Source of the DNA: an uncultured Paracoccaceae bacterium
Lineage (GTDB): Bacteria; Pseudomonadota; Alphaproteobacteria; Rhodobacterales; Rhodobacteraceae
Direction: 5' to 3'
Length of the DNA stretch: 64,000 nt
Assembly: GCA_947495795.1 (NCBI GenBank)
Contig: CANMAI010000001.1
Span: forward strand, 682,001 to 746,000
Under the pieces are notes generated by a model. The model did no database searches, was not told the DNA's origin, and was given only the letters and a program-made list of their open reading frames with translations. Shown in pieces: positions 1-64,000 of the stretch (position 1 is the first letter of the stretch; each line of letters opens with the position of its first letter). The position numbers and the translations under genes were made by a program.

Positions 1-1
1 C

Positions 2-478
2 CGTTTCACACCGCGCTTTGCCGCGCGGCTTGGCCAGCAGTTTCCGTTTGACGTAAAGGAGGCGGAGGACGGAGAGACCATCCATTCCGGTCAGATACGG
101 GTTGCGCCGGGTGATCGCCACCTATCGGTAGTGCGGGAAGCCGGGCATATCCGTACAAAACTGGATGGCACAACCGGCCCCATTTCCGGTCATATTCCCT
201 CGGTTGATGTCCTCTTCAACAGCGTGTGCTCCTCTATCGGGTCGGCCGCAATCGGTATCATCCTCACAGGGATGGGACGCGACGGGGCCGCAGGGCTTCG
301 TGCGCTCAGAAACACGGGGGCGTTCACGCTTGGCCAGAATGAGGCATCCTGTGTCGTATACGGCATGCCGAAGGCTGCCTCCAATCTCGGAGCGCTGGAT
401 GCGGAACTCGCCTTGAGCCAGATCGCACCCCGCGTTTGTCAATTTCTTAATTCGCCCAATGCTAGAAAGCGGGCTTGA
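2..478 (+). CDS. cheB: Protein-glutamate methylesterase CheB, C-terminal part
   Basis: The reading frame is open from the window edge, so the N-terminus lies outside. It holds the second half of a CheB methylesterase domain, which hydrolyses methyl-glutamate on chemoreceptors (and deamidates glutamine) during adaptation. Visible family motifs are a VKEAEDGE segment followed by IRVAPGDRHL, and the TGMGRDGAAG loop, whose Asp is the acidic member of the Ser-His-Asp triad. The stretch GQNEASCVVYGMPKAA near the end is also typical. The catalytic Ser and any receiver domain would be upstream. A single-domain receiver follows after 19 bases, so the two probably belong to a chemosensory or Che-like signalling operon. 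An internal GTG at 131 could be mistaken for a start, but conserved CheB residues lie before it. Confidence 0.93.
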   Translation, partial: RFTPRFAARLGQQFPFDVKEAEDGETIHSGQIRVAPGDRHLSVVREAGHIRTKLDGTTGPISGHIPSVDVLFNSVCSSIGSAAIGIILTGMGRDGAAGLRALRNTGAFTLGQNEASCVVYGMPKAASNLGALDAELALSQIAPRVCQFLNSPNARKRA

Positions 479-497
479 GCTTGAAGGAGCAGATTTG

Positions 498-878
498 ATG
501 CCGGACGCAAAGACGTTGAAAATTCTGGTGGTTGACGATCAGCAGAGCATGCGCGGGTTGGCACGGCAGTGCCTGAAAAAGCTGGGAGTGATGGATGTGG
601 CCCTTGCGGCCAGTGGCGATCAGGCGCTTGAAGTGATGGGCACCAAAAAGTTCGATGCCGTGATTTCGGATCTCAACATGCCCGGCCTCTCAGGAGTGGA
701 ACTCGCACAGAAAATCAAGGGACATCCGGCGCTCAAGGCAACTCCTGTGTTCCTCGCAACATCCGATGCTTATCGTGACAAGGCGAATGACGAAACGGTG
801 GATCATTTTGTTGCCAAACCGTTCAGCGTGGCCGATATGCGCGACGCCATCGAGACACATCTTGGCGCGCTCACCTGA
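498..878 (+). CDS. CheY-like single-domain response regulator
   Basis: A 126-residue stand-alone receiver domain. The acidic pair D13-D14 lies in ILVVDD, the phospho-acceptor is D58 in VISDLNMPG, the conserved Thr is T88 in FLATSD, and the conserved Lys is K107 in VAKPFS, so every switch residue is present. There is no output domain, which fits a CheY that acts by protein-protein contact, for example at the flagellar motor or as a phosphate sink. The ATG at 498 is chosen because AAGGAG lies eight bases upstream; an in-frame ATG at 459 would overlap cheB and adds 13 non-conserved residues. The position directly after cheB suggests a shared chemotaxis-type pathway. The true partner kinase is not visible. 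Confidence 0.9.
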   Translation: MPDAKTLKILVVDDQQSMRGLARQCLKKLGVMDVALAASGDQALEVMGTKKFDAVISDLNMPGLSGVELAQKIKGHPALKATPVFLATSDAYRDKANDETVDHFVAKPFSVADMRDAIETHLGALT

Positions 879-1282
879 CGTGTTTCGCCTTTAATCTGCG
901 ATGCCCTGACGCCAAAAGCCTGGGAGCGCAAAAGGCGCAGGCCGGGGTTTTGCTGATAAGGCTTTGGGGCGAGATGTTTTGGAATACACCGCGCGTCTAT
1001 CGGACTAAGGGTGCCCACCCACATCGGTAAGGCTGCGTGTGCTTGGCATTGCGCGCCCGCCACTGTGACCGCACTCAATCAAACGCGATGGTCTTTAACG
1101 CTTCAGACGCAAGCCGGACCCCACCATCGTGCAATAGCATCAGCTGAATACCTCGAACGCTCAAAGCGAGAGCGTTTCTGGCTCATTCCATCAGGGCTTG
1201 GCCTTCCCAGGCCGCCTTGCACCCCATCAGCTATTGTGATCCTCTCTCGCCAACGTCAGACCCGGACATTGCGGAGCAAACC
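879..1282 (+). other. 404-base non-coding leader before gabD-like gene
   Basis: No convincing coding frame. There is a 7-bp hairpin (AACGCTC 1156-1162 with GAGCGTT 1170-1176) without a T-run. Around 1050-1065 the run CCCGCCACTGTGACC, and around 1113-1125 GCAAGCCGGA, resemble two boxes of the cobalamin riboswitch, but other core elements are missing or poorly matched, so no riboswitch is called. Confidence 0.4.
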
Positions 1283-2758
1283 ATGCTGGATCAAACCAAT
1301 CTTTCCGACATCCTCGAAGATCAGAGTCTCCTCTGCAATAAGGCCCTGATTGATGGCGCATGGGTAAGTGCAGACGGTGGAGCAACTTTCCCGGTCATCA
1401 ATCCGGCACGTGGCGACACCCTTATATCCGTTCCGGATATGGGCCGATCAGAAACCGCGCGTGCCATTGATGCCGCCTACGCAGCTCAGAAAGACTGGGC
1501 AAGGAAAACGGGGAAAGAGCGTGGTGCCGTCCTTCGCAAATGGCACGATCTCATGGTTGCCAATGCCGATGATCTCGCGCGCATCCTCACGGCAGAAATG
1601 GGCAAACCCTTCGCGGAAGCGCGGGGCGAGATCATGTACGGCGCGAGCTTTGTCGAGTGGTTCGCCGAAGAGGCAAAGCGCATCTATGGCGAGACCATCC
1701 CCGGCCATCAGCCGGATAAGCGCCTCACGGTCATCAAACAGCCCGTTGGTGTTGTCGCGTCCATCACTCCGTGGAATTTCCCCAATGCTATGATCGCTCG
1801 GAAGGTTGCCCCGGCCCTCGCCGTTGGCTGCGCATTCGTGGCGAAACCTGCAGAAGATACACCTCTTTCGGCACTCGCAATGGCCCTACTGGCCGAACGC
1901 GCGGGTCTGCCAAAGGGCCTCCTCAACATCATCACCTCCAGTGATGGTGCAGAGATTGGCAAGGAATTCTGCGAAAACCCGAAGGTTCGTAAACTCACGT
2001 TCACAGGTTCTACGGAAGTGGGCCGCATCCTCCTGCGTCAAGGCGCCGATCAGGTGATGAAAATGAGCATGGAGCTTGGGGGCAACGCGCCCTTCATCGT
2101 CTTCGATGATGCTGATCTCGATAAGGCTGTCGAGGGTGCCATGATCTCCAAATACCGCAACAATGGCCAAACCTGCGTTTGTGCCAACCGGATCTATGTT
2201 CAATCCGGCGTTTATGATGCGTTCGCCGAGAAGCTCGCGAACGCTACCAAGGATCTCAGCCTCGGAGATGGTTTTGAGGATGGCGTCACCACAGGCCCTC
2301 TGATCAACAGCCAAGCGGTCGAGAAGGTGGAAGAACACATCGTCGATGCCACCTCCAAAGGCGCTAAGGTTCTTACCGGAGGTGTACGTTCCGATCTTGG
2401 CGGCACCTACTTCCAGCCCACGGTTCTCACCGGGGTAACCCGTGAGATGATGGTGACGCATGACGAAACCTTCGGCCCTGTCGCGCCGCTCTTCAAATTC
2501 GAGGATGAGGACGACGTGATCGCACAGGCGAACGATACGATTTTCGGTCTCGCCAGCTATTTCTACGCCAACGATCTCAGCCGTGTTTACCGCGTTGCCG
2601 AGGCCCTCGAATACGGCATGGTCGGCGTGAATACCGGTCTCATTTCAACGGAAGTGGCTCCGTTCGGCGGCGTCAAGCAATCGGGCCTCGGACGAGAGGG
2701 CGCGCGCCAAGGGGTCGAGGATTTTCTGGAGATGAAATACATCTGCATGTCCATCTGA
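1283..2758 (+). CDS. gabD: NAD(P)-dependent succinate-semialdehyde dehydrogenase (GabD type)
   Basis: A 491-residue aldehyde dehydrogenase. The ALDH signature is complete: FTGSTEVGR cofactor loop, general base E264 in MELGGNAP, and nucleophile C298 in NNGQTCVCANR. The double-Cys GQTCVCANR form is characteristic of GabD-type succinate-semialdehyde dehydrogenases, which oxidise succinic semialdehyde to succinate in GABA breakdown. PVISVAPF-type tail motifs are represented by STEVAPFGGVKQSGLGREG near the C-terminus. The ATG at 1283 has GGAG six bases upstream; an earlier in-frame ATG at 1217 would add 22 unconserved residues. It stands alone: no gabT lies beside it, and the downstream opg operon converges on it. 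Other semialdehydes, such as glutarate semialdehyde, remain possible substrates. Confidence 0.9.
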   Translation: MLDQTNLSDILEDQSLLCNKALIDGAWVSADGGATFPVINPARGDTLISVPDMGRSETARAIDAAYAAQKDWARKTGKERGAVLRKWHDLMVANADDLARILTAEMGKPFAEARGEIMYGASFVEWFAEEAKRIYGETIPGHQPDKRLTVIKQPVGVVASITPWNFPNAMIARKVAPALAVGCAFVAKPAEDTPLSALAMALLAERAGLPKGLLNIITSSDGAEIGKEFCENPKVRKLTFTGSTEVGRILLRQGADQVMKMSMELGGNAPFIVFDDADLDKAVEGAMISKYRNNGQTCVCANRIYVQSGVYDAFAEKLANATKDLSLGDGFEDGVTTGPLINSQAVEKVEEHIVDATSKGAKVLTGGVRSDLGGTYFQPTVLTGVTREMMVTHDETFGPVAPLFKFEDEDDVIAQANDTIFGLASYFYANDLSRVYRVAEALEYGMVGVNTGLISTEVAPFGGVKQSGLGREGARQGVEDFLEMKYICMSI

Positions 2759-2881
2759 CGGGAGGTAGCCAAAACCGTTACGTCCGATGTATTCGTGAAA
2801 GATCCACCTGAATTTTTGCACTCCTAAATCGGTACCGAAACCATACCAAACCCAGCCTTCAAAATTTGGGCTGGCAATGCC

Positions 2882-4750
2882 CTAGGCAGGAATTGTTGCG
2901 CCGGAGGAGGAGGGATCCTCCCAATCGGTTTTTGAGTTCAGTTCCGCTGCATGTTGCTGCAAAACGCGTGGCGGCATCACTTCCTGCGGGGTCAGCAACA
3001 GCGCTTTTGCCCATTTCCACTCGCGGGAAGACAAGGCCGAAATCAACGGCGCCAGAAGCAGAGATCCTGCAATCGGCAGTAGCCAAAGGCTGAGATATCC
3101 GGCGGCAAAAATGCCAAGCATGGCCGCTCCCACGGCCATTTCGCCCAGATGAAATCTGAGGTAGCCCTTGATGCCGATGGACGCATCTCCGCGCGGCTTC
3201 CACCCGGTATCTACACCCGCCAGTGTGCGCAGAACGGCGATGATATGCTGGATCATCATCAAAGGCGCAAGCAGCACTGAAAAGGCCACTTCAACTACCC
3301 AGGAGGCCCAGAAGCGCAAGGGCCCTCCAGCGCTTTCAAGGCGCGGATCCATTGCCCAGAAACGCAGTGCTCCCAACAGTTTCGGCGCTACCAACATTCC
3401 GTAAACAAGACACAAAATCAGCAGTTTGGCGAACTGATCCATCTCCGGCCACGACACATAGAGCGGGTTTCCGGCATCAAAATAGATCACTGGTTCGGCG
3501 CTTTCCCGAATACCGAGAAACACCCAGAGAATAAGCAACGCAAACCATCCCAGAGAGGCACAATAGGCCATCGCGCCCTGAAAGAGATGCATCCGACTGA
3601 CAGATTTGAACCCGGCAGAGAAGAGCATCCGAAGATGCTGCAAATTGCCTTGGCACCAGCGCCGATCCCGCATGATATGGGCGATCAGGCTCTCCGGTGT
3701 TGTCTCGTAACTTCCCTCGATCTCCGGCACAAACCGTATCCGCCAACCGGCCCGTCGGAGGAGAGCCGCTTCAATGAAATCGTGGCTTAGTACCGGGCCG
3801 CCAAAAGGAGCACGACCCGGCAAATCCGGCAGCCCAGCGCAATCCGCAAAGGCCCGCACCCGCATGATCGCATTGTGCCCCCAATAGTTGGCCTCATCGC
3901 CCGTCCATCTCGCCAGCCCCCGGGCAAGCGTGGTGCCATAAACCGCATTGGAAAACTGCTGCAACCGGGCAAATAGAGATCGGGCCCCGAAGAGCCGCGG
4001 GATACTCTGAACCATACCGAGCGAGGGCTCTGCGGAAAGGGCATCCGTAAGCGTCACGAGAGCCTCGCCCGTCATCACGCTGTCTGCATCCAGCACCAGC
4101 ATTGCTTCATACGAAGCCCCCCAGCGCATTACCCAATCTTCAATGTTTCCAGCCTTGTAGCCGGTATTCTCAGCGCGGTGGCGATAGTGGATCACGTCCA
4201 TGCCAAAGCGGCGGCGCAGGCGTGCCATCATCCGTATTTCCGCAGCCACTTTTGCCGGCTGCCGGGTATCTGAAAGAATGAAGAGAGTGAACGAATGGTC
4301 GGTTGAGGCGCGCGCCAAATCGGCGAGTATCACGCCGACGTTCAAGCCAATTTCCTCCACAGGTTCACCGTAAATCGGGAGCAAAACGGCGGTTTTGAGT
4401 GCGGGGCCTTTCCCCTTCGGCCGCTCGGCTCCGGGCAAACATCCAAGCATGGCCATGGCCACAGAAAGCGCGATCCAGAAGAACGTAAAAACGGCGAGCA
4501 CGATTACTGTACCCTCCAGCCCGCTTACTCCATCCATGCGGAACCAATCGGCGAAAATCAACGCCAGACCGAGGGTGGAAAGTAGTGCAAAACCAAAGAG
4601 AAAGAGACGCGAAGTGTATGGTGTTCGAGCGCCACCCTGCGGCGCGTTCGGGTCCGTCATGCGGACCTCCAGCTGCTGGCGGGGCATTGGCAGCGGAGCC
4701 TCTTTCGGCATCATCGGTGGGTCCGGAAATGGAGCTGTCACGGGGTCCAC
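2882..4750 (-). CDS. opgH: Glucans biosynthesis glucosyltransferase OpgH (MdoH)
   Basis: A 622-residue inner-membrane family 2 glycosyltransferase that builds the beta-glucan backbone of osmoregulated periplasmic glucans from UDP-glucose. Two membrane segments (about 48-70 and 80-103) precede the catalytic domain: LLPIYGEP at 123-130, DTRQ near 161, the DAD metal site at 221-223, SHDF at 322-325 and RRWCQGN at 363-369, the processive-enzyme Q/RxxRW-like motif. Several membrane segments follow (400-415, 440-460, 485-510, 540-570). It is much shorter than the E. coli protein (about 850 residues), as is common in alphaproteobacteria. The GTG at 4750 overlaps the end of opgG by 13 bases. An ATG at 4660 has a better GGAGG five bases upstream and may be the real start, but the skipped MPKEAPLPMPRQ stretch looks conserved. 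Confidence 0.93.
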   Translation of the reverse strand: MDPVTAPFPDPPMMPKEAPLPMPRQQLEVRMTDPNAPQGGARTPYTSRLFLFGFALLSTLGLALIFADWFRMDGVSGLEGTVIVLAVFTFFWIALSVAMAMLGCLPGAERPKGKGPALKTAVLLPIYGEPVEEIGLNVGVILADLARASTDHSFTLFILSDTRQPAKVAAEIRMMARLRRRFGMDVIHYRHRAENTGYKAGNIEDWVMRWGASYEAMLVLDADSVMTGEALVTLTDALSAEPSLGMVQSIPRLFGARSLFARLQQFSNAVYGTTLARGLARWTGDEANYWGHNAIMRVRAFADCAGLPDLPGRAPFGGPVLSHDFIEAALLRRAGWRIRFVPEIEGSYETTPESLIAHIMRDRRWCQGNLQHLRMLFSAGFKSVSRMHLFQGAMAYCASLGWFALLILWVFLGIRESAEPVIYFDAGNPLYVSWPEMDQFAKLLILCLVYGMLVAPKLLGALRFWAMDPRLESAGGPLRFWASWVVEVAFSVLLAPLMMIQHIIAVLRTLAGVDTGWKPRGDASIGIKGYLRFHLGEMAVGAAMLGIFAAGYLSLWLLPIAGSLLLAPLISALSSREWKWAKALLLTPQEVMPPRVLQQHAAELNSKTDWEDPSSSGATIPA

Positions 4751-6273
4751 CTATAGAGCCAGACTTCGGAAATCGGCCTTCCCTCCACAAGCATCTGCGC
4801 CCGGAGTTCCATGGAGCGCTTTTCGGGCGGAAAGTAGCTGAACCCCATCCGCACACCACCTGTTTCGGGATTGTGCTGCAATATACCGTCGCTCACCTTA
4901 CCCCGATTTGCACTGATATGAAGGGTAACTTTACTCAGATCTTCCGGAATCGCGCCATGCGGGGCGAAATCCACCGTCGCAATGCGCCCACCCTCAAAGC
5001 GCGCACCCATACGCGTGTTGAGCACAGGTGTCCTGTCCATCGGGATGGGTGCTGCTTCGCACCAATCCAGCCGATAGGTATAGCGGTACTCACCTCCAGC
5101 CATCAGCTGCTTACGCGGCCGCCAATAGGCGACGATATTATCGTAAATTTCGCGATCAGCCGGTATTTCCACCAGTGTCACAGAGCCAGCACCCCAGTTC
5201 TCGCCGGGGGTCACCCAGAGCCCGGGGCGCTTGTGGTAAGCTGCCTCCAGATCCGCATAATCGGCCAGATCACGCGGGCGCTGCATCAGGCCGAAACCCT
5301 TCGGTCCATCGTCAACAAAGCTCGAAACCTGAAGTTTCCTGGGGTTTGCGAGTGGCCTCCAGAGCCGCTCTCCGGCGCCGTTCACAATGAGCAATCCATC
5401 ACTATCGTGTACCGCCGGGCGAAAATCATCGAACCGGTTGCGGTTGGACTCGTCGAATAGAAACATGGAGGTTTCTGCAGCAATTCCAACATGGTCAAGA
5501 TCAACACGCGGGAAAAGCGTGGCCTCTACATCCATCACGGTGGAGCTGCCATGCGCGATCACGAAACGATAGGCGCCCGTTACGCTAGGGCTATCCAGAA
5601 GGGCATGGAGCGTCACGCTTGTCGCTCCCGGTTCTGGTGCCTCCACCCAGAAAGCGCGAAACTCCGGGAATTCCTCACCGTCCGCACCAGCTGTATTCAA
5701 CGCTAGGCCACGCGCCGAAAGCCCGTAAACCTGCCCTCTGGCAACCGCCCGAAAATAGCTCGCACCCTGAAAAACTGCGTATTCCTGAAAGACACCCGCT
5801 GTTTCGATCTCTCCATGAATGCGGAAACCAGAATAGCCGACTGCATCGGTGATTGGCAGATCCGGGAACTTGTCTGTCTTATCAAAGGCATTGAGGACGA
5901 ATTGTATTGGTGCCGCTGTTTTCCGATCCTCTCCCACGGCGTAGACCTCTATCGGAGACGGAAAGTAGAGGCCTGGCGCAAAAAATTCCAATCGCGCAGG
6001 ACGATCCGTTCTGTTCCAAAGAGCGTTGCGCGTATCAAACCAGATGGAGCGATACTGATCGTAAGTTATATCTAGCCAAGGCTGAGGTACCTTCGGGGGA
6101 GCCTTATAGGCCTTTGCAGCCAGCGCCCTGGCGCGTTCAACCACAGTCGTTGATGAAAATGGCATCTCTGGGCCAAACCCGATTCCATCCGGCAGTTCAT
6201 CCGCCCGCGCCATGCCAAAGGCTGCAAAAGCTGCCCCAAGCGCCAGCGCATCCCGTCTTGAAAGACCACTCAT
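4738..6273 (-). CDS. opgG: Glucans biosynthesis protein OpgG (MdoG), periplasmic
   Basis: A 511-residue member of the MdoG family, needed in the periplasm for assembly and branching of the glucan backbone made by OpgH. The N-terminus reads SRRDALALGAAFAAFG then a cleavable MARA/DE region, a twin-arginine-like signal. Family features include FDTRNALWNRTDRPARLEFFAPG, AYHKRPGLWVTPGENWG and YRYTYRLDWCE. The ATG at 6273 overlaps the opgC stop as ATGA, indicating translational coupling; the open frame continues 142 codons upstream inside opgC but that extension is an antiphase shadow. Both opgC upstream and opgH downstream confirm the assignment. Confidence 0.94.
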   Translation of the reverse strand: MSGLSRRDALALGAAFAAFGMARADELPDGIGFGPEMPFSSTTVVERARALAAKAYKAPPKVPQPWLDITYDQYRSIWFDTRNALWNRTDRPARLEFFAPGLYFPSPIEVYAVGEDRKTAAPIQFVLNAFDKTDKFPDLPITDAVGYSGFRIHGEIETAGVFQEYAVFQGASYFRAVARGQVYGLSARGLALNTAGADGEEFPEFRAFWVEAPEPGATSVTLHALLDSPSVTGAYRFVIAHGSSTVMDVEATLFPRVDLDHVGIAAETSMFLFDESNRNRFDDFRPAVHDSDGLLIVNGAGERLWRPLANPRKLQVSSFVDDGPKGFGLMQRPRDLADYADLEAAYHKRPGLWVTPGENWGAGSVTLVEIPADREIYDNIVAYWRPRKQLMAGGEYRYTYRLDWCEAAPIPMDRTPVLNTRMGARFEGGRIATVDFAPHGAIPEDLSKVTLHISANRGKVSDGILQHNPETGGVRMGFSYFPPEKRSMELRAQMLVEGRPISEVWLYRWTP

Positions 6274-7538
6274 GCCACCTGCTCCCGGGGAGAGGCTTGG
6301 TAGTCCCTGTCTTTGTTGGATCGCCTGGTTGCAGGATCGCCCTTCCACGGATTGCCCTTGATCCACCCAACCAGATAGGCAGTGCAAATTAGAATGCCGA
6401 AGCCGGTTAGATTCACCAGCGCTACAAAGAAGAAATCCTTGCCCCATATATCGAAAGCGACACCCATGAATCGCGCCAGCACCATCGATGTCAGGAACAC
6501 GGCAAGCGACTGCTGACCGACCTTGCGGATTACACTCACAACCTGCGGCCATAGCGTGCCCATGTTCAGGCGGGAGCCCATTGGCCCGACGGCTACCCAA
6601 GCGAGATAACCGAGGGCAAGAAAGTGCATATACCGGAAAACCCCGAAGTCGGTCTTGGTGAAGAAGTAGCGATGCTCCACGCGCCACTCTCGCGCCCAAC
6701 TGAACCCGAACTCTCGCACGCCTATATGGCTATAAGGGATGTTCAGAAGCACAATGGCCAGCGCAATGGCGATCAACCATGCCTTTACAGGCGGCGCAGG
6801 CAGCCAGCCTTTCATAAAGGCGAACCCGGTGAAGAACACAAGTTGCCAGGCAAATGGGTTGAAGAACCACTGCCGTGTGTTGTTTGGCGGTTCGAACCAG
6901 AGTTGCGCGGGAAGGTGAAGAAACTCCAGCCTTGTGGCCAAAGGCGCTAAAAACTCGAAACCAAGGCTGTAGTAGCGCCCAACGCTTGCGGCCATCCACA
7001 CACCCACGACACCCACGATCACAGCCCATGTGCCAATGCGGGAAAGCGCCATTACCAGAGGGATCATCGCGAGGATAACCAGATACATTGGCAGGATATC
7101 GAAGTAGTTCGGCACATATGTCAGCGTCATCAAGCCGATCAGCTGCTCGCCAGGATTCTTGAAGAAAGGGTAGAGGTTGAGCTGGCCTATGTAATCCCGC
7201 GGCAGCGTCTCGAACATGTTGAGAAATACCATGCTCATCGCGATCACCATGAACATGCCGATATGGGCCCAATATACCTGCCACACCCGATGTGCGGTAC
7301 GGATCGCGCCCATTGCCCAGCCATGGCGCTCAAAGATTGCGCCGAAGGCCAGCGCAGATGCCATGCCGGAGCAGAAAACGAAAATCTCTGTCGCGTCCGA
7401 GAAGCCGAACCGGGCAGGGATCCACTTTGTCCACGGATTGCCCGGCGTGTGGGCAAGCAGGATGATGAACATCGCAATGCCCCGAAAGAAATCGAGCCTG
7501 GGATCGCGGGGACGTTTTAAAGGTGCTTGGGCTGTCAT
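6270..7538 (-). CDS. opgC: OpgC-family glucan succinyltransferase, membrane protein
   Basis: A 422-residue integral membrane protein of the OpgC_C family, related to acyltransferase 3 proteins, which adds succinyl groups to periplasmic glucans. Near the start, RDPRLDFFRGIAMFIILLAH is the family hallmark, followed by SDATEIFVFCSGMASAL. About ten hydrophobic segments are spread along the chain. It is the first gene of opgC-opgG-opgH; its stop overlaps the opgG start by four bases (ATGA). No promoter could be assigned with confidence in the 39 bases between it and the TPR gene, so the latter may be co-transcribed. Substrate preference (succinyl versus another acyl group) cannot be read from sequence. 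Confidence 0.9.
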   Translation of the reverse strand: MTAQAPLKRPRDPRLDFFRGIAMFIILLAHTPGNPWTKWIPARFGFSDATEIFVFCSGMASALAFGAIFERHGWAMGAIRTAHRVWQVYWAHIGMFMVIAMSMVFLNMFETLPRDYIGQLNLYPFFKNPGEQLIGLMTLTYVPNYFDILPMYLVILAMIPLVMALSRIGTWAVIVGVVGVWMAASVGRYYSLGFEFLAPLATRLEFLHLPAQLWFEPPNNTRQWFFNPFAWQLVFFTGFAFMKGWLPAPPVKAWLIAIALAIVLLNIPYSHIGVREFGFSWAREWRVEHRYFFTKTDFGVFRYMHFLALGYLAWVAVGPMGSRLNMGTLWPQVVSVIRKVGQQSLAVFLTSMVLARFMGVAFDIWGKDFFFVALVNLTGFGILICTAYLVGWIKGNPWKGDPATRRSNKDRDYQASPREQVA

Positions 7539-7577
7539 TCAGATGCTCTGAGCCAGAAAACAGGCGATGGCAAGTCG

Positions 7578-8933
7578 TTATAGGACAGGTGCGGCAGCAC
7601 GGCGGGCATCATCCCGCGCGGCTTCGATGAGAAGCCTGCGACGCGCTGTATACCCGTCCTCGGCACCACCCCGTTTCATTGTACGCTCTGCCAGAAGATC
7701 TTCCGCCGCATTGAGATATCCCCCACGCAGCGCTGCTTCTACTGTGAGACGCTCAAAAACATCCCTCTGCGCGTGGCTTCCACCAACGCGCTGCATATCT
7801 GCCCGCGCCGTTCGCAGATTGGCAAAGGCGGTTGCAAACTGGCCTTCCCCGTAGGCCTCAAGCCCCTGCGCTGCGGAAAGGCCGGGACGGTGGATAACCT
7901 TCTCCATCTCGGTTTCGCGCCGCGTGGCATCCGCTGCCATGCGGTGCATCATCTTGCGCATAGCGTCCTTTCGGTTTCCGCCTATCAGTGAAAGAAGATA
8001 GTGCAGATCGGCGAACACAACGCATCCATCCTCGACCCGTCCTTCGGAAAGCGCTGCAAGCTCCTCCCACCGCGTTCCGATATTCACGCCTTCCAGCTCC
8101 AGCCTGGAGAGAAGCGATGCAGCGTTGGAAATATCGCGGTAGTCATCCGTTTTGTCCGCGCGGATCTCTGCATCGTAGAGTGCCAAAGCCTCATCCATTT
8201 CGCCGAGATCAAGATGCATCAGCGCGATATGCCACCAAACATGATAGCGGAAGTTGTTGCAGTGCTCCCAAGCTTTTGTTTGTCCGGATAGCCAGAAAAG
8301 CCCGTCCTCTGCGCGGGCTGTCATGTCGTATACATGCGCCACAGCGTGAAGGCCCCACGCATCATCAGGTGCCAGCAACAGGCCCTCGCGGCCAGCGGTT
8401 TCCGCCGCTGCATAATCGCCTGTTTCTTCCAGTGCGAATGCGTAGCAGCCCTTCAGATAGCCAAGCGCTGCGTGGTTGCGATAGGCAGGCATTACAACTT
8501 CCAAAGATTTCCGCATCTCATCCGGCTGGCCGAGTACAAAACGGATTGCCTGCACGAGCTTCATGGCAAGTGCATCCTCGGGCCATTCTTTCAGCAGCGT
8601 TTCAAAAGCAGACGCCGCGGCGGATGGGGCACCTGAAAGGTAAAGCCGAAGAGCAGAGATATAGATTGCTTCGCGGGGGCTGGTGGTGCCGCACGTCTCG
8701 GCTTGTGTAAGCGCCTCGCGGGCCGTTTGCACGAGCTCTGCGCGGCCAAGCAAAAGGCTGAACAATCCCTTAGCGGCGTAGGCTTGCGCAAAGTCAGGCG
8801 CAAGCTCAAGCGTTTTTCCCAGATGCTCAGGTGTTGCTGCGCCGTGCGCAAGAAACGCTTTCACCGTCTTGTTCCAGTGGTCAGTAGCAGCCTGAGAGCT
8901 CAGGGTCGTCTCGCATCCGCAAAAGTCGGTCAT
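7578..8933 (-). CDS. Tetratricopeptide-repeat protein
   Basis: A soluble protein of about 451 residues made largely of TPR-like helical pairs, for example LELAPDFAQAYAAKGLFSLLLGR, LLLAPDDAWGLHAVAHVYDM-type and HIALMHLDLGEMDEALALYD segments. It resembles the TPR_38-type family of uncharacterised bacterial and animal proteins (tetratricopeptide repeat protein 38), whose function is not established. There is no signal peptide or membrane segment. Three in-frame starts lie close together (ATG at 8948, 8942 and 8933); the last is used because the residues before it (MAMGH) are unlike a conserved N-terminus, but the ribosome site is weak for all. It lies 39 bases upstream of opgC on the same strand and may be part of that transcript. 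Confidence 0.8.
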   Translation of the reverse strand: MTDFCGCETTLSSQAATDHWNKTVKAFLAHGAATPEHLGKTLELAPDFAQAYAAKGLFSLLLGRAELVQTAREALTQAETCGTTSPREAIYISALRLYLSGAPSAAASAFETLLKEWPEDALAMKLVQAIRFVLGQPDEMRKSLEVVMPAYRNHAALGYLKGCYAFALEETGDYAAAETAGREGLLLAPDDAWGLHAVAHVYDMTARAEDGLFWLSGQTKAWEHCNNFRYHVWWHIALMHLDLGEMDEALALYDAEIRADKTDDYRDISNAASLLSRLELEGVNIGTRWEELAALSEGRVEDGCVVFADLHYLLSLIGGNRKDAMRKMMHRMAADATRRETEMEKVIHRPGLSAAQGLEAYGEGQFATAFANLRTARADMQRVGGSHAQRDVFERLTVEAALRGGYLNAAEDLLAERTMKRGGAEDGYTARRRLLIEAARDDARRAAAPVL

Positions 8934-9074
8934 ATGCCCCATGGCCAATTTATCCCGTTTTTCAGTTCGTTGCTTTCCTGCATCAACGCATGGAGTGCAG
9001 CCCGCAACTCACAGTGCCGTCAGGTCACGAATGTGTTATTCGCAAAGGTGCAATATTTCGGTTTTCTCAGGTTT

Positions 9075-10217
9075 ATGCGCGGAAACATGCCTCCCTTGCC
9101 CACCCTTGCCGCTTTTGCGGGCATCCTGCTCATTGCATCCTTTGCGGCGGAGCAGCGTGGATTCTCCTATTTCGGAGCAACGCTGATCGGCGGATTTGCC
9201 GGTTTCGCGCTCTATCACGCAGCCTTTGGCTTCACTGCGGGCTGGCGGCGACTGGTGACCGAAGGCCGCAGTTTTGGTGTGCGAGCCCAATTCCTTTTGA
9301 TCGGCCTTACAGCAGTTGTGTCCTACCCCATGATCGGCTGGTTCGGAGCCTCTGGTTTTGTGCAACCCATTGGTGTGGGCATGTTCGTTGGCGCATTCCT
9401 TTTCGGCATGGGTATGCAGTTTGGCGGTGGTTGCGGCTCCGGCACGCTTTTCGTCGTGGGCGGTGGCAGTACGCGAATGGTCATCACGCTTACCTTTTTC
9501 ATTATCGGGTCTGTCGTGGGTGTCGCTCATCTGCCGTGGTGGAACGCCCTTCCAAGGATGCAGCGGATCTCCACAATCGAAGCGTTTGGCCCTATCCCCG
9601 CTCTCATTCTGCTGCTTTTCATCATCGGCGCACTCTCGTGGTTTGCGGCCCGATGGGAGCGGCGTGTGCATGGCTCTCTTGAGGAGACGCGCAAAACAAC
9701 CTCGTTGATCAAGGGCCCATGGTCTCCGTGGCTTGGCGCAGTCGCGCTTGCCCTTGTCGGGATCGCCACGTTTCTGGTTCTTAACAGGCCGTGGGGCATC
9801 ACTCAGGCTTTTGGGTTGTGGGGAGCGAAGATCCTCTATTTCTCCGGCGTCTCCACCGAAAGCTGGCTTCTGGAGCGTTGGAACGAGCGCACGCTGGAGC
9901 GTTCCATCTTCACAAGCTCAACATCCATCATGAATTTCGGCATCATCCTTGGTGCAATGGCCGCCGCCAGCCTTGCAGGCAAGTTCGCGCCAGTCTGGAA
10001 GCTGAGTTTCACAGAAGTTTGGACAGCAATCTTGGGCGGCTTCCTGATGGGCTACGGGGCACGGCTTGGTTATGGGTGTAATATCGGTGCTTATCTTGGC
10101 GGGCTTGTCTCCGGTAGCCTGCATGGGTGGGCGTGGGCGATAGCAGCTTTTGCAGGCTCTACCATAGTTGCGCGGGCAAGAATGCCACGCCCGCCCACCA
10201 AACTTGCAGCCGCCTGA
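9075..10217 (+). CDS. YeeE/YedE family thiosulfate-type transporter
   Basis: A 380-residue polytopic membrane protein of the YeeE/YedE (DUF395/TsuA) family, members of which take up thiosulfate or related sulfur compounds. It has the internal two-fold repeat of the family, each half with a Gly-rich Cys loop: GGGCGSGTLF with C120, and GYGCNIGAYLGG with C335. In characterised TsuA such cysteines line the transport path. About nine to ten hydrophobic helices can be drawn. The ATG at 9075 is taken; a second ATG at 9087 is equally close to the first helix and the ribosome site is weak. No sulfurtransferase (TusA) gene accompanies it here. It diverges from the TPR gene across about 140 bases. Confidence 0.88.
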   Translation: MRGNMPPLPTLAAFAGILLIASFAAEQRGFSYFGATLIGGFAGFALYHAAFGFTAGWRRLVTEGRSFGVRAQFLLIGLTAVVSYPMIGWFGASGFVQPIGVGMFVGAFLFGMGMQFGGGCGSGTLFVVGGGSTRMVITLTFFIIGSVVGVAHLPWWNALPRMQRISTIEAFGPIPALILLLFIIGALSWFAARWERRVHGSLEETRKTTSLIKGPWSPWLGAVALALVGIATFLVLNRPWGITQAFGLWGAKILYFSGVSTESWLLERWNERTLERSIFTSSTSIMNFGIILGAMAAASLAGKFAPVWKLSFTEVWTAILGGFLMGYGARLGYGCNIGAYLGGLVSGSLHGWAWAIAAFAGSTIVARARMPRPPTKLAAA

Positions 10218-10222
10218 GCTTC

Positions 10223-11827
10223 TCAGAAGGTCCCATCATAGGCGCCCCGCCCGATGCGGCATGCCAGAATCGTGAAGCCGGACCGGGCGAGCGCCTTTCG
10301 GGCCTCCGCTCGCAATGTCGCTACATCATCGACCCAAACACCAACACCGCCCATAGCCTCGGCAACAGCAGGAAAATCGGTGCCACCGAAATCCACACCA
10401 AGATTTGCCCGCTGCATGCTCCGCTGCTTCATCTCGATCAGGGCAAGGCTTTCATCCACGAGAACTGTGATGATCAGCGGCATCGCCAGATCACGGATGG
10501 TGGCCAGCTCTCCCAACCCCATCTCCAGCCCGGCATCACCGACAAAGGCCATCACCGGCGCATCTGGTGCGCCGATCTTGAAGCCCATCGCCAAGGGTAC
10601 GGCGCAAGCCATCGTGCAGAGAGCACTGGATTGCAGCATTTGGCGTGGTTCTGAACACTCCCATATCTGGCTAAGCAAAATGCGATGCGCACCGCTATCG
10701 GCGGTGATCACGGAACCTGCGGGCATTTCTTCGCGCAGCGTCGCAAACACTGCTCCCGGCCCCCATCCTTCTGGTGTAAACTGGGCCTTAAGCGCTTCTT
10801 TTGTTCGTTTTGGAGCATCATCAGGCCAGCGAAAAGCTGGCTCAGCGCCCAGAGCGTCCAGTGTCGGGGCAACGGAGCCGCGCAACTCGTGCGTGACAAA
10901 GTGCATTCCGTGCCGACGCGGAACCTCTGTAATCTCGATCACCGTCTGGTCTTCGCGCCACGCATTCCGCCAACCAACCCGCATCTCAATCGGATCGTAA
11001 CCCAGAAGCAGAATGCAATCTGCCTGAGCAATCAGCGGGAGCAGAAGCCCATCAGCCTTGGGCGAAAGACCACCGCCGCCCAGTGAGAGAGGGTGCGTCT
11101 CGGGCAGGATTCCCTTACCTTTGTATGTGGTGATAAGCGGAATGCCCTGCGCTTTGCAAAAAGCGGCAACCGCCTCTGCTGCACCTTGATTGAGCGCGTC
11201 CATCCCAGCAATAACCAATGGCCGCTCTGCCTGTGCAACGTCGCGGCGGCATTGCTCCAGCAAAGCCTTATCCGCCGGTTGAAAGGCTGGGGCCGCATGA
11301 AAGCGGCTGGGCGCATCTCCCCTCTCGAGGTTCTCTGCCACGGAGATAGGCACATCCACGTGCACGGGGCCCGGTTGCCCATCCAGTGCAGTCTCAATTG
11401 CCTTTTTTATCACCACGCCGACAGCACCTGCGGGTGCTCGGAAAGAGGCTTTCACGATCGGGCGCAGCATTGCCTGATGATCAAAAACCTGATGCGTGTA
11501 GGTTTCTGCTTCGGCTGCATCCACGCATCCCGTCAGGAAGATCAGCGGCACGCGGTCCTGCATGGCATTGGCGACTACATTAATCGCGTTGGCTACGCCG
11601 GGCCCAAGTGTTGCCACAAGAACCCCGGGCGCGCCGGTGGCGTGCCAAAGCCCCTCTGCCATGAAGCCTGCGGCATTTTCATGCTTGGTGAGCACGAACT
11701 TTAGGCCAGCACGATCCAGCCCTTCCATAAGAGCCAATACTTCACCACCCGGAATGCCAAAGGCATGGGTTGCACCAGCGGCGGAAAGCGCCCGGCCAAT
11801 AATGTCTGCACCCTTCAAGTCCGGCAT
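10223..11827 (-). CDS. Thiamine pyrophosphate-dependent enzyme, acetolactate-synthase-like
   Basis: A 534-residue protein with the three-domain POX/ALS fold: N-terminal TPP domain with the activating glutamate E50 in KHENAAGFMAEG, a central domain, and a C-terminal TPP domain. The C-terminal metal motif begins G-D431-A (canonically GDG), and the position that is normally Asn, 27 residues later, is D458 in LVDESLAL. This departs from the classical GDG-X26-NN motif but keeps an oxygen ligand. FAD-specific residues were not assigned. Family relatives include acetolactate synthase, benzoylformate decarboxylase and oxalyl-CoA decarboxylase; the substrate cannot be chosen from sequence. The start has GAGG six bases upstream of ATG. 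It stands alone between convergent and same-strand neighbours. Confidence 0.85.
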   Translation of the reverse strand: MPDLKGADIIGRALSAAGATHAFGIPGGEVLALMEGLDRAGLKFVLTKHENAAGFMAEGLWHATGAPGVLVATLGPGVANAINVVANAMQDRVPLIFLTGCVDAAEAETYTHQVFDHQAMLRPIVKASFRAPAGAVGVVIKKAIETALDGQPGPVHVDVPISVAENLERGDAPSRFHAAPAFQPADKALLEQCRRDVAQAERPLVIAGMDALNQGAAEAVAAFCKAQGIPLITTYKGKGILPETHPLSLGGGGLSPKADGLLLPLIAQADCILLLGYDPIEMRVGWRNAWREDQTVIEITEVPRRHGMHFVTHELRGSVAPTLDALGAEPAFRWPDDAPKRTKEALKAQFTPEGWGPGAVFATLREEMPAGSVITADSGAHRILLSQIWECSEPRQMLQSSALCTMACAVPLAMGFKIGAPDAPVMAFVGDAGLEMGLGELATIRDLAMPLIITVLVDESLALIEMKQRSMQRANLGVDFGGTDFPAVAEAMGGVGVWVDDVATLRAEARKALARSGFTILACRIGRGAYDGTF

Positions 11828-11909
11828 GAAAAACCTCGGATATCCTGTGATGCGAACGCTAGATCAGAAAAAGGTTGAAAACAAAAGTCACGAGCTGTTG
11901 AGGCGACCC

Positions 11910-12329
11910 CTAGCCTTTGTAGCCACCCATCTCGCAGATCAGTTTCCATTCAGCTTCCTTCACAGGCTGAACCGAAAGGCGTGAGCTTTTCACCAGAACC
12001 ATATCTTCAAGGCGAGGTTCGGTCTTGCACATCTCCAGCGTTACAGGCTCCGGAAATGGGCCGATAGCGCGGATATCCACGCAGTCCCAGCGGGCATCTT
12101 CGGTGGTGCTGTCCGGGTGGCTGGTGGCCGATACCTCAACCACGCCCACAATGCTCTTCTCCTTTTGGGAATGGTAGAAAAAGCCACGATCCCCCAAAGC
12201 CATATCTCGCATGTGATTGCGCGCCTGATAATTGCGCACGCCGTCCCATTCTTCTCCCTCGCCGCCCTTGGCAACCTGATCGTCCCAGCTCCATGTGCTG
12301 GGTTCGGATTTAAAAAGCCAGTACCGCAT
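11910..12329 (-). CDS. EVE domain-containing protein
   Basis: A 139-residue single EVE domain (PUA-like fold), beginning MRYWLFKSEPSTWSWDDQ, with GVRNYQARNHMRDM and GFFYHSQKEKSIVGVVEV, all typical. Relatives bind modified bases in DNA or RNA (5-methyl- or hydroxymethylcytosine in related SRA-like and YTH-like proteins); the housekeeping role of the free-standing bacterial form is not settled. The start has GGAGG just upstream. It lies 25 bases downstream of gpsA on the same strand, so tsaD, gpsA and this gene are probably one transcript. Nothing suggests a defence island here; the neighbours are housekeeping genes. Confidence 0.92.
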   Translation of the reverse strand: MRYWLFKSEPSTWSWDDQVAKGGEGEEWDGVRNYQARNHMRDMALGDRGFFYHSQKEKSIVGVVEVSATSHPDSTTEDARWDCVDIRAIGPFPEPVTLEMCKTEPRLEDMVLVKSSRLSVQPVKEAEWKLICEMGGYKG

Positions 12330-12354
12330 CGGTCCTCCCGTCGCTCAAAGTTCC

Positions 12355-13329
12355 TTAGGCGCGTTCCTCGCGTAAAGGTCGCGCCAAAAGGGCGTTCATG
12401 GCAAGCTCAACCGTCATACTGCCGCTCAAAACTTCGGAAACGGCATTCACAATCGGCAGCTCAACGCTGTGCTTCCGGCCAAGAAGTGCTGCGGCTTCTG
12501 CTGTTGCCACCCCTTCAACCGTCTTGCCATGAGGCGGCGCTTCTCCTCGCCCCAAAGCGTGGCCAAGTGTGAAATTCCGGCTCTTCACAGTTGCCGATGT
12601 CAGTGCCAGATCGCCCATGCCTGCCAACCCACCGAAAGTTTCCGCTTCCGCTCCCATAGCACGGCCAAGCCGCACGATCTCGGCAAAGCCACGTGTCATA
12701 AGCGCTGCTCTTGCGCTCTCGCCAAGCGCCGCACCGGCACACATACCACAAGCGATCGCTATCACATTTTTCAGAGCGCCGCCGAGCTGAACCCCAAGCA
12801 AATCTGTACTTGTGTAGAGGCGAAACGTTGGTGTGCTCAGCCGTGCCTGCAACTGGCTGCAAAGGGCTGCATCATGGCAGGCAAGGCTCAGGGCCGTGGG
12901 CAGGCCGCGAGCGATTTCATCCGCAAAACCGGGGCCGCTGATTACAGCGATGGGCCGCCCGGGCAGATGTTGCCTTGCTATTTCGGACTGCAACCGTGCA
13001 TCAGCCAAGCCAAGACCCTTGGCAGCGAGCACCATCGGCGCAGCGGGCAGTTGGGCACCATGGGCTGCAAGAAATACGTCTGTCATTTGCGCAGGAACCG
13101 CGAGGATTTGGATTGCGCTGTCCGGAATATCCGCCAAAGCGCTGCTTACCTTCAGGTTCTCTGGTAGGGCGATGCCCGGCAGCCTTCTTGGGTTCTCCCG
13201 AGCAGCCTCCATCTTCGCCGCGTTTTCGGCGTTCCTATCCCAGAGTAAAACGGAACGCCCGGACTTTGCCAGAATGACGGCAAGCGCAGTTCCGTAAGCT
13301 CCGGCGCCGATCACAGCAACGGTCTTCAT
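12355..13329 (-). CDS. gpsA: Glycerol-3-phosphate dehydrogenase [NAD(P)+]
   Basis: A 324-residue GpsA, which reduces dihydroxyacetone phosphate to sn-glycerol 3-phosphate for phospholipid synthesis. The N-terminal Rossmann motif is [12 protein letters not shown], and the catalytic-lysine region is [17 protein letters not shown]; the C-terminal helical domain is complete. The start codon overlaps the tsaD stop as ATGA, so translation is likely coupled. Length and motifs match the family without gaps or insertions. It is soluble, and its linkage with tsaD and an EVE gene is common in alphaproteobacteria. Confidence 0.96.
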
Positions 13330-14399
13330 GCCTTGGGGCCTTTCTTCCCAGAGCCAAGCAGCCGTGCTGCGTTTTCATCCAGTGGCCATCGAGGGCGCGC
13401 GGCCAGATCCAGCGCATCCTCCCCCCGCTGCTCAAACAGTTCGATCCCGGCCCAAGCAATCATGGCCGCGTTATCTGAGCAAAGCTCAAGGGGTGGAGCC
13501 AAAAGCTGCGCTCCCAACGCCTCCGTGAGCCCCGCGAACCTCTCCCGAACAAGCGAGTTTGCGGCAACACCACCCGCGACGGCAATAACCTTACCTTTTC
13601 CATTTCGCTCCGTGAAAACCTGCCACGCCCGACGCGTCTTTTCTGCCAGAACATCGGCAACCGCCATTTGAAAACTCGCTGCCAGATCTGCCTGATCCCG
13701 TTCCGTCAGCCCGCCATTGGCTTCCACCAACTGGTCTCGTGCCCGCCGCACCGCCGTTTTCAGCCCGGAGAAAGACATACCGCAGCCTGCCCGGTCCAGA
13801 AGCGGGCGCGGGAGGGAGAACCGTTGTGCATTCCCTTTTCGCGCCAGCCGGTCCACCTCTGGCCCGCCCGGATATCCAAGCCCCAGCATTTTTGCCACCT
13901 TGTCAAAGGCCTCTCCGGGCGCATCGTCAATCGTGCCGCCAATGCGCGAAAATTGGGTTGGACCGCCGACAGAAAGAAACTGGCAGTGCCCGCCGGAAAC
14001 GAGCAGCATGAGGTAAGGATACTCCACGTTGTCCGTCAGTCGGGGCGTAAGGGCATGCCCCGCAAGATGGTTGACACCGACAAACGGGATCGCGGCAGAA
14101 AGCGAGATCGCCTTTGCTGAAAGCACACCAGAGAGCACGCCCCCGATCAGCCCCGGGCCTGCCGTCACCGAAATCAGATCAATCTGGGAAAGAGTTGTGT
14201 TCGCCGTGCTCAGGGCCTTGGCAATCACCACATCAAGGCGTTCCGCATGTGCTCGCGCTGCAATCTCTGGTACAACACCTCCGAAGGGCGCGTGAAGGTC
14301 GGCCTGATCAAAGACTTCGCTCGAGAGAATCTCCCTCTCACCGGTTACAACCGCCGCCGCCGTCTCATCGCAGCTGCTTTCAATCCCAAGACATCTCAT
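13326..14399 (-). CDS. tsaD: tRNA N6-adenosine threonylcarbamoyltransferase TsaD
   Basis: A 357-residue Kae1/TsaD protein that transfers the threonylcarbamoyl group to A37 of tRNAs reading ANN codons. It begins [18 protein letters not shown]. The iron-binding histidine pair lies in [11 protein letters not shown], and the ASKHA nucleotide-binding motifs include [27 protein letters not shown] and [13 protein letters not shown]. The ATG at 14399 is used; an in-frame TTG at 14417 would add six residues but its AGG is only one base away. It is the first gene of a tsaD-gpsA-EVE run and diverges from hemD across about 70 bases. Confidence 0.96.
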
Positions 14400-14469
14400 T
14401 TGGTGGGCACCGGTCAAACCTCAGGGCATTGATTTGCGCTCTCTCTGCCCGGCAGGTATCACCCAGAAG

Positions 14470-15171
14470 ATGAGCAAGCAATCCCGCCGCACTGTGTTGA
14501 TTACCCGGCCAAGACCGCAAGCGGAACAATTTGCCAAGGCAATTGAAGAGGCGCGTCCTGGCTTGTTCAGCTGTATCATTGCGCCTCTTCTGACCATTGA
14601 GATACTCAAAAAACCGGTCGATCTGGTCGGAGTGGATGCGCTCATCTTCACCTCGGCAAACGGAGTGCGCGCATTTCTGGAAAACTCCACCCGCCGCGAT
14701 ATTCCCGCCCTCTGCGCCGGCAAAGCGGCCTACATTGTGGCGCGTAAAGCCCAGATAAACGCAACGCTTCAGGGGCCAACAGCAGGAGAGTTGAGGGACA
14801 CCCTGCTGGCGGGATCACAAGACGGGCGCAGCTTTCTTCACATCACCGGTAATCATCAGGCCATCGATCTGACAGGCAGTCTTGGAAACGCAGGGATCTC
14901 CGCCGAAAAGCTTGTTCTTTACGATCAGCTCCGTCAGCCACTCCCGCCTGACGTCGCGGCACTTCTTGCCGCAGGAGGTATTCACGCAGTGCCTCTTTTT
15001 TCACCGCGAACGGCCAAGATTTTCGCAGAGTTATGCAGCAGCATGAACCTCCCCCCAGATCTGGCACTTGTTTGCATCAGTTCAGCCGCAGCCCAACAGG
15101 TAGAAAAACTGGGGCTGGCACTCACAATTGCAGACAATCCGACGCAAAGTGCGATGATAGACGCGCTCTAA
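14470..15171 (+). CDS. hemD: Uroporphyrinogen-III synthase HemD
   Basis: A 233-residue HemD-like protein that would close hydroxymethylbilane to uroporphyrinogen III in heme and cobalamin synthesis. This family is poorly conserved; the support is the N-terminal VLITRPRPQAEQFA, the ALIFTSANGVRAF segment, the late LVCISSAAAQQVEKLG segment, the size, and the downstream mitofilin-like and hemY genes, an order typical of alphaproteobacteria. The ATG at 14470 is preferred to an in-frame TTG at 14434. hemC, often adjacent, is not in the window. The 108-base gap to the next gene shows no clear terminator. Confidence 0.85.
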   Translation: MSKQSRRTVLITRPRPQAEQFAKAIEEARPGLFSCIIAPLLTIEILKKPVDLVGVDALIFTSANGVRAFLENSTRRDIPALCAGKAAYIVARKAQINATLQGPTAGELRDTLLAGSQDGRSFLHITGNHQAIDLTGSLGNAGISAEKLVLYDQLRQPLPPDVAALLAAGGIHAVPLFSPRTAKIFAELCSSMNLPPDLALVCISSAAAQQVEKLGLALTIADNPTQSAMIDAL

Positions 15172-15279
15172 CGCGGCTTGTCGCACAGCAGTGGCAGCAC
15201 TAAACTATAAGTCATGGGGGATTCTTTGCGCATTCAGCGGGATGAACGTTCCTTTAATTAATTTGGATGGCCTTGCCGC

Positions 15280-16731
15280 ATGTCAGACACGCCTAAAGAT
15301 CCTGATAACGAAGAAAACAATCCGGACGAAACGAAAGCATCACAAGCTGATGTGGAGGATCAATCCGAAAGCGAAGATGCGCAGCCCCTCGTAACAGATG
15401 GCGAGGATGAAACCTCTCACGCAGACGTTGTTGAAGAGGCTGAAGCCTCAGAGGATGAGAAAGCTGCTGACGATGGTAAAGCGGCAGACGAGCTTCAGGA
15501 AGCCCTTGCTGGTGCTGCACTCATCTCCAGCGGCGCCGCCGTTGTCCCGGAAACGATTGATCATAGTCATGAACATGATGACGAGGGCGATGAGGCGTCT
15601 GCGGACGAAGCTTCAGGCTCACTTGCAGGCAAGGTACTCACCTGGCTTGTTCTCCTTATTGCTGGCGCTGGTCTTGCGCTTTGGGGAGGCCCAAAAATTG
15701 CGCCATCACTTCCCTCCGGTCTTGGCCCTGTAAAGGCTTGGCTTCTTCCTGGTCAGTCTCAGGTCGAGGACGAAATTGCAGCCTTGCGGCAAAGCACGGA
15801 TGCCCGCTTTGCAGCGCTTCCCGTTGCTGACAACGAAGAAGTCTTGGCGGAAGTGGAGGCTCTGATAGCCACCAGAACCAGCAGCTTTGAAAGCGAGATG
15901 TCTGCCTTGGCAGATAAGGTTGCAGGCTCTGACGGTGCCGAAATCGAGGCGCGCCTTGCTCAGCTGGAAACCCGTATTTCGGGTATGGCCAGCCAGCTTG
16001 AGGCGCTTGGCGATCTGTCTGGCAACGAGGGCATTTCGGAAAGCTCGCTTGCCGAAATCTCCCAGTTCTCGGCTTCAATCGATGGGCTGAGAGCCGAGAT
16101 TTCCGAACTGGCCGCAAATGATGGCCGGATTGGGCAACGCCTGGAAGAGGTGGCTGCCGCAGCTGCGCGGCGCGTCGAAGCTGCCGAAGCAAGCGTTTCC
16201 GAGGCGGAAACATCTGCGGCGGAAGCCGAAAGGCTGGCAACGCTGCGTGCCTCTTTTGCGTCCATTGAAGCGTCTCTCACTGCTGGAACGCCGTATCGCG
16301 ATGCCTTGGAGAGGGCAAAGGGTTCTACTGACGTGGAAATCCCGGACGTTCTTGATGAGAATGCCGATAGTGGAGTGAAAACAGTCGCCGCGCTTAGCAC
16401 CTCCTTCCCGGACGCGGCGCATGCTGCAATACGGGCGGATATTTCAGCCCGAGCCGGTGACGGGCCCCTTGGCCGCTTTGGGGCGTTCCTTGAATCCCAG
16501 GTTGCCTCACGGTCGTTGACGCCTCAGGAGGGCGATACGACCGATGCGGTACTCAGCCGGATTGAGGCGGCGCTCAGCGATGGCAATCTCGACGCCGCAG
16601 TTGCCGAAGCCGCTTCACTGCCTTCCGACGCTGCTAATGCAATGGCAGGCTGGATCAAGAACGCTGATGGCCGTGCAAGAGCCTCCACCGCTCTTGAAGA
16701 GTTGAGCCAAGCTGCGCTCGGCATAAATTGA
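15280..16731 (+). CDS. Mitofilin-like inner-membrane coiled-coil protein (COG4223 type)
   Basis: A 483-residue protein with an acidic, low-complexity N-terminal region (about 1-115, rich in Glu, Asp and Ala), one membrane helix at about 118-137, and a long Ala/Glu-rich helical region (about 165-340) likely to form a coiled coil in the periplasm. A more globular C-terminal part (about 350-483) resembles the mitofilin C-terminal domain. Alphaproteobacterial relatives between hemD and hemY are the bacterial counterparts of mitochondrial Mic60, which shapes membranes; that function here is inferred from architecture and place. It precedes hemY by 16 bases, so they are likely co-transcribed. Confidence 0.85.
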   Translation: MSDTPKDPDNEENNPDETKASQADVEDQSESEDAQPLVTDGEDETSHADVVEEAEASEDEKAADDGKAADELQEALAGAALISSGAAVVPETIDHSHEHDDEGDEASADEASGSLAGKVLTWLVLLIAGAGLALWGGPKIAPSLPSGLGPVKAWLLPGQSQVEDEIAALRQSTDARFAALPVADNEEVLAEVEALIATRTSSFESEMSALADKVAGSDGAEIEARLAQLETRISGMASQLEALGDLSGNEGISESSLAEISQFSASIDGLRAEISELAANDGRIGQRLEEVAAAAARRVEAAEASVSEAETSAAEAERLATLRASFASIEASLTAGTPYRDALERAKGSTDVEIPDVLDENADSGVKTVAALSTSFPDAAHAAIRADISARAGDGPLGRFGAFLESQVASRSLTPQEGDTTDAVLSRIEAALSDGNLDAAVAEAASLPSDAANAMAGWIKNADGRARASTALEELSQAALGIN

Positions 16732-16747
16732 ACCTGAAAGGCCTGTC

Positions 16748-18262
16748 ATGATTTGGTCGCTCGTGAAAATTCTGTTCTTTATCGGCATCGCAGCCGCGCT
16801 TGCCTACGGCGCCGGGTTCATTATTGAAACACCGGGAGAGGTTCGCATCGCCTTCAATGGCCAGGAGCGCACGCTCACACCGCTTGGTGGCCTGATCGGT
16901 CTTGTGGTTTTGATGGCGGTCGTTTGGATCGTTCTCAAGATCGCGGGCTTCTGCGTGGCGGTTGTGCGCACAATGCTTGGCGACAGCACGGCCCTGATGC
17001 GCTACCTTGATCGCAATCGGGAACGGAAGGGGTATGACGCTCTTTCCCAAAGCCTGACGGCCCTTGCAGAGGGCGACAACCGCAAGGCTCAGACGAAGGC
17101 CCAGAAGGCCGAGAAGCTGTTGAACAAACCGGAGCTGACAACTCTGCTCAGCGCACAAGCCGCTGAGGCGAATGGCAACCGGGCCCGTGCCACAGAACTC
17201 TACAAGACGATGCTGTCGCATGATAAATCTCGCTTTATCGGCATCAAGGGCCTTCTGAAGCAGCAGCTTGAAACCGGCAGTACGGAAACGGCGCTCAAGC
17301 TTGCAGAAAAGGCTTTCGCCCTTAATCCGCGCAATACAGGTGTTGTTGATACGCTTTTCGATCTGCAATCGAAAACGTCGGATTGGGCGGGCGCTCGCTC
17401 AACGTTGGCCGCAAAGGTGCGCGCATCCACATTGCCGCGCGATGTAGGTAAACGGCGGGAAGCTGTGCTTCTGGTGGCTGAGGCGTTGGGAGCCAGACAG
17501 GAGGGCAAAGATGCTCAATCCAGAGATGCCGCCTATCAGGCCAACCGCATATCACCAGATTTCGTGCCTGCGGCAGCGCTTGCAGGAGCCCTTTATAATG
17601 AGGCTGATGAGCCACGGAAAACCGCGAAAGTGATCAAGAAAGCCTGGGCCACTGCCCCTCATCCGGATCTTGCTGCGGCCTTCGCGGGCATCGCGCCGAA
17701 TGAGACACCCGGCGCACGGCTCTCCCGTTTCGGAGAACTGATCAAGCTCAATCCCGAGCACCCGGAAAGCCGGATGGTTGCGGCCGAGCTTTCTCTCGCA
17801 GCCGAAGATTTTCCGGGCGCTCGGCGGGCTCTTGGTGATTTGGCAGAAACCGATCCCACCACCCGTTCCCTTGCTATCATGGCCGCCATCGAAAAGGGCG
17901 AAGGAGCACCCGACACGGTGGTGCGTGGCTGGCTTGCCAAAGCTCTCACTGTGCCGCGTGGTGAGGCGTGGATCTGCTCCAATTGCAACCATATCCACGG
18001 CGAATGGCAGCCACTCTGCGAGAACTGCAATGCCTTCGACACTCTTGGTTGGACGCGACCCACCGAAACAGCACAATCCGACAGTGTGGCTGCCGCCATG
18101 CTTCCGCTGATCATCGGCGCGATTGAAGATAATACGGAAGACGAAGCCGGAGCGGTGGAAGACGAACCCGAGGGTTGGGAAACCGGAGAGCCGGAACCGG
18201 AAAGCCAAAGGGAGAAGCCGGAACTTGATGTGGCGGAAATCAGAGCTGCTGCAAATTCTTAA
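16748..18262 (+). CDS. hemY: HemY-like TPR membrane protein with C-terminal zinc ribbon
   Basis: A 504-residue protein with two N-terminal membrane helices (about 3-24 and 45-67), the HemY_N domain, and TPR-like helical repeats through about residue 390. Despite its name the family is not an oxidase; its role near heme synthesis genes is unclear. The C-terminal part carries four cysteines, C410, C413, C424 and C427, in WICSNCNHIHG and WQPLCENCN, a rubredoxin-like metal-binding knuckle. Membrane anchor, TPRs and terminal rubredoxin-like domain are also the layout of LapB (YciM), though in LapB there is a single anchor. The last 60 residues are acidic and disordered-looking. The start is supported by GAAAGG upstream. 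Confidence 0.87.
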   Translation: MIWSLVKILFFIGIAAALAYGAGFIIETPGEVRIAFNGQERTLTPLGGLIGLVVLMAVVWIVLKIAGFCVAVVRTMLGDSTALMRYLDRNRERKGYDALSQSLTALAEGDNRKAQTKAQKAEKLLNKPELTTLLSAQAAEANGNRARATELYKTMLSHDKSRFIGIKGLLKQQLETGSTETALKLAEKAFALNPRNTGVVDTLFDLQSKTSDWAGARSTLAAKVRASTLPRDVGKRREAVLLVAEALGARQEGKDAQSRDAAYQANRISPDFVPAAALAGALYNEADEPRKTAKVIKKAWATAPHPDLAAAFAGIAPNETPGARLSRFGELIKLNPEHPESRMVAAELSLAAEDFPGARRALGDLAETDPTTRSLAIMAAIEKGEGAPDTVVRGWLAKALTVPRGEAWICSNCNHIHGEWQPLCENCNAFDTLGWTRPTETAQSDSVAAAMLPLIIGAIEDNTEDEAGAVEDEPEGWETGEPEPESQREKPELDVAEIRAAANS

Positions 18263-18379
18263 AGCGGTATGGATTGGCTCGATTTTGTTAATTGCAATAC
18301 CTGAGCGCTGATACACTGCCAGCGCTGCTCTTGTCTCCATCCCGCGTTTCTGCCTCTATCACGCGAGGAGGACGGGACA

Positions 18380-19501
18380 ATGAAACGGGCAATCACATTG
18401 GGCGGCGGCGGACCAGCAGCGGGGCTGCATCTCGGCGCACTCAAATGCTTCAGAGATCACGGGATCGAGTTTGATGTCTGGGCACTCTCGTGCATCGGCG
18501 TCTGGGTCGGTGCGCACTACAACAGCTACCCCAAGGAGACGGCACCCGAGCAAACGATTGATCACTTCCGCAAATACATATTTCGCGATGATATTTCTTA
18601 CGACAAGTTCCCGATAACGCCAGGTTTTGTACCCGACATACAGCGCAATACAGAAGCGCTGATCCGATATATGTTCGACCCGCAAAGCTACCGAAACCTT
18701 GCGGCACCCATTGCTACACAACAAGCTGTCGCCGCGCTGCAAACCTACATGTCTGATCCGAAATACTGGAACCCGCATGCCTTTGCAGAGCTTGCAACAA
18801 CGATGGCAGCGGCCAACCCGATTACTCGGTTCATGACATCCATGATATGGAAATCGGAGATGAAGGGCATGACAGGCGGTGCCCACAAAGGCCCCGGCCT
18901 TTCGACTGGTTTGGATATCAAGAAGCTTTTTGAGCCGGAGAGGCCTTTCCTCTACCACAATGCATGGAACATGACCGATGACCAGATCGAGCTTTTCGCC
19001 AACCGGGTAAAACCACCACCCCACATGCAACAGATGACATCAGATAGCATGCGCGCCTGCTCGGCCCTGCCGTTTATCATCGAACCGGTTGAGTTCAACG
19101 GCAAATCCTATTGCGAAGGTGCCCTTGTGCGCACCGTTTCCTTCACTGATCTGATAGAAGATCACCCGGAACTGGAGGAGGTCTGGGTGATCCGCATCGT
19201 TGATCCAAAACAAATCCGCCCACCCGAGAACATGGATGACGCGATGAACAATCTTTGCATGCTCTTCGCGGGTTCGCTCGGTGAAAGCAATGTTGAGGAG
19301 TTTGAGGAGCATGTGAAGAACGACCCCAAGCTTAAGGACCGCATCCGGATCCGTATCGTACCCGTCAGCCATGACATCAACTATGATTGGAACCACTCTA
19401 ACCTCGATCGCGGGATCGAGCAGGGCTATGCGTTCACACTCGCAGAGATCGAAAAATACAACGCAGAGCAGGCGAAGCCTGCCAGGCGGCGCAGAAAATG
19501 A
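18380..19501 (+). CDS. Patatin-like protein with altered catalytic dyad
   Basis: A 373-residue cytosolic protein with the patatin fold signature: AITLGGGGPAAGLHLGALKCF is the oxyanion region at the N-terminus, followed by the nucleophile elbow. Where patatins have GxSxG, this protein has LSCIG, placing C38 at the serine position, and where the dyad Asp sits in DGG/A it has E246 in YCEGALVRTV. Both catalytic positions are therefore substituted, though by residues that could still act as a Cys/Glu pair. Patatins hydrolyse acyl esters of lipids (or storage polyesters). RBS GAGGAGG lies just upstream of ATG 18380. The stop overlaps the next gene's start as ATGA, so the two products are probably made together. 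Confidence 0.8.
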   Translation: MKRAITLGGGGPAAGLHLGALKCFRDHGIEFDVWALSCIGVWVGAHYNSYPKETAPEQTIDHFRKYIFRDDISYDKFPITPGFVPDIQRNTEALIRYMFDPQSYRNLAAPIATQQAVAALQTYMSDPKYWNPHAFAELATTMAAANPITRFMTSMIWKSEMKGMTGGAHKGPGLSTGLDIKKLFEPERPFLYHNAWNMTDDQIELFANRVKPPPHMQQMTSDSMRACSALPFIIEPVEFNGKSYCEGALVRTVSFTDLIEDHPELEEVWVIRIVDPKQIRPPENMDDAMNNLCMLFAGSLGESNVEEFEEHVKNDPKLKDRIRIRIVPVSHDINYDWNHSNLDRGIEQGYAFTLAEIEKYNAEQAKPARRRRK

Positions 19502-20340
19502 TGCCCCGCACGGCGGATTACCGGATAGTCTGGATATTCGGCCTTATTGTCGGCCCCGCCATCCTTGTAGGTATAGAACTTTTTCACCCCGCGGGTTTCA
19601 CGCAAAATCCGGGCATGTTCACTTTCCTGCGCCAGCCAGAACCGGGCGGCCATTCGCATTCCGCGTTAGATTATTTCGGCCCGGATTGGTGGTTCTGGCT
19701 CCATATGATCCAGACACCCACGGTCTGCCTCACCGCTATCGCGCTTATGCTCACGGTTTCCACAGTACAAAGCGAGGCCGCACCAAATGCAGCAGTCACC
19801 GCCCTTTCTTGGGGCGCGCACGGGGCTCTCTTCGTCTTTGCCGTCTACTATACTGCGCTTGATGCCATTGGTGGCATCGGTCTCGGTCGCACGCTGGAGA
19901 TCACAAACAACCTCCAAGCCGCGACAGCGTATTTTGAAGGTGGCTCGATCATCCAATGCATGGATGCGGCGGGCAATTCAGCACCCTGCCTTAGCTCCGA
20001 GCAGGTGGATGGTGTGGCACTTGTGCTGAATGAGACATGGACTGATCCATGGGTGGGTGGCGTCGGCTCCTACATCTCGCAGACGGGCTCCTGGGCCATT
20101 TTCATTGCTACAGTTCTGACAGCGCTTACGATACTTACGGCTCGTGCGTTCCGCACAAGCACCGTCAGTTGGCTCGCAATCGTATGCCTCGTGGCGGGAG
20201 GATGGTTTGTTCAGGAAAGCCACGCTTGCTGTACAGGCCCTCTCGGCTTTGGGCTGATATGCCTCTTCGGATGCCTCGGCTGGTGGGAGTCAGGGGATTC
20301 GGCCGCGCACCAAACCGTTGATGCAGAAAAACAACCCTAG
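19498..20340 (+). CDS. Hypothetical membrane protein coupled to the patatin-like gene
   Basis: A 280-residue protein that I do not recognise. Hydrophobic segments at about 10-30, 65-90, 102-125, 200-220, 223-240 and 248-265 predict five or six membrane helices. A loop around 45-60 is rich in His, Pro and Gly, and a stretch near 150-175 has two cysteines (CMDAAGNSAPCLSS) that could form a periplasmic disulfide; a further CC pair lies in ESHACCTGPLG. The start overlaps the patatin-like stop (ATGA), so a joint function at the membrane is plausible. No transporter or enzyme signature is visible. Confidence 0.72.
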   Translation: MMPRTADYRIVWIFGLIVGPAILVGIELFHPAGFTQNPGMFTFLRQPEPGGHSHSALDYFGPDWWFWLHMIQTPTVCLTAIALMLTVSTVQSEAAPNAAVTALSWGAHGALFVFAVYYTALDAIGGIGLGRTLEITNNLQAATAYFEGGSIIQCMDAAGNSAPCLSSEQVDGVALVLNETWTDPWVGGVGSYISQTGSWAIFIATVLTALTILTARAFRTSTVSWLAIVCLVAGGWFVQESHACCTGPLGFGLICLFGCLGWWESGDSAAHQTVDAEKQP

Positions 20341-20426
20341 ATAGAAGCTCCAAAGGGCTGCCAAACTTTTGCCTTTTCAGATAAGTAAGTTTGGAAGGAT
20401 TGCCACAAATGGCAGCGGAGGGGTAG

Positions 20427-23400
20427 TTGGGGAATACTGTTCGCACATGGCTTGCGAGCCTCGATCTGGCGCATCTCGAAAGTCTTTTCGAGGAGCATCA
20501 GATTGATCTGCGCGATCTCCCTCTGCTTTCCAATGATGACCTTAAGGAGCTTGGTATTCCCCTCGGTCCTCGCCGCCGGATACTGAATGCAATAGCGCCA
20601 AATAAGGCGTCACAGGTTCCAACCGTGGCTTCAACTGTTCCACTGGCTGAGGCGGAGCGCCGCCAGTTGACTGTAATGTTTATAGATCTCGTGGGTTCCA
20701 CAGCTCTTTCCGCCCGTCTGGATCCGGAGGATATGCGCGATGTGATCCGCGGCTTTCAGGATGCCTGCGCAGGCGTGATCACCCGATATGATGGCCACGT
20801 GGCTGAGTATATGGGGGATGGCATTCTCGCCTATTTTGGTTGGCCGCGTGCACATGAGGATGAGGCAGAGAGGGCGGGCCGTGCTGGCCTGGAGGTCGTG
20901 AATACCATTGCCAACCTCCAGACACGTGCCGGTGTGGCCCTTCAGGTGCGTGTCGGTATAGCCACAGGGCTTGTAGTGGTGGGCGATCTCATAAGCGAAA
21001 GCGGGGCACGCAAGAATTCCGCCACTGGTGCCACGCCTAATCTCGCCTCGCGGTTACAAACGCTGGCAGAGCCCGGAACGGTCGTTATCGCTGCAGTCAC
21101 TGCTCAGCTCATCGGCAAAGCTCTTCAGATGAGGAGCCTGGGTCCTCAACTTCTCAAGGGCCTGCCCGGCTCTGCGGAAGTCTTTCGGATCACGGGAGAG
21201 CCTGAAAGTGTGAGCCGGTTTGAGGCGCGCTTTGGCCAAGCCGACCTTCCGATGGTGGGGCGAGAGACAGATCTGGCGCTTCTTCTCGAATGTTGGAAAC
21301 TTTCGCGAGATGGCAAAGGGCAAGCCGTGCTGCTTAGTGGTGAGGCAGGAATCGGGAAGTCGCGGATCAGCAAAGCACTCACAGATATCGTAGCGCCGAA
21401 GGAAGGCACTGTCCTGCGTCTCCAGTGCTCGCCCTACCATACGGACAGTGCACTCTGGCCGGTCATTCAGTACCTCCGCCATGCTGCAGGCCTTTTGCGT
21501 GGCGAACCGACGCGCACACAGCGCGAAAAGGTTCAAGCTTTGGTGGAAGCGGCAGGCTTGCGACATGAAGGAGCAGAATCACTTCTTGCCAGTCTAATCG
21601 GGTTGGAGGCACCTACTGAGGCTCCGGGTATCAGCCCGGCTGTAAGGCGCAAACGCACGATGGAAGTGCTGAAAGCGCAACTTCTCAATCTCGCGTCGCA
21701 AAAACCCGTGCTTATGCTCATAGAGGATATCCACTGGATTGATCCCACCACGCATGAACTAATCACTCTTTGGTTGGAAGAGATTGCAGCGGCTAACGTT
21801 CTTCTAGTTGTCACCAGCCGACCCGAGCCACAGCCGAAGCTTGATGCCTATCCACATCTCACCCATATGGAGCTGAGCCGTCTACGTCCAGATGCTGGCC
21901 GATCTATGGTGGCGAGCCTTGCTGGCAACGGATTGCCGCCTGAGACGGTGGAGGCCATCATAACGCGCACAGATGGTGTGCCACTCTTCGTGGAAGAACT
22001 TACGAAAGCCATCATGGAAACCGGAGAGGCGAGTATTCCGGCGTCCCTACAGGATACGTTGATGGCCCGCCTCGATCAGTTTCACGATGTCAAAGAGATC
22101 GCCCAGACAGCCGCAGCCATAGGAAGGGAATTCAGCCTTCGTCTCCTCCGTGCTGTCAGCACCAAATCGGAGGCAGAGCTGCAGTCCTCGCTCGGCAAGC
22201 TTGCTGCGGCCGAAATAATATTTCCCTTCGGCGATGTGGATGATCCGCAATTCAGCTTCAAGCACGCGTTAGTGCTTGATGCTGCTTATCAGTCTCTACT
22301 GAAATCGCGTCGGCAATCCCTGCACTCCCGCATCTTCGAAACGCTGAAGACGGCCTTTCCCGAAATGGCCGAACACCAGCCAGAACTTTTGGCGCATCAT
22401 GCTGCCGAAGCACATATGCCCCAACTGTCTGCGCTCTATGGCCGCTATGCGGCAGAGCAGGCAATGAAGAAGTCCGCCAATCTTGAGGCCATCGGTCACT
22501 ACACGCGTGCACTCGCCCAACTCGCACTCTGCCCCGCCACAGTGGAGCGTACATCCGAAGAGCTTGATCTTCAACTTGGCCTCGGTGTCGCCTCGATCCT
22601 TCCCAAAAGCCACGGCTCCGACGATGTGCGCCGGGCTTTTACGCGGGCGGAGGCATTGAGTGCCGAACTGGGTGATACGCCCCGCCATTTCCGGGCACTA
22701 CGCGGCCTTTGGCACTGGCACTCCGTCAGCGCTGATTTTCAGGAAGCCGCGCTCCTCGCAGGGCAACTTGCCAACCTCGCCAATCATTCCGGCGAACCTG
22801 CGCGGCGACTTATGGCCCACCGGATCATGGGTTATACTCAGATGACGTTGGGCGCTTACGAGGGCGCGCGGAAAGACTTCAACACCGCCCTCGCGTTGTA
22901 TCAACCGGACGAGCAGTCCGAATATGTCCGCACCCACGGGGAAGACCCAGGACTCTGGTGCTATGCTTATCTTTCATGGGTTGAAGACTGGCTCGGTAAC
23001 CGCGATCAGGCCTTGGAGTGGAGTGAAAAAGGTGTAGCACTCGCCCGTGATCTGCCAAACCGCTACAGCCGCAGTTTCTCGCTTGGCCTCGCGGCCTACC
23101 TGCATCGTTGGCGCGGTGATCCAGCAGCGACACTCAGTGCTGCAGAGGAGGCAGGGGAGAGTGCCCGGGAGCAGGGCGTCGCACAATTCGGGGCCTGGGC
23201 AGATGTACTTGGCGGATGGGCCGTTGCGGCGAGCGGCGACATAGGCGCAGGGCTTAGACAGGCCGAAAGCGGTTTTGCCACATGGTGCGCCCTCGGCCTC
23301 ATTCATGTGCAATGGCGCCATCAGATCCTGCTCGCGGATATCCACCGCATGGCAGGCGATTACGAACTGGCCCTCGCTCGCATCTCAGAAGCTGAAAAAC

Positions 23401-23711
23401 GTATCAATCCGGCCAGTATCGGTCTTGGCATTGCTGATTTCCATCTGATGAAGGGCACACTCCTTGTTGATGCCGGGGAGGTGCAGGCAGGTGAGCAGTC
23501 TCTGCTTTACGCCATGAAGCTTGCCCAAGATCAGAAGGCCACCCTCTTTGAGCTTCGCGCCGCGACGGGCCTTGCACGCCTCTGGGGAAAACGTAACAGG
23601 CATGATGCCGCGGCGGCCCTGCTTTCTCCGTTTCAAACCCGCATCAAGGAAGGTAAAAATACATCCGACTATCAGGCGGCCGAAACGGTCCTGCTTCAAC
23701 TCGCCTGTTAG
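20427..23711 (+). CDS. SAM domain / class III cyclase / AAA-type ATPase / TPR signalling protein
   Basis: A 1094-residue multidomain protein. Residues 3-55 form a SAM domain (LAHLESLFEEHQIDLRDL). Residues about 75-250 form a class III nucleotidyl cyclase: metal Asp D87 in MFIDLVGS, second metal site in EYMGDGILAYFG, and the Asn/Arg pair in TPNLASRL, so it looks catalytically competent. A P-loop follows (GEAGIGKS, about 305-312) with Walker B VLMLIEDIHWID, the AAA_16-type module of adenylate cyclase/LuxR-like regulators. From about 600 on are TPR-like repeats. The start is TTG at 20427, with GGAGG five bases upstream; an in-frame ATG at 20409 runs straight into a stop. Product (cAMP most likely) is inferred. 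No membrane segment. Confidence 0.88.
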   Translation: MGNTVRTWLASLDLAHLESLFEEHQIDLRDLPLLSNDDLKELGIPLGPRRRILNAIAPNKASQVPTVASTVPLAEAERRQLTVMFIDLVGSTALSARLDPEDMRDVIRGFQDACAGVITRYDGHVAEYMGDGILAYFGWPRAHEDEAERAGRAGLEVVNTIANLQTRAGVALQVRVGIATGLVVVGDLISESGARKNSATGATPNLASRLQTLAEPGTVVIAAVTAQLIGKALQMRSLGPQLLKGLPGSAEVFRITGEPESVSRFEARFGQADLPMVGRETDLALLLECWKLSRDGKGQAVLLSGEAGIGKSRISKALTDIVAPKEGTVLRLQCSPYHTDSALWPVIQYLRHAAGLLRGEPTRTQREKVQALVEAAGLRHEGAESLLASLIGLEAPTEAPGISPAVRRKRTMEVLKAQLLNLASQKPVLMLIEDIHWIDPTTHELITLWLEEIAAANVLLVVTSRPEPQPKLDAYPHLTHMELSRLRPDAGRSMVASLAGNGLPPETVEAIITRTDGVPLFVEELTKAIMETGEASIPASLQDTLMARLDQFHDVKEIAQTAAAIGREFSLRLLRAVSTKSEAELQSSLGKLAAAEIIFPFGDVDDPQFSFKHALVLDAAYQSLLKSRRQSLHSRIFETLKTAFPEMAEHQPELLAHHAAEAHMPQLSALYGRYAAEQAMKKSANLEAIGHYTRALAQLALCPATVERTSEELDLQLGLGVASILPKSHGSDDVRRAFTRAEALSAELGDTPRHFRALRGLWHWHSVSADFQEAALLAGQLANLANHSGEPARRLMAHRIMGYTQMTLGAYEGARKDFNTALALYQPDEQSEYVRTHGEDPGLWCYAYLSWVEDWLGNRDQALEWSEKGVALARDLPNRYSRSFSLGLAAYLHRWRGDPAATLSAAEEAGESAREQGVAQFGAWADVLGGWAVAASGDIGAGLRQAESGFATWCALGLIHVQWRHQILLADIHRMAGDYELALARISEAEKRINPASIGLGIADFHLMKGTLLVDAGEVQAGEQSLLYAMKLAQDQKATLFELRAATGLARLWGKRNRHDAAAALLSPFQTRIKEGKNTSDYQAAETVLLQLAC

Positions 23712-23738
23712 ATACGATTCAAATCACACTGAAGCGCG

Positions 23739-25049
23739 TTAACTCGGGCCTTGCCGCAAATTCTCAGGCAGCCATGTGGCGAGTTCGGGAAAGAGGATCA
23801 GTACAAATACCATTAACACCATGATCAGAAACATCGGAATCGCGGCCTTCGCGATGAAACTCATCTCGTGGTTCGTCATTCCCTGCAAAACGAACAGGTT
23901 AAATCCGATAGGAGGCGTTATCTGCGCCATTTCCACCACCACAACGATGAAGATTCCGAACCAGATCAGATCAATACCGGCATCGCGGATCATCGGCTCC
24001 ACGACAGCCATGGTGAGAACCACAGAGGAGATCCCATCCAGGAAGCACCCGAGGATAATGTAGAAAACCAGAAGCACCATCAGAAGCTCAAATCGCGTCA
24101 GATCCCATGTCGCGATCAAATCCGCGAGCCCGCGCGGCAGGCCTGTGAACCCCATAGACAGCGAAAGAAAAGCTGCCCCCGCCAGAATGAGCGCGATCAT
24201 CGCCGAAGTCCGTGTCGCGCCCATCAGGCTTTCGGCGAACGTGTTCCAATTCAGCGAGCGTTGCCCCGCCGCCAACAATAGGGAGCCGACCACCCCGAAC
24301 GCCGCCGCCTCTGTAGCTGTCGCAAAACCCAGATACATTGAGCCGATCACCACCAGAATGAGGCATATCACCGGCAGCAGAAACCGCGAATTGGCAAGCT
24401 TCTCGGCCAAAGTCATCTGCGGTTCAGCCGCCGGAGCCCACTTTTTTGAGATGCTCGCATAGACGGCGACGTAGGCCATGAACATCGCGGCCAGTACAAT
24501 TCCTGGCAGAATGCCTGCAAAAAATAGCTTTGTGATACTCTCATTGATCGTTACGCCGTACACAATCAGCGTCAGCGAAGGCGGGATCATCAGGCCCAAA
24601 GTTGCAGCGCCGGCCAGCGTTCCTATCACCATCGTCTCCGGATATTCCCGCTTGCGGAGCTCAGGGATGGACATCTTGCCCACTGTTGTCAAAGTCGCAG
24701 CAGAGGAGCCGGAAACTGCGGCAAACACAGTACATCCGACAATATTCGTATGCACCAGTCCGCCGGGAAGACGCGCCATCCACGGAGAAAGCCCGCGGAA
24801 CATATCTTCGGACAGGCGCGTCCGATACAAGATCTCCCCCATCCAGATAAAAAGTGGCAGCGCCGTGAGGGTCCAGCTGGAGGAGGCGGACCATATCGTC
24901 GTGAGCATCACATCGCCCACGGGCCGCGTTGTGAACAGTTCCATTCCCACCCAGGCTACACCCATTAACGCAAGGCCAACCCACACACCGCTGCCCAGCA
25001 AGAGAAACAAAACGAACAGAAAGAGTATGATAACAGAGGCGTTTTCCAT
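23739..25049 (-). CDS. dctM: TRAP transporter large permease DctM
   Basis: A 436-residue DctM-family membrane protein, the sodium-coupled channel subunit of a tripartite ATP-independent transporter. Typical features are the N-terminal LFLLLGSGVWVGLALMGVAW, a GxxGSSAATLTTVGKM-type loop, PEMRKR-like PELRKREYPETMVIGT, IPPSLTLIVYGVTINESI and the final ITPPIGFNLFVLQG. About twelve helices are expected. Its ATG abuts the dctQ stop without a gap, so the two permease subunits are translationally linked. It is the last gene of the dctP-dctQ-dctM run and converges on the cyclase gene with 27 bases between. Confidence 0.95.
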   Translation of the reverse strand: MENASVIILFLFVLFLLLGSGVWVGLALMGVAWVGMELFTTRPVGDVMLTTIWSASSSWTLTALPLFIWMGEILYRTRLSEDMFRGLSPWMARLPGGLVHTNIVGCTVFAAVSGSSAATLTTVGKMSIPELRKREYPETMVIGTLAGAATLGLMIPPSLTLIVYGVTINESITKLFFAGILPGIVLAAMFMAYVAVYASISKKWAPAAEPQMTLAEKLANSRFLLPVICLILVVIGSMYLGFATATEAAAFGVVGSLLLAAGQRSLNWNTFAESLMGATRTSAMIALILAGAAFLSLSMGFTGLPRGLADLIATWDLTRFELLMVLLVFYIILGCFLDGISSVVLTMAVVEPMIRDAGIDLIWFGIFIVVVVEMAQITPPIGFNLFVLQGMTNHEMSFIAKAAIPMFLIMVLMVFVLILFPELATWLPENLRQGPS

Positions 25050-25577
25050 CTAGACCTCGCTTGCAGTCTCGTCGCGTACGATCCGGTGCTCACCCTTCAC
25101 AATCAGCGAAATAAGGCTGTCTGTGAGCGCAATCGCGAAGATCACAGCTCCGAGCAGCATCACAGATTGCGGGATCCAAAGCGGAGTTTTGTCCTGCCCC
25201 TGGCTGATATCGTTGAATTTCCAGCTCCAGTAGACGAAGCGCTGGCCGTACCATACAAAATACCATGCAATCGCTGTGCCGATCCCGAAACACCAGATCT
25301 CCAGCAGCCGCTTCGCACGCGCCCCAAGTGCGTTCAAAACGATGGAGACCCGGATATGCGCGCCCTTGTTCAGCGCACTTGCAAAGGCAAGAAATGATGC
25401 TGCCGCCATCGCATAGCCTGCATAATCCGGAGCACCGGGGAAAACCTCCCCTGTCCATCGCGCCAGCATCTGCACGAGGATGAGGCAGAGGATCGCGATA
25501 AGGCAGAGGGCAGCCAGAACCCCCGAAATCAGATACAGACCATCGAGCAGCTTTCGCACAATCCGGCCAAAACCCAT
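25050..25577 (-). CDS. dctQ: TRAP transporter small permease DctQ
   Basis: A 175-residue four-helix membrane protein of the DctQ family. Helices fall at about 14-38, 50-70, 92-110 and 135-155; the RVSIVLNALGARAKRLLEIWCFGIG segment, with an LLEI/W motif before helix three, is typical. It forms the permease complex with DctM, which starts immediately after its stop. A 9-bp hairpin separates it from dctP upstream, a layout expected to let the binding protein be made in excess over the permease. Confidence 0.92.
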   Translation of the reverse strand: MGFGRIVRKLLDGLYLISGVLAALCLIAILCLILVQMLARWTGEVFPGAPDYAGYAMAAASFLAFASALNKGAHIRVSIVLNALGARAKRLLEIWCFGIGTAIAWYFVWYGQRFVYWSWKFNDISQGQDKTPLWIPQSVMLLGAVIFAIALTDSLISLIVKGEHRIVRDETASEV

Positions 25578-25604
25578 CAGATATCCTTCACTTTAGCCGG
25601 AAAA

Positions 25605-25629
25605 CGGTCCCGGAAAACCACCGGGACCG
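25605..25629 (-). terminator. Intercistronic stem-loop between dctP and dctQ
   Basis: A perfect 9-bp inverted repeat, CGGTCCCGG (25605-25613) and CCGGGACCG (25621-25629), with a 7-base loop. It lies between the dctP stop and the dctQ start and has no T-run, so it is more likely an attenuating or RNA-stabilising hairpin than a full terminator. Confidence 0.6.
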
Positions 25630-25643
25630 CAAGAACCCAAGCC

Positions 25644-26615
25644 CTATTGTGCTGCCTTGAAGGCGTCCACGATCGACGCACCACTTTCACCAGCGGCCTC
25701 AAGCCATTCAGATGTCATGGTTGCACCGATCTCTTTCAGCTCACCAACAAGCCCGTCTCCAGCCGGACCAACCGTCATGCCGCCTTCGCGAAGGCCCGCC
25801 ATAGTAAAGCCGGTATACTCCTTGGAGCGCCAGGTGCCCGCATACTCCGCAAGCTCCGCACAGGCACGGATCACGTTCTGATTGGTCTCCGAAGTTCCGC
25901 TCCAGACATCAGAGTTTACGAAAATGTGATTGCGAGGAAGCCACGCATCCACCTCATAAAAATGCGTTAGGCTTTCCCAAACTTTACGGTCGTACCCCGT
26001 GGCTCCAGAAGAGACCATGCTCTCCGCTACGCCGGTGGCGAACGCCTGGCTGATCTCGGCGGCCTCAATCGTTACCGGGAGCATGCCCGTCAGTTCGGCG
26101 AGCCGAGCGGTCGCATTGTTGTAAGAGCGAAATTTCACGCCCTCCATATCCGCCACGGAAGTCACTTCCTTTTTGAAGTAGAGCCCCTGAGGAGGCCATG
26201 GCACAGAGTACAGCAGCGTAAGGTTTTGCTCGGCCAGCAGCCCTTCCAGCGTGGGTTTGGTTGCTTCCCAGAGCTTCTCGGAGGCATCAAAGGAGGTGGC
26301 AAGGAAGGGAATGCTGTCCACCCCGAAAAGCGGGTTCTCGTTCTGGTGGCCGGATAGCAAGCGTTCGCCAATCGGGGCCTGCCCGGTTTGGACGGCCCGC
26401 TTGATATCTCCGCCTTTAAAAAGCGAACCGGATGGGTGCGTGACGATCTCAATCTCGCCACCAGTTCCCGTTGTCACGCACTTGCCGAATTCAGCAGCGG
26501 TTACGGAATGGAAGTTGGAGCCGGAATAGGCGAGTGGCATATCCCATTTCTCGGCCACCGCTGGAGTGGCTGCCAGTAAGGCAGATGCTGCCAAAAATGT
26601 TGCTGTTTTTTTCAT
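25644..26615 (-). CDS. dctP: TRAP transporter solute-binding protein DctP
   Basis: A 323-residue periplasmic binding protein. The signal peptide is MKKTATFLAASALLAATPAVA with cleavage before EKW. DctP-fold hallmarks include the central SIPFLATSFDASEKLW, VPWPPQGLYFKKEV and GVKFRSYNNATARLAELTGM, where the Arg that binds the carboxylate of the ligand lies in KFRSYN. The ATG at 26615 has GGAGAG upstream; the open frame extends 31 codons further but lacks a signal there. Together with DctQ and DctM it should import a carboxylate; the neighbouring DadA-like oxidase hints at an amino or imino acid, which is inference. Confidence 0.93.
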   Translation of the reverse strand: MKKTATFLAASALLAATPAVAEKWDMPLAYSGSNFHSVTAAEFGKCVTTGTGGEIEIVTHPSGSLFKGGDIKRAVQTGQAPIGERLLSGHQNENPLFGVDSIPFLATSFDASEKLWEATKPTLEGLLAEQNLTLLYSVPWPPQGLYFKKEVTSVADMEGVKFRSYNNATARLAELTGMLPVTIEAAEISQAFATGVAESMVSSGATGYDRKVWESLTHFYEVDAWLPRNHIFVNSDVWSGTSETNQNVIRACAELAEYAGTWRSKEYTGFTMAGLREGGMTVGPAGDGLVGELKEIGATMTSEWLEAAGESGASIVDAFKAAQ

Positions 26616-26667
26616 ATGTACTCTCCATGCTGAACACGTTTGCCCCTTTTTGCCGGGGCTTGGATCT

Positions 26668-27909
26668 TTAATGTGCGAAACGTGCGGGAGAATAGGGGGT
26701 AACGTCAATGTTTGGTTTCTGCCCGGCTATCATCTGTGCCAGCAGTCGGCCCGTTTTCGGCCCGCCCGTTAGCCCGATATGATGGTGCCCGAACCCCAGG
26801 AATGCCCCGCGAACGCCTGGCACTTCTCCAATCACGGGAATACTGTCTGCGGGCGCGGGCCGGTGCCCCATCCACTCCTCTTCCCGCGTCCAAGTCAGCC
26901 CTGGCATCGCGGTCAAGCCACCTCTTTTGAGCAGCTCAAACGGTGAGCGCGAAGGTCCAGCTTCCAAGCCGCCGAATTCAACCACCCCGGCCAATCGCAA
27001 TCGACCCTCCATTGGCGTGGCAACAAACTTGCCGCTTGCCAGCATCACCGGGGCCTTCGGCATGAAGTTCGGCTCCCATAGCTCCAGATGATAGCCTCGC
27101 TCACTCTGCAATGGCACCCGAACGCCCAGCTTTCGTGCCAATGGGCCAGACCATACACCCGTCGCCACCAGCACCGCATCACAGTCTAGCGTTTGTCCTC
27201 CTGAACGCACCCCAGTAACCGTACCACCCTCGCGCACCAGATCTTCAACTTCACCTTTGATCAGCATACCGCCGGAGGCCTCCACATGTGCTGCAAGATC
27301 GTGCACATAGGCACCAGGGTCGGCAATCCGCCCATGATTGCCCATTTTTATGGCAAAGCCCAAATTCTTTGAAAAAATCCCATCATAAGCGCTCAGATCG
27401 CGCTGCTCCAGCTCCTCCCAATAAAACCCATGCATCTTCCGCAGGTCCCAGCTGAAAGCATCGCCCTCAAAGGCCGCGCGATCTTTGTAGAGATAGAGAT
27501 AATCCGAAGGCCGGATCCACCGCTCCGCTCCTGTGCCTTCCGCCAGCGCCAGATGGTCCGCGAGACTGTCGCCGACAATGGGCGCCAGAGCTGCGGCAAT
27601 CCGCTCTGTATCCTCGGCATTTGCATGGGCCAAATACTTCACAAGCCAGGGCATCAACTTTGGCAGATACCCCCATTTTAGAAACAGCGGCTGATCCCGG
27701 CGGAAAAGCATACCGGGTACTTTCCGCATAAGTCCGGGCCCGGTAACCGGTACCATCGCGCAAGAGGCCAGCACTCCGCCATTGCCGTGGCTGGCACCAC
27801 CAGCAGGCCCCAACCTGTCGATCAATGTTACCCGGTGGCCACTCCGCTGCAACCAGATGGCTGTGGAGACGCCCACAATACCCGCGCCAACGATCACCAC
27901 ATGCTTCAT
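26668..27909 (-). CDS. FAD-dependent D-amino-acid dehydrogenase (DadA-like)
   Basis: A 413-residue DAO-superfamily oxidoreductase. The FAD dinucleotide-binding motif VIVGAGIVGVSTAIWLQ opens the protein, followed by GGASHGNGGVLASCAMVPVT; the C-terminal GFGHHHIGLTGGPKTGRLLAQ completes the FAD site. Relatives oxidise D-amino acids, glycine, proline or N-methylated amino acids, passing electrons to quinone or oxygen. It sits between a TRAP transporter and an alanine/glycine-type symporter, so its substrate is probably an imported amino acid; glycine oxidation would yield glyoxylate, the substrate of the nearby bhc pathway, but this is untested. The gap to dctP is 52 bases. Confidence 0.88.
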   Translation of the reverse strand: MKHVVIVGAGIVGVSTAIWLQRSGHRVTLIDRLGPAGGASHGNGGVLASCAMVPVTGPGLMRKVPGMLFRRDQPLFLKWGYLPKLMPWLVKYLAHANAEDTERIAAALAPIVGDSLADHLALAEGTGAERWIRPSDYLYLYKDRAAFEGDAFSWDLRKMHGFYWEELEQRDLSAYDGIFSKNLGFAIKMGNHGRIADPGAYVHDLAAHVEASGGMLIKGEVEDLVREGGTVTGVRSGGQTLDCDAVLVATGVWSGPLARKLGVRVPLQSERGYHLELWEPNFMPKAPVMLASGKFVATPMEGRLRLAGVVEFGGLEAGPSRSPFELLKRGGLTAMPGLTWTREEEWMGHRPAPADSIPVIGEVPGVRGAFLGFGHHHIGLTGGPKTGRLLAQMIAGQKPNIDVTPYSPARFAH

Positions 27910-27984
27910 GCAACGTATCCCAGCATCACCATTGCCACCTAAATGTATGAGAACTGCTAATGGTACACACAGCTTCTACCAACG

Positions 27985-28008
27985 GCCGAAAGTGCTGTTT
28001 CGGCACTT
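27985..28008 (-). promoter_or_regulatory. Two mutually exclusive hairpins upstream of the DadA-like gene
   Basis: In the 183-base gap before the DadA-like gene, GCCGAAA (27985-27991) can pair with TTTCGGC (27998-28004), or AAGTGC (27990-27995) with GCACTT (28003-28008). The two pairings share bases and cannot coexist. Nothing else supports a specific regulator. Confidence 0.3.
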
Positions 28009-28052
28009 ATCCGGCCACGCTAATCGGAAAGTAAGGGCGCTTCTCTCCTAAA

Positions 28053-28086
28053 GTGTCCCAGGCTGGTGAGAACCGGCCCGGGACTT
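28053..28086 (-). terminator. Hairpin after the AGCS symporter gene
   Basis: Just after the symporter stop, AAAGTCCC on the minus strand pairs with GGGACACTTT (2-base bulge), with further inner GGC/GCC pairing. There is no clear T-run, so termination is only possible, not shown. Confidence 0.35.
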
Positions 28087-28092
28087 TGCTTT

Positions 28093-29631
28093 TCAGTGTG
28101 CAAATTTCTTGATCTCACCCGACTTTAGACGGCCGAGATAAGAGGCAAGCTCTTCCTTCACGACGGACATCAGGAAGTAGAGTGCAAAGATATTCACGAC
28201 CGCCATGGCAAAGATTGCAGCATCCGAGAAGTCGATTACCGGGCCAAGGCTGGCAGCCGCACCAATCACGATGAAGATGCAGAAGATGATCTTGAAGATC
28301 AGCTCCGTCGTCTTGCCTTCGCCGAACAGATACGTCCATGCTTTCAGGCCGTAGTAGGACCACGAAATCATCGTCGAGAAGGCGAAGAGGATCACGGCGA
28401 TGGCCAAAACGTATGGGAACCAGCTAAAGCCGGTGGCAAAGGCAGCTGAGGTAAGAGCCACACCTGAGGTGCCGCCTACAGTCTGGATCACACCATCCTG
28501 CACCAGGTAGTTGCCGGTTTCTGGATCAATCATCAACTGTCCGGAAATGGTGATCACCAATGCTGTCATTGTGCAGATCACAACCGTGTCGATAAAAGGC
28601 TCCAGAAGGGAAACATAGCCCTCGGTAATCGGTTCCTTCGTTCGAACGGCAGAGTGAGCAATGGCAGCCGAGCCGACACCTGCTTCGTTGGAAAAGGCCG
28701 CCCGCTTGAAGCCCTGGATCAAGGCACCCACAAAACCGCCGGCCACACCAAGCCCAGTGAAGGCCCCTGCAAAGATCTGCCCGAACGCCCAACCAACTTG
28801 ATCAAAGTTCACCAGAATGATGATCAGCGCCGCCGTGACGTAGAGAACGCCCATGAAAGGTACCACCTTCTCCGTTACCTGCGCTATGGATTTGATACCA
28901 CCCACGATCACAGCGAACACAACTGCCGCAAATACCAAGCCCGTGATCCAACCCGGATAATCTCCCACGATCCCTGAAATTTGCGCATGCGCCTGATTGG
29001 CCTGGAACATGTTGCCGCCACCCAATGCACCGAGAATACAGAAGATCGAGAATAGAATTGCAAGGAATCCACCTCCCGGGAGGCCCTTTTCCTTGAAGCC
29101 TTTGGAGATATAATACATCGGACCACCTGAAACCGTGCCATCAGGATACTCGTTCCGGTACTTCACGCCCAAAGTGCACTCGGTAAACTTCGAAGCCATG
29201 CCAAGAAGCCCTGCCAGTATCATCCAGAATGTTGCTCCCGGCCCGCCGATGCCCACGGCGACTGCAACGCCTGCGATGTTACCTAAGCCCACGGTACCAG
29301 AGAGGGCCGTGGCCAGAGCCTGAAAGTGGCTCACCTCCCCGGCATCATCTGGATCGGAATAGTCTCCTTTGACCAGCGCGATGGAGTGCATGAAACCGCG
29401 CAGCTGGATGAACCCAAAGTAGACGGTGAAGACAGATGCGGCCACCACGAGCCAAAGCACGATCCACGGAAAGCTCGTGCCGGGGAGTGGTGCGAAAATT
29501 GCGCTTACAAACCAGCCTGTTGATGCCGCAAAAATCTCGTTCACCTGTTGGTCGATACTTTTCGCGCCCTGCGCTAGGGCTGCCGGTGCGCTCATTGTCA
29601 GCCCTGCAAGGGCGAGTGGAATACTCTTCAT
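28093..29631 (-). CDS. Sodium:alanine/glycine symporter (AGCS family)
   Basis: A 512-residue AGCS symporter. After a signal-like MKSIPLALAGLTMSAPAALA come the family motifs ALATALSGTVGLGNIAGVAVAV, GGPGATFWMILAGLLGMASKF, VSGGPMYYISKGF and the IQGFKRAAFSNEAGVGSAAIAHS region that contacts sodium and substrate. Eleven or so helices are expected. The family imports alanine, glycine or related small amino acids with sodium. ATG 29631 has GAGGAG eight bases upstream and lies 11 bases after the usp stop; a further-upstream start would overlap usp. It is followed on the same strand by the DadA-like and TRAP genes. Confidence 0.93.
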   Translation of the reverse strand: MKSIPLALAGLTMSAPAALAQGAKSIDQQVNEIFAASTGWFVSAIFAPLPGTSFPWIVLWLVVAASVFTVYFGFIQLRGFMHSIALVKGDYSDPDDAGEVSHFQALATALSGTVGLGNIAGVAVAVGIGGPGATFWMILAGLLGMASKFTECTLGVKYRNEYPDGTVSGGPMYYISKGFKEKGLPGGGFLAILFSIFCILGALGGGNMFQANQAHAQISGIVGDYPGWITGLVFAAVVFAVIVGGIKSIAQVTEKVVPFMGVLYVTAALIIILVNFDQVGWAFGQIFAGAFTGLGVAGGFVGALIQGFKRAAFSNEAGVGSAAIAHSAVRTKEPITEGYVSLLEPFIDTVVICTMTALVITISGQLMIDPETGNYLVQDGVIQTVGGTSGVALTSAAFATGFSWFPYVLAIAVILFAFSTMISWSYYGLKAWTYLFGEGKTTELIFKIIFCIFIVIGAAASLGPVIDFSDAAIFAMAVVNIFALYFLMSVVKEELASYLGRLKSGEIKKFAH

Positions 29632-29642
29632 GTGAAATCTCC

Positions 29643-30080
29643 TCATCCGACCACCGTTACAGGCACGCTTGCATGCATCACCAAATTGGCTGTCGCTGTC
29701 CCAAACATCCGTTTCACGAAACCGCCCTCAGAAGAGCGCGCCACCACAATCTGATCGGCGCCTTCCTGAACGGCTGTTCTGTCAATCAGGTCTGCAACGT
29801 CGCCATGCTTGACCATTCCGCGCGCCGTGCAGCCATCCGCTGCGAGCCCGTCCAGCGCAGGTTGCATAACCCGGCTCATGGCGGCTTCAATTTCTTCTTC
29901 CCGCCGCTTGTGTCGTTCGGCGTTTTCTTCCGGTGTTTGAAAGCTGTAGGGCGACCATTCAATCACATAGACAAGGACCAGTTCGCAGGCGCCCATTTGC
30001 CCGGCAAGCTTTTTGGCATAGTCCACAGCCCGGTTTCCCGAACTGCTCCCATCCAATCCAACGACAATTTTTGCAGCCAT
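29643..30080 (-). CDS. Universal stress protein, UspA family
   Basis: A 145-residue single Usp domain. The N-terminus KIVVGLDGSSSGNRAVDYA is the usual strand-and-D loop that binds the adenine nucleotide; the C-terminal part reads ADQIVVARSSEGGFVKRMFGTATANL then SVPVTVV, where the family nucleotide motif G-x2-G-x9-G-S/T appears in modified form (SSEGGFVKRMFGTAT). ATP binding is therefore plausible. ATG 30080 has GGAG upstream; the frame stays open 56 codons further, without conserved residues. Being 11 bases before the symporter it is likely co-transcribed and may modulate it. Confidence 0.9.
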   Translation of the reverse strand: MAAKIVVGLDGSSSGNRAVDYAKKLAGQMGACELVLVYVIEWSPYSFQTPEENAERHKRREEEIEAAMSRVMQPALDGLAADGCTARGMVKHGDVADLIDRTAVQEGADQIVVARSSEGGFVKRMFGTATANLVMHASVPVTVVG

Positions 30081-30233
30081 CTTATCCCACTCCTTCTTGA
30101 ACTTCTCCCGGGATCCGTGATTGCAAATACTTGATTTTTGGCCCCGGTTCGCTTCAGTGGGCACTGCGATAGCGCTATACGTCAATAAAAATTCACAAAT
30201 TTTCCCCACCTGATGCAGGCAGGGTTTCGTTGA

Positions 30234-31016
30234 ATGGTCATCGGACAATCAGGAAAACTGGGTGTGTACCGTTGCCAATCGGGAGGAAGTTCACACTTGC
30301 ACGGACAAGACACCCAGCCAGCGGGGACCCCGTCAATTGGTATTCTGATGCTCGAATCGCAGTTTCCCCGAATTTCCGGTGATATTGGCTGCGCCTCCAC
30401 ATGGCCCTTCCCCGTATACTTCCGCGTCGTGAGGGGCGCCTCTCCAGATTTGGTAGTGCGCAAGCAGGCTGAGGGGTTGCTGCCTGCTTTCATCGATGCG
30501 GCGCAGGAACTTGTTTCCGAAGGCGTGGACGGCATCACCACCAGTTGCGGCTTTCTTTCACTTTTCCAGGCAAGGCTTACAGACGCGCTGCCGGTTCCCA
30601 TTATCACCTCATCTCTCATGCAACTTCAGATGGTCAATCAAACACTGCCGCGCAGCAAACGCGCGGGCATCCTGACAGTCTCGGCTTCCACGCTTACCAA
30701 CGCACATCTCTCTGCAGCCAATGTGCCTGAAGGAACGCCTATCGGAAGTACAGAAGGCGGGCAGGAATTCACGCGTGCGATATTGGAAAATGAACCTGAA
30801 CTGAATGTAGCACGCGCGCGGGAAGACAATGTTGAAGCGGCCCGTGCCCTCCAGAGATCCAATCCCGATCTTGGTGCAATCGTCCTGGAATGTACCAATA
30901 TGGGTCCCTACGCCGCTGATATCGCCCGTGCGACGAGGCTACCGGTTTTCTCGATCATCACGCTGATCAACTGGTTTCAGGCCAGCCTAAAGCCGCCATG
31001 CTACGGTAATCGCTGA
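30234..31016 (+). CDS. Aspartate/glutamate racemase-family protein
   Basis: A protein of up to 260 residues in the Asp/Glu/hydantoin racemase superfamily. The two catalytic cysteines of the two-base racemase mechanism lie in GITTSCGFLSLFQ and IVLECTNMGPYA; TPSIGILMLESQFPRI opens the fold. Racemases and maleate-isomerase-type enzymes share this pattern, and the precise substrate is unknown. Two starts are possible: ATG 30234, or GTG 30264 with AGGA nine bases upstream. It diverges from usp and could feed D-amino acids to the DadA-like oxidase, or interconvert them; this is inference from position. Confidence 0.75.
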   Translation: MVIGQSGKLGVYRCQSGGSSHLHGQDTQPAGTPSIGILMLESQFPRISGDIGCASTWPFPVYFRVVRGASPDLVVRKQAEGLLPAFIDAAQELVSEGVDGITTSCGFLSLFQARLTDALPVPIITSSLMQLQMVNQTLPRSKRAGILTVSASTLTNAHLSAANVPEGTPIGSTEGGQEFTRAILENEPELNVARAREDNVEAARALQRSNPDLGAIVLECTNMGPYAADIARATRLPVFSIITLINWFQASLKPPCYGNR

Positions 31017-31528
31017 TGTTTCATTTCAAAGGCAGGAAAAAGCCCCCTGTCGGATAGTTTCTCTGTCTCCTCAGAGGATTCGAACCCTTCACGAAAATCT
31101 GCGCTTCAATGCAAGTCGGTTTGTTGTCAGTGCCACACCTGCAATATAGCCAGCGGGAGCCGGAAAAATCCGCCAGCTGCCTCTGATCGGTGCGGAATAG
31201 AGGCGGCGAATGCGGTACAAGCCTGCTTCCTACGGGTACTACAGCAAGTCTTCAGGACAACCCGGATCCGGCGGATCAACCCCAAAGTACGCCTAAATCG
31301 CTGCCCGCTAGGCGTGCCTGCAAAAAAGCAGTTCCACTCCACTTACGCAATGCATCTGGCTGCTCTTCGGAATTCAAGTCACTTTTGCGGCCTTAGCGAT
31401 CTCCGTCATTGCGATCAGCAAGCCCACACAACCTTAGCTCATCTTGCCGGTTCATGCAGTGTGTAAGGACCCATTGATTCTGACTTGAATGTCGGGATCA
31501 CTGCCCTGGAAGTTGGAGCGGCGATAAG
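31017..31528. other. Non-coding, decayed DNA between racemase gene and IS relic
   Basis: About 510 bases with no convincing gene on either strand. Small open frames lack ribosome sites and family resemblance. A GGATTCGAACC at 31076-31086 resembles the reverse complement of a tRNA T-loop, but no tRNA can be folded around it. The stretch looks like relic or boundary DNA. Confidence 0.5.
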
Positions 31529-31799
31529 AGCGATCTTTATTGGTTGACGGATGCACAGATGGCACGTCTGGAAGCTTTCTTGCGAAACCAAATGGTGAAT
31601 TTCGCATGGACGACAAGCGTGAGTTTAGCGGGATAGTTTTATCAATCTTAGTGGTTTGTGGTGGCATGACGCACTATCAGAATACGGCTGACCCAAGACG
31701 TCCCGGAATCGTTGGAAGCAGTGGAGTTTTAAAAGTATCTTTGCCCGGATGCTGCTGGAACTGGCAGATCGGGGGCAGCAGACCGGCGAAGCGTCCACA
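31529..31799 (+). pseudogene. IS5-family transposase remnant
   Basis: Fragments of an IS5-type transposase N-terminus can be read in alternating frames. First comes SDLYWLTDAQMARLEAF, which then runs to a stop; then, in another frame, FRMDDKREFSGIV, matching the family's RVDDRRVLSGIIF; then, in a third frame and after an in-frame stop, NRWKQWSFKSIFARMLLELA and DRGQQTGEAST, matching the usual NRWKRWSDKGIFARM region. At least two frameshifts and one stop show it is dead, and the catalytic DDE half is absent. It lies 171 bases from bhcR and marks past insertion at the edge of the bhc locus. No terminal inverted repeats could be assigned. Confidence 0.85.
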
Positions 31800-31969
31800 T
31801 CCCGCCTGTGCCTCGTCTTTCTGGCTCTTGCAACTACCGATCTGGGAGCTTTCTTCCAATTCACCGCGATTGTCATCGTGCGCGTGTCAGCCCTAGCGTT
31901 GATCCTCACACTCGTCGCAGCATCGGCTTTCTAATAAGTGTTCTTCATCTGGTCGACGGCAAACGCGGC

Positions 31970-32803
31970 TTAGTCCCGCTCTGGCACCCGACCACCTATG
32001 CTGGCCGTGATCTCTGCGGCCAGCCGACGCACTCTCGGCCCGATTTCTTCCACCAGATTGTCGGGAAGGCGCACGGTCGGGCCGGAAACGGACAGCCCGG
32101 CCACCGGTTCTGCCTGCGGGCCGAAAACCGTGGATGCCACGCACCGCATGCCCAGATACCGTTCCTCGTCGTCGAAAGACCAGCCTCGCCCGGCAGTCGC
32201 CTCCAGATTGACAAACAGACTGTCCGGAGATGTCAGTGTTTTGGGCGTGAATTCCGGCAGTCCCGCCTTCTGTAAAAGCTTCTCAACGTTTCGTCGCGGC
32301 ATCGACGCCAGAAGTGCCTTGCCGATACCGGAGGCATGCATGGGCGTGCGCGTGCCGGGACGGAAGAATGCACGAATGGGGTTGTGCGTCTCCACCTGGC
32401 TGACGAAAACCACGTCACCGCCATCCGGAATGGCAAGGTTCGCGGTTTCCCCTGTCTCTTCCATAAGCTGCTGCATCATCGCCTGACTTGCCTCCACCAG
32501 ATTGGTGCGTCGCAGAAATGCGGAACCGATGCGAAACGTCTCCAATCCGACCATCCAGCCCTGAGTTACCTCGTCAAACGCCGCGAAGCCGTGTTTTTGC
32601 AACGTCGTCAGCAGTCTGTGCGCCGTGGAAGGCGGCAAGCCGATCTGAAAGGAAAGCTCCGTCAGTGTCACCTGATCCTGCCGCGACAATGCCGTCAGCA
32701 ACGCCAACCCCCGATCCAATGCCTGCACTGTTCCGCCAGACCCTTCGGTACTGGAAGACCGGGGCCTCCCGCGCGGGCGCTTCGGATTGATCGCTTCAGC
32801 CAT
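31970..32803 (-). CDS. bhcR: IclR-family regulator BhcR
   Basis: A 277-residue IclR-type regulator. A basic tail (KRPRGRPRSSS) precedes the winged helix at about 25-85 (ALDRGLALLTALSRQ, LPPSTAHRLLTTLQKHGF), and the GAF-like effector domain follows (MHASGIGKALLASMPR, FDDEERYLGMRCVAS, VAGLSVSGPTVRL). It is divergent from bhcABCD, exactly as in the described beta-hydroxyaspartate cluster, where BhcR senses glyoxylate and controls the operon. ATG 32803 has GGGGAAG upstream. Assignment to BhcR rests on this context as much as on the family. Confidence 0.92.
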   Translation of the reverse strand: MAEAINPKRPRGRPRSSSTEGSGGTVQALDRGLALLTALSRQDQVTLTELSFQIGLPPSTAHRLLTTLQKHGFAAFDEVTQGWMVGLETFRIGSAFLRRTNLVEASQAMMQQLMEETGETANLAIPDGGDVVFVSQVETHNPIRAFFRPGTRTPMHASGIGKALLASMPRRNVEKLLQKAGLPEFTPKTLTSPDSLFVNLEATAGRGWSFDDEERYLGMRCVASTVFGPQAEPVAGLSVSGPTVRLPDNLVEEIGPRVRRLAAEITASIGGRVPERD

Positions 32804-33011
32804 CGGACTTCCCCTGATTCTTTCACTAGCTACACAGATAAAGCTATGGAAAAATATTTCAAATAAAATCTGTTGTTCAGAATGAAAAAACAAATACATA
32901 ATTTTTTCAATGGGTTATATCTTTATCTATTTAAACAGAATATTTTTCCAGAAAAATTGCTATCTGCTCAAAATATCCTATGTTGCATCTCAACCAAACG
33001 GAGGAAATGCA
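32804..33011 (+). promoter_or_regulatory. bhcR-bhcA divergent control region with inverted repeats
   Basis: A 208-base, strikingly AT-rich region between the divergent genes. GGAAAAATATT (32848-32858) and its reverse complement AATATTTTTCC (32939-32949) flank the centre, and TTCAGAATGAA (32876-32886) is a short palindrome within a wider TGTT...AACA frame. These are candidate BhcR operators; which one is bound is unknown. Confidence 0.5.
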
Positions 33012-34202
33012 ATGTCTGGCCAGAACCCTGTCTTCATTCCCGGACCCACCAACATTCCCGATCGCCTGCGCCATGCCATGAATGTGCAAACGCTCGATCA
33101 CCGTGCACCAGATTTCGTCGACGTATTCGCGCCCGTTCTCGAAGACCTCAAGAAGGTCTTCAAAACGGAAACCGGTAAGCCGATCATCTTTCCGGCAAGC
33201 GGCACGGGCGGGTGGGAGTCCGCCATCACCAACACGCTGTCGCCCGGCGACAAGGTGCTTGTTGCACGCTTCGGCATGTTCTCCCATCGCTGGATCGACA
33301 TGTGCCAGCGCCACGGCCTCGATGTAGAGGTGATCGAATGCGAATGGGGTACGGGCGCTCCGGCAGATCGCTATGGTGAGGCGCTGGCAGCCGACACGGA
33401 TCACACGATCAAGGCGGTCCTTGCGACGCATAACGAAACGGCAACGGGCGTGAAATCCGACATCGCGGCACTTCGCGCCGCTATCGATGCCGCCAACCAT
33501 CCCGCAATGCTCTTCGTCGATGCCGTCTCCTCTCTCGGTTCCATGGATTTCCGCATGGATGAATGGGGCGTCGATATCTGCGTTTCCGGTTCCCAGAAGG
33601 GTTTCATGCTTTCCACCGGCATGGCGATTGTCTGCGTCAGCGAAAAGGCAGTGGCCGCAACGGAAACGGCGGGCCTGTCCCGCTGCTTCTTCGACTATCG
33701 CGACATGCTGAAGATGAACGCGACCGGAGGCTTTCCCTACACACCACCGCTCAACCTGATCATGGGACTGCGCGAAAGCCTCGACATGATCTTTGAGGAG
33801 GGATTGGAGAACATTTTTGCGCGGCATCACAGACTGGCCGAAGGTGTGCGCAAAGCCGTGGAGGCCTGGGGCATGTCGCTCTGCGCCAAGACACCGGACC
33901 TCTTTTCCGATTCAGTCAGCGCGATTGTCGTCCCGGAGGGTTTCAATTCGACAGCCCTGACCGATCATGCCTATGATACCTATGGCATGTCCTTCGGGGT
34001 GGGGCTTGGTGAAGTGGCGGGCAAGGTGTTCCGCATAGGCCATCTTGGGTCGCTTACAGACGCGATGGTACTGTCCGGCCTTGCGACAATCGAAATGGCC
34101 ATGAAGGACCTGAACTATCCGATCACGCTCGGGTCCGGCGTGGCCGCGGCACAGGAATACTACCGCACGACCGCCGCGGCGGCCCGTGCGCAGGCAGCGT
34201 GA
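33012..34202 (+). CDS. bhcA: Aspartate-glyoxylate aminotransferase BhcA
   Basis: A 396-residue class V PLP aminotransferase. The N-terminus FIPGPTNIPDRLRHAMN, the FPASGTGGWESAI phosphate-loop region and the PLP lysine K196 in SGSQKGFML are clear. In the beta-hydroxyaspartate cycle it transfers the amino group of aspartate to glyoxylate, giving oxaloacetate and glycine. ATG 33012 follows GGAGGA; an upstream frame extension is AT-rich and not protein-like. Serine-glyoxylate aminotransferases share this family, so the name relies on the bhcBCD genes directly behind it (7 bases to bhcB). Codons are strongly GC-ending compared with nearby relic DNA. Confidence 0.95.
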   Translation: MSGQNPVFIPGPTNIPDRLRHAMNVQTLDHRAPDFVDVFAPVLEDLKKVFKTETGKPIIFPASGTGGWESAITNTLSPGDKVLVARFGMFSHRWIDMCQRHGLDVEVIECEWGTGAPADRYGEALAADTDHTIKAVLATHNETATGVKSDIAALRAAIDAANHPAMLFVDAVSSLGSMDFRMDEWGVDICVSGSQKGFMLSTGMAIVCVSEKAVAATETAGLSRCFFDYRDMLKMNATGGFPYTPPLNLIMGLRESLDMIFEEGLENIFARHHRLAEGVRKAVEAWGMSLCAKTPDLFSDSVSAIVVPEGFNSTALTDHAYDTYGMSFGVGLGEVAGKVFRIGHLGSLTDAMVLSGLATIEMAMKDLNYPITLGSGVAAAQEYYRTTAAAARAQAA

Positions 34203-34209
34203 GGGAAAG

Positions 34210-35181
34210 ATGAGAGATTTGGACGGGCTGGATCTGCCCACCTACGATGATGTGGAAGCGGCGCACGAGCGGATCAAACCGCATATAAACCGCACGCCGG
34301 TGCTGAAATCGCAGTATCTGAACGAGCTGACGGGCGCGGACCTTTACTTCAAGTGCGAAAACTTTCAGGAAGCCGGGGCCTTCAAGGTACGTGGCGCCTG
34401 CAACGCGGTCTTCGGTCTGACGGATGAGCAGGCAAAGAAAGGTGTGGCCACGCACTCCTCCGGCAACCACGGTCTTTCGCTCTCCTATGCGGCGGGCAGG
34501 CGGGGCATTCCCTGCACCGTGGTTATGCCGCACACGGCCCCGCAGGCCAAGAAGGATCAGGTGCGCCACTATGGCGGGCGGATCGTGGAATGCGAGCCGT
34601 CCACCTCCTCTCGCGAAGCGGTGTTTGCAGGCGTTCTGGAAGATACGGGCGCGGAATTCGTGCATCCCTACAACGATCCGCGCGTGATCGCCGGACAGGG
34701 TACGTGTTCCAAGGAACTGGTGGAGGATATCAAGGACCTCGACATCGTGATCGCCCCGATCGGCGGCGGCGGCATGATTTCCGGCACCTGTCTGACGCTT
34801 TCCACCATCGCCCCGGAAATCAAGATCTACGCGGCAGAGCCCGAACAGGCGGATGACGCCTATCGCAGTTTCAAGGCCGGGCACATCATCGCCGACGACG
34901 CCCCGGTAACCATCGCCGACGGGCTGAAAGTGCCGCTCAAGGAGCGTACTTGGCACTTCGTCTCCAACCATGTGACAGATATCCTGACCTGCTCCGAGGA
35001 AGAGATCATCGACGCGATGAAACTCACCTGGAAGCGCCTGAAAATCGTGATGGAGCCCTCCTGCGCCCCGCCACTGGCCACTATATTGAAAAACAAGGAC
35101 GTCTTCGCCGGCAAACGCGTGGGCGTGATCGTAACGGGCGGCAATGTCGATCTCGACAAACTGCCATGGATGAAGAGCTGA
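34210..35181 (+). CDS. bhcB: beta-hydroxyaspartate dehydratase BhcB
   Basis: A 323-residue fold-type II PLP enzyme of the serine/threonine dehydratase family. PLP lysine K59 lies in ENFQEAGAFKVRGA, the substrate loop in SSGNHGLSLSYAA, and the phosphate-binding loop is GGGGMISG; the C-terminus MEPSCAPPLATI and VIVTGGNVDL is typical. In the pathway it removes water from (2R,3S)-beta-hydroxyaspartate to give iminosuccinate. ATG 34210 follows GAGGGAAAG; bhcA ends 7 bases before it. An alternative reading as threonine deaminase is made unlikely by the operon. Confidence 0.95.
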   Translation: MRDLDGLDLPTYDDVEAAHERIKPHINRTPVLKSQYLNELTGADLYFKCENFQEAGAFKVRGACNAVFGLTDEQAKKGVATHSSGNHGLSLSYAAGRRGIPCTVVMPHTAPQAKKDQVRHYGGRIVECEPSTSSREAVFAGVLEDTGAEFVHPYNDPRVIAGQGTCSKELVEDIKDLDIVIAPIGGGGMISGTCLTLSTIAPEIKIYAAEPEQADDAYRSFKAGHIIADDAPVTIADGLKVPLKERTWHFVSNHVTDILTCSEEEIIDAMKLTWKRLKIVMEPSCAPPLATILKNKDVFAGKRVGVIVTGGNVDLDKLPWMKS

Positions 35182-35193
35182 GGGAGATACCTG

Positions 35194-36357
35194 ATGAACG
35201 CACCTGTGAAATTCGACGATCTGGAAGTGGGCTACGACGTGCCCGCAGCCATCGGCATGGACGAAAGCGAGATCCAGACGCCCTGCCTCGTGCTCGATCT
35301 CGACGCGCTGGAACGCAACATCAAGAAGATGGGCGACTGGGCGAAAGACCACAACATGCGCCACCGCGTGCACGGCAAGATGCACAAATCGGTCGATGTG
35401 GCGCTCTTGCAGGAAAAGCTGGGCGGCTCCGTTGGGGTCTGTTGCCAGAAGGTATCCGAAGCGGAGGTTTTTGCACGCGGCGGCATCAAGGACGTGCTGG
35501 TCAGCAACCAGGTGCGCGACCCGGCCAAGATCGATCGCCTCGCGAGGCTTCCGAAGCTTGGTGCTCGTGCGATCTGCTGCGTGGACGACGTGGCAAACGT
35601 CGCCGACCTTTCCGCTGCCGCCACGGAGCATGGCACGGAAATAGAGTGTCTTGTGGAGATCGATTGCGGCGCGGGCCGTTGCGGCGTGACAACAACGCCT
35701 GCGGTTGTGGAGATTGCAAAAGCCATCGATGCGGCCCCCGGCCTCAAATTCGCGGGCATTCAGGCCTATCAGGGCGCAATGCAGCACATGGACAGCTATG
35801 ACGACCGCAAGGCCAAGATCGACGTCGCCGTTGCCATGGTGAAGGACGCTGTCGATACGCTCAAGGAAGAAGGCCTCGACTGCGATATCGTCGGCGGCGG
35901 CGGCACAGGGTCCTACTATTTCGAGGGCAACTCCGGCGTCTATAACGAGCTTCAGTGCGGTTCCTATGCCTTCATGGATGCCGATTACGGCCGTATTCTC
36001 GACAAGGACGGCAACCGGATCGATCAGGGAGAGTGGGAGAACGCGCTCTTCATCCTGACCTCGGTGATGAGCCACGCCAAGAAGGACAAGGCCATCGTCG
36101 ATGCGGGCCTCAAAGCGCAATCCGTCGACAGCGGCCTGCCGGTGATCTTCGGGCGCACGGATGTGGAGTACGTCAAATGCTCTGACGAGCATGGCGTGGT
36201 CGCCGATCCGGACGGTGTGCTGAAGGTCAACGACAAGCTCAAGCTCGTGCCGGGCCATTGCGACCCGACATGCAACGTCCACGATTGGTATGTGGGTGTT
36301 CGCAATGGCAAGGTAGAAACCATCTGGCCCGTCTCGGCCCGCGGCAAGGCATACTGA
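35194..36357 (+). CDS. bhcC: beta-hydroxyaspartate aldolase BhcC
   Basis: A 387-residue fold-type III PLP enzyme of the D-threonine aldolase family. The PLP lysine is the first Lys in RHRVHGKMHKSVDVA; the C-terminal metal-binding site is PGHCDPTCNVHDW, and DIVGGGGTGSYYF binds the cofactor phosphate. In the cycle it condenses glycine (from BhcA) with glyoxylate to (2R,3S)-beta-hydroxyaspartate. ATG 35194 follows AGGGAG, 12 bases after bhcB. Length and motifs are intact. Confidence 0.95.
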   Translation: MNAPVKFDDLEVGYDVPAAIGMDESEIQTPCLVLDLDALERNIKKMGDWAKDHNMRHRVHGKMHKSVDVALLQEKLGGSVGVCCQKVSEAEVFARGGIKDVLVSNQVRDPAKIDRLARLPKLGARAICCVDDVANVADLSAAATEHGTEIECLVEIDCGAGRCGVTTTPAVVEIAKAIDAAPGLKFAGIQAYQGAMQHMDSYDDRKAKIDVAVAMVKDAVDTLKEEGLDCDIVGGGGTGSYYFEGNSGVYNELQCGSYAFMDADYGRILDKDGNRIDQGEWENALFILTSVMSHAKKDKAIVDAGLKAQSVDSGLPVIFGRTDVEYVKCSDEHGVVADPDGVLKVNDKLKLVPGHCDPTCNVHDWYVGVRNGKVETIWPVSARGKAY

Positions 36358-36364
36358 GCGCGGA

Positions 36365-36441
36365 GCAGGTGGTAGGGTGGGCAATCCTGCCCACCGTTCC
36401 ACCGCGCCATGGTGGGCAGGATTGCCCACCCTACGACCTGC
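36365..36441. repeat. Long perfect palindrome (REP-like) between bhcC and bhcD
   Basis: A 24-base arm at 36372-36395 is the exact reverse complement of 36411-36434, with a 15-base loop; after one G/G mismatch the pairing continues for six more bases (36365-36370 with 36436-36441), giving a 30-step stem. Each arm contains AGGGTGGGCAATCCTGCCCA. A related shorter hairpin lies at 46875-46898. This looks like an extragenic repeat family. It separates bhcD from bhcABC and could trim or stabilise the transcript. Confidence 0.9.
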
Positions 36442-36486
36442 GGCCCCCACAGAATCAAATTCCCATTCTTCAGGAAAGTCTCCCAC

Positions 36487-37452
36487 ATGTATGTTGTCAC
36501 GGAAGAGGTCTGCGAGGCCGTCGTCACCCGCAAGGACGCGTTTGATGCAGTGGAGGCCGTCTTTGGCGCCATGGCAAAGGGCGATGCATGGAACTTCCCT
36601 GTGGTGCGCGAAGCTATCGGCCATGCGGACGCCCTTTACGGGTTCAAATCCGGTTTCGATCGCGCAGGCCTTACACTAGGCGTCAAATCCGGCGGTTACT
36701 GGCCCGGCAATATGGACAACGGGTTGACGAACCACCAATCAACCGTAGCCCTCTTCAACCCAGATACAGGTCAGTTGCAGGCCGTCGTCGGGGGCAACTA
36801 CCTGACCGCTGTCCGCACCGCCGCTTCCAGTTCGGTCTCCATCGCGCATCTGGCGCGCAAGGATGCGAAAGTCATCGGCATGATCGGCGCGGGCCACCAA
36901 TCGGCCTTTCAGCTGCGCGCGGCACTGGAACAGCGAGACTTCGAGAAAGTTATCTGCTGGAACCACGATCCGTCCATGATTCCCCGGGTGGAGGGCGTCG
37001 CGAAAGAGGTGGGCCTCCCCTTCGAGGCGCTGGAGCGGGAAGCGCTCAGCGCGGAGGCCGACGTCATCATCACCATCACTTCCGCCTACGAGCCGCTCCT
37101 TATGAAGGATTGGATCAAACCCGGCACGCATATCGCCTGTATGGGCACTGACACAAAGGGTAAGCAGGAGGTGGATGCAGCACTTCTTGCCGCAGCAAGA
37201 GTGTTCACAGATGAAGTGGCGCAATCTATCTCCATCGGCGAGGCTCAGCATGCCATCGCGGCCGGCAGCCTGGCCGAAAACGCCATCACACCCATCGGCG
37301 ACGTGATCAACGGCGATAATCCGGGCCGTACCACGCCAGAAGACATCACCCTCTTCGATGGTACGGGCGTCGGGCTTCAGGATCTCGTGGTTGCCCGCGT
37401 CGCCATGGATCGTGCTGTTGCGGAAGGCCGAGCGACCGATGTAGTGCTCTGA
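36487..37452 (+). CDS. bhcD: Iminosuccinate reductase BhcD
   Basis: A 321-residue member of the ornithine cyclodeaminase/mu-crystallin family, with a Rossmann motif VIGMIGAGHQSAFQL and the substrate-domain segments FKSGFDRAGLTLGVKSGGYW and GNYLTAVRTAASSSVSI. BhcD reduces iminosuccinate to L-aspartate with NADH, closing the beta-hydroxyaspartate cycle and regenerating the amino donor. ATG 36487 follows AGGAAAG. The gap to bhcC (129 bases) is filled by the palindromic repeat. Alone the family would be ambiguous with other imino-acid reductases; the operon decides. Confidence 0.94.
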   Translation: MYVVTEEVCEAVVTRKDAFDAVEAVFGAMAKGDAWNFPVVREAIGHADALYGFKSGFDRAGLTLGVKSGGYWPGNMDNGLTNHQSTVALFNPDTGQLQAVVGGNYLTAVRTAASSSVSIAHLARKDAKVIGMIGAGHQSAFQLRAALEQRDFEKVICWNHDPSMIPRVEGVAKEVGLPFEALEREALSAEADVIITITSAYEPLLMKDWIKPGTHIACMGTDTKGKQEVDAALLAAARVFTDEVAQSISIGEAQHAIAAGSLAENAITPIGDVINGDNPGRTTPEDITLFDGTGVGLQDLVVARVAMDRAVAEGRATDVVL

Positions 37453-37780
37453 AGAGAATCGCCTGAGCACGTGAGGCAGGTTCAGGTGACATCACGCAGA
37501 GTAAACAGCCTCCAAAGTCACGCTAGAAACCCGGAAATGTGGCGAAAAGGTATGGTGAGTCCTGAATGTCACCATTTTCGCTTTATTTCAGAGACTTTCA
37601 CTGATGAGTTGACGCTTTTCAGCCTGAGTTTAGCCATATTTAACCGTTCTGTTGTTGTTGAAGTCACCTTTAACGATCTTCCCTGAACTTAATTGGGGTC
37701 CGTTGTTGACTTAAACGTTGTTGATCGGCAGCTTTCGCGAAAAGCTGTGTGGCTAAGAATTAGACCTGGAGGATTAGGTT
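37453..37780 (+). other. Intergenic region and leader before the OmpA-fusion gene
   Basis: 328 bases without a credible gene. Near the end, CAGCTTT (37729-37735) pairs with AAAGCTG (37741-37747), a 7-bp hairpin in the likely 5' leader. A TTGACG around 37610 could be a -35 element but has no matching -10. Otherwise nothing is seen. Confidence 0.4.
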
Positions 37781-39349
37781 GTGCTGAAAAGCTGGAAATA
37801 TCTCTGTACTGGTGTTCTTGCGGGGTTATTGTCCTCCGCTGCAGTGAACGCTGCTGAAGTAACCCTACAGACGACGGACGGATCTTTGTCCCTGACTGGG
37901 GACCTGCAAGACTTTGATGGCAAGGTCTACAAGATCCAGACATTGATCGGTACGTTGGAAATCGACGTTGCTTCGGTGACATGTCAGGGTGCGGGCTGCC
38001 CGGTGGTCGATGCAAAGACAGAGTTTGCCATTGCCGTGGGTGACGGTGTGAACAATGCGCTCCTCGCCAACCTTCTGGAAGAATATGCGTTCCAGGAAGA
38101 GATGACGGCAGAACAGACAGTCTCTGGTGGTCAAAGCGGCTCCAGCGCTCTCGAGATGATGGATGACAGCGACGAAGTAAAAGTCAGTGTATCCGTGGAA
38201 CAGTCCGATACACCGGCTGCATTCTCCAAGCTGATAAACGGGTCCGCCGCGATCGCGCTCACAACACGCCCTGTTGGCGGAAATGAGATCACCGCGTTCA
38301 CGCAGGCCGGTTTTGCCGACCCCTCCCTTCCGGGTCAGGAAACGGTTATCGCGCTTGACGCTCTGGTGCCGATCACTTCGCCGCAGAACCGCGTACCGTC
38401 CGTTTCTCTGGAAGATCTCGCTCTGATCGCCTCCGGCCGTATCCGGAACTGGTCACAGCTCGGTGGGGCCGATGCGCCGATCCGGATGCTTCTCCCGAAC
38501 GAGGACAGCTCCACTTTCGAAACATTCAACCAGTTGGTCATCGACGCGAACCGCGCCCGTGTTGCCAATGCGGTTGAGCGTGTGGCCAGCGAAGAGGATC
38601 TCGCCGACGAGGTTGCACGCGATCCCAACGCAATCGGCATCGTCAGCCTTTCTGCACGTCGCAACGCCGAAGTGCTTCCGATCCGCCGCGTTTGTGGCCC
38701 GCTCGCAAAAGCGACGCCCTTCTCGGTCAAGTCAGAGGAATATCCGCTGACACGTCGTGTGTTCATGTACGTATCCGGTGCGCCAATCGCGTCCCGTATC
38801 ACGGACCTGATCACCTTCGCAGGCTCCGGTGCTGCTCAGGATGCGATCCAGAGCGTTGGCTTTGTGGATCAGGGCGTTACCGCCGCTGACATCGACAGCC
38901 AGGGCATTCGTCTTGCTGCCGCTCTTCTCGCAGCGCCGAACGCATCTGCCCTTCTGCAGCTGAAGAACTTCTCGGAATCACTGGTGGATGCGGAGCGTCT
39001 CTCCACGACCTTCCGCTTCACAACCGGTTCGTCCCGCCTCGACAACAAAGCGCTCGGCGATATCGACCGTATGGTTGACTTCCTGGCAAGCGAAGAGGCA
39101 GCGGACAAGGAAATCCTGATCATTGGCTTCACCGATGCCATTGGCCGCGAAGACCTCAATATTCTCCTTGGCCAGAGCCGTGCCGAACAAGTTCGGGACT
39201 CGATCCTAACAGCCGCTGCTGGCCGCGTCTCGCAGAACCGGATGCGCGTTCTTTCCTACGGCCCGCTTGCGCCGGTTGGATGTAACGAAACGCCAGAGGG
39301 GCGATCCATCAACCGCCGCGTGGAAGTATGGATCCGCGATGTAGTCTGA
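37781..39349 (+). CDS. PstS-like periplasmic binding domain fused to an OmpA domain
   Basis: A 522-residue exported protein. A signal peptide (about 1-24, ending VNAAEV) is followed by a short Cys-containing domain, then a PBP-like phosphate-type binding domain (about 90-345, with SVSVEQSDTPAAFSKLINGSA and LLPNEDSSTFETF) and a C-terminal OmpA/MotB peptidoglycan-binding domain (about 405-522: FRFTTGSSRLDNKALGDI, LIIGFTDAIGRED, INRRVEVWI). The fusion would hold a phosphate-type sensor or binder against the cell wall; no PstCAB genes lie nearby, so transport is not implied. The GTG start at 37781 has GGAGG eight bases upstream. Confidence 0.87.
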   Translation: MLKSWKYLCTGVLAGLLSSAAVNAAEVTLQTTDGSLSLTGDLQDFDGKVYKIQTLIGTLEIDVASVTCQGAGCPVVDAKTEFAIAVGDGVNNALLANLLEEYAFQEEMTAEQTVSGGQSGSSALEMMDDSDEVKVSVSVEQSDTPAAFSKLINGSAAIALTTRPVGGNEITAFTQAGFADPSLPGQETVIALDALVPITSPQNRVPSVSLEDLALIASGRIRNWSQLGGADAPIRMLLPNEDSSTFETFNQLVIDANRARVANAVERVASEEDLADEVARDPNAIGIVSLSARRNAEVLPIRRVCGPLAKATPFSVKSEEYPLTRRVFMYVSGAPIASRITDLITFAGSGAAQDAIQSVGFVDQGVTAADIDSQGIRLAAALLAAPNASALLQLKNFSESLVDAERLSTTFRFTTGSSRLDNKALGDIDRMVDFLASEEAADKEILIIGFTDAIGREDLNILLGQSRAEQVRDSILTAAAGRVSQNRMRVLSYGPLAPVGCNETPEGRSINRRVEVWIRDVV

Positions 39350-39372
39350 GAACATCTTAATAACTAGGCGAA

Positions 39373-39404
39373 AGGGCCGTGCGGTAGCGCGGCCCTTTTT
39401 CTTT
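39373..39404 (+). terminator. Rho-independent terminator after the OmpA-fusion gene
   Basis: A 10-bp stem (39373-39382 with 39387-39396, one G-T pair), loop GGTA, followed by TTTTTCTTT. It lies 23 bases after the stop codon and faces ccoS, which converges from the other side. Confidence 0.9.
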
Positions 39405-39479
39405 GGTCAGGTTTTTAAGGCATCTGTGGCCGTTTGAGCAAGATCGCTTGCTTGAGCGCACTGAGTTGAGGACCGCCAC

Positions 39480-39638
39480 TTACTCCGGCGGTCGGTCGTC
39501 ATTCTCATCATCCAGCACGCGCTCTGCAGCGCCCTGTAAATCCTCGTATTGTCCGGATTTCAGCGTCCAGAGAAACACGATCAGCCCCACGGCACCAAGC
39601 GCAATTGTCACCGGTATCAGCAGCAGTAGGATCGTCAT
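39480..39638 (-). CDS. ccoS: cbb3 oxidase assembly protein CcoS
   Basis: A 52-residue single-span protein beginning MTILLLLIPVTIALGAVGL, with the membrane helix at about 2-24 and a short acidic cytoplasmic tail (SGQYEDLQGAAERVLDD), the standard CcoS pattern. CcoS is needed to insert heme and copper into the CcoN subunit of cbb3 oxidase. Its ATG overlaps the ccoI stop as ATGA. It is the last gene of ccoGHIS and converges on a terminator at about 39400. Confidence 0.93.
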   Translation of the reverse strand: MTILLLLIPVTIALGAVGLIVFLWTLKSGQYEDLQGAAERVLDDENDDRPPE

Positions 39639-41911
39639 GCCGACGCCTTTTCAGTCAGATTGATATGCGTATCGGTCTGCGCGCCCGCGCTAACCTCCAA
39701 CTCCAACGGAAAGCGCCTTAGCCGCAAGCTGTTGCAGACCACAACAACGGAGGAGGCGGACATGGCAATGGCCGCCACCAGCGGTGTCACAAAACCCGCA
39801 ATCGCCAAAGGCACCGCGATCGTATTGTAGGCGAGCGCTAACCCGAAATTCTGCCGCACGATCCGCCCCGCAGCACACGCCAACCTATGCGTCTGCGGCA
39901 CAGAAGCGAGGCTTGGCCGCGTAAACACGAAATCTGCCGCCATCCGGCCCACGTCGCTAGCGGTTGAAGGGGCCATGGAAACATGCGCAGCTCGCAGCGC
40001 CGGCCCGTCATTCAACCCATCGCCCACCATTAGTACCTTGTGCCCGGCTTCCGCCAGCGTGCCGAGCTGTGCCACCTTGTCTGCCGGGCGATGATCGGCC
40101 CAGTACCAATCCAGAGAAAGCTTCGCACTGATCCGCTCGACATTTTCGACTGTATCACCGGAAAGAAGACCCCTCTCCAGCCCCTCGGCTGCCAGAGCGT
40201 GCATGGCGTCTTCGGCTCCCTCTCGCAGCGTTTCGGAAAATTCGAAACCCGCAGCAGGCTGCCCCTCCTCTGCAAAGGCAAGACCTTCCGGTGCATCGCC
40301 AGAGGCAATCTCCTGTACCCATGCCGCTCGGCCCAGCCGCATCAGCGCATCTCCCCGTCGCGCCTCAATACCGGATCCCGGCACCTCGCGAATATTCTCC
40401 AGCGCCACCGTATCAGCAGCAATCAGATGCGCCGCCAACGCGCGTGCCGCCGGGTGTGTGGAAGCCCGCGCGAGCGCTGCAGCGGGCCCCTTCCATTCCG
40501 GGCGCAGACCCTCGGCGCCTTCAATCGCAGGCGTTCCCGTTGTCATAGTGCCTGTCTTGTCAAACACTGCTATATCAATCTCGGCCATCCTTTCGAGCGC
40601 GCTGCCATCTTTCATCAGCGTCCCAGCCTCAAAGAGCCTGCCTGCAGCAATCACATGCGTCACCGGCACGGCAAGGCCCAAGGCGCAGGGGCAGGTGACA
40701 ATCAGCACCGCGATCGCTGTTGTCAGTGCGATATGCCAATCTCCGCCCATAACAAACCAGCCTACAAAGGTTATCGCCGCGAGAAGGTGAACAGCAGGCG
40801 CATAGATCTGCGCCATGCGGTCAGCCACCCGCCGGTAACGGCCACGCCCCGTCTCGGCCACCTCCATCATCCGCATCACTTCCGCAAGGAAGGATGCCTC
40901 TGCTGCCCGCTCTGTGCGTATCTTCAAGGGTCCGGTCAGGTTCAGCGTCCCTGCTTCCACCTCGGCGCCCAGCCCGATTGCCACAGGTTCCGCCTCGCCC
41001 GTGACAAGCGCCCGATCCAGATCGCTAACGCCTTCAACCACCACTCCATCCACCGGAATGCGGCCTCCTGGCGGAATGACCAAAACCATCCCCGGCGCAA
41101 TCTCATCCAATGCTGTATAGACCGGCCCGTTCGGCCCCAGCACCTCCGCGCCCTTGGCCGCGAGCCGCGCCAGACCCTTTACAGCCGTCTGTGCGCGGTT
41201 TCGCATCATCTGGTCCAGCGTTCGCCCGATCAGCAGGAAAAAAAGCAGCATTGCTGCCGCGTCGAAATAGGCCTCCGGCCCGCCGCGCAGCGTCTCATAC
41301 AGGCTCATAGCAAGGGCTAGCAGAATGGCCAGCGTGATCGGCACATCCATATTCAGTTGCCCTCGGCGCAGCGCCGCAAAAGCCGAACGATAGAATACCT
41401 GTCCCGCATAGGCCGCTGCGGGGATTGCAATCAGGCCCGATACCAGATGAAACAGGTCGCGCGTCGGCCCCGACGCCCCCGACCAGACGGAAACAGAAAG
41501 CAGCATGATGTTGCCCGTGGCAAATCCCGCCACAGCCAGGGAGCGCACAAGGTGCTGCATCTTCGCATCTTCAGCTGCTTCCTCGGCCTGCATATCCTCA
41601 ACCGGATGTCCGGGATAGCCGATCTCCGCCAGCGCTCGCAAAACCTCAGGCGCTCGCTCCGCATTTTCCAGCTGCAGCTGCAGCCGCTTCAAAGTCAGGT
41701 TCACTCGGGCCGAGGCCACGCCCTCCATTGCTCCAAGGTGTCTCTCTACCTTGGATATGCAGCCGCCGCAGGAAATATCCGGCACGACAAGCACCAGATC
41801 CGCCATACCGTTCCGCCCCTCATGGCAAGCTGCGATTGCCTCCTTCTCCACTGGGCTCAACTCCAGTGAACCTGCATATTCCACCGCAGCAGAGGAGGCG
41901 CAGCACTGCAT
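39635..41911 (-). CDS. ccoI: Copper P-type ATPase CcoI (FixI)
   Basis: A 758-residue P1B-type ATPase that delivers copper for cbb3 oxidase assembly. A Cys-rich N-terminus (MQCCASS) precedes a heavy-metal domain with C48-x-x-C51 in DISCGGCISKVERHL. The transport site is TCPCALGLAVPV in a membrane helix, the phosphorylation loop DKTGTMTTG, and the hinge MVGDGLNDGPAL; eight membrane helices are expected. Its start codon shares one base with the ccoH stop (TGATG), and ccoS overlaps its end. The ccoGHIS context distinguishes it from a detoxifying CopA. Confidence 0.96.
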   Translation of the reverse strand: MQCCASSAAVEYAGSLELSPVEKEAIAACHEGRNGMADLVLVVPDISCGGCISKVERHLGAMEGVASARVNLTLKRLQLQLENAERAPEVLRALAEIGYPGHPVEDMQAEEAAEDAKMQHLVRSLAVAGFATGNIMLLSVSVWSGASGPTRDLFHLVSGLIAIPAAAYAGQVFYRSAFAALRRGQLNMDVPITLAILLALAMSLYETLRGGPEAYFDAAAMLLFFLLIGRTLDQMMRNRAQTAVKGLARLAAKGAEVLGPNGPVYTALDEIAPGMVLVIPPGGRIPVDGVVVEGVSDLDRALVTGEAEPVAIGLGAEVEAGTLNLTGPLKIRTERAAEASFLAEVMRMMEVAETGRGRYRRVADRMAQIYAPAVHLLAAITFVGWFVMGGDWHIALTTAIAVLIVTCPCALGLAVPVTHVIAAGRLFEAGTLMKDGSALERMAEIDIAVFDKTGTMTTGTPAIEGAEGLRPEWKGPAAALARASTHPAARALAAHLIAADTVALENIREVPGSGIEARRGDALMRLGRAAWVQEIASGDAPEGLAFAEEGQPAAGFEFSETLREGAEDAMHALAAEGLERGLLSGDTVENVERISAKLSLDWYWADHRPADKVAQLGTLAEAGHKVLMVGDGLNDGPALRAAHVSMAPSTASDVGRMAADFVFTRPSLASVPQTHRLACAAGRIVRQNFGLALAYNTIAVPLAIAGFVTPLVAAIAMSASSVVVVCNSLRLRRFPLELEVSAGAQTDTHINLTEKASA

Positions 41912-42399
41912 CAGCGCGTGCCACCTTCCAGCCGATGCCGCGCCGTCCAGAGCACTGCATCATCCCGCACAGCTGTCAGCGCAAGATCCCACACCCCTGA
42001 ACCCAGCACAACTTTCGCCGCATACTGTCCACGAGACACTGGCTCCAGTACAACCACCATATTCTGACGCTCATGCGCCGGGCGGCCGAGCGTGGCAGTG
42101 AGGCTATCTAGTGTGATGGGAAGCCCGTTCTGATCCGTTAAAGTCACAGTCAGCGTATCGCCCTGATACACAGAATGTTCCCGCCAGTTCAGCGCCGCCT
42201 GCCGCTTCTTCTCCGCCACATCCTCATTGAAATGTTGGCTGGCTACGTAGGAGTTCTTCACAACCAAGCCTGTCCAACTCTGCGCCGCAAAATAAGCCAG
42301 CGTCAGGTTCACGCTGATGATCGTGCCAAAGAAGAGCGTCATCACGCCCATCATGTGCCAGCCGGTAAACTTCTCCGTGCCAAACAGGTTCTTCAGCAT
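41911..42399 (-). CDS. ccoH: cbb3 assembly protein CcoH (FixH)
   Basis: A 162-residue protein of the FixH family: a membrane helix at about 14-40 (GWHMMGVMTLFFGTIISVNL) and a periplasmic beta-rich domain starting VVKNSYVASQHFNED. FixH associates with the oxidase during assembly. It sits between ccoG (3 bases upstream) and ccoI (1-base overlap), which leaves no doubt on identity. Confidence 0.95.
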   Translation of the reverse strand: MLKNLFGTEKFTGWHMMGVMTLFFGTIISVNLTLAYFAAQSWTGLVVKNSYVASQHFNEDVAEKKRQAALNWREHSVYQGDTLTVTLTDQNGLPITLDSLTATLGRPAHERQNMVVVLEPVSRGQYAAKVVLGSGVWDLALTAVRDDAVLWTARHRLEGGTR

Positions 42400-42402
42400 T
42401 GC

Positions 42403-43944
42403 TCAGTTCTCCGGTGTCTTGAATATTGCGTTATAGCTGTCTGCCTCAAAGCTCTGCTTGTCCTCGGCCTTCAGCACAAATCGGGTGCTCCCAGGCTCCT
42501 GAGCGAAGGGCGGTTGACTGATGAACACACGCAACGTGCGCAGTGTATCAGGATCAACCGGCACCGCAAAGCTGGTGCCAGCAGGTTGGTCGATCTCGTT
42601 GATCTCCATTGTCGCTCCCGGTAGCCCTTCGAGCGACAGGAAGATCACCCGTGGCTCCGGCACCATGTTCAGAAGCTTAACGGTATAGCCATTGCGGATA
42701 GAGCCATCGGAAAGCTGCACGAAAACGGGATTCCGGTCTTGCTGTACGTTCAGCTCCAGCCTGTCGCGTGCGAGAAGCGCTACCAGCATCGCCCCCCCAA
42801 TCGCTGCCCAAACGCCGAAATAGATCAGCGTGCGTACCCTTAGAAAGATCTTCCAGTCGAACTGCCGGATTGTGGGGATAAAGCCATCGTCGTCCCGCAC
42901 CCTTGTTGGATCTATCCCCTCGGGCCCCGTGGCCGTGGCTACGTTCTGGTTGTAGTCCCGCAGCGTTGCGTAGGAAATCAGCCCCTGATCGCGGCCGAGT
43001 TTGCCCATGATATCGTCGCAGGCATCAATACAAAGAGCACAAGTAATACACTCCAACTGTTGTCCATCGCGGATATCTATCCCCGTTGGGCAGACAGCCA
43101 CACAGGCATTGCAATCGATGCAATCGCCATGCGGTATATCTGCATCGCGCTTGGCCCCATGCGTGCGCGGTTCTCCTCGCCAATCGTTGTAGGTCACCAC
43201 AAGGCTGTCTTCATCCAGCATAGCCGCCTGAATGCGCGGCCAAGGGCACATGTAGATGCACACCTGCTCCCGCAGGACGCCGCCCAGCGTGTAAGTCGTG
43301 AAGGTGAGCACTGCCACAGTCCCGTACGCAATCGGGGCTGCCTGCAGCGTTACAAATTGGTAAAGAAGCGTGGGGGCATCGGCGAAGTAGAAAATCCAGG
43401 CCCCGCCCGTCGCTACGGCGATCATCAGCCAGATTATATGCTTGGAGATGCGCTTGCGATACTTGTCAAACGTCAATGGTGCCTTGTCGAGCCGGATCCG
43501 CGCGTTCCTATCCCCCTCTATAAAGCGCTCCACGTAGAGAAAAAGGTCCGTCCATACCGTCTGTGGGCAGGCGTAGCCGCACCAAGCCCTGCCCACAACG
43601 CTTGTAACAAGAAAGAGGCCCACACCTGCCATCACCAGAAGTCCCGCCACGAAGATGAACTCCTGTGGCCAGATTTCGATGAAGAAAAAATAGAAGCGCC
43701 GATTTGCCATGTCGATCAGCACAGCCTGATCCGGTGCAAAAGGCCCGCGATCCCATCGGATCCAGGGTGTGATGTAGTAAATCCCCAAAGTGATGAGCAT
43801 TACAATCCACTTCAGATTCCGGAACTGCCCACTAACTCGCTTGGGGTGGATCCTCTCACGCGCCGCATACAGAGGCTCCGCCTTCGCTTTCGCGCCGGCG
43901 TTGATGGCCTCCACATCATGCGGTTGAATATCCGGTGCTGTCAC
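42403..43944 (-). CDS. ccoG: cbb3 assembly ferredoxin-type protein CcoG (FixG/RdxA)
   Basis: A membrane iron-sulfur protein of about 513 residues, thought to reduce copper for cbb3 assembly. After five or so hydrophobic helices, with WCGYACPQTVW and EQVCIYMCPWPRIQ, come two 4Fe-4S motifs, CIDCNACVAVCP and CITCALCIDAC, and a C-terminal immunoglobulin-like domain (about 390-513). The GTG at 43944 is chosen because AGGAG lies seven bases upstream; a TTG at 43980 gives 12 more residues without such a site. It is the first gene of ccoGHIS, and an FNR box is centred about 60 bases upstream. Confidence 0.95.
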   Translation of the reverse strand: MTAPDIQPHDVEAINAGAKAKAEPLYAARERIHPKRVSGQFRNLKWIVMLITLGIYYITPWIRWDRGPFAPDQAVLIDMANRRFYFFFIEIWPQEFIFVAGLLVMAGVGLFLVTSVVGRAWCGYACPQTVWTDLFLYVERFIEGDRNARIRLDKAPLTFDKYRKRISKHIIWLMIAVATGGAWIFYFADAPTLLYQFVTLQAAPIAYGTVAVLTFTTYTLGGVLREQVCIYMCPWPRIQAAMLDEDSLVVTYNDWRGEPRTHGAKRDADIPHGDCIDCNACVAVCPTGIDIRDGQQLECITCALCIDACDDIMGKLGRDQGLISYATLRDYNQNVATATGPEGIDPTRVRDDDGFIPTIRQFDWKIFLRVRTLIYFGVWAAIGGAMLVALLARDRLELNVQQDRNPVFVQLSDGSIRNGYTVKLLNMVPEPRVIFLSLEGLPGATMEINEIDQPAGTSFAVPVDPDTLRTLRVFISQPPFAQEPGSTRFVLKAEDKQSFEADSYNAIFKTPEN

Positions 43945-43997
43945 CTGAATGCTCCTGAAAGTCGATTGTAACCTATGCAACCACGCTCTCCAAATCC

Positions 43998-44011
43998 TTG
44001 ATCCTGATCAA
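43998..44011 (-). promoter_or_regulatory. FNR box upstream of ccoGHIS
   Basis: TTGATCCTGATCAA is a perfect TTGAT-N4-ATCAA dyad, the binding site of FNR/FnrL-type oxygen-sensing regulators. It lies 54 bases before the ccoG start and would switch on ccoGHIS at low oxygen. It also lies about 50 bases before the -35 of the divergent arsR-type gene. Confidence 0.9.
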
Positions 44012-44058
44012 GCGGAGATGGGCTTTCGGACCCGCTGCATATCGCCCCACGCGGCGGC

Positions 44059-44120
44059 TTGACGCAAACCAATAGGATATATAATAATTTAGTTATGGAA
44101 TCGATAGGTTATGAACTAAA
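44059..44120 (+). promoter_or_regulatory. Promoter and dyad operator of the ArsR-type gene
   Basis: TTGACG (44059-44064) and TATAAT (44080-44085) give a sigma-70-like promoter with a short 15-base spacer (TAATAA at 44082 would give 17). Transcription would start close to the ATG at 44095, so the message may be leaderless. TTTAGTT (44088-44094) and AACTAAA (44114-44120) form a dyad over the start codon, suited to autorepression. Confidence 0.55.
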
Positions 44121-44463
44121 GCAGGATCTCGACACGGTTTTTGCCGCCTTGGCTGATCCGACGCGCAGAGCCATCCTTTCACAGCTGAAAGAAGGCGAGG
44201 CCTCCGTGAATGAGATCGCCGCACCTTTCAAGATAAGCCAGCCCGCCATCTCCAAGCACCTCAAAGTGCTGGAAAAAGCTGGATTGATAGAGCGAGACAG
44301 CGTGGAGCAGCGCCGCCCCGCCCGCCTCAAGGCTCAGAACATGGCCGTGGCCGCCCGTTGGCTGGATGATTTTAAGGCTTTCTGGGGGGCAAGCTTCGAT
44401 CAGCTAGATGATGTCCTTCGTACACTTCAACACACGGAACCAAGGGACGAAAACGATGAGTGA
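44095..44463 (+). CDS. ArsR-family transcriptional regulator
   Basis: A 122-residue winged-helix protein. FAALADPTRRAILSQLKEGEASVNEIA and FKISQPAISKHLKVLEKAGLIERD are the ArsR helix-turn-helix region. No metal-binding cysteine pair (ELCVCD type) is present; such ArsR proteins paired with SRPBCC/AHSA1 genes are common and control that partner. The ATG at 44095 has no Shine-Dalgarno but lies just after a good promoter, suggesting leaderless translation. It overlaps the next gene by eight bases. Confidence 0.88.
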   Translation: MESIGYELKQDLDTVFAALADPTRRAILSQLKEGEASVNEIAAPFKISQPAISKHLKVLEKAGLIERDSVEQRRPARLKAQNMAVAARWLDDFKAFWGASFDQLDDVLRTLQHTEPRDENDE

Positions 44464-44950
44464 CCTGCCTGAATACGTGATTGAACGCAGCTTTGCAGCG
44501 CCTTGCGCCCTCGTCTGGCGGACATGGACGGATCCGGAACTCCTCAGCCGCTGGTACGGCCCCGGCGTGGAGACAATCATCCATAAGTTTGATCTAAGGC
44601 CTGACGGCATGTGGTTGAACGAGATGAAATGGGGCGAAAAGTCCGACCTCAGTCGAATGCATTTTCAGGAGGTTGTCTCCGAAGAGCGCCTCGTCTGACA
44701 CCACTCATCGGCGGATGCGAACTGGAACGTTGCGCCCAACCAGATGATGCCCAACTGGCCCCTCATCCTCCTCACCACTGTTACCTTCAAAGAGATTGCA
44801 GGTTCTACTAGTGTCCGTCTCTCTCAGACTCCGATGGATGCGAATACTGCGGAGATTGCATGCTTCGCAGAAGCTATGGCGAACATGGACAAGGGCTGGG
44901 GTAGCGGCTTTAATGCGATCGAAGAGATTCTGGCCGAAATGCAACCCTGA
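44456..44950 (+). pseudogene. SRPBCC/AHSA1-domain gene with in-frame TGA
   Basis: An AHSA1-type SRPBCC domain (START-like hydrophobic-ligand fold) of 164 codons interrupted once. The first 80 codons give SDLPEYVIERSFAAP and VWRTWTDPELLSRWYGPG, up to VSEERLV; then TGA at 44696-44698; then, in the same frame, HHSSADANWNVAPNQMMPNW, LLTTVTFKEI, EIACFAEAMANMDKGWGSG and EEILAEMQ to a normal stop. Relatives have RLVWHHSS at this point, so TGA most simply replaces a TGG Trp codon by one G-to-A change. The product is probably truncated and inactive unless the stop is read through. It is coupled to the ArsR gene by an eight-base overlap. Confidence 0.85.
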
Positions 44951-45002
44951 GGCGCTTCGCCAAGTACTTCGCAAAAGATTTGAACGTCCTAGCGAGGGCG
45001 GA

Positions 45003-46004
45003 TCACGTACAGCCCATCACTTCCGGCGGTATCAATGTTGTTGCCAGCAAAAACTCCAGAAAGCGCACGGGTACGTCATCATTGTAGGGCGAGGGCAGTC
45101 CAAAGAGATTCAGCTTGGTTGAAACCTTCGCGCTCATCACCTCCCGCACCGCAATCTCCCAGAACTCCATCGCCTGGCCCTCAACGCTCAGCCGGTAGTG
45201 GCCGACACCACCCCAAAGTGCGGGAATAGGGGTGTAGGCAAAGCTTTCCGAGATGTAGGTGCTGTCGTATGAAATCGTTTCGAGAAACTGGTTTCCGGTG
45301 TAGTCTAACGCATCCTCCGGCAGCTGTACTTTATCGCTCCTAAGCCTTCGGCTGTCATGCGCATACTTCCCCGTTGCCTCGTCTTTCAGCATGATCATGC
45401 GCGGAGTTTTGGCCTCGAAGTTTTTGATCCGGTTACCAAGCTCAAAGTCTTCTTCGATGTCGATATTGCTGTAAGCCACATAGAACAGCACCCACTTTCC
45501 TCCGATCCGCAGATAGGTGGACATGCGGCCTGTACCATGAACATTCTTGCCGATAAGTACGATGTCCGCATCCGCATAAGCCTGTCCGAAAATTCGGGCA
45601 AAACTCTCCTCGGTGAATGTCTTGCCTGAAGTGTTGTTCACATATTGAACGATCGGCTGCCTTTCTGGCAGATCCTCACGGAAATCATAAACGCCGTTGG
45701 ATGCTACAACAAAGGGGGAAAAGGGAGGGCGGTACATATCTTCGCCCTGTTCCAGCCGAAATGTCTCCCGCCCCGCGGCATCGAACTTGAGGATCGCACT
45801 GCCCTCAACGATGAAGAACCGGCCCTCTGGCGAGAAGGTGATATTACTGAGATAGGGATCAGCGATCCGGCGTACTTCAAAGCTTTGAGAGGTCAGTCCA
45901 TCTCCCAGCAGTGGCACCCCTGGTGGTCCTTCCGCCTGTGCAGGTTGGGAAATCGAAAGAGCGACGCTGGTAATGCAGCTTGCGATGATTATCCTTTTCA
46001 GCAT
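45003..46004 (-). CDS. Hypothetical exported protein
   Basis: A 333-residue protein that I do not recognise. MLKRIIIASCITSVALSISQPAQA is a clear signal peptide, so the product is probably periplasmic. The mature chain is mixed in composition, with FSPEGRFFIVEGSAILKFD resembling a beta-propeller strand, two conserved-looking Trp regions and a single Cys near the C-terminus (EVMGCT). No lipobox is present. It lies between the two halves of the cbb3 locus, followed (upstream on the same strand) by a DUF1194 protein; a role in the oxidase is not indicated by any motif. Confidence 0.7.
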   Translation of the reverse strand: MLKRIIIASCITSVALSISQPAQAEGPPGVPLLGDGLTSQSFEVRRIADPYLSNITFSPEGRFFIVEGSAILKFDAAGRETFRLEQGEDMYRPPFSPFVVASNGVYDFREDLPERQPIVQYVNNTSGKTFTEESFARIFGQAYADADIVLIGKNVHGTGRMSTYLRIGGKWVLFYVAYSNIDIEEDFELGNRIKNFEAKTPRMIMLKDEATGKYAHDSRRLRSDKVQLPEDALDYTGNQFLETISYDSTYISESFAYTPIPALWGGVGHYRLSVEGQAMEFWEIAVREVMSAKVSTKLNLFGLPSPYNDDVPVRFLEFLLATTLIPPEVMGCT

Positions 46005-46058
46005 CGCCAACAGCTAGCAATGTCGAAGTGAGGAAACAAGGGACGCGGAATTAGGAAG

Positions 46059-46775
46059 CTATTTGTTTCCGGCAGCTACGCTATAGGCGTCGGGTATCAG
46101 CCCTGAGATTTCGAGCACGAGTTTCCGACGTACCGCCGCCGCAAAGGTTTCGCGGCTTTCGGCGGTCACCATGAAAGCACCGGGACCCCCAATGATGCGA
46201 GTGGCATAGGCTTCTTCAAGATTGGCACCGGCCCGCCGACCTTCCTCAGGCCGCAATATCGGTAGGGCATTGATGGTGATTCCGGCCGCAAGAACAGTAT
46301 CGCGTGCCGTGCTGATATCCGGGCCGGAGGAATTGCCGATGCTATCGCCAGAGAAGTCGATCACCGCCCGTGGCGCATAAATATCATTCGCCTCGATCAG
46401 CCGTTTGCCTTCCAAAAGCGCACCGCCAATGGCGTTGCGTCCGAAGGCTTGACGGGGTGGCCCGACAAGGGCTTCAGCAAAGCCTTCTGCCGTCTCCGCG
46501 CTGTCGATAATCATCCAATCCACCACAACAGCTGTGTTTGTGGCCCATTCTACATAAGTCACGGCAACATTGCCGTAAATGGAGTTCTCAATGGCTGAGA
46601 GCACGCGAGGGTCAGTAAGGGCGTTAGCATAACCCTGGCGCTGAAAGACTAGTTCAGTAGCGTCGATGGAGCCCGAGGCATCAGCGAGCAGTACCAATTC
46701 CAGCCCCGCTTCGCGGGGGCTTTGCGCCGTTGCGGTGCCTGCAAGGATGAAAAAGAGGGCGATGAGGCGTTTCAT
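46059..46775 (-). CDS. DUF1194 von Willebrand factor A-like exported protein
   Basis: A 238-residue protein with a signal peptide (MKRLIALFFILAGTATAQ) and a DUF1194 vWA-like domain. The MIDAS metal motif is LLADASGSID, followed by YANALTDPRVLSAIENS and the conserved AIGGALLEGKRLIEAN and VIDFSGDSIGNSSGP segments. Such domains bind proteins through a metal ion; the partner is unknown. The ATG at 46775 is preferred because it begins the signal peptide; the frame is open 40 codons further back through the REP-like repeat. It lies 128 bases downstream of ccoP. Confidence 0.85.
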   Translation of the reverse strand: MKRLIALFFILAGTATAQSPREAGLELVLLADASGSIDATELVFQRQGYANALTDPRVLSAIENSIYGNVAVTYVEWATNTAVVVDWMIIDSAETAEGFAEALVGPPRQAFGRNAIGGALLEGKRLIEANDIYAPRAVIDFSGDSIGNSSGPDISTARDTVLAAGITINALPILRPEEGRRAGANLEEAYATRIIGGPGAFMVTAESRETFAAAVRRKLVLEISGLIPDAYSVAAGNK

Positions 46776-46874
46776 AGAGTGAATGATAGCCCAATTCTTC
46801 CCCAAAGCGATCCAACCGATGCCTGGCTGGATGGATCGAGACTTCCTCCAAGTTAAATCGCATCTATTTTGGGC

Positions 46875-46898
46875 AGGGTGGGCGCTATTGCCCACCCT
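46875..46898. repeat. REP-like palindrome downstream of ccoP
   Basis: AGGGTGGGC (46875-46883) and GCCCACCCT (46890-46898) form a 9-bp stem with loop GCTATT. Read on the minus strand it gives AGGGTGGGCAAT, the same core as in the long palindrome at 36365-36441. It lies directly after the ccoP stop and may mark the end of that message. Confidence 0.75.
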
Positions 46899-46903
46899 TT
46901 GGG

Positions 46904-47779
46904 CTATTCCCCACCGCCGAGGGAATGAACGTAGACGGCCAATTCCTTCACAGCACGGTCGCCCAGTCTATCTTTCCAACCGGGCATCACACCCATGCGA
47001 GGATTGGTGATCTGTGCGACAATTTCGTCATAGGTATCGCCGTAAAGCCAAATCGCATCTGAGAGACGCGGGCCGCCCAGATCACGGACACCCTCTCCCT
47101 GTTCGCCATGGCAGGCACTGCATTGTTCCTCATAAAGGACGGCCCCGGCTTCTGCAGCTGCATCGTCGTGTTCCATGTTCGAGAGAGACATGACGTAGTG
47201 AGTGACATCCGAGATTTCGTCTCTGGAAAGTATCTCATCAGCACCAAAGCGAGGCATATCCGAGACAAATGTATCTTCGTCCTGCTCGTAACGGATGCCG
47301 TGGGCCAGCGTAAGATAGAGTTGTTCGCCCGATCCGCCCCAGATCCAGTCATCGTCATTGAGGTTCGGATAGCCCGCTCCTCCCGCCGCACCTGAGCCGT
47401 GGCACTGCACGCAGTTCACCTTAAAATGGGCACGTCCCGCGTTCACTGCAAACGTGCGCAATTGCTCGTCGGCCAGTATCTCATCCACCGATGCTGCTGA
47501 AATTGCAGCAATCCTGTCTCCCTTGGCTTCCTCAGCGGCTTCCAGAGCCATCGCCAGATCTCCACGGGCAGACCAGCCGAGTGTACCCTCAGTGTTTCCT
47601 GTGATCAGCGGAATTGCGGGATAGAAGATCATATAGATGACTGCCCAGACAATACTGGCATAGAACGTCCACAGCCACCAGCGGGGCATCGGATTGTCTA
47701 ACTCTTTGATGCCGTCCCATTCATGACCGGTCGTCTCGACGCCGGAGATTTCGTCTATTTCATTCTTGTCATCTGCCAT
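46904..47779 (-). CDS. ccoP: cbb3 oxidase subunit III, diheme cytochrome CcoP
   Basis: A 291-residue membrane-anchored diheme cytochrome c. The N-terminal FixP domain has PMPRWWLWTFYASIVWAVIY (helix at about 32-55), then two c-type heme sites, CVQCHG and CSACHG, each with a downstream axial methionine candidate (DMPRF, VMPGW). CcoP passes electrons to CcoO and CcoN. ATG 47779 has GAGGA upstream and follows ccoQ by four bases. A 13-codon upstream extension overlaps ccoQ and is discounted. Confidence 0.96.
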   Translation of the reverse strand: MADDKNEIDEISGVETTGHEWDGIKELDNPMPRWWLWTFYASIVWAVIYMIFYPAIPLITGNTEGTLGWSARGDLAMALEAAEEAKGDRIAAISAASVDEILADEQLRTFAVNAGRAHFKVNCVQCHGSGAAGGAGYPNLNDDDWIWGGSGEQLYLTLAHGIRYEQDEDTFVSDMPRFGADEILSRDEISDVTHYVMSLSNMEHDDAAAEAGAVLYEEQCSACHGEQGEGVRDLGGPRLSDAIWLYGDTYDEIVAQITNPRMGVMPGWKDRLGDRAVKELAVYVHSLGGGE

Positions 47780-47783
47780 CTTA

Positions 47784-47945
47784 TCAATCCTCGTCGAGGG
47801 GTATGCGGGCGGCTTCATCGCTCAGCTTTTTGGAGCCAGGGCGAAAGACCCAGAGCACGACACCTAGGAAAAAGAGGAACATCGCGAGGAGCATCCAGCT
47901 ATCCGCGAAAGCGCGGAGAGTGTCGTAGGTGGTGGGTTCGCTCAT
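47784..47945 (-). CDS. ccoQ: cbb3 oxidase subunit CcoQ (FixQ)
   Basis: A 53-residue single-span protein starting MSEPTTYDTLRAFADSWMLL, with the helix at about 16-34 (LLAMFLFFLGVVLWVFRPG) and the usual short charged tail (KKLSDEAARIPLDED). CcoQ stabilises the oxidase complex. It lies between ccoO (10-base gap) and ccoP (4-base gap), the canonical place. Confidence 0.94.
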   Translation of the reverse strand: MSEPTTYDTLRAFADSWMLLAMFLFFLGVVLWVFRPGSKKLSDEAARIPLDED

Positions 47946-47955
47946 CTTCCTCTCC

Positions 47956-48687
47956 TCAGCGCAGATTTTCAGTGGGCTCGAACGACGAGAAATCGACCAG
48001 CGTACCCATCATTTGCAAGTATGCAACCAGCGCATCCATCTCCGTCAGTCGTTCCGGGTCGCCATCAAAATCACCTAGAATCGCCTTGGGATAGCGCTCT
48101 TCCAGCCCGTCCCAATCTGCATCCGGATTAGCCTGAGCCCGCAGATCGGCCTCCGCGTTTTCCAGCATTGCGTCCGTGTAGGGCACGCCAACGCGACGGT
48201 TGGCCAGTAGATGCGCTTCCGGATCGTCCATCTCCAGTTCGTACTTTGCAAGGAAGCTGTAGCTCGGCATGATGCTTTCCGGCACGACGGAGCGTGGCTC
48301 GATCAGGTGCTGCACATGCCACTCGTTGGAATAGCGCCCGCCGACGCGCGCCAGATCCGGGCCCGTGCGCTTGGACCCCCACTGGAACGGATGGTCATAC
48401 ATGCTTTCGGCGGCAAGGCTGTAATGCCCGTAGCGCTCCACTTCATCCCGGAAGGGCCGGATCATCTGGCTGTGGCAGACATAGCAACCCTCGCGGATAT
48501 AGATGTTACGGCCTGCCAGCTCCAGCGGCGTATAGGGCCGCATCCCCTCCACCTCCTCTATAGTGTTCTCCAGATAGAAAAGCGGAGCAATTTCCACGAT
48601 CCCGCCGATGGAGACAACAACGAGCGAACCGACAAGGAGGAGAGACGCGTTTGTCTCAATGATCTTGTGTTTGTCGAGAAAGGACAT
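47956..48687 (-). CDS. ccoO: cbb3 oxidase subunit II, monoheme cytochrome CcoO
   Basis: A 243-residue membrane-anchored cytochrome c (FixO). An N-terminal helix (about 15-38, [20 protein letters not shown]) is followed by [20 protein letters not shown] with the CxxCH heme site, [27 protein letters not shown] and a late methionine ligand candidate in PESIMPSY. The gene follows ccoN by 11 bases. Confidence 0.97.
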
Positions 48688-48698
48688 GAACTCTCCCC

Positions 48699-50309
48699 TT
48701 ATTCTGCTGGCTGAAGGTTGGGTGTGGCGGGTGCGCCCATCTCGGCCTCATCCCGTACACGCCCCCTGATCGTCATATAGATATTGTAGGCCATGATCAG
48801 CCCACCGATCAGGTAAAGTACACCACCGAAGACCCGCATCACGTAATAGGGATACATCGCTGCCGTACTTTCCACGAAGGAGTATACTAGGAAGCCATCG
48901 GCGTTATACTCCTTCCACATTAGGCCCTGCATGATGCCCGAAACCCACATGACAGCGGCGTAGACAACGATGCCAAGAGTTGCGAGCCAAAAGTGCCAGT
49001 TCACGAGGCGAAGGCTGTAAAGCCGCTCCCGCTGCCAAAGTTTCGGTACCATGTAATAGATCGCCCCGAAGGAGATCATGCCCACCCAGCCGAGTGCACC
49101 GGAATGCACGTGGCCGATGGTCCAGTCGGTATAATGGCTCAGCGCATTCACCGCCTTTAGGCTCATCATCGGGCCTTCAAAGGTAGACATGCCGTAGAAT
49201 GCGACCGCGATCACTTGCATCCGCAAGATCGGGTCCGTCCGCAGTTTATCCCACGCGCCCGAAAGAGTCATCAGCCCGTTGATCATGCCACCCCAGCTCG
49301 GCATCCACAACATGATGGAGAATACCATGCCAAGCGTTTGCGCCCAATCAGGCAACGCTGTGTAGTGCAGATGGTGCGGCCCCGCCCAGATATATAAGAA
49401 GATCAGCGCCCAGAAATGGATTATCGAAAGGCGGTAGGAATAGACGGGCCGCTCCGCCTGTTTCGGGATGAAATAGTACATCATGCCCAAGAAACCTGCC
49501 GTAAGGAAGAAGCCCACGGCATTGTGCCCGTACCACCACTGCGTCAGCGCGTCCTGCACGCCGGAGAAAGCGCTGTAGCTCTTGGAGCCTAGGAGGCTTA
49601 CCGGCATGCTCAGCCCGTTCACAACATGCAGCATCGCAATTGTCACGATGAAGGCGAGGTAGAACCAATTGGCTACATATATATGCGGCTCCTTCCGCCG
49701 CAAAACGGTGCCAAGGAAAACGGCAAGATAGGCGACCCAGACAACGGTGAGAAAGAGATCCACATACCATTCTGGCTCGGCATATTCTTTGCCCGCCGTG
49801 ATGCCCAGAAGATAGCCCGTGGCTGCCAGAACTATGAAAAGCTGGTAGCCCCAGAAGACATACCAAGCGAGATTTCCGCCCCAGAGCCGCGCCTTGCAGG
49901 TGCGCTGGACCACATAGAACGATGTGGCGATCAACGCGTTCCCGCCGAAGGCGAACACAACTGCCGAGGTATGCAAGGGTCTTACACGCCCAAAATTGAA
50001 CCAGGGCTCGATGTTCAGGTCTGGCCATGCCAGTTGCGAAGCCGCCACAACACCCACCAGGAAGCCCACAATCCCCCAACCCATGGTGGCAATGGCGCCG
50101 TAGCGGATCGGCCCGTCAAGATAGCCCGAAGTATCCACAGGTTTAGGAGAGAAATCCGCCCGCCGGAGCAAGATCACGAGCGCTATGCAAAGCACCAAAA
50201 AAAGCAACCAGGCATGCGCTGCAAACGCACTGTCTGCTGCCAGTCCTGCCGCCATCAGCGAGAGAATAGCGCCAATAGCAAGCCCCAGGATATCCCCACT
50301 GTGTTTCAT
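48699..50309 (-). CDS. ccoN: cbb3 oxidase catalytic subunit I CcoN
   Basis: A 536-residue heme-copper oxidase subunit of the C type with about 14 helices (two N-terminal ones extra to the core twelve). Heme and copper ligands are visible in [43 protein letters not shown] and [16 protein letters not shown]. It reduces oxygen at high affinity. ATG 50309 has AGAGGA upstream; a GTG at 50330 is less likely. An FNR box at 50390-50403 lies upstream, in the region shared with the divergent hemerythrin-like gene. Confidence 0.97.
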
Positions 50310-50389
50310 GCCCAGTCCTCTCTCAATCACGCAACTGCAGGCGGCATTGCGCCTTGTATCCGGTTCTAGGCGTATGGTGCGTCGATACC

Positions 50390-50403
50390 TTGATCTGAAT
50401 CAA
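50390..50403. promoter_or_regulatory. FNR box between ccoN and the hemerythrin-like gene
   Basis: TTGATCTGAATCAA, a perfect TTGAT-N4-ATCAA dyad, lies 81 bases before the ccoN start and 67 bases before the divergent hemerythrin-like start, so it may serve both. Confidence 0.9.
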
Positions 50404-50470
50404 GGAGGTTGGACACCCGTCACCTTAATGTCGCAGCTGTCAAACCAGCCGATGCGCGGAGAAAAAGGCG

Positions 50471-51007
50471 ATGATCCAGAAGCCGTCGAAGGCCGCAGGA
50501 ACGGTTGTGTACCCCTTTCAGGTAAAGTCCTGTTCCAGGCAGGTCGCGCCGACGCTGGAACAAAGCTTCGACGGCCACCTTCAAACCAAGCTGAATCTTT
50601 GCTGCGCCTTGGAAACGCTGGCAGATAGCCTCCACATCGGTGCCAATCTCGCACGTGGCCCTGATCTTTTGCACAGCACCAGCACACTGCTTCGCCGTGC
50701 CCACAGCTTTGAGGAACAGCGGGCCTTTCCCGAGCTACGCCGCACGTACCCGCAGGATCGCAGATTGCTCGATACTCTCACCAGGCTGGAAGGTGAGCAT
50801 TTTGAGGATAGAGGATATGCGGATGAACTGCAGGAAGCCTTCACGGAATTTCTTTCAACCGACCCCGATGCACATGCCAACGAATTTGGCTATATGCTTC
50901 GCGGCTTTTTCAGCACCCTCCGCCGCCATATCGCGTTCGAACGAGAGCACATTGTGCCAAAACTGAGAGGTCTGGGCCGAACACATGACGCCGGAGACCG
51001 GACATGA
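50471..51007 (+). CDS. Hemerythrin-like HHE-domain protein
   Basis: A 178-residue helical protein with histidine and glutamate pairs typical of HHE domains: LLRRAHSFEEQRAFPEL, RLEGEHFEDRGYADEL and LRRHIAFEREHIVPKL. These could form a di-iron site for oxygen or nitric oxide binding or sensing; the first ligand His of the classic domain is not certain. ATG 50471 follows GGAGAAAAAGG. The FNR box upstream suggests expression at low oxygen. It resembles small hemerythrin-like proteins near cbb3 or denitrification genes, but no such function is proven here. Confidence 0.75.
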   Translation: MIQKPSKAAGTVVYPFQVKSCSRQVAPTLEQSFDGHLQTKLNLCCALETLADSLHIGANLARGPDLLHSTSTLLRRAHSFEEQRAFPELRRTYPQDRRLLDTLTRLEGEHFEDRGYADELQEAFTEFLSTDPDAHANEFGYMLRGFFSTLRRHIAFEREHIVPKLRGLGRTHDAGDRT

Positions 51008-51118
51008 TAGGCAGACTATACTCGGCCTGAAAAATCCCCAGGCGTGCTTCGGGATAATGGTATCACCAGTCCAAATGCGGACGAAGCGAGGTTTCCCTCC
51101 AGCAGCGTGAAGGGTTAT

Positions 51119-51140
51119 CTCTAAGCTTGCGGGCTTAGAG
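51119..51140. other. Short inverted repeat after the hemerythrin-like gene
   Basis: CTCTAAGC (51119-51126) pairs with GCTTAGAG (51133-51140) around a 6-base loop. No T-run follows on either strand. The rest of the 290-base gap (51008-51297) holds nothing recognisable. Confidence 0.4.
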
Positions 51141-51297
51141 AATAGCGCTCAGGATAATATCCAGACCGGTTTCTAGGATGCCCCTTAGCCTTCATACGCT
51201 CAAAATTCGGATCGTACGATCAGCCCCACTTGAGCGGTCCAATGAATGTGAACCAGTATTGCTTTCATAATGACCACATAAAGCAGTCGCTCCACAC

Positions 51298-52395
51298 TCA
51301 TTCTGGTGATATGCGATAGGCTGCGCCATCGCCAACCGAGAGAAACCAAATTGTGCCATCGGGCGCTTCCCGAATGTCTCGGATGCGAGTGTAGCGATCC
51401 TGAAAGAGGCGTTCTGATTCCGAGGCGCTGCTGCCATTTTTTTCCAATCTGGATATCATGTCGAATTTGAGGGAACCTACAAAGATATCTCCGCGCCAAT
51501 CAGGAAATAGTTTGCCAGAGTATATCATCATGCCAGATGGAGCGATCGATGGATCCCAGTAGTGTAACGGTTGCTCTAGTCCGGCCGCCTCGGTACCCTG
51601 GCCAATCTTGAGGCCGCTATAGTGGCGACCGTAGGATATGACGGGCCAACCGTAGTTCAAGCCTTTGCTGGGTTTATTGATCTCGTCTCCGCCGCGCGCG
51701 CCGTGTTCCACAAGCCAGAGATTGCCCTGCGCGTCGAGCGCTGCGCCCTGCGGGTTGCGGTGGCCCAACGACCAGATTTCAGGGAGAGCACCGCCCTGCA
51801 CGAAGGGATTGTCACTAGGGGTAGTACCATCCCGATTGACACGGACAACCTTGCCGTTGTGGCGGTTGGTGTCCTGTGCGCGTTCCCTGTCGCCCCTGTC
51901 ACCTATCGTCAGGAAAAGCGTGCCATCATTGGCTTCTACGATGCGGGAGCCGAAATGCTGGCCGGCGCTGCTTCCAAGACGCATCTGGAACAGTATCTTC
52001 TGGTTTTCCAGCCGGGCGCCATCGGCGGATAGGGTGGCAGAAGCCAATGCAGTTCCCGCCCCGCCTTCCATAGGTGCAGAGTAGCTCAGGAAGAGCGTGC
52101 GGGTGGTCGCGAAATTGCGGGCTAGCACGACGTCAAGTAGACCACCCTGGCCTCTGTCTACCACACGCGGAACGCCTGAGATCTCGCTGGCGCGGCCTCC
52201 GGAGACGTTCAGAAGGCGGCCATCCCGCTCTGTGATCAGGAGATCGCCTTCGGGGAGAAATGCAATGGCCCAGGGTTCATCGAGGCCGGTGACCATGCGG
52301 TCAACATTCACGCTGCCACCATCCACAGCTACGGTTTCTGCCACCGCTGGGGCTACGACCAGAAAGGTCAACAAAAACGCTCGCAATAGGTTCAT
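51298..52395 (-). CDS. PQQ-dependent soluble aldose dehydrogenase
   Basis: A 365-residue periplasmic six-bladed propeller of the glucose/sorbosone dehydrogenase (YliI, soluble aldose dehydrogenase) family. The signal peptide is MNLLRAFLLTFLVVAPAVA. Family motifs are GLDEPWAIAFLPEGDLLITER, the catalytic-His region SAGQHFGSRI, TIGDRGDR, SLGHRNPQG, LVEHGARGGDEIN and NYGWPVISYG. It oxidises aldose sugars with PQQ as cofactor. It is divergent from the iron permease gene with 75 bases between. PQQ synthesis genes are not in the window. Confidence 0.92.
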   Translation of the reverse strand: MNLLRAFLLTFLVVAPAVAETVAVDGGSVNVDRMVTGLDEPWAIAFLPEGDLLITERDGRLLNVSGGRASEISGVPRVVDRGQGGLLDVVLARNFATTRTLFLSYSAPMEGGAGTALASATLSADGARLENQKILFQMRLGSSAGQHFGSRIVEANDGTLFLTIGDRGDRERAQDTNRHNGKVVRVNRDGTTPSDNPFVQGGALPEIWSLGHRNPQGAALDAQGNLWLVEHGARGGDEINKPSKGLNYGWPVISYGRHYSGLKIGQGTEAAGLEQPLHYWDPSIAPSGMMIYSGKLFPDWRGDIFVGSLKFDMISRLEKNGSSASESERLFQDRYTRIRDIREAPDGTIWFLSVGDGAAYRISPE

Positions 52396-52470
52396 CTCAC
52401 GCTCCCAAGTGATTATGAGAGTTGAGGTAGGTCGAGATGCGCCGCATTAAAGGCCGATCAAGAGGTGGTG

Positions 52471-54123
52471 ATGAGCGAAACGGCCCTTATCTGGCTTTCC
52501 CGGTTCTGTGCGGCGCTTTGCCTGCTGCCGATCGGGGCGGTGGCGCTTGCGGCCTTGAGCGGCACAGGCGGCAGCTGGGCTATGTTGGTGGACACGGTGC
52601 TGCCCCGCTACGCTTGGAATACCATACAGCTGGTGGTCTTGGTGGTTATCGGCACTGGGGTGATTGGCACAGGTGCGGCCTGGCTGGTGACGACATGCCG
52701 CTTTCCTGGTGTGCGTCTTTTTGAGGTGCTGCTGGCACTACCCTTGGCGTTTCCGGCCTATGTGCTGGCTTATGCCTATACCGATTTGCTGGATCACCCC
52801 GGCGCCGTACAGAGCTGGCTGAGAGCCGTATTCGAACTGGGGCCAAGGGACTATTGGTTCCCTGAGATCCGCTCTCTTGGCGGCGCAGCAGCGATGCTCA
52901 CGCTGGTGCTGTATCCCTATGTATATCTGTTGGCACGAGCCGCCTTCCTGCAGCAGAGCTTTGGCGGATATACTGCGGCGCGTGTGTTGGGTCAGCCTCC
53001 TTGGCGGGCGTTTCTACGGGTGAGCCTGCCGATGGCGCGGCCTGCGATTGCCGGTGGTATGCTGTTGGCGGTGATGGAGACCATCGCGGATTTTGGCACG
53101 GTCGCTCATTTCGGAGTTCAGACATTTGCGACCGGGATTTACCAGGCATGGTTCTCCATGGGAGACAGGGTCGCTGCGGCGGAGCTTGCCCTCTGTCTGC
53201 TGACGGTGGCACTCTTTCTGGCAACGCTGGAGCGGATCCAGCGCGGGGCGGCAAAGCGCTACCCGCCTCGTGCCAGTGGGCTCAGCCAACCGGTGCAGGT
53301 GCTTTCCGGCCGACAGGCAGGGGCGGCGATTGTGCTCTGCGCCCTGCCAGTGTTTTTCGGGTTTGTGTTGCCGGTGCTCCTGCTCGGCAATATGGCATTG
53401 GGTGCGGAACAGGCCGTCCTTTCGCCGCGCTATCTTCGCTTCATGCAAAACTCGTTGGTGCTGGCGAGCGTTGCTTCCGTAGTGACCATGCTCGCCGCGA
53501 TCGCTATCGGCTACGCTGTGCGCTTCCGCCCTGGAAAGCTAGCAAAGCTGGTGGAGCTTATGGCAGGGCTGGGCTACGCAGTACCGGGCGGTGTGATTGC
53601 GGTGGGGCTGATGGTGCCGTTCGCCGCTTTGGATAACGGGCTGGATGCATGGATGCGGGAGACGTTTGACATCTCCACTGGCTTGATCCTCACGGGTTCA
53701 ATCTGGGCCTTGGTGATCGCCTATATGGTGCGCTTTATGGCTGCGGCGCTGAGCGCGTTCGATACAGGCATCACCACAATCAACCCATCGGTGGATGCTG
53801 CGGCGCGTACCCTTGGCCAAAGCCCCGGCGGGATGATTGGGCGAGTGCATCTTCCGCTGATGCGCGCGAGCTTGTGGACTGGCATGCTGATTGTGTTTGT
53901 GGATGTGATGAAAGAGCTGCCGGCAACACTGATCATGCGCCCGTTCAACTTCGACACTCTCGCTGTGCAGGCCCACAGGCTCGCCAGTGACGAGCGCTTG
54001 GCACAGGCTGCCGTGCCCTCGCTGATCATTGCAGCTTTCGGACTGATCCCGGTGATCCTCCTTTGCCGCAGTTTTGTGCGGGCGCGGTATGGGGTGCAGC
54101 ATGTCGACCGCACGGCGACCTGA
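52471..54123 (+). CDS. fbpB: Iron(III) ABC transporter permease (FbpB/AfuB type)
   Basis: A 550-residue fused double permease, each half with six helices and its own ABC-permease EAA-type loop: AARVLGQPPWRAFLRVSLPMARPA in the first half, and AARTLGQSPGGMIGRVHLPLMRAS in the second. This large format is typical of ferric-ion (FbpB/AfuB/SfuB) systems. ATG 52471 follows AGAGG. The matching binding protein is encoded at 55648-56664 on the other strand, but no ATPase gene is present in the window, so a complete transporter would need an ATPase from elsewhere. Confidence 0.9.
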   Translation: MSETALIWLSRFCAALCLLPIGAVALAALSGTGGSWAMLVDTVLPRYAWNTIQLVVLVVIGTGVIGTGAAWLVTTCRFPGVRLFEVLLALPLAFPAYVLAYAYTDLLDHPGAVQSWLRAVFELGPRDYWFPEIRSLGGAAAMLTLVLYPYVYLLARAAFLQQSFGGYTAARVLGQPPWRAFLRVSLPMARPAIAGGMLLAVMETIADFGTVAHFGVQTFATGIYQAWFSMGDRVAAAELALCLLTVALFLATLERIQRGAAKRYPPRASGLSQPVQVLSGRQAGAAIVLCALPVFFGFVLPVLLLGNMALGAEQAVLSPRYLRFMQNSLVLASVASVVTMLAAIAIGYAVRFRPGKLAKLVELMAGLGYAVPGGVIAVGLMVPFAALDNGLDAWMRETFDISTGLILTGSIWALVIAYMVRFMAAALSAFDTGITTINPSVDAAARTLGQSPGGMIGRVHLPLMRASLWTGMLIVFVDVMKELPATLIMRPFNFDTLAVQAHRLASDERLAQAAVPSLIIAAFGLIPVILLCRSFVRARYGVQHVDRTAT

Positions 54124-54202
54124 CCCGATCTAGGCAATCGAGACAAGGCATCGTAGCGGGTCTCAGCTTTTGGCCCTTGTCATTGAGTCTGAAGGGGTGA
54201 CT

Positions 54203-54214
54203 GTGCAATTGCAC
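54203..54214. promoter_or_regulatory. Palindromic candidate operator upstream of TetR gene
   Basis: GTGCAATTGCAC is a perfect 12-base palindrome 53 bases before the regulator's GTG. A looser TGCAACTGTAG follows near 54232. It may be the regulator's own operator. Confidence 0.45.
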
Positions 54215-54266
54215 TAAGGTTATTTCTATGCAACTGTAGAGAAACATATATTTGAGGGATCTCCAC

Positions 54267-54860
54267 GTGGCACGGCCTAAATCCTACGAGCGTGAAAAGT
54301 CGATTGAGCGGGCCTGCTACGCTTTTTGGGCCTCCGGTTATCGGTCTCTCGGTATACGCGATCTGCACGAGAAGGCGGGGCTAAATCAATTCGCGATCCG
54401 CACAGAATTTGGCGGTAAGGAAAGCCTCTATCTCGAAGCTCTGAAGTTCTACGCAGATACAGCGGAGGCTACTGCAATGGCACCGCTGAAAGAGGGCGGT
54501 ATCGCGGACATCATCGGTTTTCTCGAAGGACTCGTCACGTCAGGCTCGCCAACATGCAGCAAATGGGGATGCCTGATCGTCAATACCGGCATTGAAAACG
54601 CCCATATCGGCAGCGAAAGGCTTAGCTCGGCTGTTCAAAACTACTGGAACCGTTTGGAAGCATATTTTACCGGTGCGCTACGTCGCGATCAGAGCAAGGG
54701 GCTGCTGGATCAGGAGGCGGATATAGAAACTCTGGCGCGTGGTCTGATTCCGGCTGTGATGGGGATACATGCGCTGAACCGGGCCAGAGGCGCGCACAAC
54801 GCAGGCGCACCCCTCGTTTCCGTGATCACTGCGTATCTGAAAGCATTGGAAGCGGGATGA
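54267..54860 (+). CDS. TetR-family transcriptional regulator
   Basis: A 197-residue TetR protein. The DNA-binding domain is at about 5-55 (ERACYAFWASGYRSLGIRDLHEKAGLNQFAIRTEFG split into helix one and the helix-turn-helix), and the ligand domain includes KWGCLIVNTGIENAH, the GCL-NT-E motif seen in many TetR_C regulators of aldehyde- or quinone-responsive genes. GTG 54267 has GAGGGA seven bases upstream. It overlaps the next gene as ATGA and probably controls it. Confidence 0.88.
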   Translation: MARPKSYEREKSIERACYAFWASGYRSLGIRDLHEKAGLNQFAIRTEFGGKESLYLEALKFYADTAEATAMAPLKEGGIADIIGFLEGLVTSGSPTCSKWGCLIVNTGIENAHIGSERLSSAVQNYWNRLEAYFTGALRRDQSKGLLDQEADIETLARGLIPAVMGIHALNRARGAHNAGAPLVSVITAYLKALEAG

Positions 54861-55528
54861 AGAATGCAGTCTCTCCCTTTACCGCAATCGCAGGTTTTGT
54901 CGGTCTTTGGTCTGCGCAGGCGGCAAACCTGCGGTGCGCCGCAATCCGGCTGCGATCCGGGCGGCTCTGCCTTTACAGCCCCGTTGCCGGCTTCGGCTCT
55001 GAAGCGCGTGAAAGCCTTGCGCATCTTGGGGATGTCAAGCTTCTGCTCGCTCCCAACCAATACCATAATAAGGCGCTTGCGGAGTATGGCACGGCCTTTC
55101 CTGGAGCTACCCTCTGCTGCGCCGAAGCGGCAAAACCGCGGTTGGAAAAGATCACTGGCCTTTCCTTCGAACCGTTGGATGTGCTCGCAGCCGATCTGCC
55201 AGAGGGCATGGATATCATCACTCCCGAAGGATTGAAGACAGGCGAAATCTGGATCCGGGCGGCAGTTGGCGACGCACTCGCATGGATCGTCACTGATGCG
55301 TTCAGCGGCCCGAAAGCGAAGATCGGCGACTATGCCGAAGAGGCCGATATGCTCGGAACATTCCCAAAGTACGGCATTGGCAATAGGATGGCTTACCGGG
55401 CGTGGCTGCAACGAGAGCTCACCACCGCACCACCGTCAGTGATAGTGCCGTGCCATGGAGCAATGATCCGTGGCGCGGCGCTCAAGGCCAACCTGCTTAA
55501 GTTGATCGAAGATCGTCTGCCCTCCTAA
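54857..55528 (+). CDS. DUF4336-like (metallo-hydrolase-fold) protein
   Basis: A 223-residue protein resembling the DUF4336 family, related in outline to metallo-beta-lactamase-fold hydrolases. RLRSGRLCLYSPVAGFG, LLLAPNQYHNKALAEYG, and IVPCHGAMIRG hold the likely metal-contact histidines, but the full HxHxDH signature is absent, so enzymatic activity is uncertain. Translation is coupled to the TetR regulator (ATGA overlap), so it is probably the regulator's target. It converges on the iron-binding-protein gene. Confidence 0.7.
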   Translation: MKNAVSPFTAIAGFVGLWSAQAANLRCAAIRLRSGRLCLYSPVAGFGSEARESLAHLGDVKLLLAPNQYHNKALAEYGTAFPGATLCCAEAAKPRLEKITGLSFEPLDVLAADLPEGMDIITPEGLKTGEIWIRAAVGDALAWIVTDAFSGPKAKIGDYAEEADMLGTFPKYGIGNRMAYRAWLQRELTTAPPSVIVPCHGAMIRGAALKANLLKLIEDRLPS

Positions 55529-55647
55529 GCATGAAGAGTTCCCTGAAGCAGCGGGAGCATTGAAGAGATTGGCAGTTGTTTTGAGGATTTGTGGCTGAAA
55601 GCGTAAAGAGATCCCGTGGATACGGGATCTCTGCGTGTTGTTCGAAC

Positions 55648-56664
55648 TTATTCAAACCCAACCGCATTGTAGATCGCCTGAGATTTTGCTGTGTTCTCGG
55701 CAATGGTATCCAGTGCAATGGTATCAGAGCGGAAGTAGCCAAGGGCTGCGACAGAAGGGCTTAGACCTACGCCGGGAACCGCCGGATACTCATCATTTCC
55801 TTCAGAGAAGTATTTCTGGGCGCTCTCCGAAGACAGATACTCCAGAAACCGTATCGCGTTCTCCCGATTGGGTGCATTGGCCGCGACCCCGCCAGTCGAC
55901 ACATTCACATGGGTGCCGGTGGTGGATTGGTTTGGGAAGACCCAGCCAATGCCGTCAATTGCGCCCGAAACACCCTCGACATCCCGCCGGATGGCCCTGG
56001 CAAAGTAATAGGTGTTGGAAACGGCAATATCACATTCGCCCGAAACAAGGCCGCGCAACTGATCAGTATCACCACCCTGCGGATCACGCGCAAGATTTTC
56101 CATCAGTCCTTTAGCCCAGGCAGTGGCGGCTTCCTCGCCTTCATTTGCAATGACACTGGAAAGAAGGGTCTGCGAATAGACGTTGGTGGCAGAACGCATG
56201 CAAACTTGGCCATTGTAAGCCGGATCAGCGAGGTCAGCATAGGTCTGCGGTGGGGCCTCCACCCGATCCTTGGCGTAGAAAATAATCCGCGCACGTTGGG
56301 AGAAGCCAAACCAGTGCCCGGCCGTATGCCGCAGATATGTCGGGATTTGGGCGTTAAGTGTTGGCGAGTCTACCGGCTGATAAAGCCCTTTCTGATCGGC
56401 CCGCCATGTGCGGCTTGCATCCACGGTTAGAAGAATATCAGCTGGAGAGTTGGCTCCTTCTGCCTCCATCCGCGCAATCAGCTCGTCTGCGTTGCCCTCG
56501 ATCCGGTTGATGGTAATGCCAGTTTCTGCCTCGAAATCAGAATAGAGCCGCTCATCCGTATCGTAGTGCCGTGATGAGTAGATATTGACAATGCCATCGG
56601 CCAGTGTACTGCCGCCGACAAAACATATGACAAGGCTGCACAAAACGGTTCGCGAGTTGCTCAT
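55648..56664 (-). CDS. fbpA: Iron(III) ABC transporter substrate-binding protein (FbpA type)
   Basis: A 338-residue periplasmic binding protein with a signal peptide (about 1-23, ending STLADG). VNIYSSRHYDTDERLYSDFE is the family start, and the iron-coordinating tyrosines fit YSSRHYD and the SNTYYFARA pair (about 217-218). It would bind ferric ion for the permease at 52471-54123. ATG 56664 follows AAGGAAT. A TGA-N9-TCA palindrome 21 bases upstream suggests iron-responsive control. A TetR/DUF4336 pair separates it from the permease, and no ATPase gene is close. Confidence 0.92.
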   Translation of the reverse strand: MSNSRTVLCSLVICFVGGSTLADGIVNIYSSRHYDTDERLYSDFEAETGITINRIEGNADELIARMEAEGANSPADILLTVDASRTWRADQKGLYQPVDSPTLNAQIPTYLRHTAGHWFGFSQRARIIFYAKDRVEAPPQTYADLADPAYNGQVCMRSATNVYSQTLLSSVIANEGEEAATAWAKGLMENLARDPQGGDTDQLRGLVSGECDIAVSNTYYFARAIRRDVEGVSGAIDGIGWVFPNQSTTGTHVNVSTGGVAANAPNRENAIRFLEYLSSESAQKYFSEGNDEYPAVPGVGLSPSVAALGYFRSDTIALDTIAENTAKSQAIYNAVGFE

Positions 56665-56684
56665 TGCAATATTCCTTATTTACC

Positions 56685-56699
56685 TGACAATTTCAGTCA
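56685..56699 (-). promoter_or_regulatory. Candidate iron-responsive operator (TGA-N9-TCA)
   Basis: On the minus strand the sequence TGACTGAAATTGTCA fits the TGA-N9-TCA palindrome described for RirA-type and Rhodobacterales iron boxes; one more base pair extends it to CTGAC...GTCAG. It lies 21 bases before the iron-binding-protein start. Which regulator binds is not known. Confidence 0.6.
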
Positions 56700-56810
56700 G
56701 ATATAAACTGGCTTGATCTGAGTGTTTTTGTCAAGATTAAATCGATGATTTTCCACATTGAAATTTTTAATCTTGCGAGCCGAAAGGAAGAACGCTAATT
56801 ACCGCCTAAA

Positions 56811-56886
56811 GCCCCTATAGCTCAGCTGGTAGAGCAACTGATTTGTAATCAGTAGGTCCGCGGTTCGAGTCCGTGTGGGGGCACCA
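56811..56886 (+). tRNA. tRNA-Thr (anticodon TGT)
   Basis: A 76-base cloverleaf with CCA encoded. The acceptor stem GCCCCTA pairs with TGGGGGC (one G-T), the D arm is AGCTCAGCTGGTAGAGCA, the anticodon stem ACTGA/TCAGT encloses loop TTTGTAA with anticodon TGT, and the T arm has the GGTTCGAGTCC form. It reads ACA (threonine) codons. The DNA after it is rich in decayed recombinase and transposase pieces. Confidence 0.97.
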
Positions 56887-57021
56887 AAAAAACATAATAA
56901 AAACAAATATTTAAGCTCAATATAGTTTGTCTGGTTCTATGCGTTGTCAGGCTGAGTACAGTATAAGCACAGAATTTTCTTAAAAGATGATTTTTGTAGA
57001 ATTTCGCATTGTTTCAATGAA

Positions 57022-57336
57022 TTAGGCGATCAGTCGCCTATTAGCATCTGCAGATCTTCGATTGTAAGGCAGGGCTTTGATGAGTGGATGACGCGATGGC
57101 AAGTCGCGTAAACCATGGCCTGCTCTCCGCGCTCTGATGGGGCGTCTTGCTGTTGCGAAAGAAAACGTTCCCGCTTCAGTTCCTTGAATTTCCGCACATG
57201 GCGTTAGCGATTTGAGCAGGGCATCAAAGGCCCCATCGATCTTATCGGCGCGGATGTCTTTGCGATACATCGCGCAACCTTTCGACTGGCACCAGTGATA
57301 TGGAGAGCGCTTGCCGGTTGAACTTTTGGACAGATC
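57022..57336 (-). pseudogene. Large serine recombinase remnant (zinc-ribbon region)
   Basis: On the minus strand the frame reads SKSSTGKRSPYHWCQSKGCA and then RKDIRADKIDGAFDALLKSL, matching the zinc-ribbon and following helix of large serine recombinases. Upstream the frame meets a TAG at 57337-57339, and downstream the similarity is lost after SLTPCAEIQG. The catalytic N-terminal domain is missing. It is therefore a fragment of a dead integrase, near tRNA-Thr. Confidence 0.75.
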
Positions 57337-57386
57337 CTACCCTTTGAATTGGTCCGACCCTATAGTTACTAATTTGAGAATCAAAG

Positions 57387-57500
57387 GTGGAGGTCAAGCG
57401 ACACCAGCCGGGAGAGATTGCTACGCAGCTACGGCAAGTTGAGGAGCTGTGCGGCCAAGGGGTGTCGGTTGGAACAGGAGCCATCCACTCCATCAGTTTT
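57387..57500 (+). pseudogene. IS3-type transposase orfA remnant
   Basis: The first 38 codons read MEVKRHQPGEIATQLRQVEE then LCGQGVSVGTGAIHSI, clearly like the orfA start of IS3-family elements, which have KRHKPEEIVAKLRQV and then an HTH. After that the similarity ends, so the helix-turn-helix is broken. orfB is absent. It is adjacent to, and head-to-head with, the recombinase relic. Confidence 0.7.
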
Positions 57501-57712
57501 TCGGGACCACTTCAGATCAATGGTAGTATCGAGGTTGATGCTGAAACGTTCGCCAAGCCATTTTTGTGTCACATGGAGATCCGTTTTGAATTTTGGAAAT
57601 TATGTCAGCTTTATTGACTTTTATTGGGGGCGATGGTAGGTCTCCCCTAGACAAATTGTAATATTGCGTCTTCACGGCCTATCTGATGGCAATAATCGAA
57701 AAGGATAAGGTG
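57501..57712 (+). other. Non-coding stretch before ilvE
   Basis: Nothing recognisable. Together with 56887-57021 this frames the two mobile-element relics; the AT-rich composition contrasts with ilvE. Confidence 0.4.
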
Positions 57713-58597
57713 ATGGCTGGGGCTTATGATGATCGGGATGGGACTATTTGGTTGGATGGGAAACTGGTGCCTTGGCGGGAGGCGAATGTTCACATCCTAA
57801 CACATGCGCTCCACTATGGCTCCTCGGTTTTTGAGGGGGAACGAGCGTATAATGGCGTTATCTTCGAGAGCCGGAAGCATTCAGAGAGGTTGCTGTTTTC
57901 GGGTGAACAGATGGATATTCCGATCCCCTATAGCGTCGATCAGATCGAGGCGGCAAAGGATGAGGCGCTGAAGGCTTCAGGTCTGTCTGACGCTTATGTG
58001 CGGGCGCTTTGTTGGCGAGGGTCTGGTGAGGATATGGGTGTCGCGTCAGCGCGAAACCCGGTGCGGATGGCCGTCGCGGTCTGGGAATGGGGCGCCTATT
58101 ACGGGGACGCCAAGATGAAGGGCGCGAAGATCGACATCGCGCGCTGGAAGCGGCCGGACCCGGCGACCATCCCCTGTTTTGCCAAGGCGGCAGGGCTTTA
58201 TATGATCTGCACGATGTCCAAGCATGAGGCGGAGGCCAAGGGATGCTCTGACGCCCTGATGATGGATTATCGTGGCTATGTCGCGGAGGCCACAGGCGCA
58301 AATGTGTTCTTCGTGAAGGACGGCAAGGTGCATACGCCGACGCCGGATTGCTTCCTCAACGGGATCACGCGGCAGACGGTCATGGGGATGCTTAAGGCCA
58401 AGGGCGTCGAGATTGTGGAGCGCCACATCATGCCCGAGGAACTGCCGGGCTTTGAGCAGTGCTGGCTGACGGGCACGGCGGCGGAAGTGACGCCGGTGGC
58501 CGAGATCGGGCCGCACAGGTTTGAAGTCGGCGCGCTGACGCGGATGATCGCTGAGGATTACGAGAAGCTTGTGCGGGGGCAGCTGGTAGCGGCCTGA
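57713..58597 (+). CDS. ilvE: Branched-chain amino acid aminotransferase IlvE
   Basis: A 294-residue class IV PLP aminotransferase that forms valine, leucine and isoleucine from their keto acids. Its start, AYDDRDGTIWLDGKLVPWRE, and HALHYGSSVFEGERAYNG, SARNPVRMAVAVW, the catalytic-lysine region PCFAKAAGLYMICTMSKHEA, YRGYVAEATGANVFFV and LTGTAAEVTPV are the family pattern. ATG 57713 follows AAGGATAAGG; an ATG at 57686 has no ribosome site. It shares a base with the next start (TGATG). Confidence 0.95.
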   Translation: MAGAYDDRDGTIWLDGKLVPWREANVHILTHALHYGSSVFEGERAYNGVIFESRKHSERLLFSGEQMDIPIPYSVDQIEAAKDEALKASGLSDAYVRALCWRGSGEDMGVASARNPVRMAVAVWEWGAYYGDAKMKGAKIDIARWKRPDPATIPCFAKAAGLYMICTMSKHEAEAKGCSDALMMDYRGYVAEATGANVFFVKDGKVHTPTPDCFLNGITRQTVMGMLKAKGVEIVERHIMPEELPGFEQCWLTGTAAEVTPVAEIGPHRFEVGALTRMIAEDYEKLVRGQLVAA

Positions 58598-59201
58598 TGC
58601 TTTGGGCTTGCGCCGGGTGCCTTGCCTTTTTGGGAGGGATCTGGGGCTGGCGCATGTTCTCCGCGTCGAAGGCAAATATTGAGCGCTCCACCGGTGTTCT
58701 GAAACCGCTTCAGGCCTTGGGCGAGTTACTGGATAACGGCGACGAGCCAGATGCGGGCGACGTTGTGCGACTGGCGGAGCGTCCGGAACTGCGACATCCG
58801 CTCCACCGGTTGCTTTCGGTTCATGGGAAGGCAGAGTTGATGCCCGCAGAGTTTCTCGGGCCGGAGGCGCAGGCGGAAGCTGCCCTGGCCTTTGTGTTGA
58901 TCGACAGATACGAGAGAGAGGGTGGGTGCCCGCCTTGCGCTTTGCGCGGTGGGTGCATGCTCGCGCAGATGACGAAGCGATACATTTTGGTGTGCTTGAA
59001 TTCACTGATCCGTTGCAGGAAGATATGGCCCACGTTGCCGTCGTCCGACGGATTGCAGAGGACGGGGCACCCTATTCCACCATTTTTCCTGTTCTTGTCC
59101 ACGGCTCCGGGCTGGATGCTGACGACTATATAGCCCATCATCTGAAGGGGTTGCGGGCAAAGGGATCGCTGGAGCAGTTCGAGATCGTGGAAGGGGTGTA
59201 G
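58597..59201 (+). pseudogene. Hypothetical gene with a GA-repeat frameshift
   Basis: Two frames make one natural protein of about 200 residues. The first frame gives a hydrophobic N-terminus (MLWACAGCLAFLGGIWGWRM, a possible anchor) and runs to LAFVLIDRYERE at a (GA)4G tract, 58912-58920; removing one GA unit joins it to GWVPALRFARWVHARADDEA and on to FEIVEGV with stop at 59201. Without correction the product ends at 59133 with an odd tail. I do not recognise the family. It is coupled to ilvE (TGATG) and to the kinase gene downstream. Slippage in the repeat or a sequencing error are both possible. Confidence 0.65.
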
Positions 59202-59203
59202 TC

Positions 59204-59791
59204 TTGGGTATTGAGGAACTGGTCAGAGATATAGCGGCTTTGGCGCGGGGGCCGCGCCTTGTGCTGGGGATCGCCGGTGCGCCAGCTTCGGGGAAATCGA
59301 CTCTGGCGGAAGCTTTGGTGGCAACAGTGCCGGGCGCGGCACTGTTGCCAATGGACGGATTTCATCTGGATGATGCCGTTCTGGAAGCGCGGGGAGATCG
59401 CGCGCGGAAGGGTGCGTTCTGGACGTTTGATGTGGCCGGTTTCGTGGCCTGCCTCACACGGGTACGGGCGGGAGAGCACGTGTTTGCCCCCCGGTTTGAC
59501 CGCAGCCTGGAACTGGCGCGTGCTGGTGCTTTGGAGATTGCGGCCCGCGTTGTGATTGTTGAGGGGAACTATCTGCTGCATGATGATGGCGGATGGGAAG
59601 CAGTGCGACCACTGCTCGATGCCTGCTGGTTCCTCGACGTGCCTGAGGCGGAACTGGAACGGCGGCTTCTGGAGCGGTGGGCCGGGCAGGCGGAGGGCGC
59701 GCGAAAGGTTGCGGAAAACGATCTGCCGAATGCGCGGCTTGTCGTGGAAGGCCGGGCGCGGGCGGATCGGGTGATTTCCGGCCAAGCTTAG
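59204..59791 (+). CDS. Nucleoside/uridine-kinase-like P-loop protein
   Basis: A 195-residue P-loop kinase-like protein. Walker A is GIAGAPASGKSTLAEAL (residues about 22-38), followed by LLPMDGFHLDDAVL, whose Asp lies where uridine kinase and pantothenate kinase-type enzymes bind substrate, and VIVEGNYLLHDDGGWE; the arginine-rich helix DVPEAELERRLLERW follows. Members phosphorylate sugars or nucleosides (for example fructose in the FrcK group). The start is TTG 59204 with AAGGGG eight bases upstream, two bases after the previous stop. The last bases overlap the antisense gene downstream. Confidence 0.85.
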   Translation: MGIEELVRDIAALARGPRLVLGIAGAPASGKSTLAEALVATVPGAALLPMDGFHLDDAVLEARGDRARKGAFWTFDVAGFVACLTRVRAGEHVFAPRFDRSLELARAGALEIAARVVIVEGNYLLHDDGGWEAVRPLLDACWFLDVPEAELERRLLERWAGQAEGARKVAENDLPNARLVVEGRARADRVISGQA

Positions 59792-60203
59792 CCCGGATAA
59801 AGGTTGCGGAACCGGATTTTGCAGGACGCAAGATCCCAGCCTGCCTGTCTGGGCCTACCGAGATAGACGTGTTCCGCCTCTGGCACCCAATCCAGCGTGA
59901 AATTGCCGACCATCGCGACAGGGGCTGCCCACGGAACGTGCCGTCTGCCGTGTAGATACTGACATTGCCGGGCCTGTTGCCGGACTGGCCGGGGAGCAAG
60001 AACATACTTGCGGATCGCGTCTTTTCTATGCGGACAAGGGCGTAGTGGCCGCCGAAAAGCTCCTTCCTTTCATAAACGGGCCAGTCCGTTTCAGCGGCTG
60101 GGCGGGACTGCTGCCAGACAGCAAGCCCAAGGCCGCAGGTTGTCAGAACCGCGAAGGCGGCCAGGCGTTTGGATCTGAACCATCTTTTCTTCACAACTGA
60201 CAC
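59788..60203 (-). pseudogene. Small anchored hypothetical gene with a G-run frameshift
   Basis: The minus-strand frame begins at GTG 60203 (or GTG 60194) and gives KKRWFRSKRLAAFAVLTTCG with a membrane anchor (about 10-26), then VYERKELFGGHYALVRIEKT and GQSGNRPGNVSIYTADGT. Near 59930 the continuation switches frame: APVAMVGNFTLDWVPEAEHV and ASCKIRFRNLYPG to a TAA at 59788-59790. One extra G in the GGG at 59928-59930 (minus strand) would restore a single protein of about 138 residues. The family is unknown. It lies antisense to the end of the kinase gene. Confidence 0.55.
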
Positions 60204-60347
60204 CTGCTCCGGACATGGATTATCCTGCCATCCGGCTTGGGCGGTCTGCAACGTTTTCTGTACGGTGCATGCGATTGATCTGGCGCAATGCGCGTGTGGA
60301 GAGAGGCTGGTAGCCGGGTGAGAGAGCATTCAGAGGAGGTTTGCCCC

Positions 60348-60587
60348 ATGTCCCATGTTCCTCACGAGCTGGCGGAAGATTTTCCTGGTTACGAAGATGT
60401 ATTGCACAAGCTGAAGACGAATGATGCGCATTTTGCCCGGTTGGCGGATGAGTATCACGAGGTCAATCGGGCGGTCCATCGGGCCGAAACCGGTGTGGAG
60501 CCGGTGGATGATTTCCGGATGCAGGAAATGCGGCGGGCGCGGATGGTGCTGAAAGACGAGATCGCGGTTTTCCTACGGGATGCATGA
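60348..60587 (+). CDS. DUF465 (YdcH-like) small protein
   Basis: A 79-residue helical protein matching DUF465/YdcH: MSHVPHELAEDFPGYEDVLH, then LKTNDAHFARLADEYHEVNRAVHRAET and ARMVLKDEIAVFLRDA. The family is widespread and small, with no settled function. ATG 60348 follows AGAGGAGG at nine bases. It lies alone between the frameshifted gene and the nucleoside hydrolase. Confidence 0.92.
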   Translation: MSHVPHELAEDFPGYEDVLHKLKTNDAHFARLADEYHEVNRAVHRAETGVEPVDDFRMQEMRRARMVLKDEIAVFLRDA

Positions 60588-60704
60588 GGCCTGTCCGCCG
60601 GGCGACCTTTCGGGGTGCCGTGGGCGACAGCTGACCTGAGTTGACCTTGCGGTCAGGTGTCGGATTTGGTTCTGTTCCTCTGTCCTTCCAGAGGAGTTGC
60701 CGCT

Positions 60705-61646
60705 ATGCCACCGCCCCGCAAAATCATTATCGATACCGATCCCGGGCAGGATGATGCCGTGGCGATCCTGTTGGCCCTGGCCTCGCCAGAGCTGGACGTG
60801 CTGGGCATCACGGCCGTGGCGGGCAATGTGCCGCTGGCGCGGACGGAAGAGAATGTGCGCAAGATCTGCGAGTTGGCGGGGCGACGCGACATGGCTGTCT
60901 ATGCCGGGGCCGACAGGCCGCTGACGCGAGATCTGGTGACGGCCGAATATCTGCACGGGGTGACGGGGCTGGACGGGCCCGATCTGCCCGCACCGACAAT
61001 GCCGCTGCAGGCGATGCACGGCGCGGATTTCATCGTGGAGACGTTGCGAAATGCCGCGCCCGGCAGCGTGACGCTGTGCACGCTGGGGCCGTTGACGAAT
61101 ATCGCACTGGCCTTGCAGCAGGCGCCGGAGATTGCGGCTGCAATCGCGGAGATCGTGTCCATGGGGGGCGGGTTCTTCGAGGGCGGAAACGTGACACCCG
61201 CGGCGGAGTTCAACATCTACGTCGATCCGGAGGCGGCGGTGATCGTGTTCGGCAGTGGCGTTCCGGTGACGCTGATCCCGCTGGATGTGACGCATCAGTG
61301 TCTGACGACGCAGGCGCGGCTGGATGCGTTCTACGCGCTGGGGACCACGGCGGGCACAGCGGTGGGCGAGTTACTGAGCTTTTTCGAGCGCTATGATGAG
61401 GCGAAATACGGGACTGATGGCGGGCCGCTACATGATCCCTGTGTGATTGCGTGGTTGCTGACGCCGGAGATCTTTGGTGGCAAGCTGATCAATGTGGAGG
61501 TTGAGACGGCCTCTCGCCTGACGCAGGGCATGACCGTAGCGGACTGGTGGGGGGTTACGGACCGCGTGCCCAATGTGCGGTATCTGCGAGACGTGGACGC
61601 CGATGCGTTTTTCCAGTTGTTGGTGGAGCATATCAGGCTGCTTTGA
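60705..61646 (+). CDS. Inosine-uridine-type nucleoside hydrolase
   Basis: A 313-residue nucleoside hydrolase (IunH family), which splits ribonucleosides into base and ribose. The calcium-binding signature is IIIDTDPGQDDAVAILLAL; further ligands and the catalytic region are GPLTNIALAL, FNIYVDPEAA and the late GGPLHDPCVIAWLL. ATG 60705 follows GAGGAG; the frame opens 16 codons further back from an unlikely start. It may work with the kinase two genes upstream in nucleoside salvage, an inference from nearness. Confidence 0.93.
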   Translation: MPPPRKIIIDTDPGQDDAVAILLALASPELDVLGITAVAGNVPLARTEENVRKICELAGRRDMAVYAGADRPLTRDLVTAEYLHGVTGLDGPDLPAPTMPLQAMHGADFIVETLRNAAPGSVTLCTLGPLTNIALALQQAPEIAAAIAEIVSMGGGFFEGGNVTPAAEFNIYVDPEAAVIVFGSGVPVTLIPLDVTHQCLTTQARLDAFYALGTTAGTAVGELLSFFERYDEAKYGTDGGPLHDPCVIAWLLTPEIFGGKLINVEVETASRLTQGMTVADWWGVTDRVPNVRYLRDVDADAFFQLLVEHIRLL

Positions 61647-61788
61647 TGCCCGCAGGCGTGAGACGGCCGGGCATTGAGCCCGCCCGTTTACGCTTTGGTG
61701 CTCTTGGCGGGAGGGGGGTGCATGTTGGGCGGAGGTGTTCAAGCAGATTGTGTGGGCTACCGGCCTCGGCCTTTGATGTGCGGCGCTT

Positions 61789-62406
61789 TCAGCCTTCCGG
61801 TGTGACCACCCTGCGGGCAATGTCGTTCAGGACCTGCTCCAGATCTATTGCCAGATCCATGGCATTCAGTTTGCCGTCTATACGCAGGAAGGAGAGGCCG
61901 TGGACAAAGCTCCAGAGCAGGAATGCCTGATGGATATCCTGTTCTTCAATCTCATCGCTTCCGCGGCACCAGGCGACCTCCTGTTGCACCACCTTGAATG
62001 TTTCCTCGCCCGTATCCTCAAGCGCCTCATGCTTATCGTGATCATCTGAAAATGCGAACATGAGCCGGAAAACGCCGGGCTCTTCTTCGGCAAAACGGAC
62101 ATAGACCCGGCCAAGTGCCACGATCCGTGCCAATGTGCCACGGGGATGGGGAGCCACTTCCTGCAACATCTGATCGCGGTGCCGGTGCATGCCTTCAAGC
62201 GCGACTTCCTGCAGCATTTCTTCCTTGTTTTTGAAATGCTTGTAGGGTGCGGCGGTGGACACGCCTGCCACGCGGCATGCTTCGGAAACCGAGAAGTGAT
62301 CGGGCCCTTTCTCTTCCACCAGAACACGTGTTGCTTCAATCAACTGAGCCCTGAGATCACCGTGGTGATAATTGCCGCGTTTGTTCGGAATCTGCGTCTT
62401 TGTCAT
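61789..62406 (-). CDS. TetR-family regulator of the RND efflux genes
   Basis: A 205-residue TetR regulator. The helix-turn-helix runs FSVSEACRVAGVSTAAPYKHF (within residues about 34-54), preceded by NYHHGDLRAQLIEATRVLVE, and the C-terminal TetR_C_13-like domain follows (FAEEEPGVFRLMFAFSDD). The ATG at 62406 follows GAAAGAGA; an ATG at 62427 would add seven residues. It diverges from an RND membrane-fusion gene, the usual setting for a local repressor of a pump, with a perfect palindrome between them. Confidence 0.9.
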   Translation of the reverse strand: MTKTQIPNKRGNYHHGDLRAQLIEATRVLVEEKGPDHFSVSEACRVAGVSTAAPYKHFKNKEEMLQEVALEGMHRHRDQMLQEVAPHPRGTLARIVALGRVYVRFAEEEPGVFRLMFAFSDDHDKHEALEDTGEETFKVVQQEVAWCRGSDEIEEQDIHQAFLLWSFVHGLSFLRIDGKLNAMDLAIDLEQVLNDIARRVVTPEG

Positions 62407-62452
62407 GATCCATTCTCTTTCAGACATCGTAACACTTGTCAAAGTGAGAGGT

Positions 62453-62468
62453 TCTAACATATGTTAGA
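62453..62468. promoter_or_regulatory. TetR operator candidate between regulator and RND genes
   Basis: TCTAACATATGTTAGA is a perfect 16-base palindrome, and a further half CTCTAACATA follows at 62471-62480. It lies 47 bases before the regulator start and about 40 before the pump gene, where a shared repressor would act. Confidence 0.7.
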
Positions 62469-62506
62469 GACTCTAACATAGATGGCTTGCCCCGGAGGTA
62501 AATGCG

Positions 62507-63646
62507 ATGAGTGACACAAGAAAGCCCGGACTGGTATCGCGTATATTGCGCGGATCGGTCTCAGTTACGCTGACCCTCGCCGTGCTTGCGGCCTCGGGCG
62601 CTGCCGTGATGTTCGGGGCGGAAGCGCTGGCGCTTCGGGCTGCTGACGTGCCACCGCCGGAGGCCGCGCCGGTCACCAAAGTTTCGGTTGTCGAACTGGT
62701 TCGCCAAGAGGGCTACAGGGTGGACCGCCGCTTTGTGGGGCAGGTCGAGGCACGGGCGACGGTGGCACTTTCCTTTGAGCTGGGCGGGCGTTTGGTGGAA
62801 CTGACCGTTGATGAGGGCGATCAGGTGGCAGAGGGCCAGATACTGGCGCGGCTGGATACGGCCCTGCTTGCAGCGGATGAGCGCGGGCAAAGCGCTGCCC
62901 GGGATGCCACGGCATCGCAGCTGGAATTTGCAGAGGCGCGGCTGATGCGGGCGGAGGCACTGCGCAAACAGGGATTTACAAGCCAGGAGGGGCTTGATCA
63001 GGCACGGACGACACGCGACGAGTTGCGAAGCCGCATCGCTGAGATTGACGCGCGTCTGCAATCGGTGCGGATCAATCTCGAGAAATCTGTGCTGAAGGCA
63101 CCTTTTGCGGGGCGGATTGGCTCTCAGTTCATGGATGAAGGCGCAGCGCTCAGCACTGGGCAGGCGGTGGCGAGCTTGATCGAGACAGGGAGTGCGGAAG
63201 TGCGCATCGGCTTGCCCTTGGAGCTTTCGGAGGCCGATCTTGCCGGCGCGGAGATCGATATCAATGGCACAGTTTTCGAGGCTGAACTGATCCAGTTTCG
63301 TCCTGACATTGACCCTGTAACCCGCACGCGGACGGCGCTGTTTGCCATCGACACGGACACGCCGCCAGTGTTTGGGCAGACCGCGACATTGCTGCTGAAA
63401 AACACGGTACTTCTGCCCGGTGTGTGGGTGCAGATGGATGCTTTGCAGGAAGGTGCGGGGGGCGTCTGGACGGTGCTGGTGGTGGAGGATGGCATCGTGC
63501 GGAGTTCGCTGGTTGAGCTCTTGCATGTGGAAGAGACCCGCACTTTTGTACGCGGCACCTTCAGGGATGGCGCGCTCATGGTGGCGACTGGGGCACACCG
63601 CGTGGTGCCCGGCCAGTCGGTTGAAATTCTGAACGTGGAAGGCTGA
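62507..63646 (+). CDS. RND efflux periplasmic adaptor (membrane-fusion protein)
   Basis: A 379-residue HlyD/AcrA-type adaptor. An N-terminal anchor (about 15-45) precedes VDRRFVGQVEARATVALSFE and the lipoyl-like half GGRLVELTVDEGDQVAEGQI, a helical hairpin (about 125-190, QLEFAEARLMRAEALRKQG), the second half SVLKAPFAGRIGSQFMDEG, a beta-barrel and the membrane-proximal domain. It links the RND pump to an outer-membrane channel. ATG 62507 has GGAGGT seven bases upstream. The pump gene follows after four bases. Confidence 0.94.
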   Translation: MSDTRKPGLVSRILRGSVSVTLTLAVLAASGAAVMFGAEALALRAADVPPPEAAPVTKVSVVELVRQEGYRVDRRFVGQVEARATVALSFELGGRLVELTVDEGDQVAEGQILARLDTALLAADERGQSAARDATASQLEFAEARLMRAEALRKQGFTSQEGLDQARTTRDELRSRIAEIDARLQSVRINLEKSVLKAPFAGRIGSQFMDEGAALSTGQAVASLIETGSAEVRIGLPLELSEADLAGAEIDINGTVFEAELIQFRPDIDPVTRTRTALFAIDTDTPPVFGQTATLLLKNTVLLPGVWVQMDALQEGAGGVWTVLVVEDGIVRSSLVELLHVEETRTFVRGTFRDGALMVATGAHRVVPGQSVEILNVEG

Positions 63647-63650
63647 TATC

Positions 63651-64000
63651 ATGGAAACGCTCACCTTCCGCCAGCCGCGCCTTGTGGCACTGATCCTTCT
63701 TGTTCTAATCTCCGCCGGTCTTTCTTCTTTCCTGTCACTGGGGCGGCAGGAAGATCCGACGATTACCAACCTCTTTGCCACGGTAACCACCACATTCCCG
63801 GGCGCGGATCCTGCGCGGGTGGAGGCTTTGGTGACTTCGGAGATCGAGGAGGAACTGCGCGAAATTGCAGAGGTGGACACCATTACTTCCGTCTCGCGCA
63901 CCGGTGTTTCCGTTGTTTCTGTGGAGTTGCTGGAAACGCTGGAAGGGGCCGCAATTGAGCAGGTGTGGTCTGAAGCGAGGGATGCGGTGGAAGATGCGCG
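63651..64000 (+). CDS. RND efflux transporter (AcrB/MMPL type), N-terminal part
   Basis: The first 116 codons of an RND pump, cut by the window edge. It begins METLTFRQPRLVALILLVLI, one membrane helix at about 10-28, and then QEDPTITNLFATVTTTFPGA, ALVTSEIEEELREIAEVDTI, which is the porter-domain start of AcrB-like proteins. ATG 63651 follows the adaptor stop by four bases. The substrate is unknown. Confidence 0.93.
   Translation, partial: METLTFRQPRLVALILLVLISAGLSSFLSLGRQEDPTITNLFATVTTTFPGADPARVEALVTSEIEEELREIAEVDTITSVSRTGVSVVSVELLETLEGAAIEQVWSEARDAVEDA

Follow-up and report, generated by a model that had tools for sequence, protein, structure and literature searches.

The patatin-like protein encoded in the 64,000-nucleotide stretch of DNA analysed here (the window) carries Cys and Glu at the positions of the patatin Ser/Asp dyad, which raises the question of whether the replacement is real and with which neighbouring gene the protein may work. 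An earlier note on this sequence had read the replacement as the mark of either a pseudoenzyme or a cysteine hydrolase, and had coupled the gene to an adjoining membrane protein gene as a possible membrane-lipid or storage-polyester system. The two reading frames and their ATGA overlap were confirmed (18380-19501, 373 aa; 19498-20340, 280 aa). The gene that recurs beside patatin relatives is a cyclase gene further downstream, and this neighbour suggests that the two genes make up a signalling pair not described before, and not a lipase joined to a membrane protein. The features of the locus are as follows.

18366..18371, + strand: AGGAGG, Shine-Dalgarno-like, 8 bases 5' of the patatin ATG (read directly)
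18380..19501, + strand: patatin-fold protein, C-type (C38/C227/C245/E246), 373 aa (ORF, Pfam profile, predicted fold, alignment)
18491..18493, + strand: TGC codon of C38, nucleophile-elbow position (sequence, model, alignment)
19058..19060, + strand: TGC codon of C227, invariant along with C38 in C-type patatins and Asn in Ser-type patatins (alignment)
19112..19114, + strand: TGC codon of C245, Cys in 19/23 C-type rows (alignment)
19115..19117, + strand: GAA codon of E246, dyad-Asp position (alignment)
19498..20340, + strand: membrane protein, 280 aa, ATGA overlap with the patatin gene (ORF, hydropathy)
20427..23711, + strand: 1094-aa protein with SAM, class III nucleotide cyclase, AAA_16 and TPR-like parts, read from a TTG start; its gene is the one that recurs beside patatin genes (ORF, domain profiles, neighbourhoods)

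Promoter and terminator scans performed no better than on shuffled sequences.

Fold and active-site positions of the window patatin

The 373-aa protein matched the Pfam Patatin profile (PF01734) with 59.8 bits against a curated cut-off of 27.7, and PlpD was its best relative among PDB sequences. The AlphaFold2 model, built from 28 alignment rows, had a pLDDT of 88.6 and a pTM of 0.86. A structure search with this model returned patatin/PLA2 folds as rows 1-25, indicating the patatin alpha/beta fold, with Z scores that lay close together (CapE 23.9, PlpD 22.3, CapV 21.8 and patatin-17 21.3). In the model, residue 38 is predicted to lie between strand 33-36 and helix 39-49, in a nucleophile-elbow-like arrangement. 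C38 aligned on the Ser and E246 on the Asp of three Ser/Asp patatins, and this alignment revealed no other Ser-Asp pair at the catalytic site.

All three patatin signature motifs were altered in the window protein. The nucleophile motif was L-S-C-I-G (C38) instead of G-x-S-x-G, and E246-G-A stood in place of D-G-[A/G]. The glycine loop is given as G-G-G-x-[K/R]-G in PMC9095652, and that of the window patatin was G-G-G-P-A-A. The loop had been described as otherwise normal, a description that does not hold, as Ala13 occupied the [K/R] position in 23/23 C-type rows of the family alignment.

Nucleophile types across the family

C38, C227, H193, N208, W42 and E246 were invariant in the 23 C-type rows, in a comparison that left out the own-genome patatin (L010), which yielded no readable frame with the filter used. 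These conservation values rest on profile searches, as one of the two patterns used in the 37-locus genome scan described below contains SCIG and biases C38 counts. Other members with Cys and Glu at these positions, which the earlier note had suggested looking for, were found: both residues occurred at 14/14 Bradyrhizobium loci recovered with a residue-blind profile, and the patatins of genomes G079, G363 and G868 also retained them. C38 and E246 are not sequencing slips, as both recur at dozens of other loci and in another genome from the same genus.

Residue 36, the first Gly of G-x-S-x-G, was Leu, Met, Thr or Ser in the C-type rows. Genome G076 harbors two tandem patatins with a full G-x-S-x-G motif and Glu, in which the Ser aligned with C38; these Ser-type copies carried Gly36, Asn227 and Ala245. 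Gly occupied the nucleophile position in four aligned rows (L057, L013, L107 and L108), and G200 provided a fifth such locus. The nucleophile position within the family was therefore Cys (with Cys227), Ser or Gly, and Glu at 246 was constant, being kept by 29/29 aligned family rows. Positions 36, 38, 227 and 245 co-varied, as expected for parts of one pocket.

A patatin tree of 32 rows, built without four trait columns and leaving out most Bradyrhizobium loci and G200, placed the Gly rows in one clade (99/98). The Ser copies lay among basal C-type rows, and three outgroup rows had very long branches. In the clade of C- and Ser-type proteins the nucleophile was always Cys or Ser (23 Cys and 2 Ser among 25 rows). 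The Gly relatives thus speak for the pseudoenzyme proposed in the earlier note, and the exclusive use of Cys or Ser in the clade of the window protein speaks for the cysteine hydrolase.

Distribution of the patatin and of the membrane gene

Among 61 related genomes, a close homologue of the patatin was found only in the window's own genome (G000) and in G002, with distant matches in three others. A Bradyrhizobium japonicum plasmid encodes a homologue with 39% identity. A scan of genome contigs with the single patatin sequence as query gave no match, and a second scan, for which three rows had been aligned, recovered 37 loci, most of them in Bradyrhizobium and the others in Tardiphaga, Xanthobacteraceae, Geminicoccaceae-type genomes, an Isosphaeraceae MAG, Variovorax and Aquabacterium-type genomes. 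The residue-blind profile matched 4/385 genomes of the class, 14/117 Bradyrhizobium genomes, 3/398 genomes of the phylum, 2/200 genomes in the family of Aquabacterium terrae and 4/31 genomes in the family of a Geminicoccaceae MAG. These low counts indicate that this patatin family is rare and patchy.

The membrane protein had been called a six-helix partner of no known family. It showed about six hydrophobic stretches by hydropathy, and its structural model was poor (pLDDT 48.6) and lent the helix count no fold support; the absence of a known family was borne out, with no match in Pfam, NCBIfam, PADLOC or PHROGs. Its gene was present in 2/61 relatives (the own genome and G002) and in 1/367 genomes of the class, the window's own, and it was linked to the patatin gene wherever found (2/2), the genes of G002 overlapping as well. 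Among the loci compared, no patatin locus other than these two carried it. The membrane gene is thus an accessory of the window's genus, inserted between the patatin and cyclase genes, and its place as the defining partner passes to the cyclase gene at 20427-23711, beyond the two genes that the earlier note had covered.

Adjacency of the patatin and cyclase genes

The cyclase gene adjoined the patatin gene at 35/37 loci of the genome scan, in convergent orientation at 30, upstream on the same strand at 4 and divergently at 1. The same neighbour was found at all 14 Bradyrhizobium loci of the residue-blind search of 117 genomes (12 convergent, 2 upstream); these loci overlap the 37-locus set, with at least four genomes shared, and are short, covering only the C-terminal part of the cyclase. 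The pair on the B. japonicum plasmid was convergent. In the window and G002 the cyclase gene lay downstream of the patatin gene with the membrane gene between them, and at three of the five Gly-type loci (L057, L107 and L108) it lay directly upstream. Retention of the pairing through four gene orders suggests selection on the pairing. Chance adjacency is negligible, given that seven Bradyrhizobium genomes held only 6-14 such cyclases each.

The median gap between the two genes, measured between stop-to-stop frames, was 50 bases at 39 linked loci, and at L057 the frames overlapped. Pairwise identities of patatins and cyclases correlated with r = 0.93 over 18 linked pairs, a value to which common descent contributes. 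On the patatin tree, 18 linked rows fell in a group of 20 (94/99). In our own reading of the gene clusters no other family recurred around the loci, and the remaining clusters looked like frames overlapping the patatin or cyclase genes; no gene of the supposed storage-polyester role recurred, and this part of the earlier proposal is abandoned. A crude motif test detected no patatin beside 8 non-linked cyclases, in 7/8 of which it recognised the cyclase itself.

Two loci carried broken patatin copies: at L049:7935-9302 the patatin next to an undamaged cyclase was split over three frames, and at L034:6089-6397 an extra patatin fragment lay upstream of an intact pair.

Sequence and phylogeny of the cyclase

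The FxD, GDG and N...R motifs were present in all 39 patatin-linked cyclase rows, and we take their positions to be the two metal-binding Asp residues and the Asn/Arg transition-state pair that define a class III cyclase. The positions that presumably select the base varied among linked cyclases. As the metal and transition-state residues are kept in every linked row, the patatin-linked cyclase is probably active. The TPR match of the window cyclase was below the Pfam cut-off. The window and B. japonicum plasmid cyclases shared 38% identity over 1119 columns, and the best rhizobial matches to the window cyclase, proteins with the same SAM, cyclase, AAA and TPR parts, showed ~37-41% identity over most of their length, linked or not.

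A tree of 18 of the 39 linked cyclases and 22 others contained one branch (support 100) in which 11/11 rows were patatin-linked, comprising Bradyrhizobium, Tardiphaga, a Xanthobacteraceae MAG and two Geminicoccaceae-type loci. The window's own pair of rows was placed elsewhere on the tree. Patatin linkage changed 3 times on the tree, and a single clade of linked cyclases was not rejected (AU p = 0.557); the linked cyclases may form one clade or several.

In two linked cyclases (L028:4422-7982 and L048:3841-8001), CxxC-type Cys clusters, zinc-ribbon-like by eye, replaced the SAM-like N-terminus. At L109:1-3954 and L113:7699-11700, a non-linked cyclase paralogue was arranged head to head with a large protein that appeared by eye to be adenylation-domain-like. 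The same neighbour of a cyclase paralogue occurred in two Bradyrhizobium genomes and is perhaps another fixed partner.

Comparison with known systems

The window patatin shares its profile and fold with the patatin/PNPLA proteins (PF01734; PlpD, patatin-17) and differs from them in having Cys for Ser, Glu for Asp and Ala for the glycine-loop [K/R]. Cyclase-controlled patatin effectors are already known from CBASS, and class III cyclase-effector pairs from Pycsar. The CBASS patatins CapE and CapV, which have been solved with cyclic dinucleotides, were among the closest folds, tied with other patatins, and resemble the window patatin also in that their gene order couples them with a nucleotide cyclase. 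The window unit differs from CBASS in its much larger class III cyclase and in the Cys/Glu site of its patatin. PADLOC, run on the three-gene unit, identified no CD-NTase beside the patatin and gave no match for the patatin itself; its only hits were PycC profiles on the cyclase domain (6.8e-16), which recognise class III cyclase domains and were applied here without a cut-off.

Pycsar resembles the window unit in that a class III cyclase gene lies next to another, separate gene. Its effectors are PycTM and PycTIR according to PMC11224242, whereas the window unit has a patatin-fold partner and a cyclase with AAA and TPR-like parts. The patatin-cyclase pair combines parts of CBASS and Pycsar and fully fits neither definition. 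In the open-access literature searched, with passages of PMC11224242, PMC9095652, PMC12657218 and PMC6321122 included (most subscription papers lay outside this scope), neither the pair nor a Cys/Glu patatin was described.

Possible roles of the patatin-cyclase pair

The pairing itself is observed; its direction, chemistry and function in the cell are what we infer here. We consider it an even call that the SAM/class III cyclase/AAA/TPR protein and the Cys/Glu patatin-fold protein form a two-gene signalling pair. The cyclase-ATPase would act as the switch, sensing a cue through its TPR/AAA part, and once switched it would either make a cyclic nucleotide or contact the patatin directly, turning the patatin-fold protein on. 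The latter could be the output or the sensor of the cyclase. Its pocket may take up a lipid or acyl group, which the protein would either bind or act on; Cys38 would supply the thiol, forming an acyl-enzyme or undergoing reversible modification, and Glu246 would be the base for this thiol. The pocket of the Gly-type relatives could only bind, so what all cyclase-linked members have in common may be a binding and signalling role and not hydrolysis. For the C-type proteins, a nucleophile that is strictly Cys or Ser speaks for chemistry; the Gly-type loci show that partners of the cyclase can dispense with it.

We also put forward, as a tentative version that we hold to be rather doubtful, a system distinct from and standing beside CBASS CapV/CapE, in which the class III cyclase/AAA/TPR switch would control a patatin that works with a thiol, by means of a cyclic mononucleotide that the patatin fold itself binds, with the nucleophile changeable among Cys, Ser and Gly and the Glu fixed. 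A domain profile search recognised no cyclic-nucleotide-binding domain in the window patatin.

A serious contender, if short of an even chance, is a pseudoenzyme in which the patatin fold would be a lipid or acyl sensor or a scaffold regulating the cyclase, and Cys38 and Cys227 would be structural or redox-sensing, with no hydrolysis. The cyclase-linked relatives with Gly38 and the loss of [K/R] and Gly36 agree with it, as does a precedent for scaffold function: according to PMC9095652, filamentation by CapV Q329R requires the glycine and D-G-[A/G] motifs and not the catalytic Ser. However, the nucleophile was Cys or Ser in all 25 rows of the C/S clade, and the presence of Gly36 in the Ser-type copies suggests that chemistry is selected there.

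We regard as unlikely a CBASS/Pycsar-style anti-phage module, in which infection would lead the cyclase to make a messenger and the patatin-like effector to attack the membrane. Such a module would account for the cyclase and patatin architecture, the patchy presence (14/117 Bradyrhizobium genomes), the fold near CapE and CapV and the PycC matches, but those profiles recognise class III cyclase domains and have no cut-off here; the patatin had no PADLOC match, no defence genes recurred around the loci, and the effector nucleophile is altered. That the patatin and membrane proteins form the functional pair and the cyclase is incidental, as the overlapping genes in the window and G002 might suggest, is very improbable, since the membrane gene occurred only in these two genomes and a cyclase neighbour accompanies the patatin in other families as well as at Burkholderiales-type loci. 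An ordinary patatin lipase with neutral substitutions would explain the Pfam match and fold and is scarcely credible, given that none of the three signature motifs is intact and that the changes at residues 13, 38 and 246 were shared by every one of the 23 C-type rows.

If the two proteins of the proposed signalling pair work together, rhizobia and other proteobacteria would have a cyclase-controlled patatin system absent from the catalogues searched, and some of the many rhizobial cyclase/AAA/TPR proteins would gain a candidate target. The constant Glu with Ser, Cys and Gly swaps offers a natural experiment on non-hydrolytic roles of the patatin fold.

Patatin loci lacking the cyclase

In the class-wide profile search, the cyclase gene lay beside the patatin gene in 1/4 matched genomes and was absent from this position in G076, G079 and G363; the patatin of G868 also had no adjoining cyclase. 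Loci L014 and L018, within the linked clade, lacked it as well, and the unlinked rows of the C/S clade were basal on the patatin tree. Two Gly-type patatins directly followed a type I polyketide synthase, in Azospirillum B510 (L013:5578-6591) and G200 (L121:8707-9723). Methyl-accepting-type sensor genes adjoined the cyclase-free patatins with Glu at 246 in G076 (L058:11345-13351) and G868 (L100:7180-8901), and in G079 a sensor gene of this type, with weak similarity, lay ~350 bases from the patatin (L059:6168-7577). An upstream patatin fragment in G868 (L100:6700-7164) was an internal-deletion copy, in which the sequence passed directly from around residue 25 to around residue 262.
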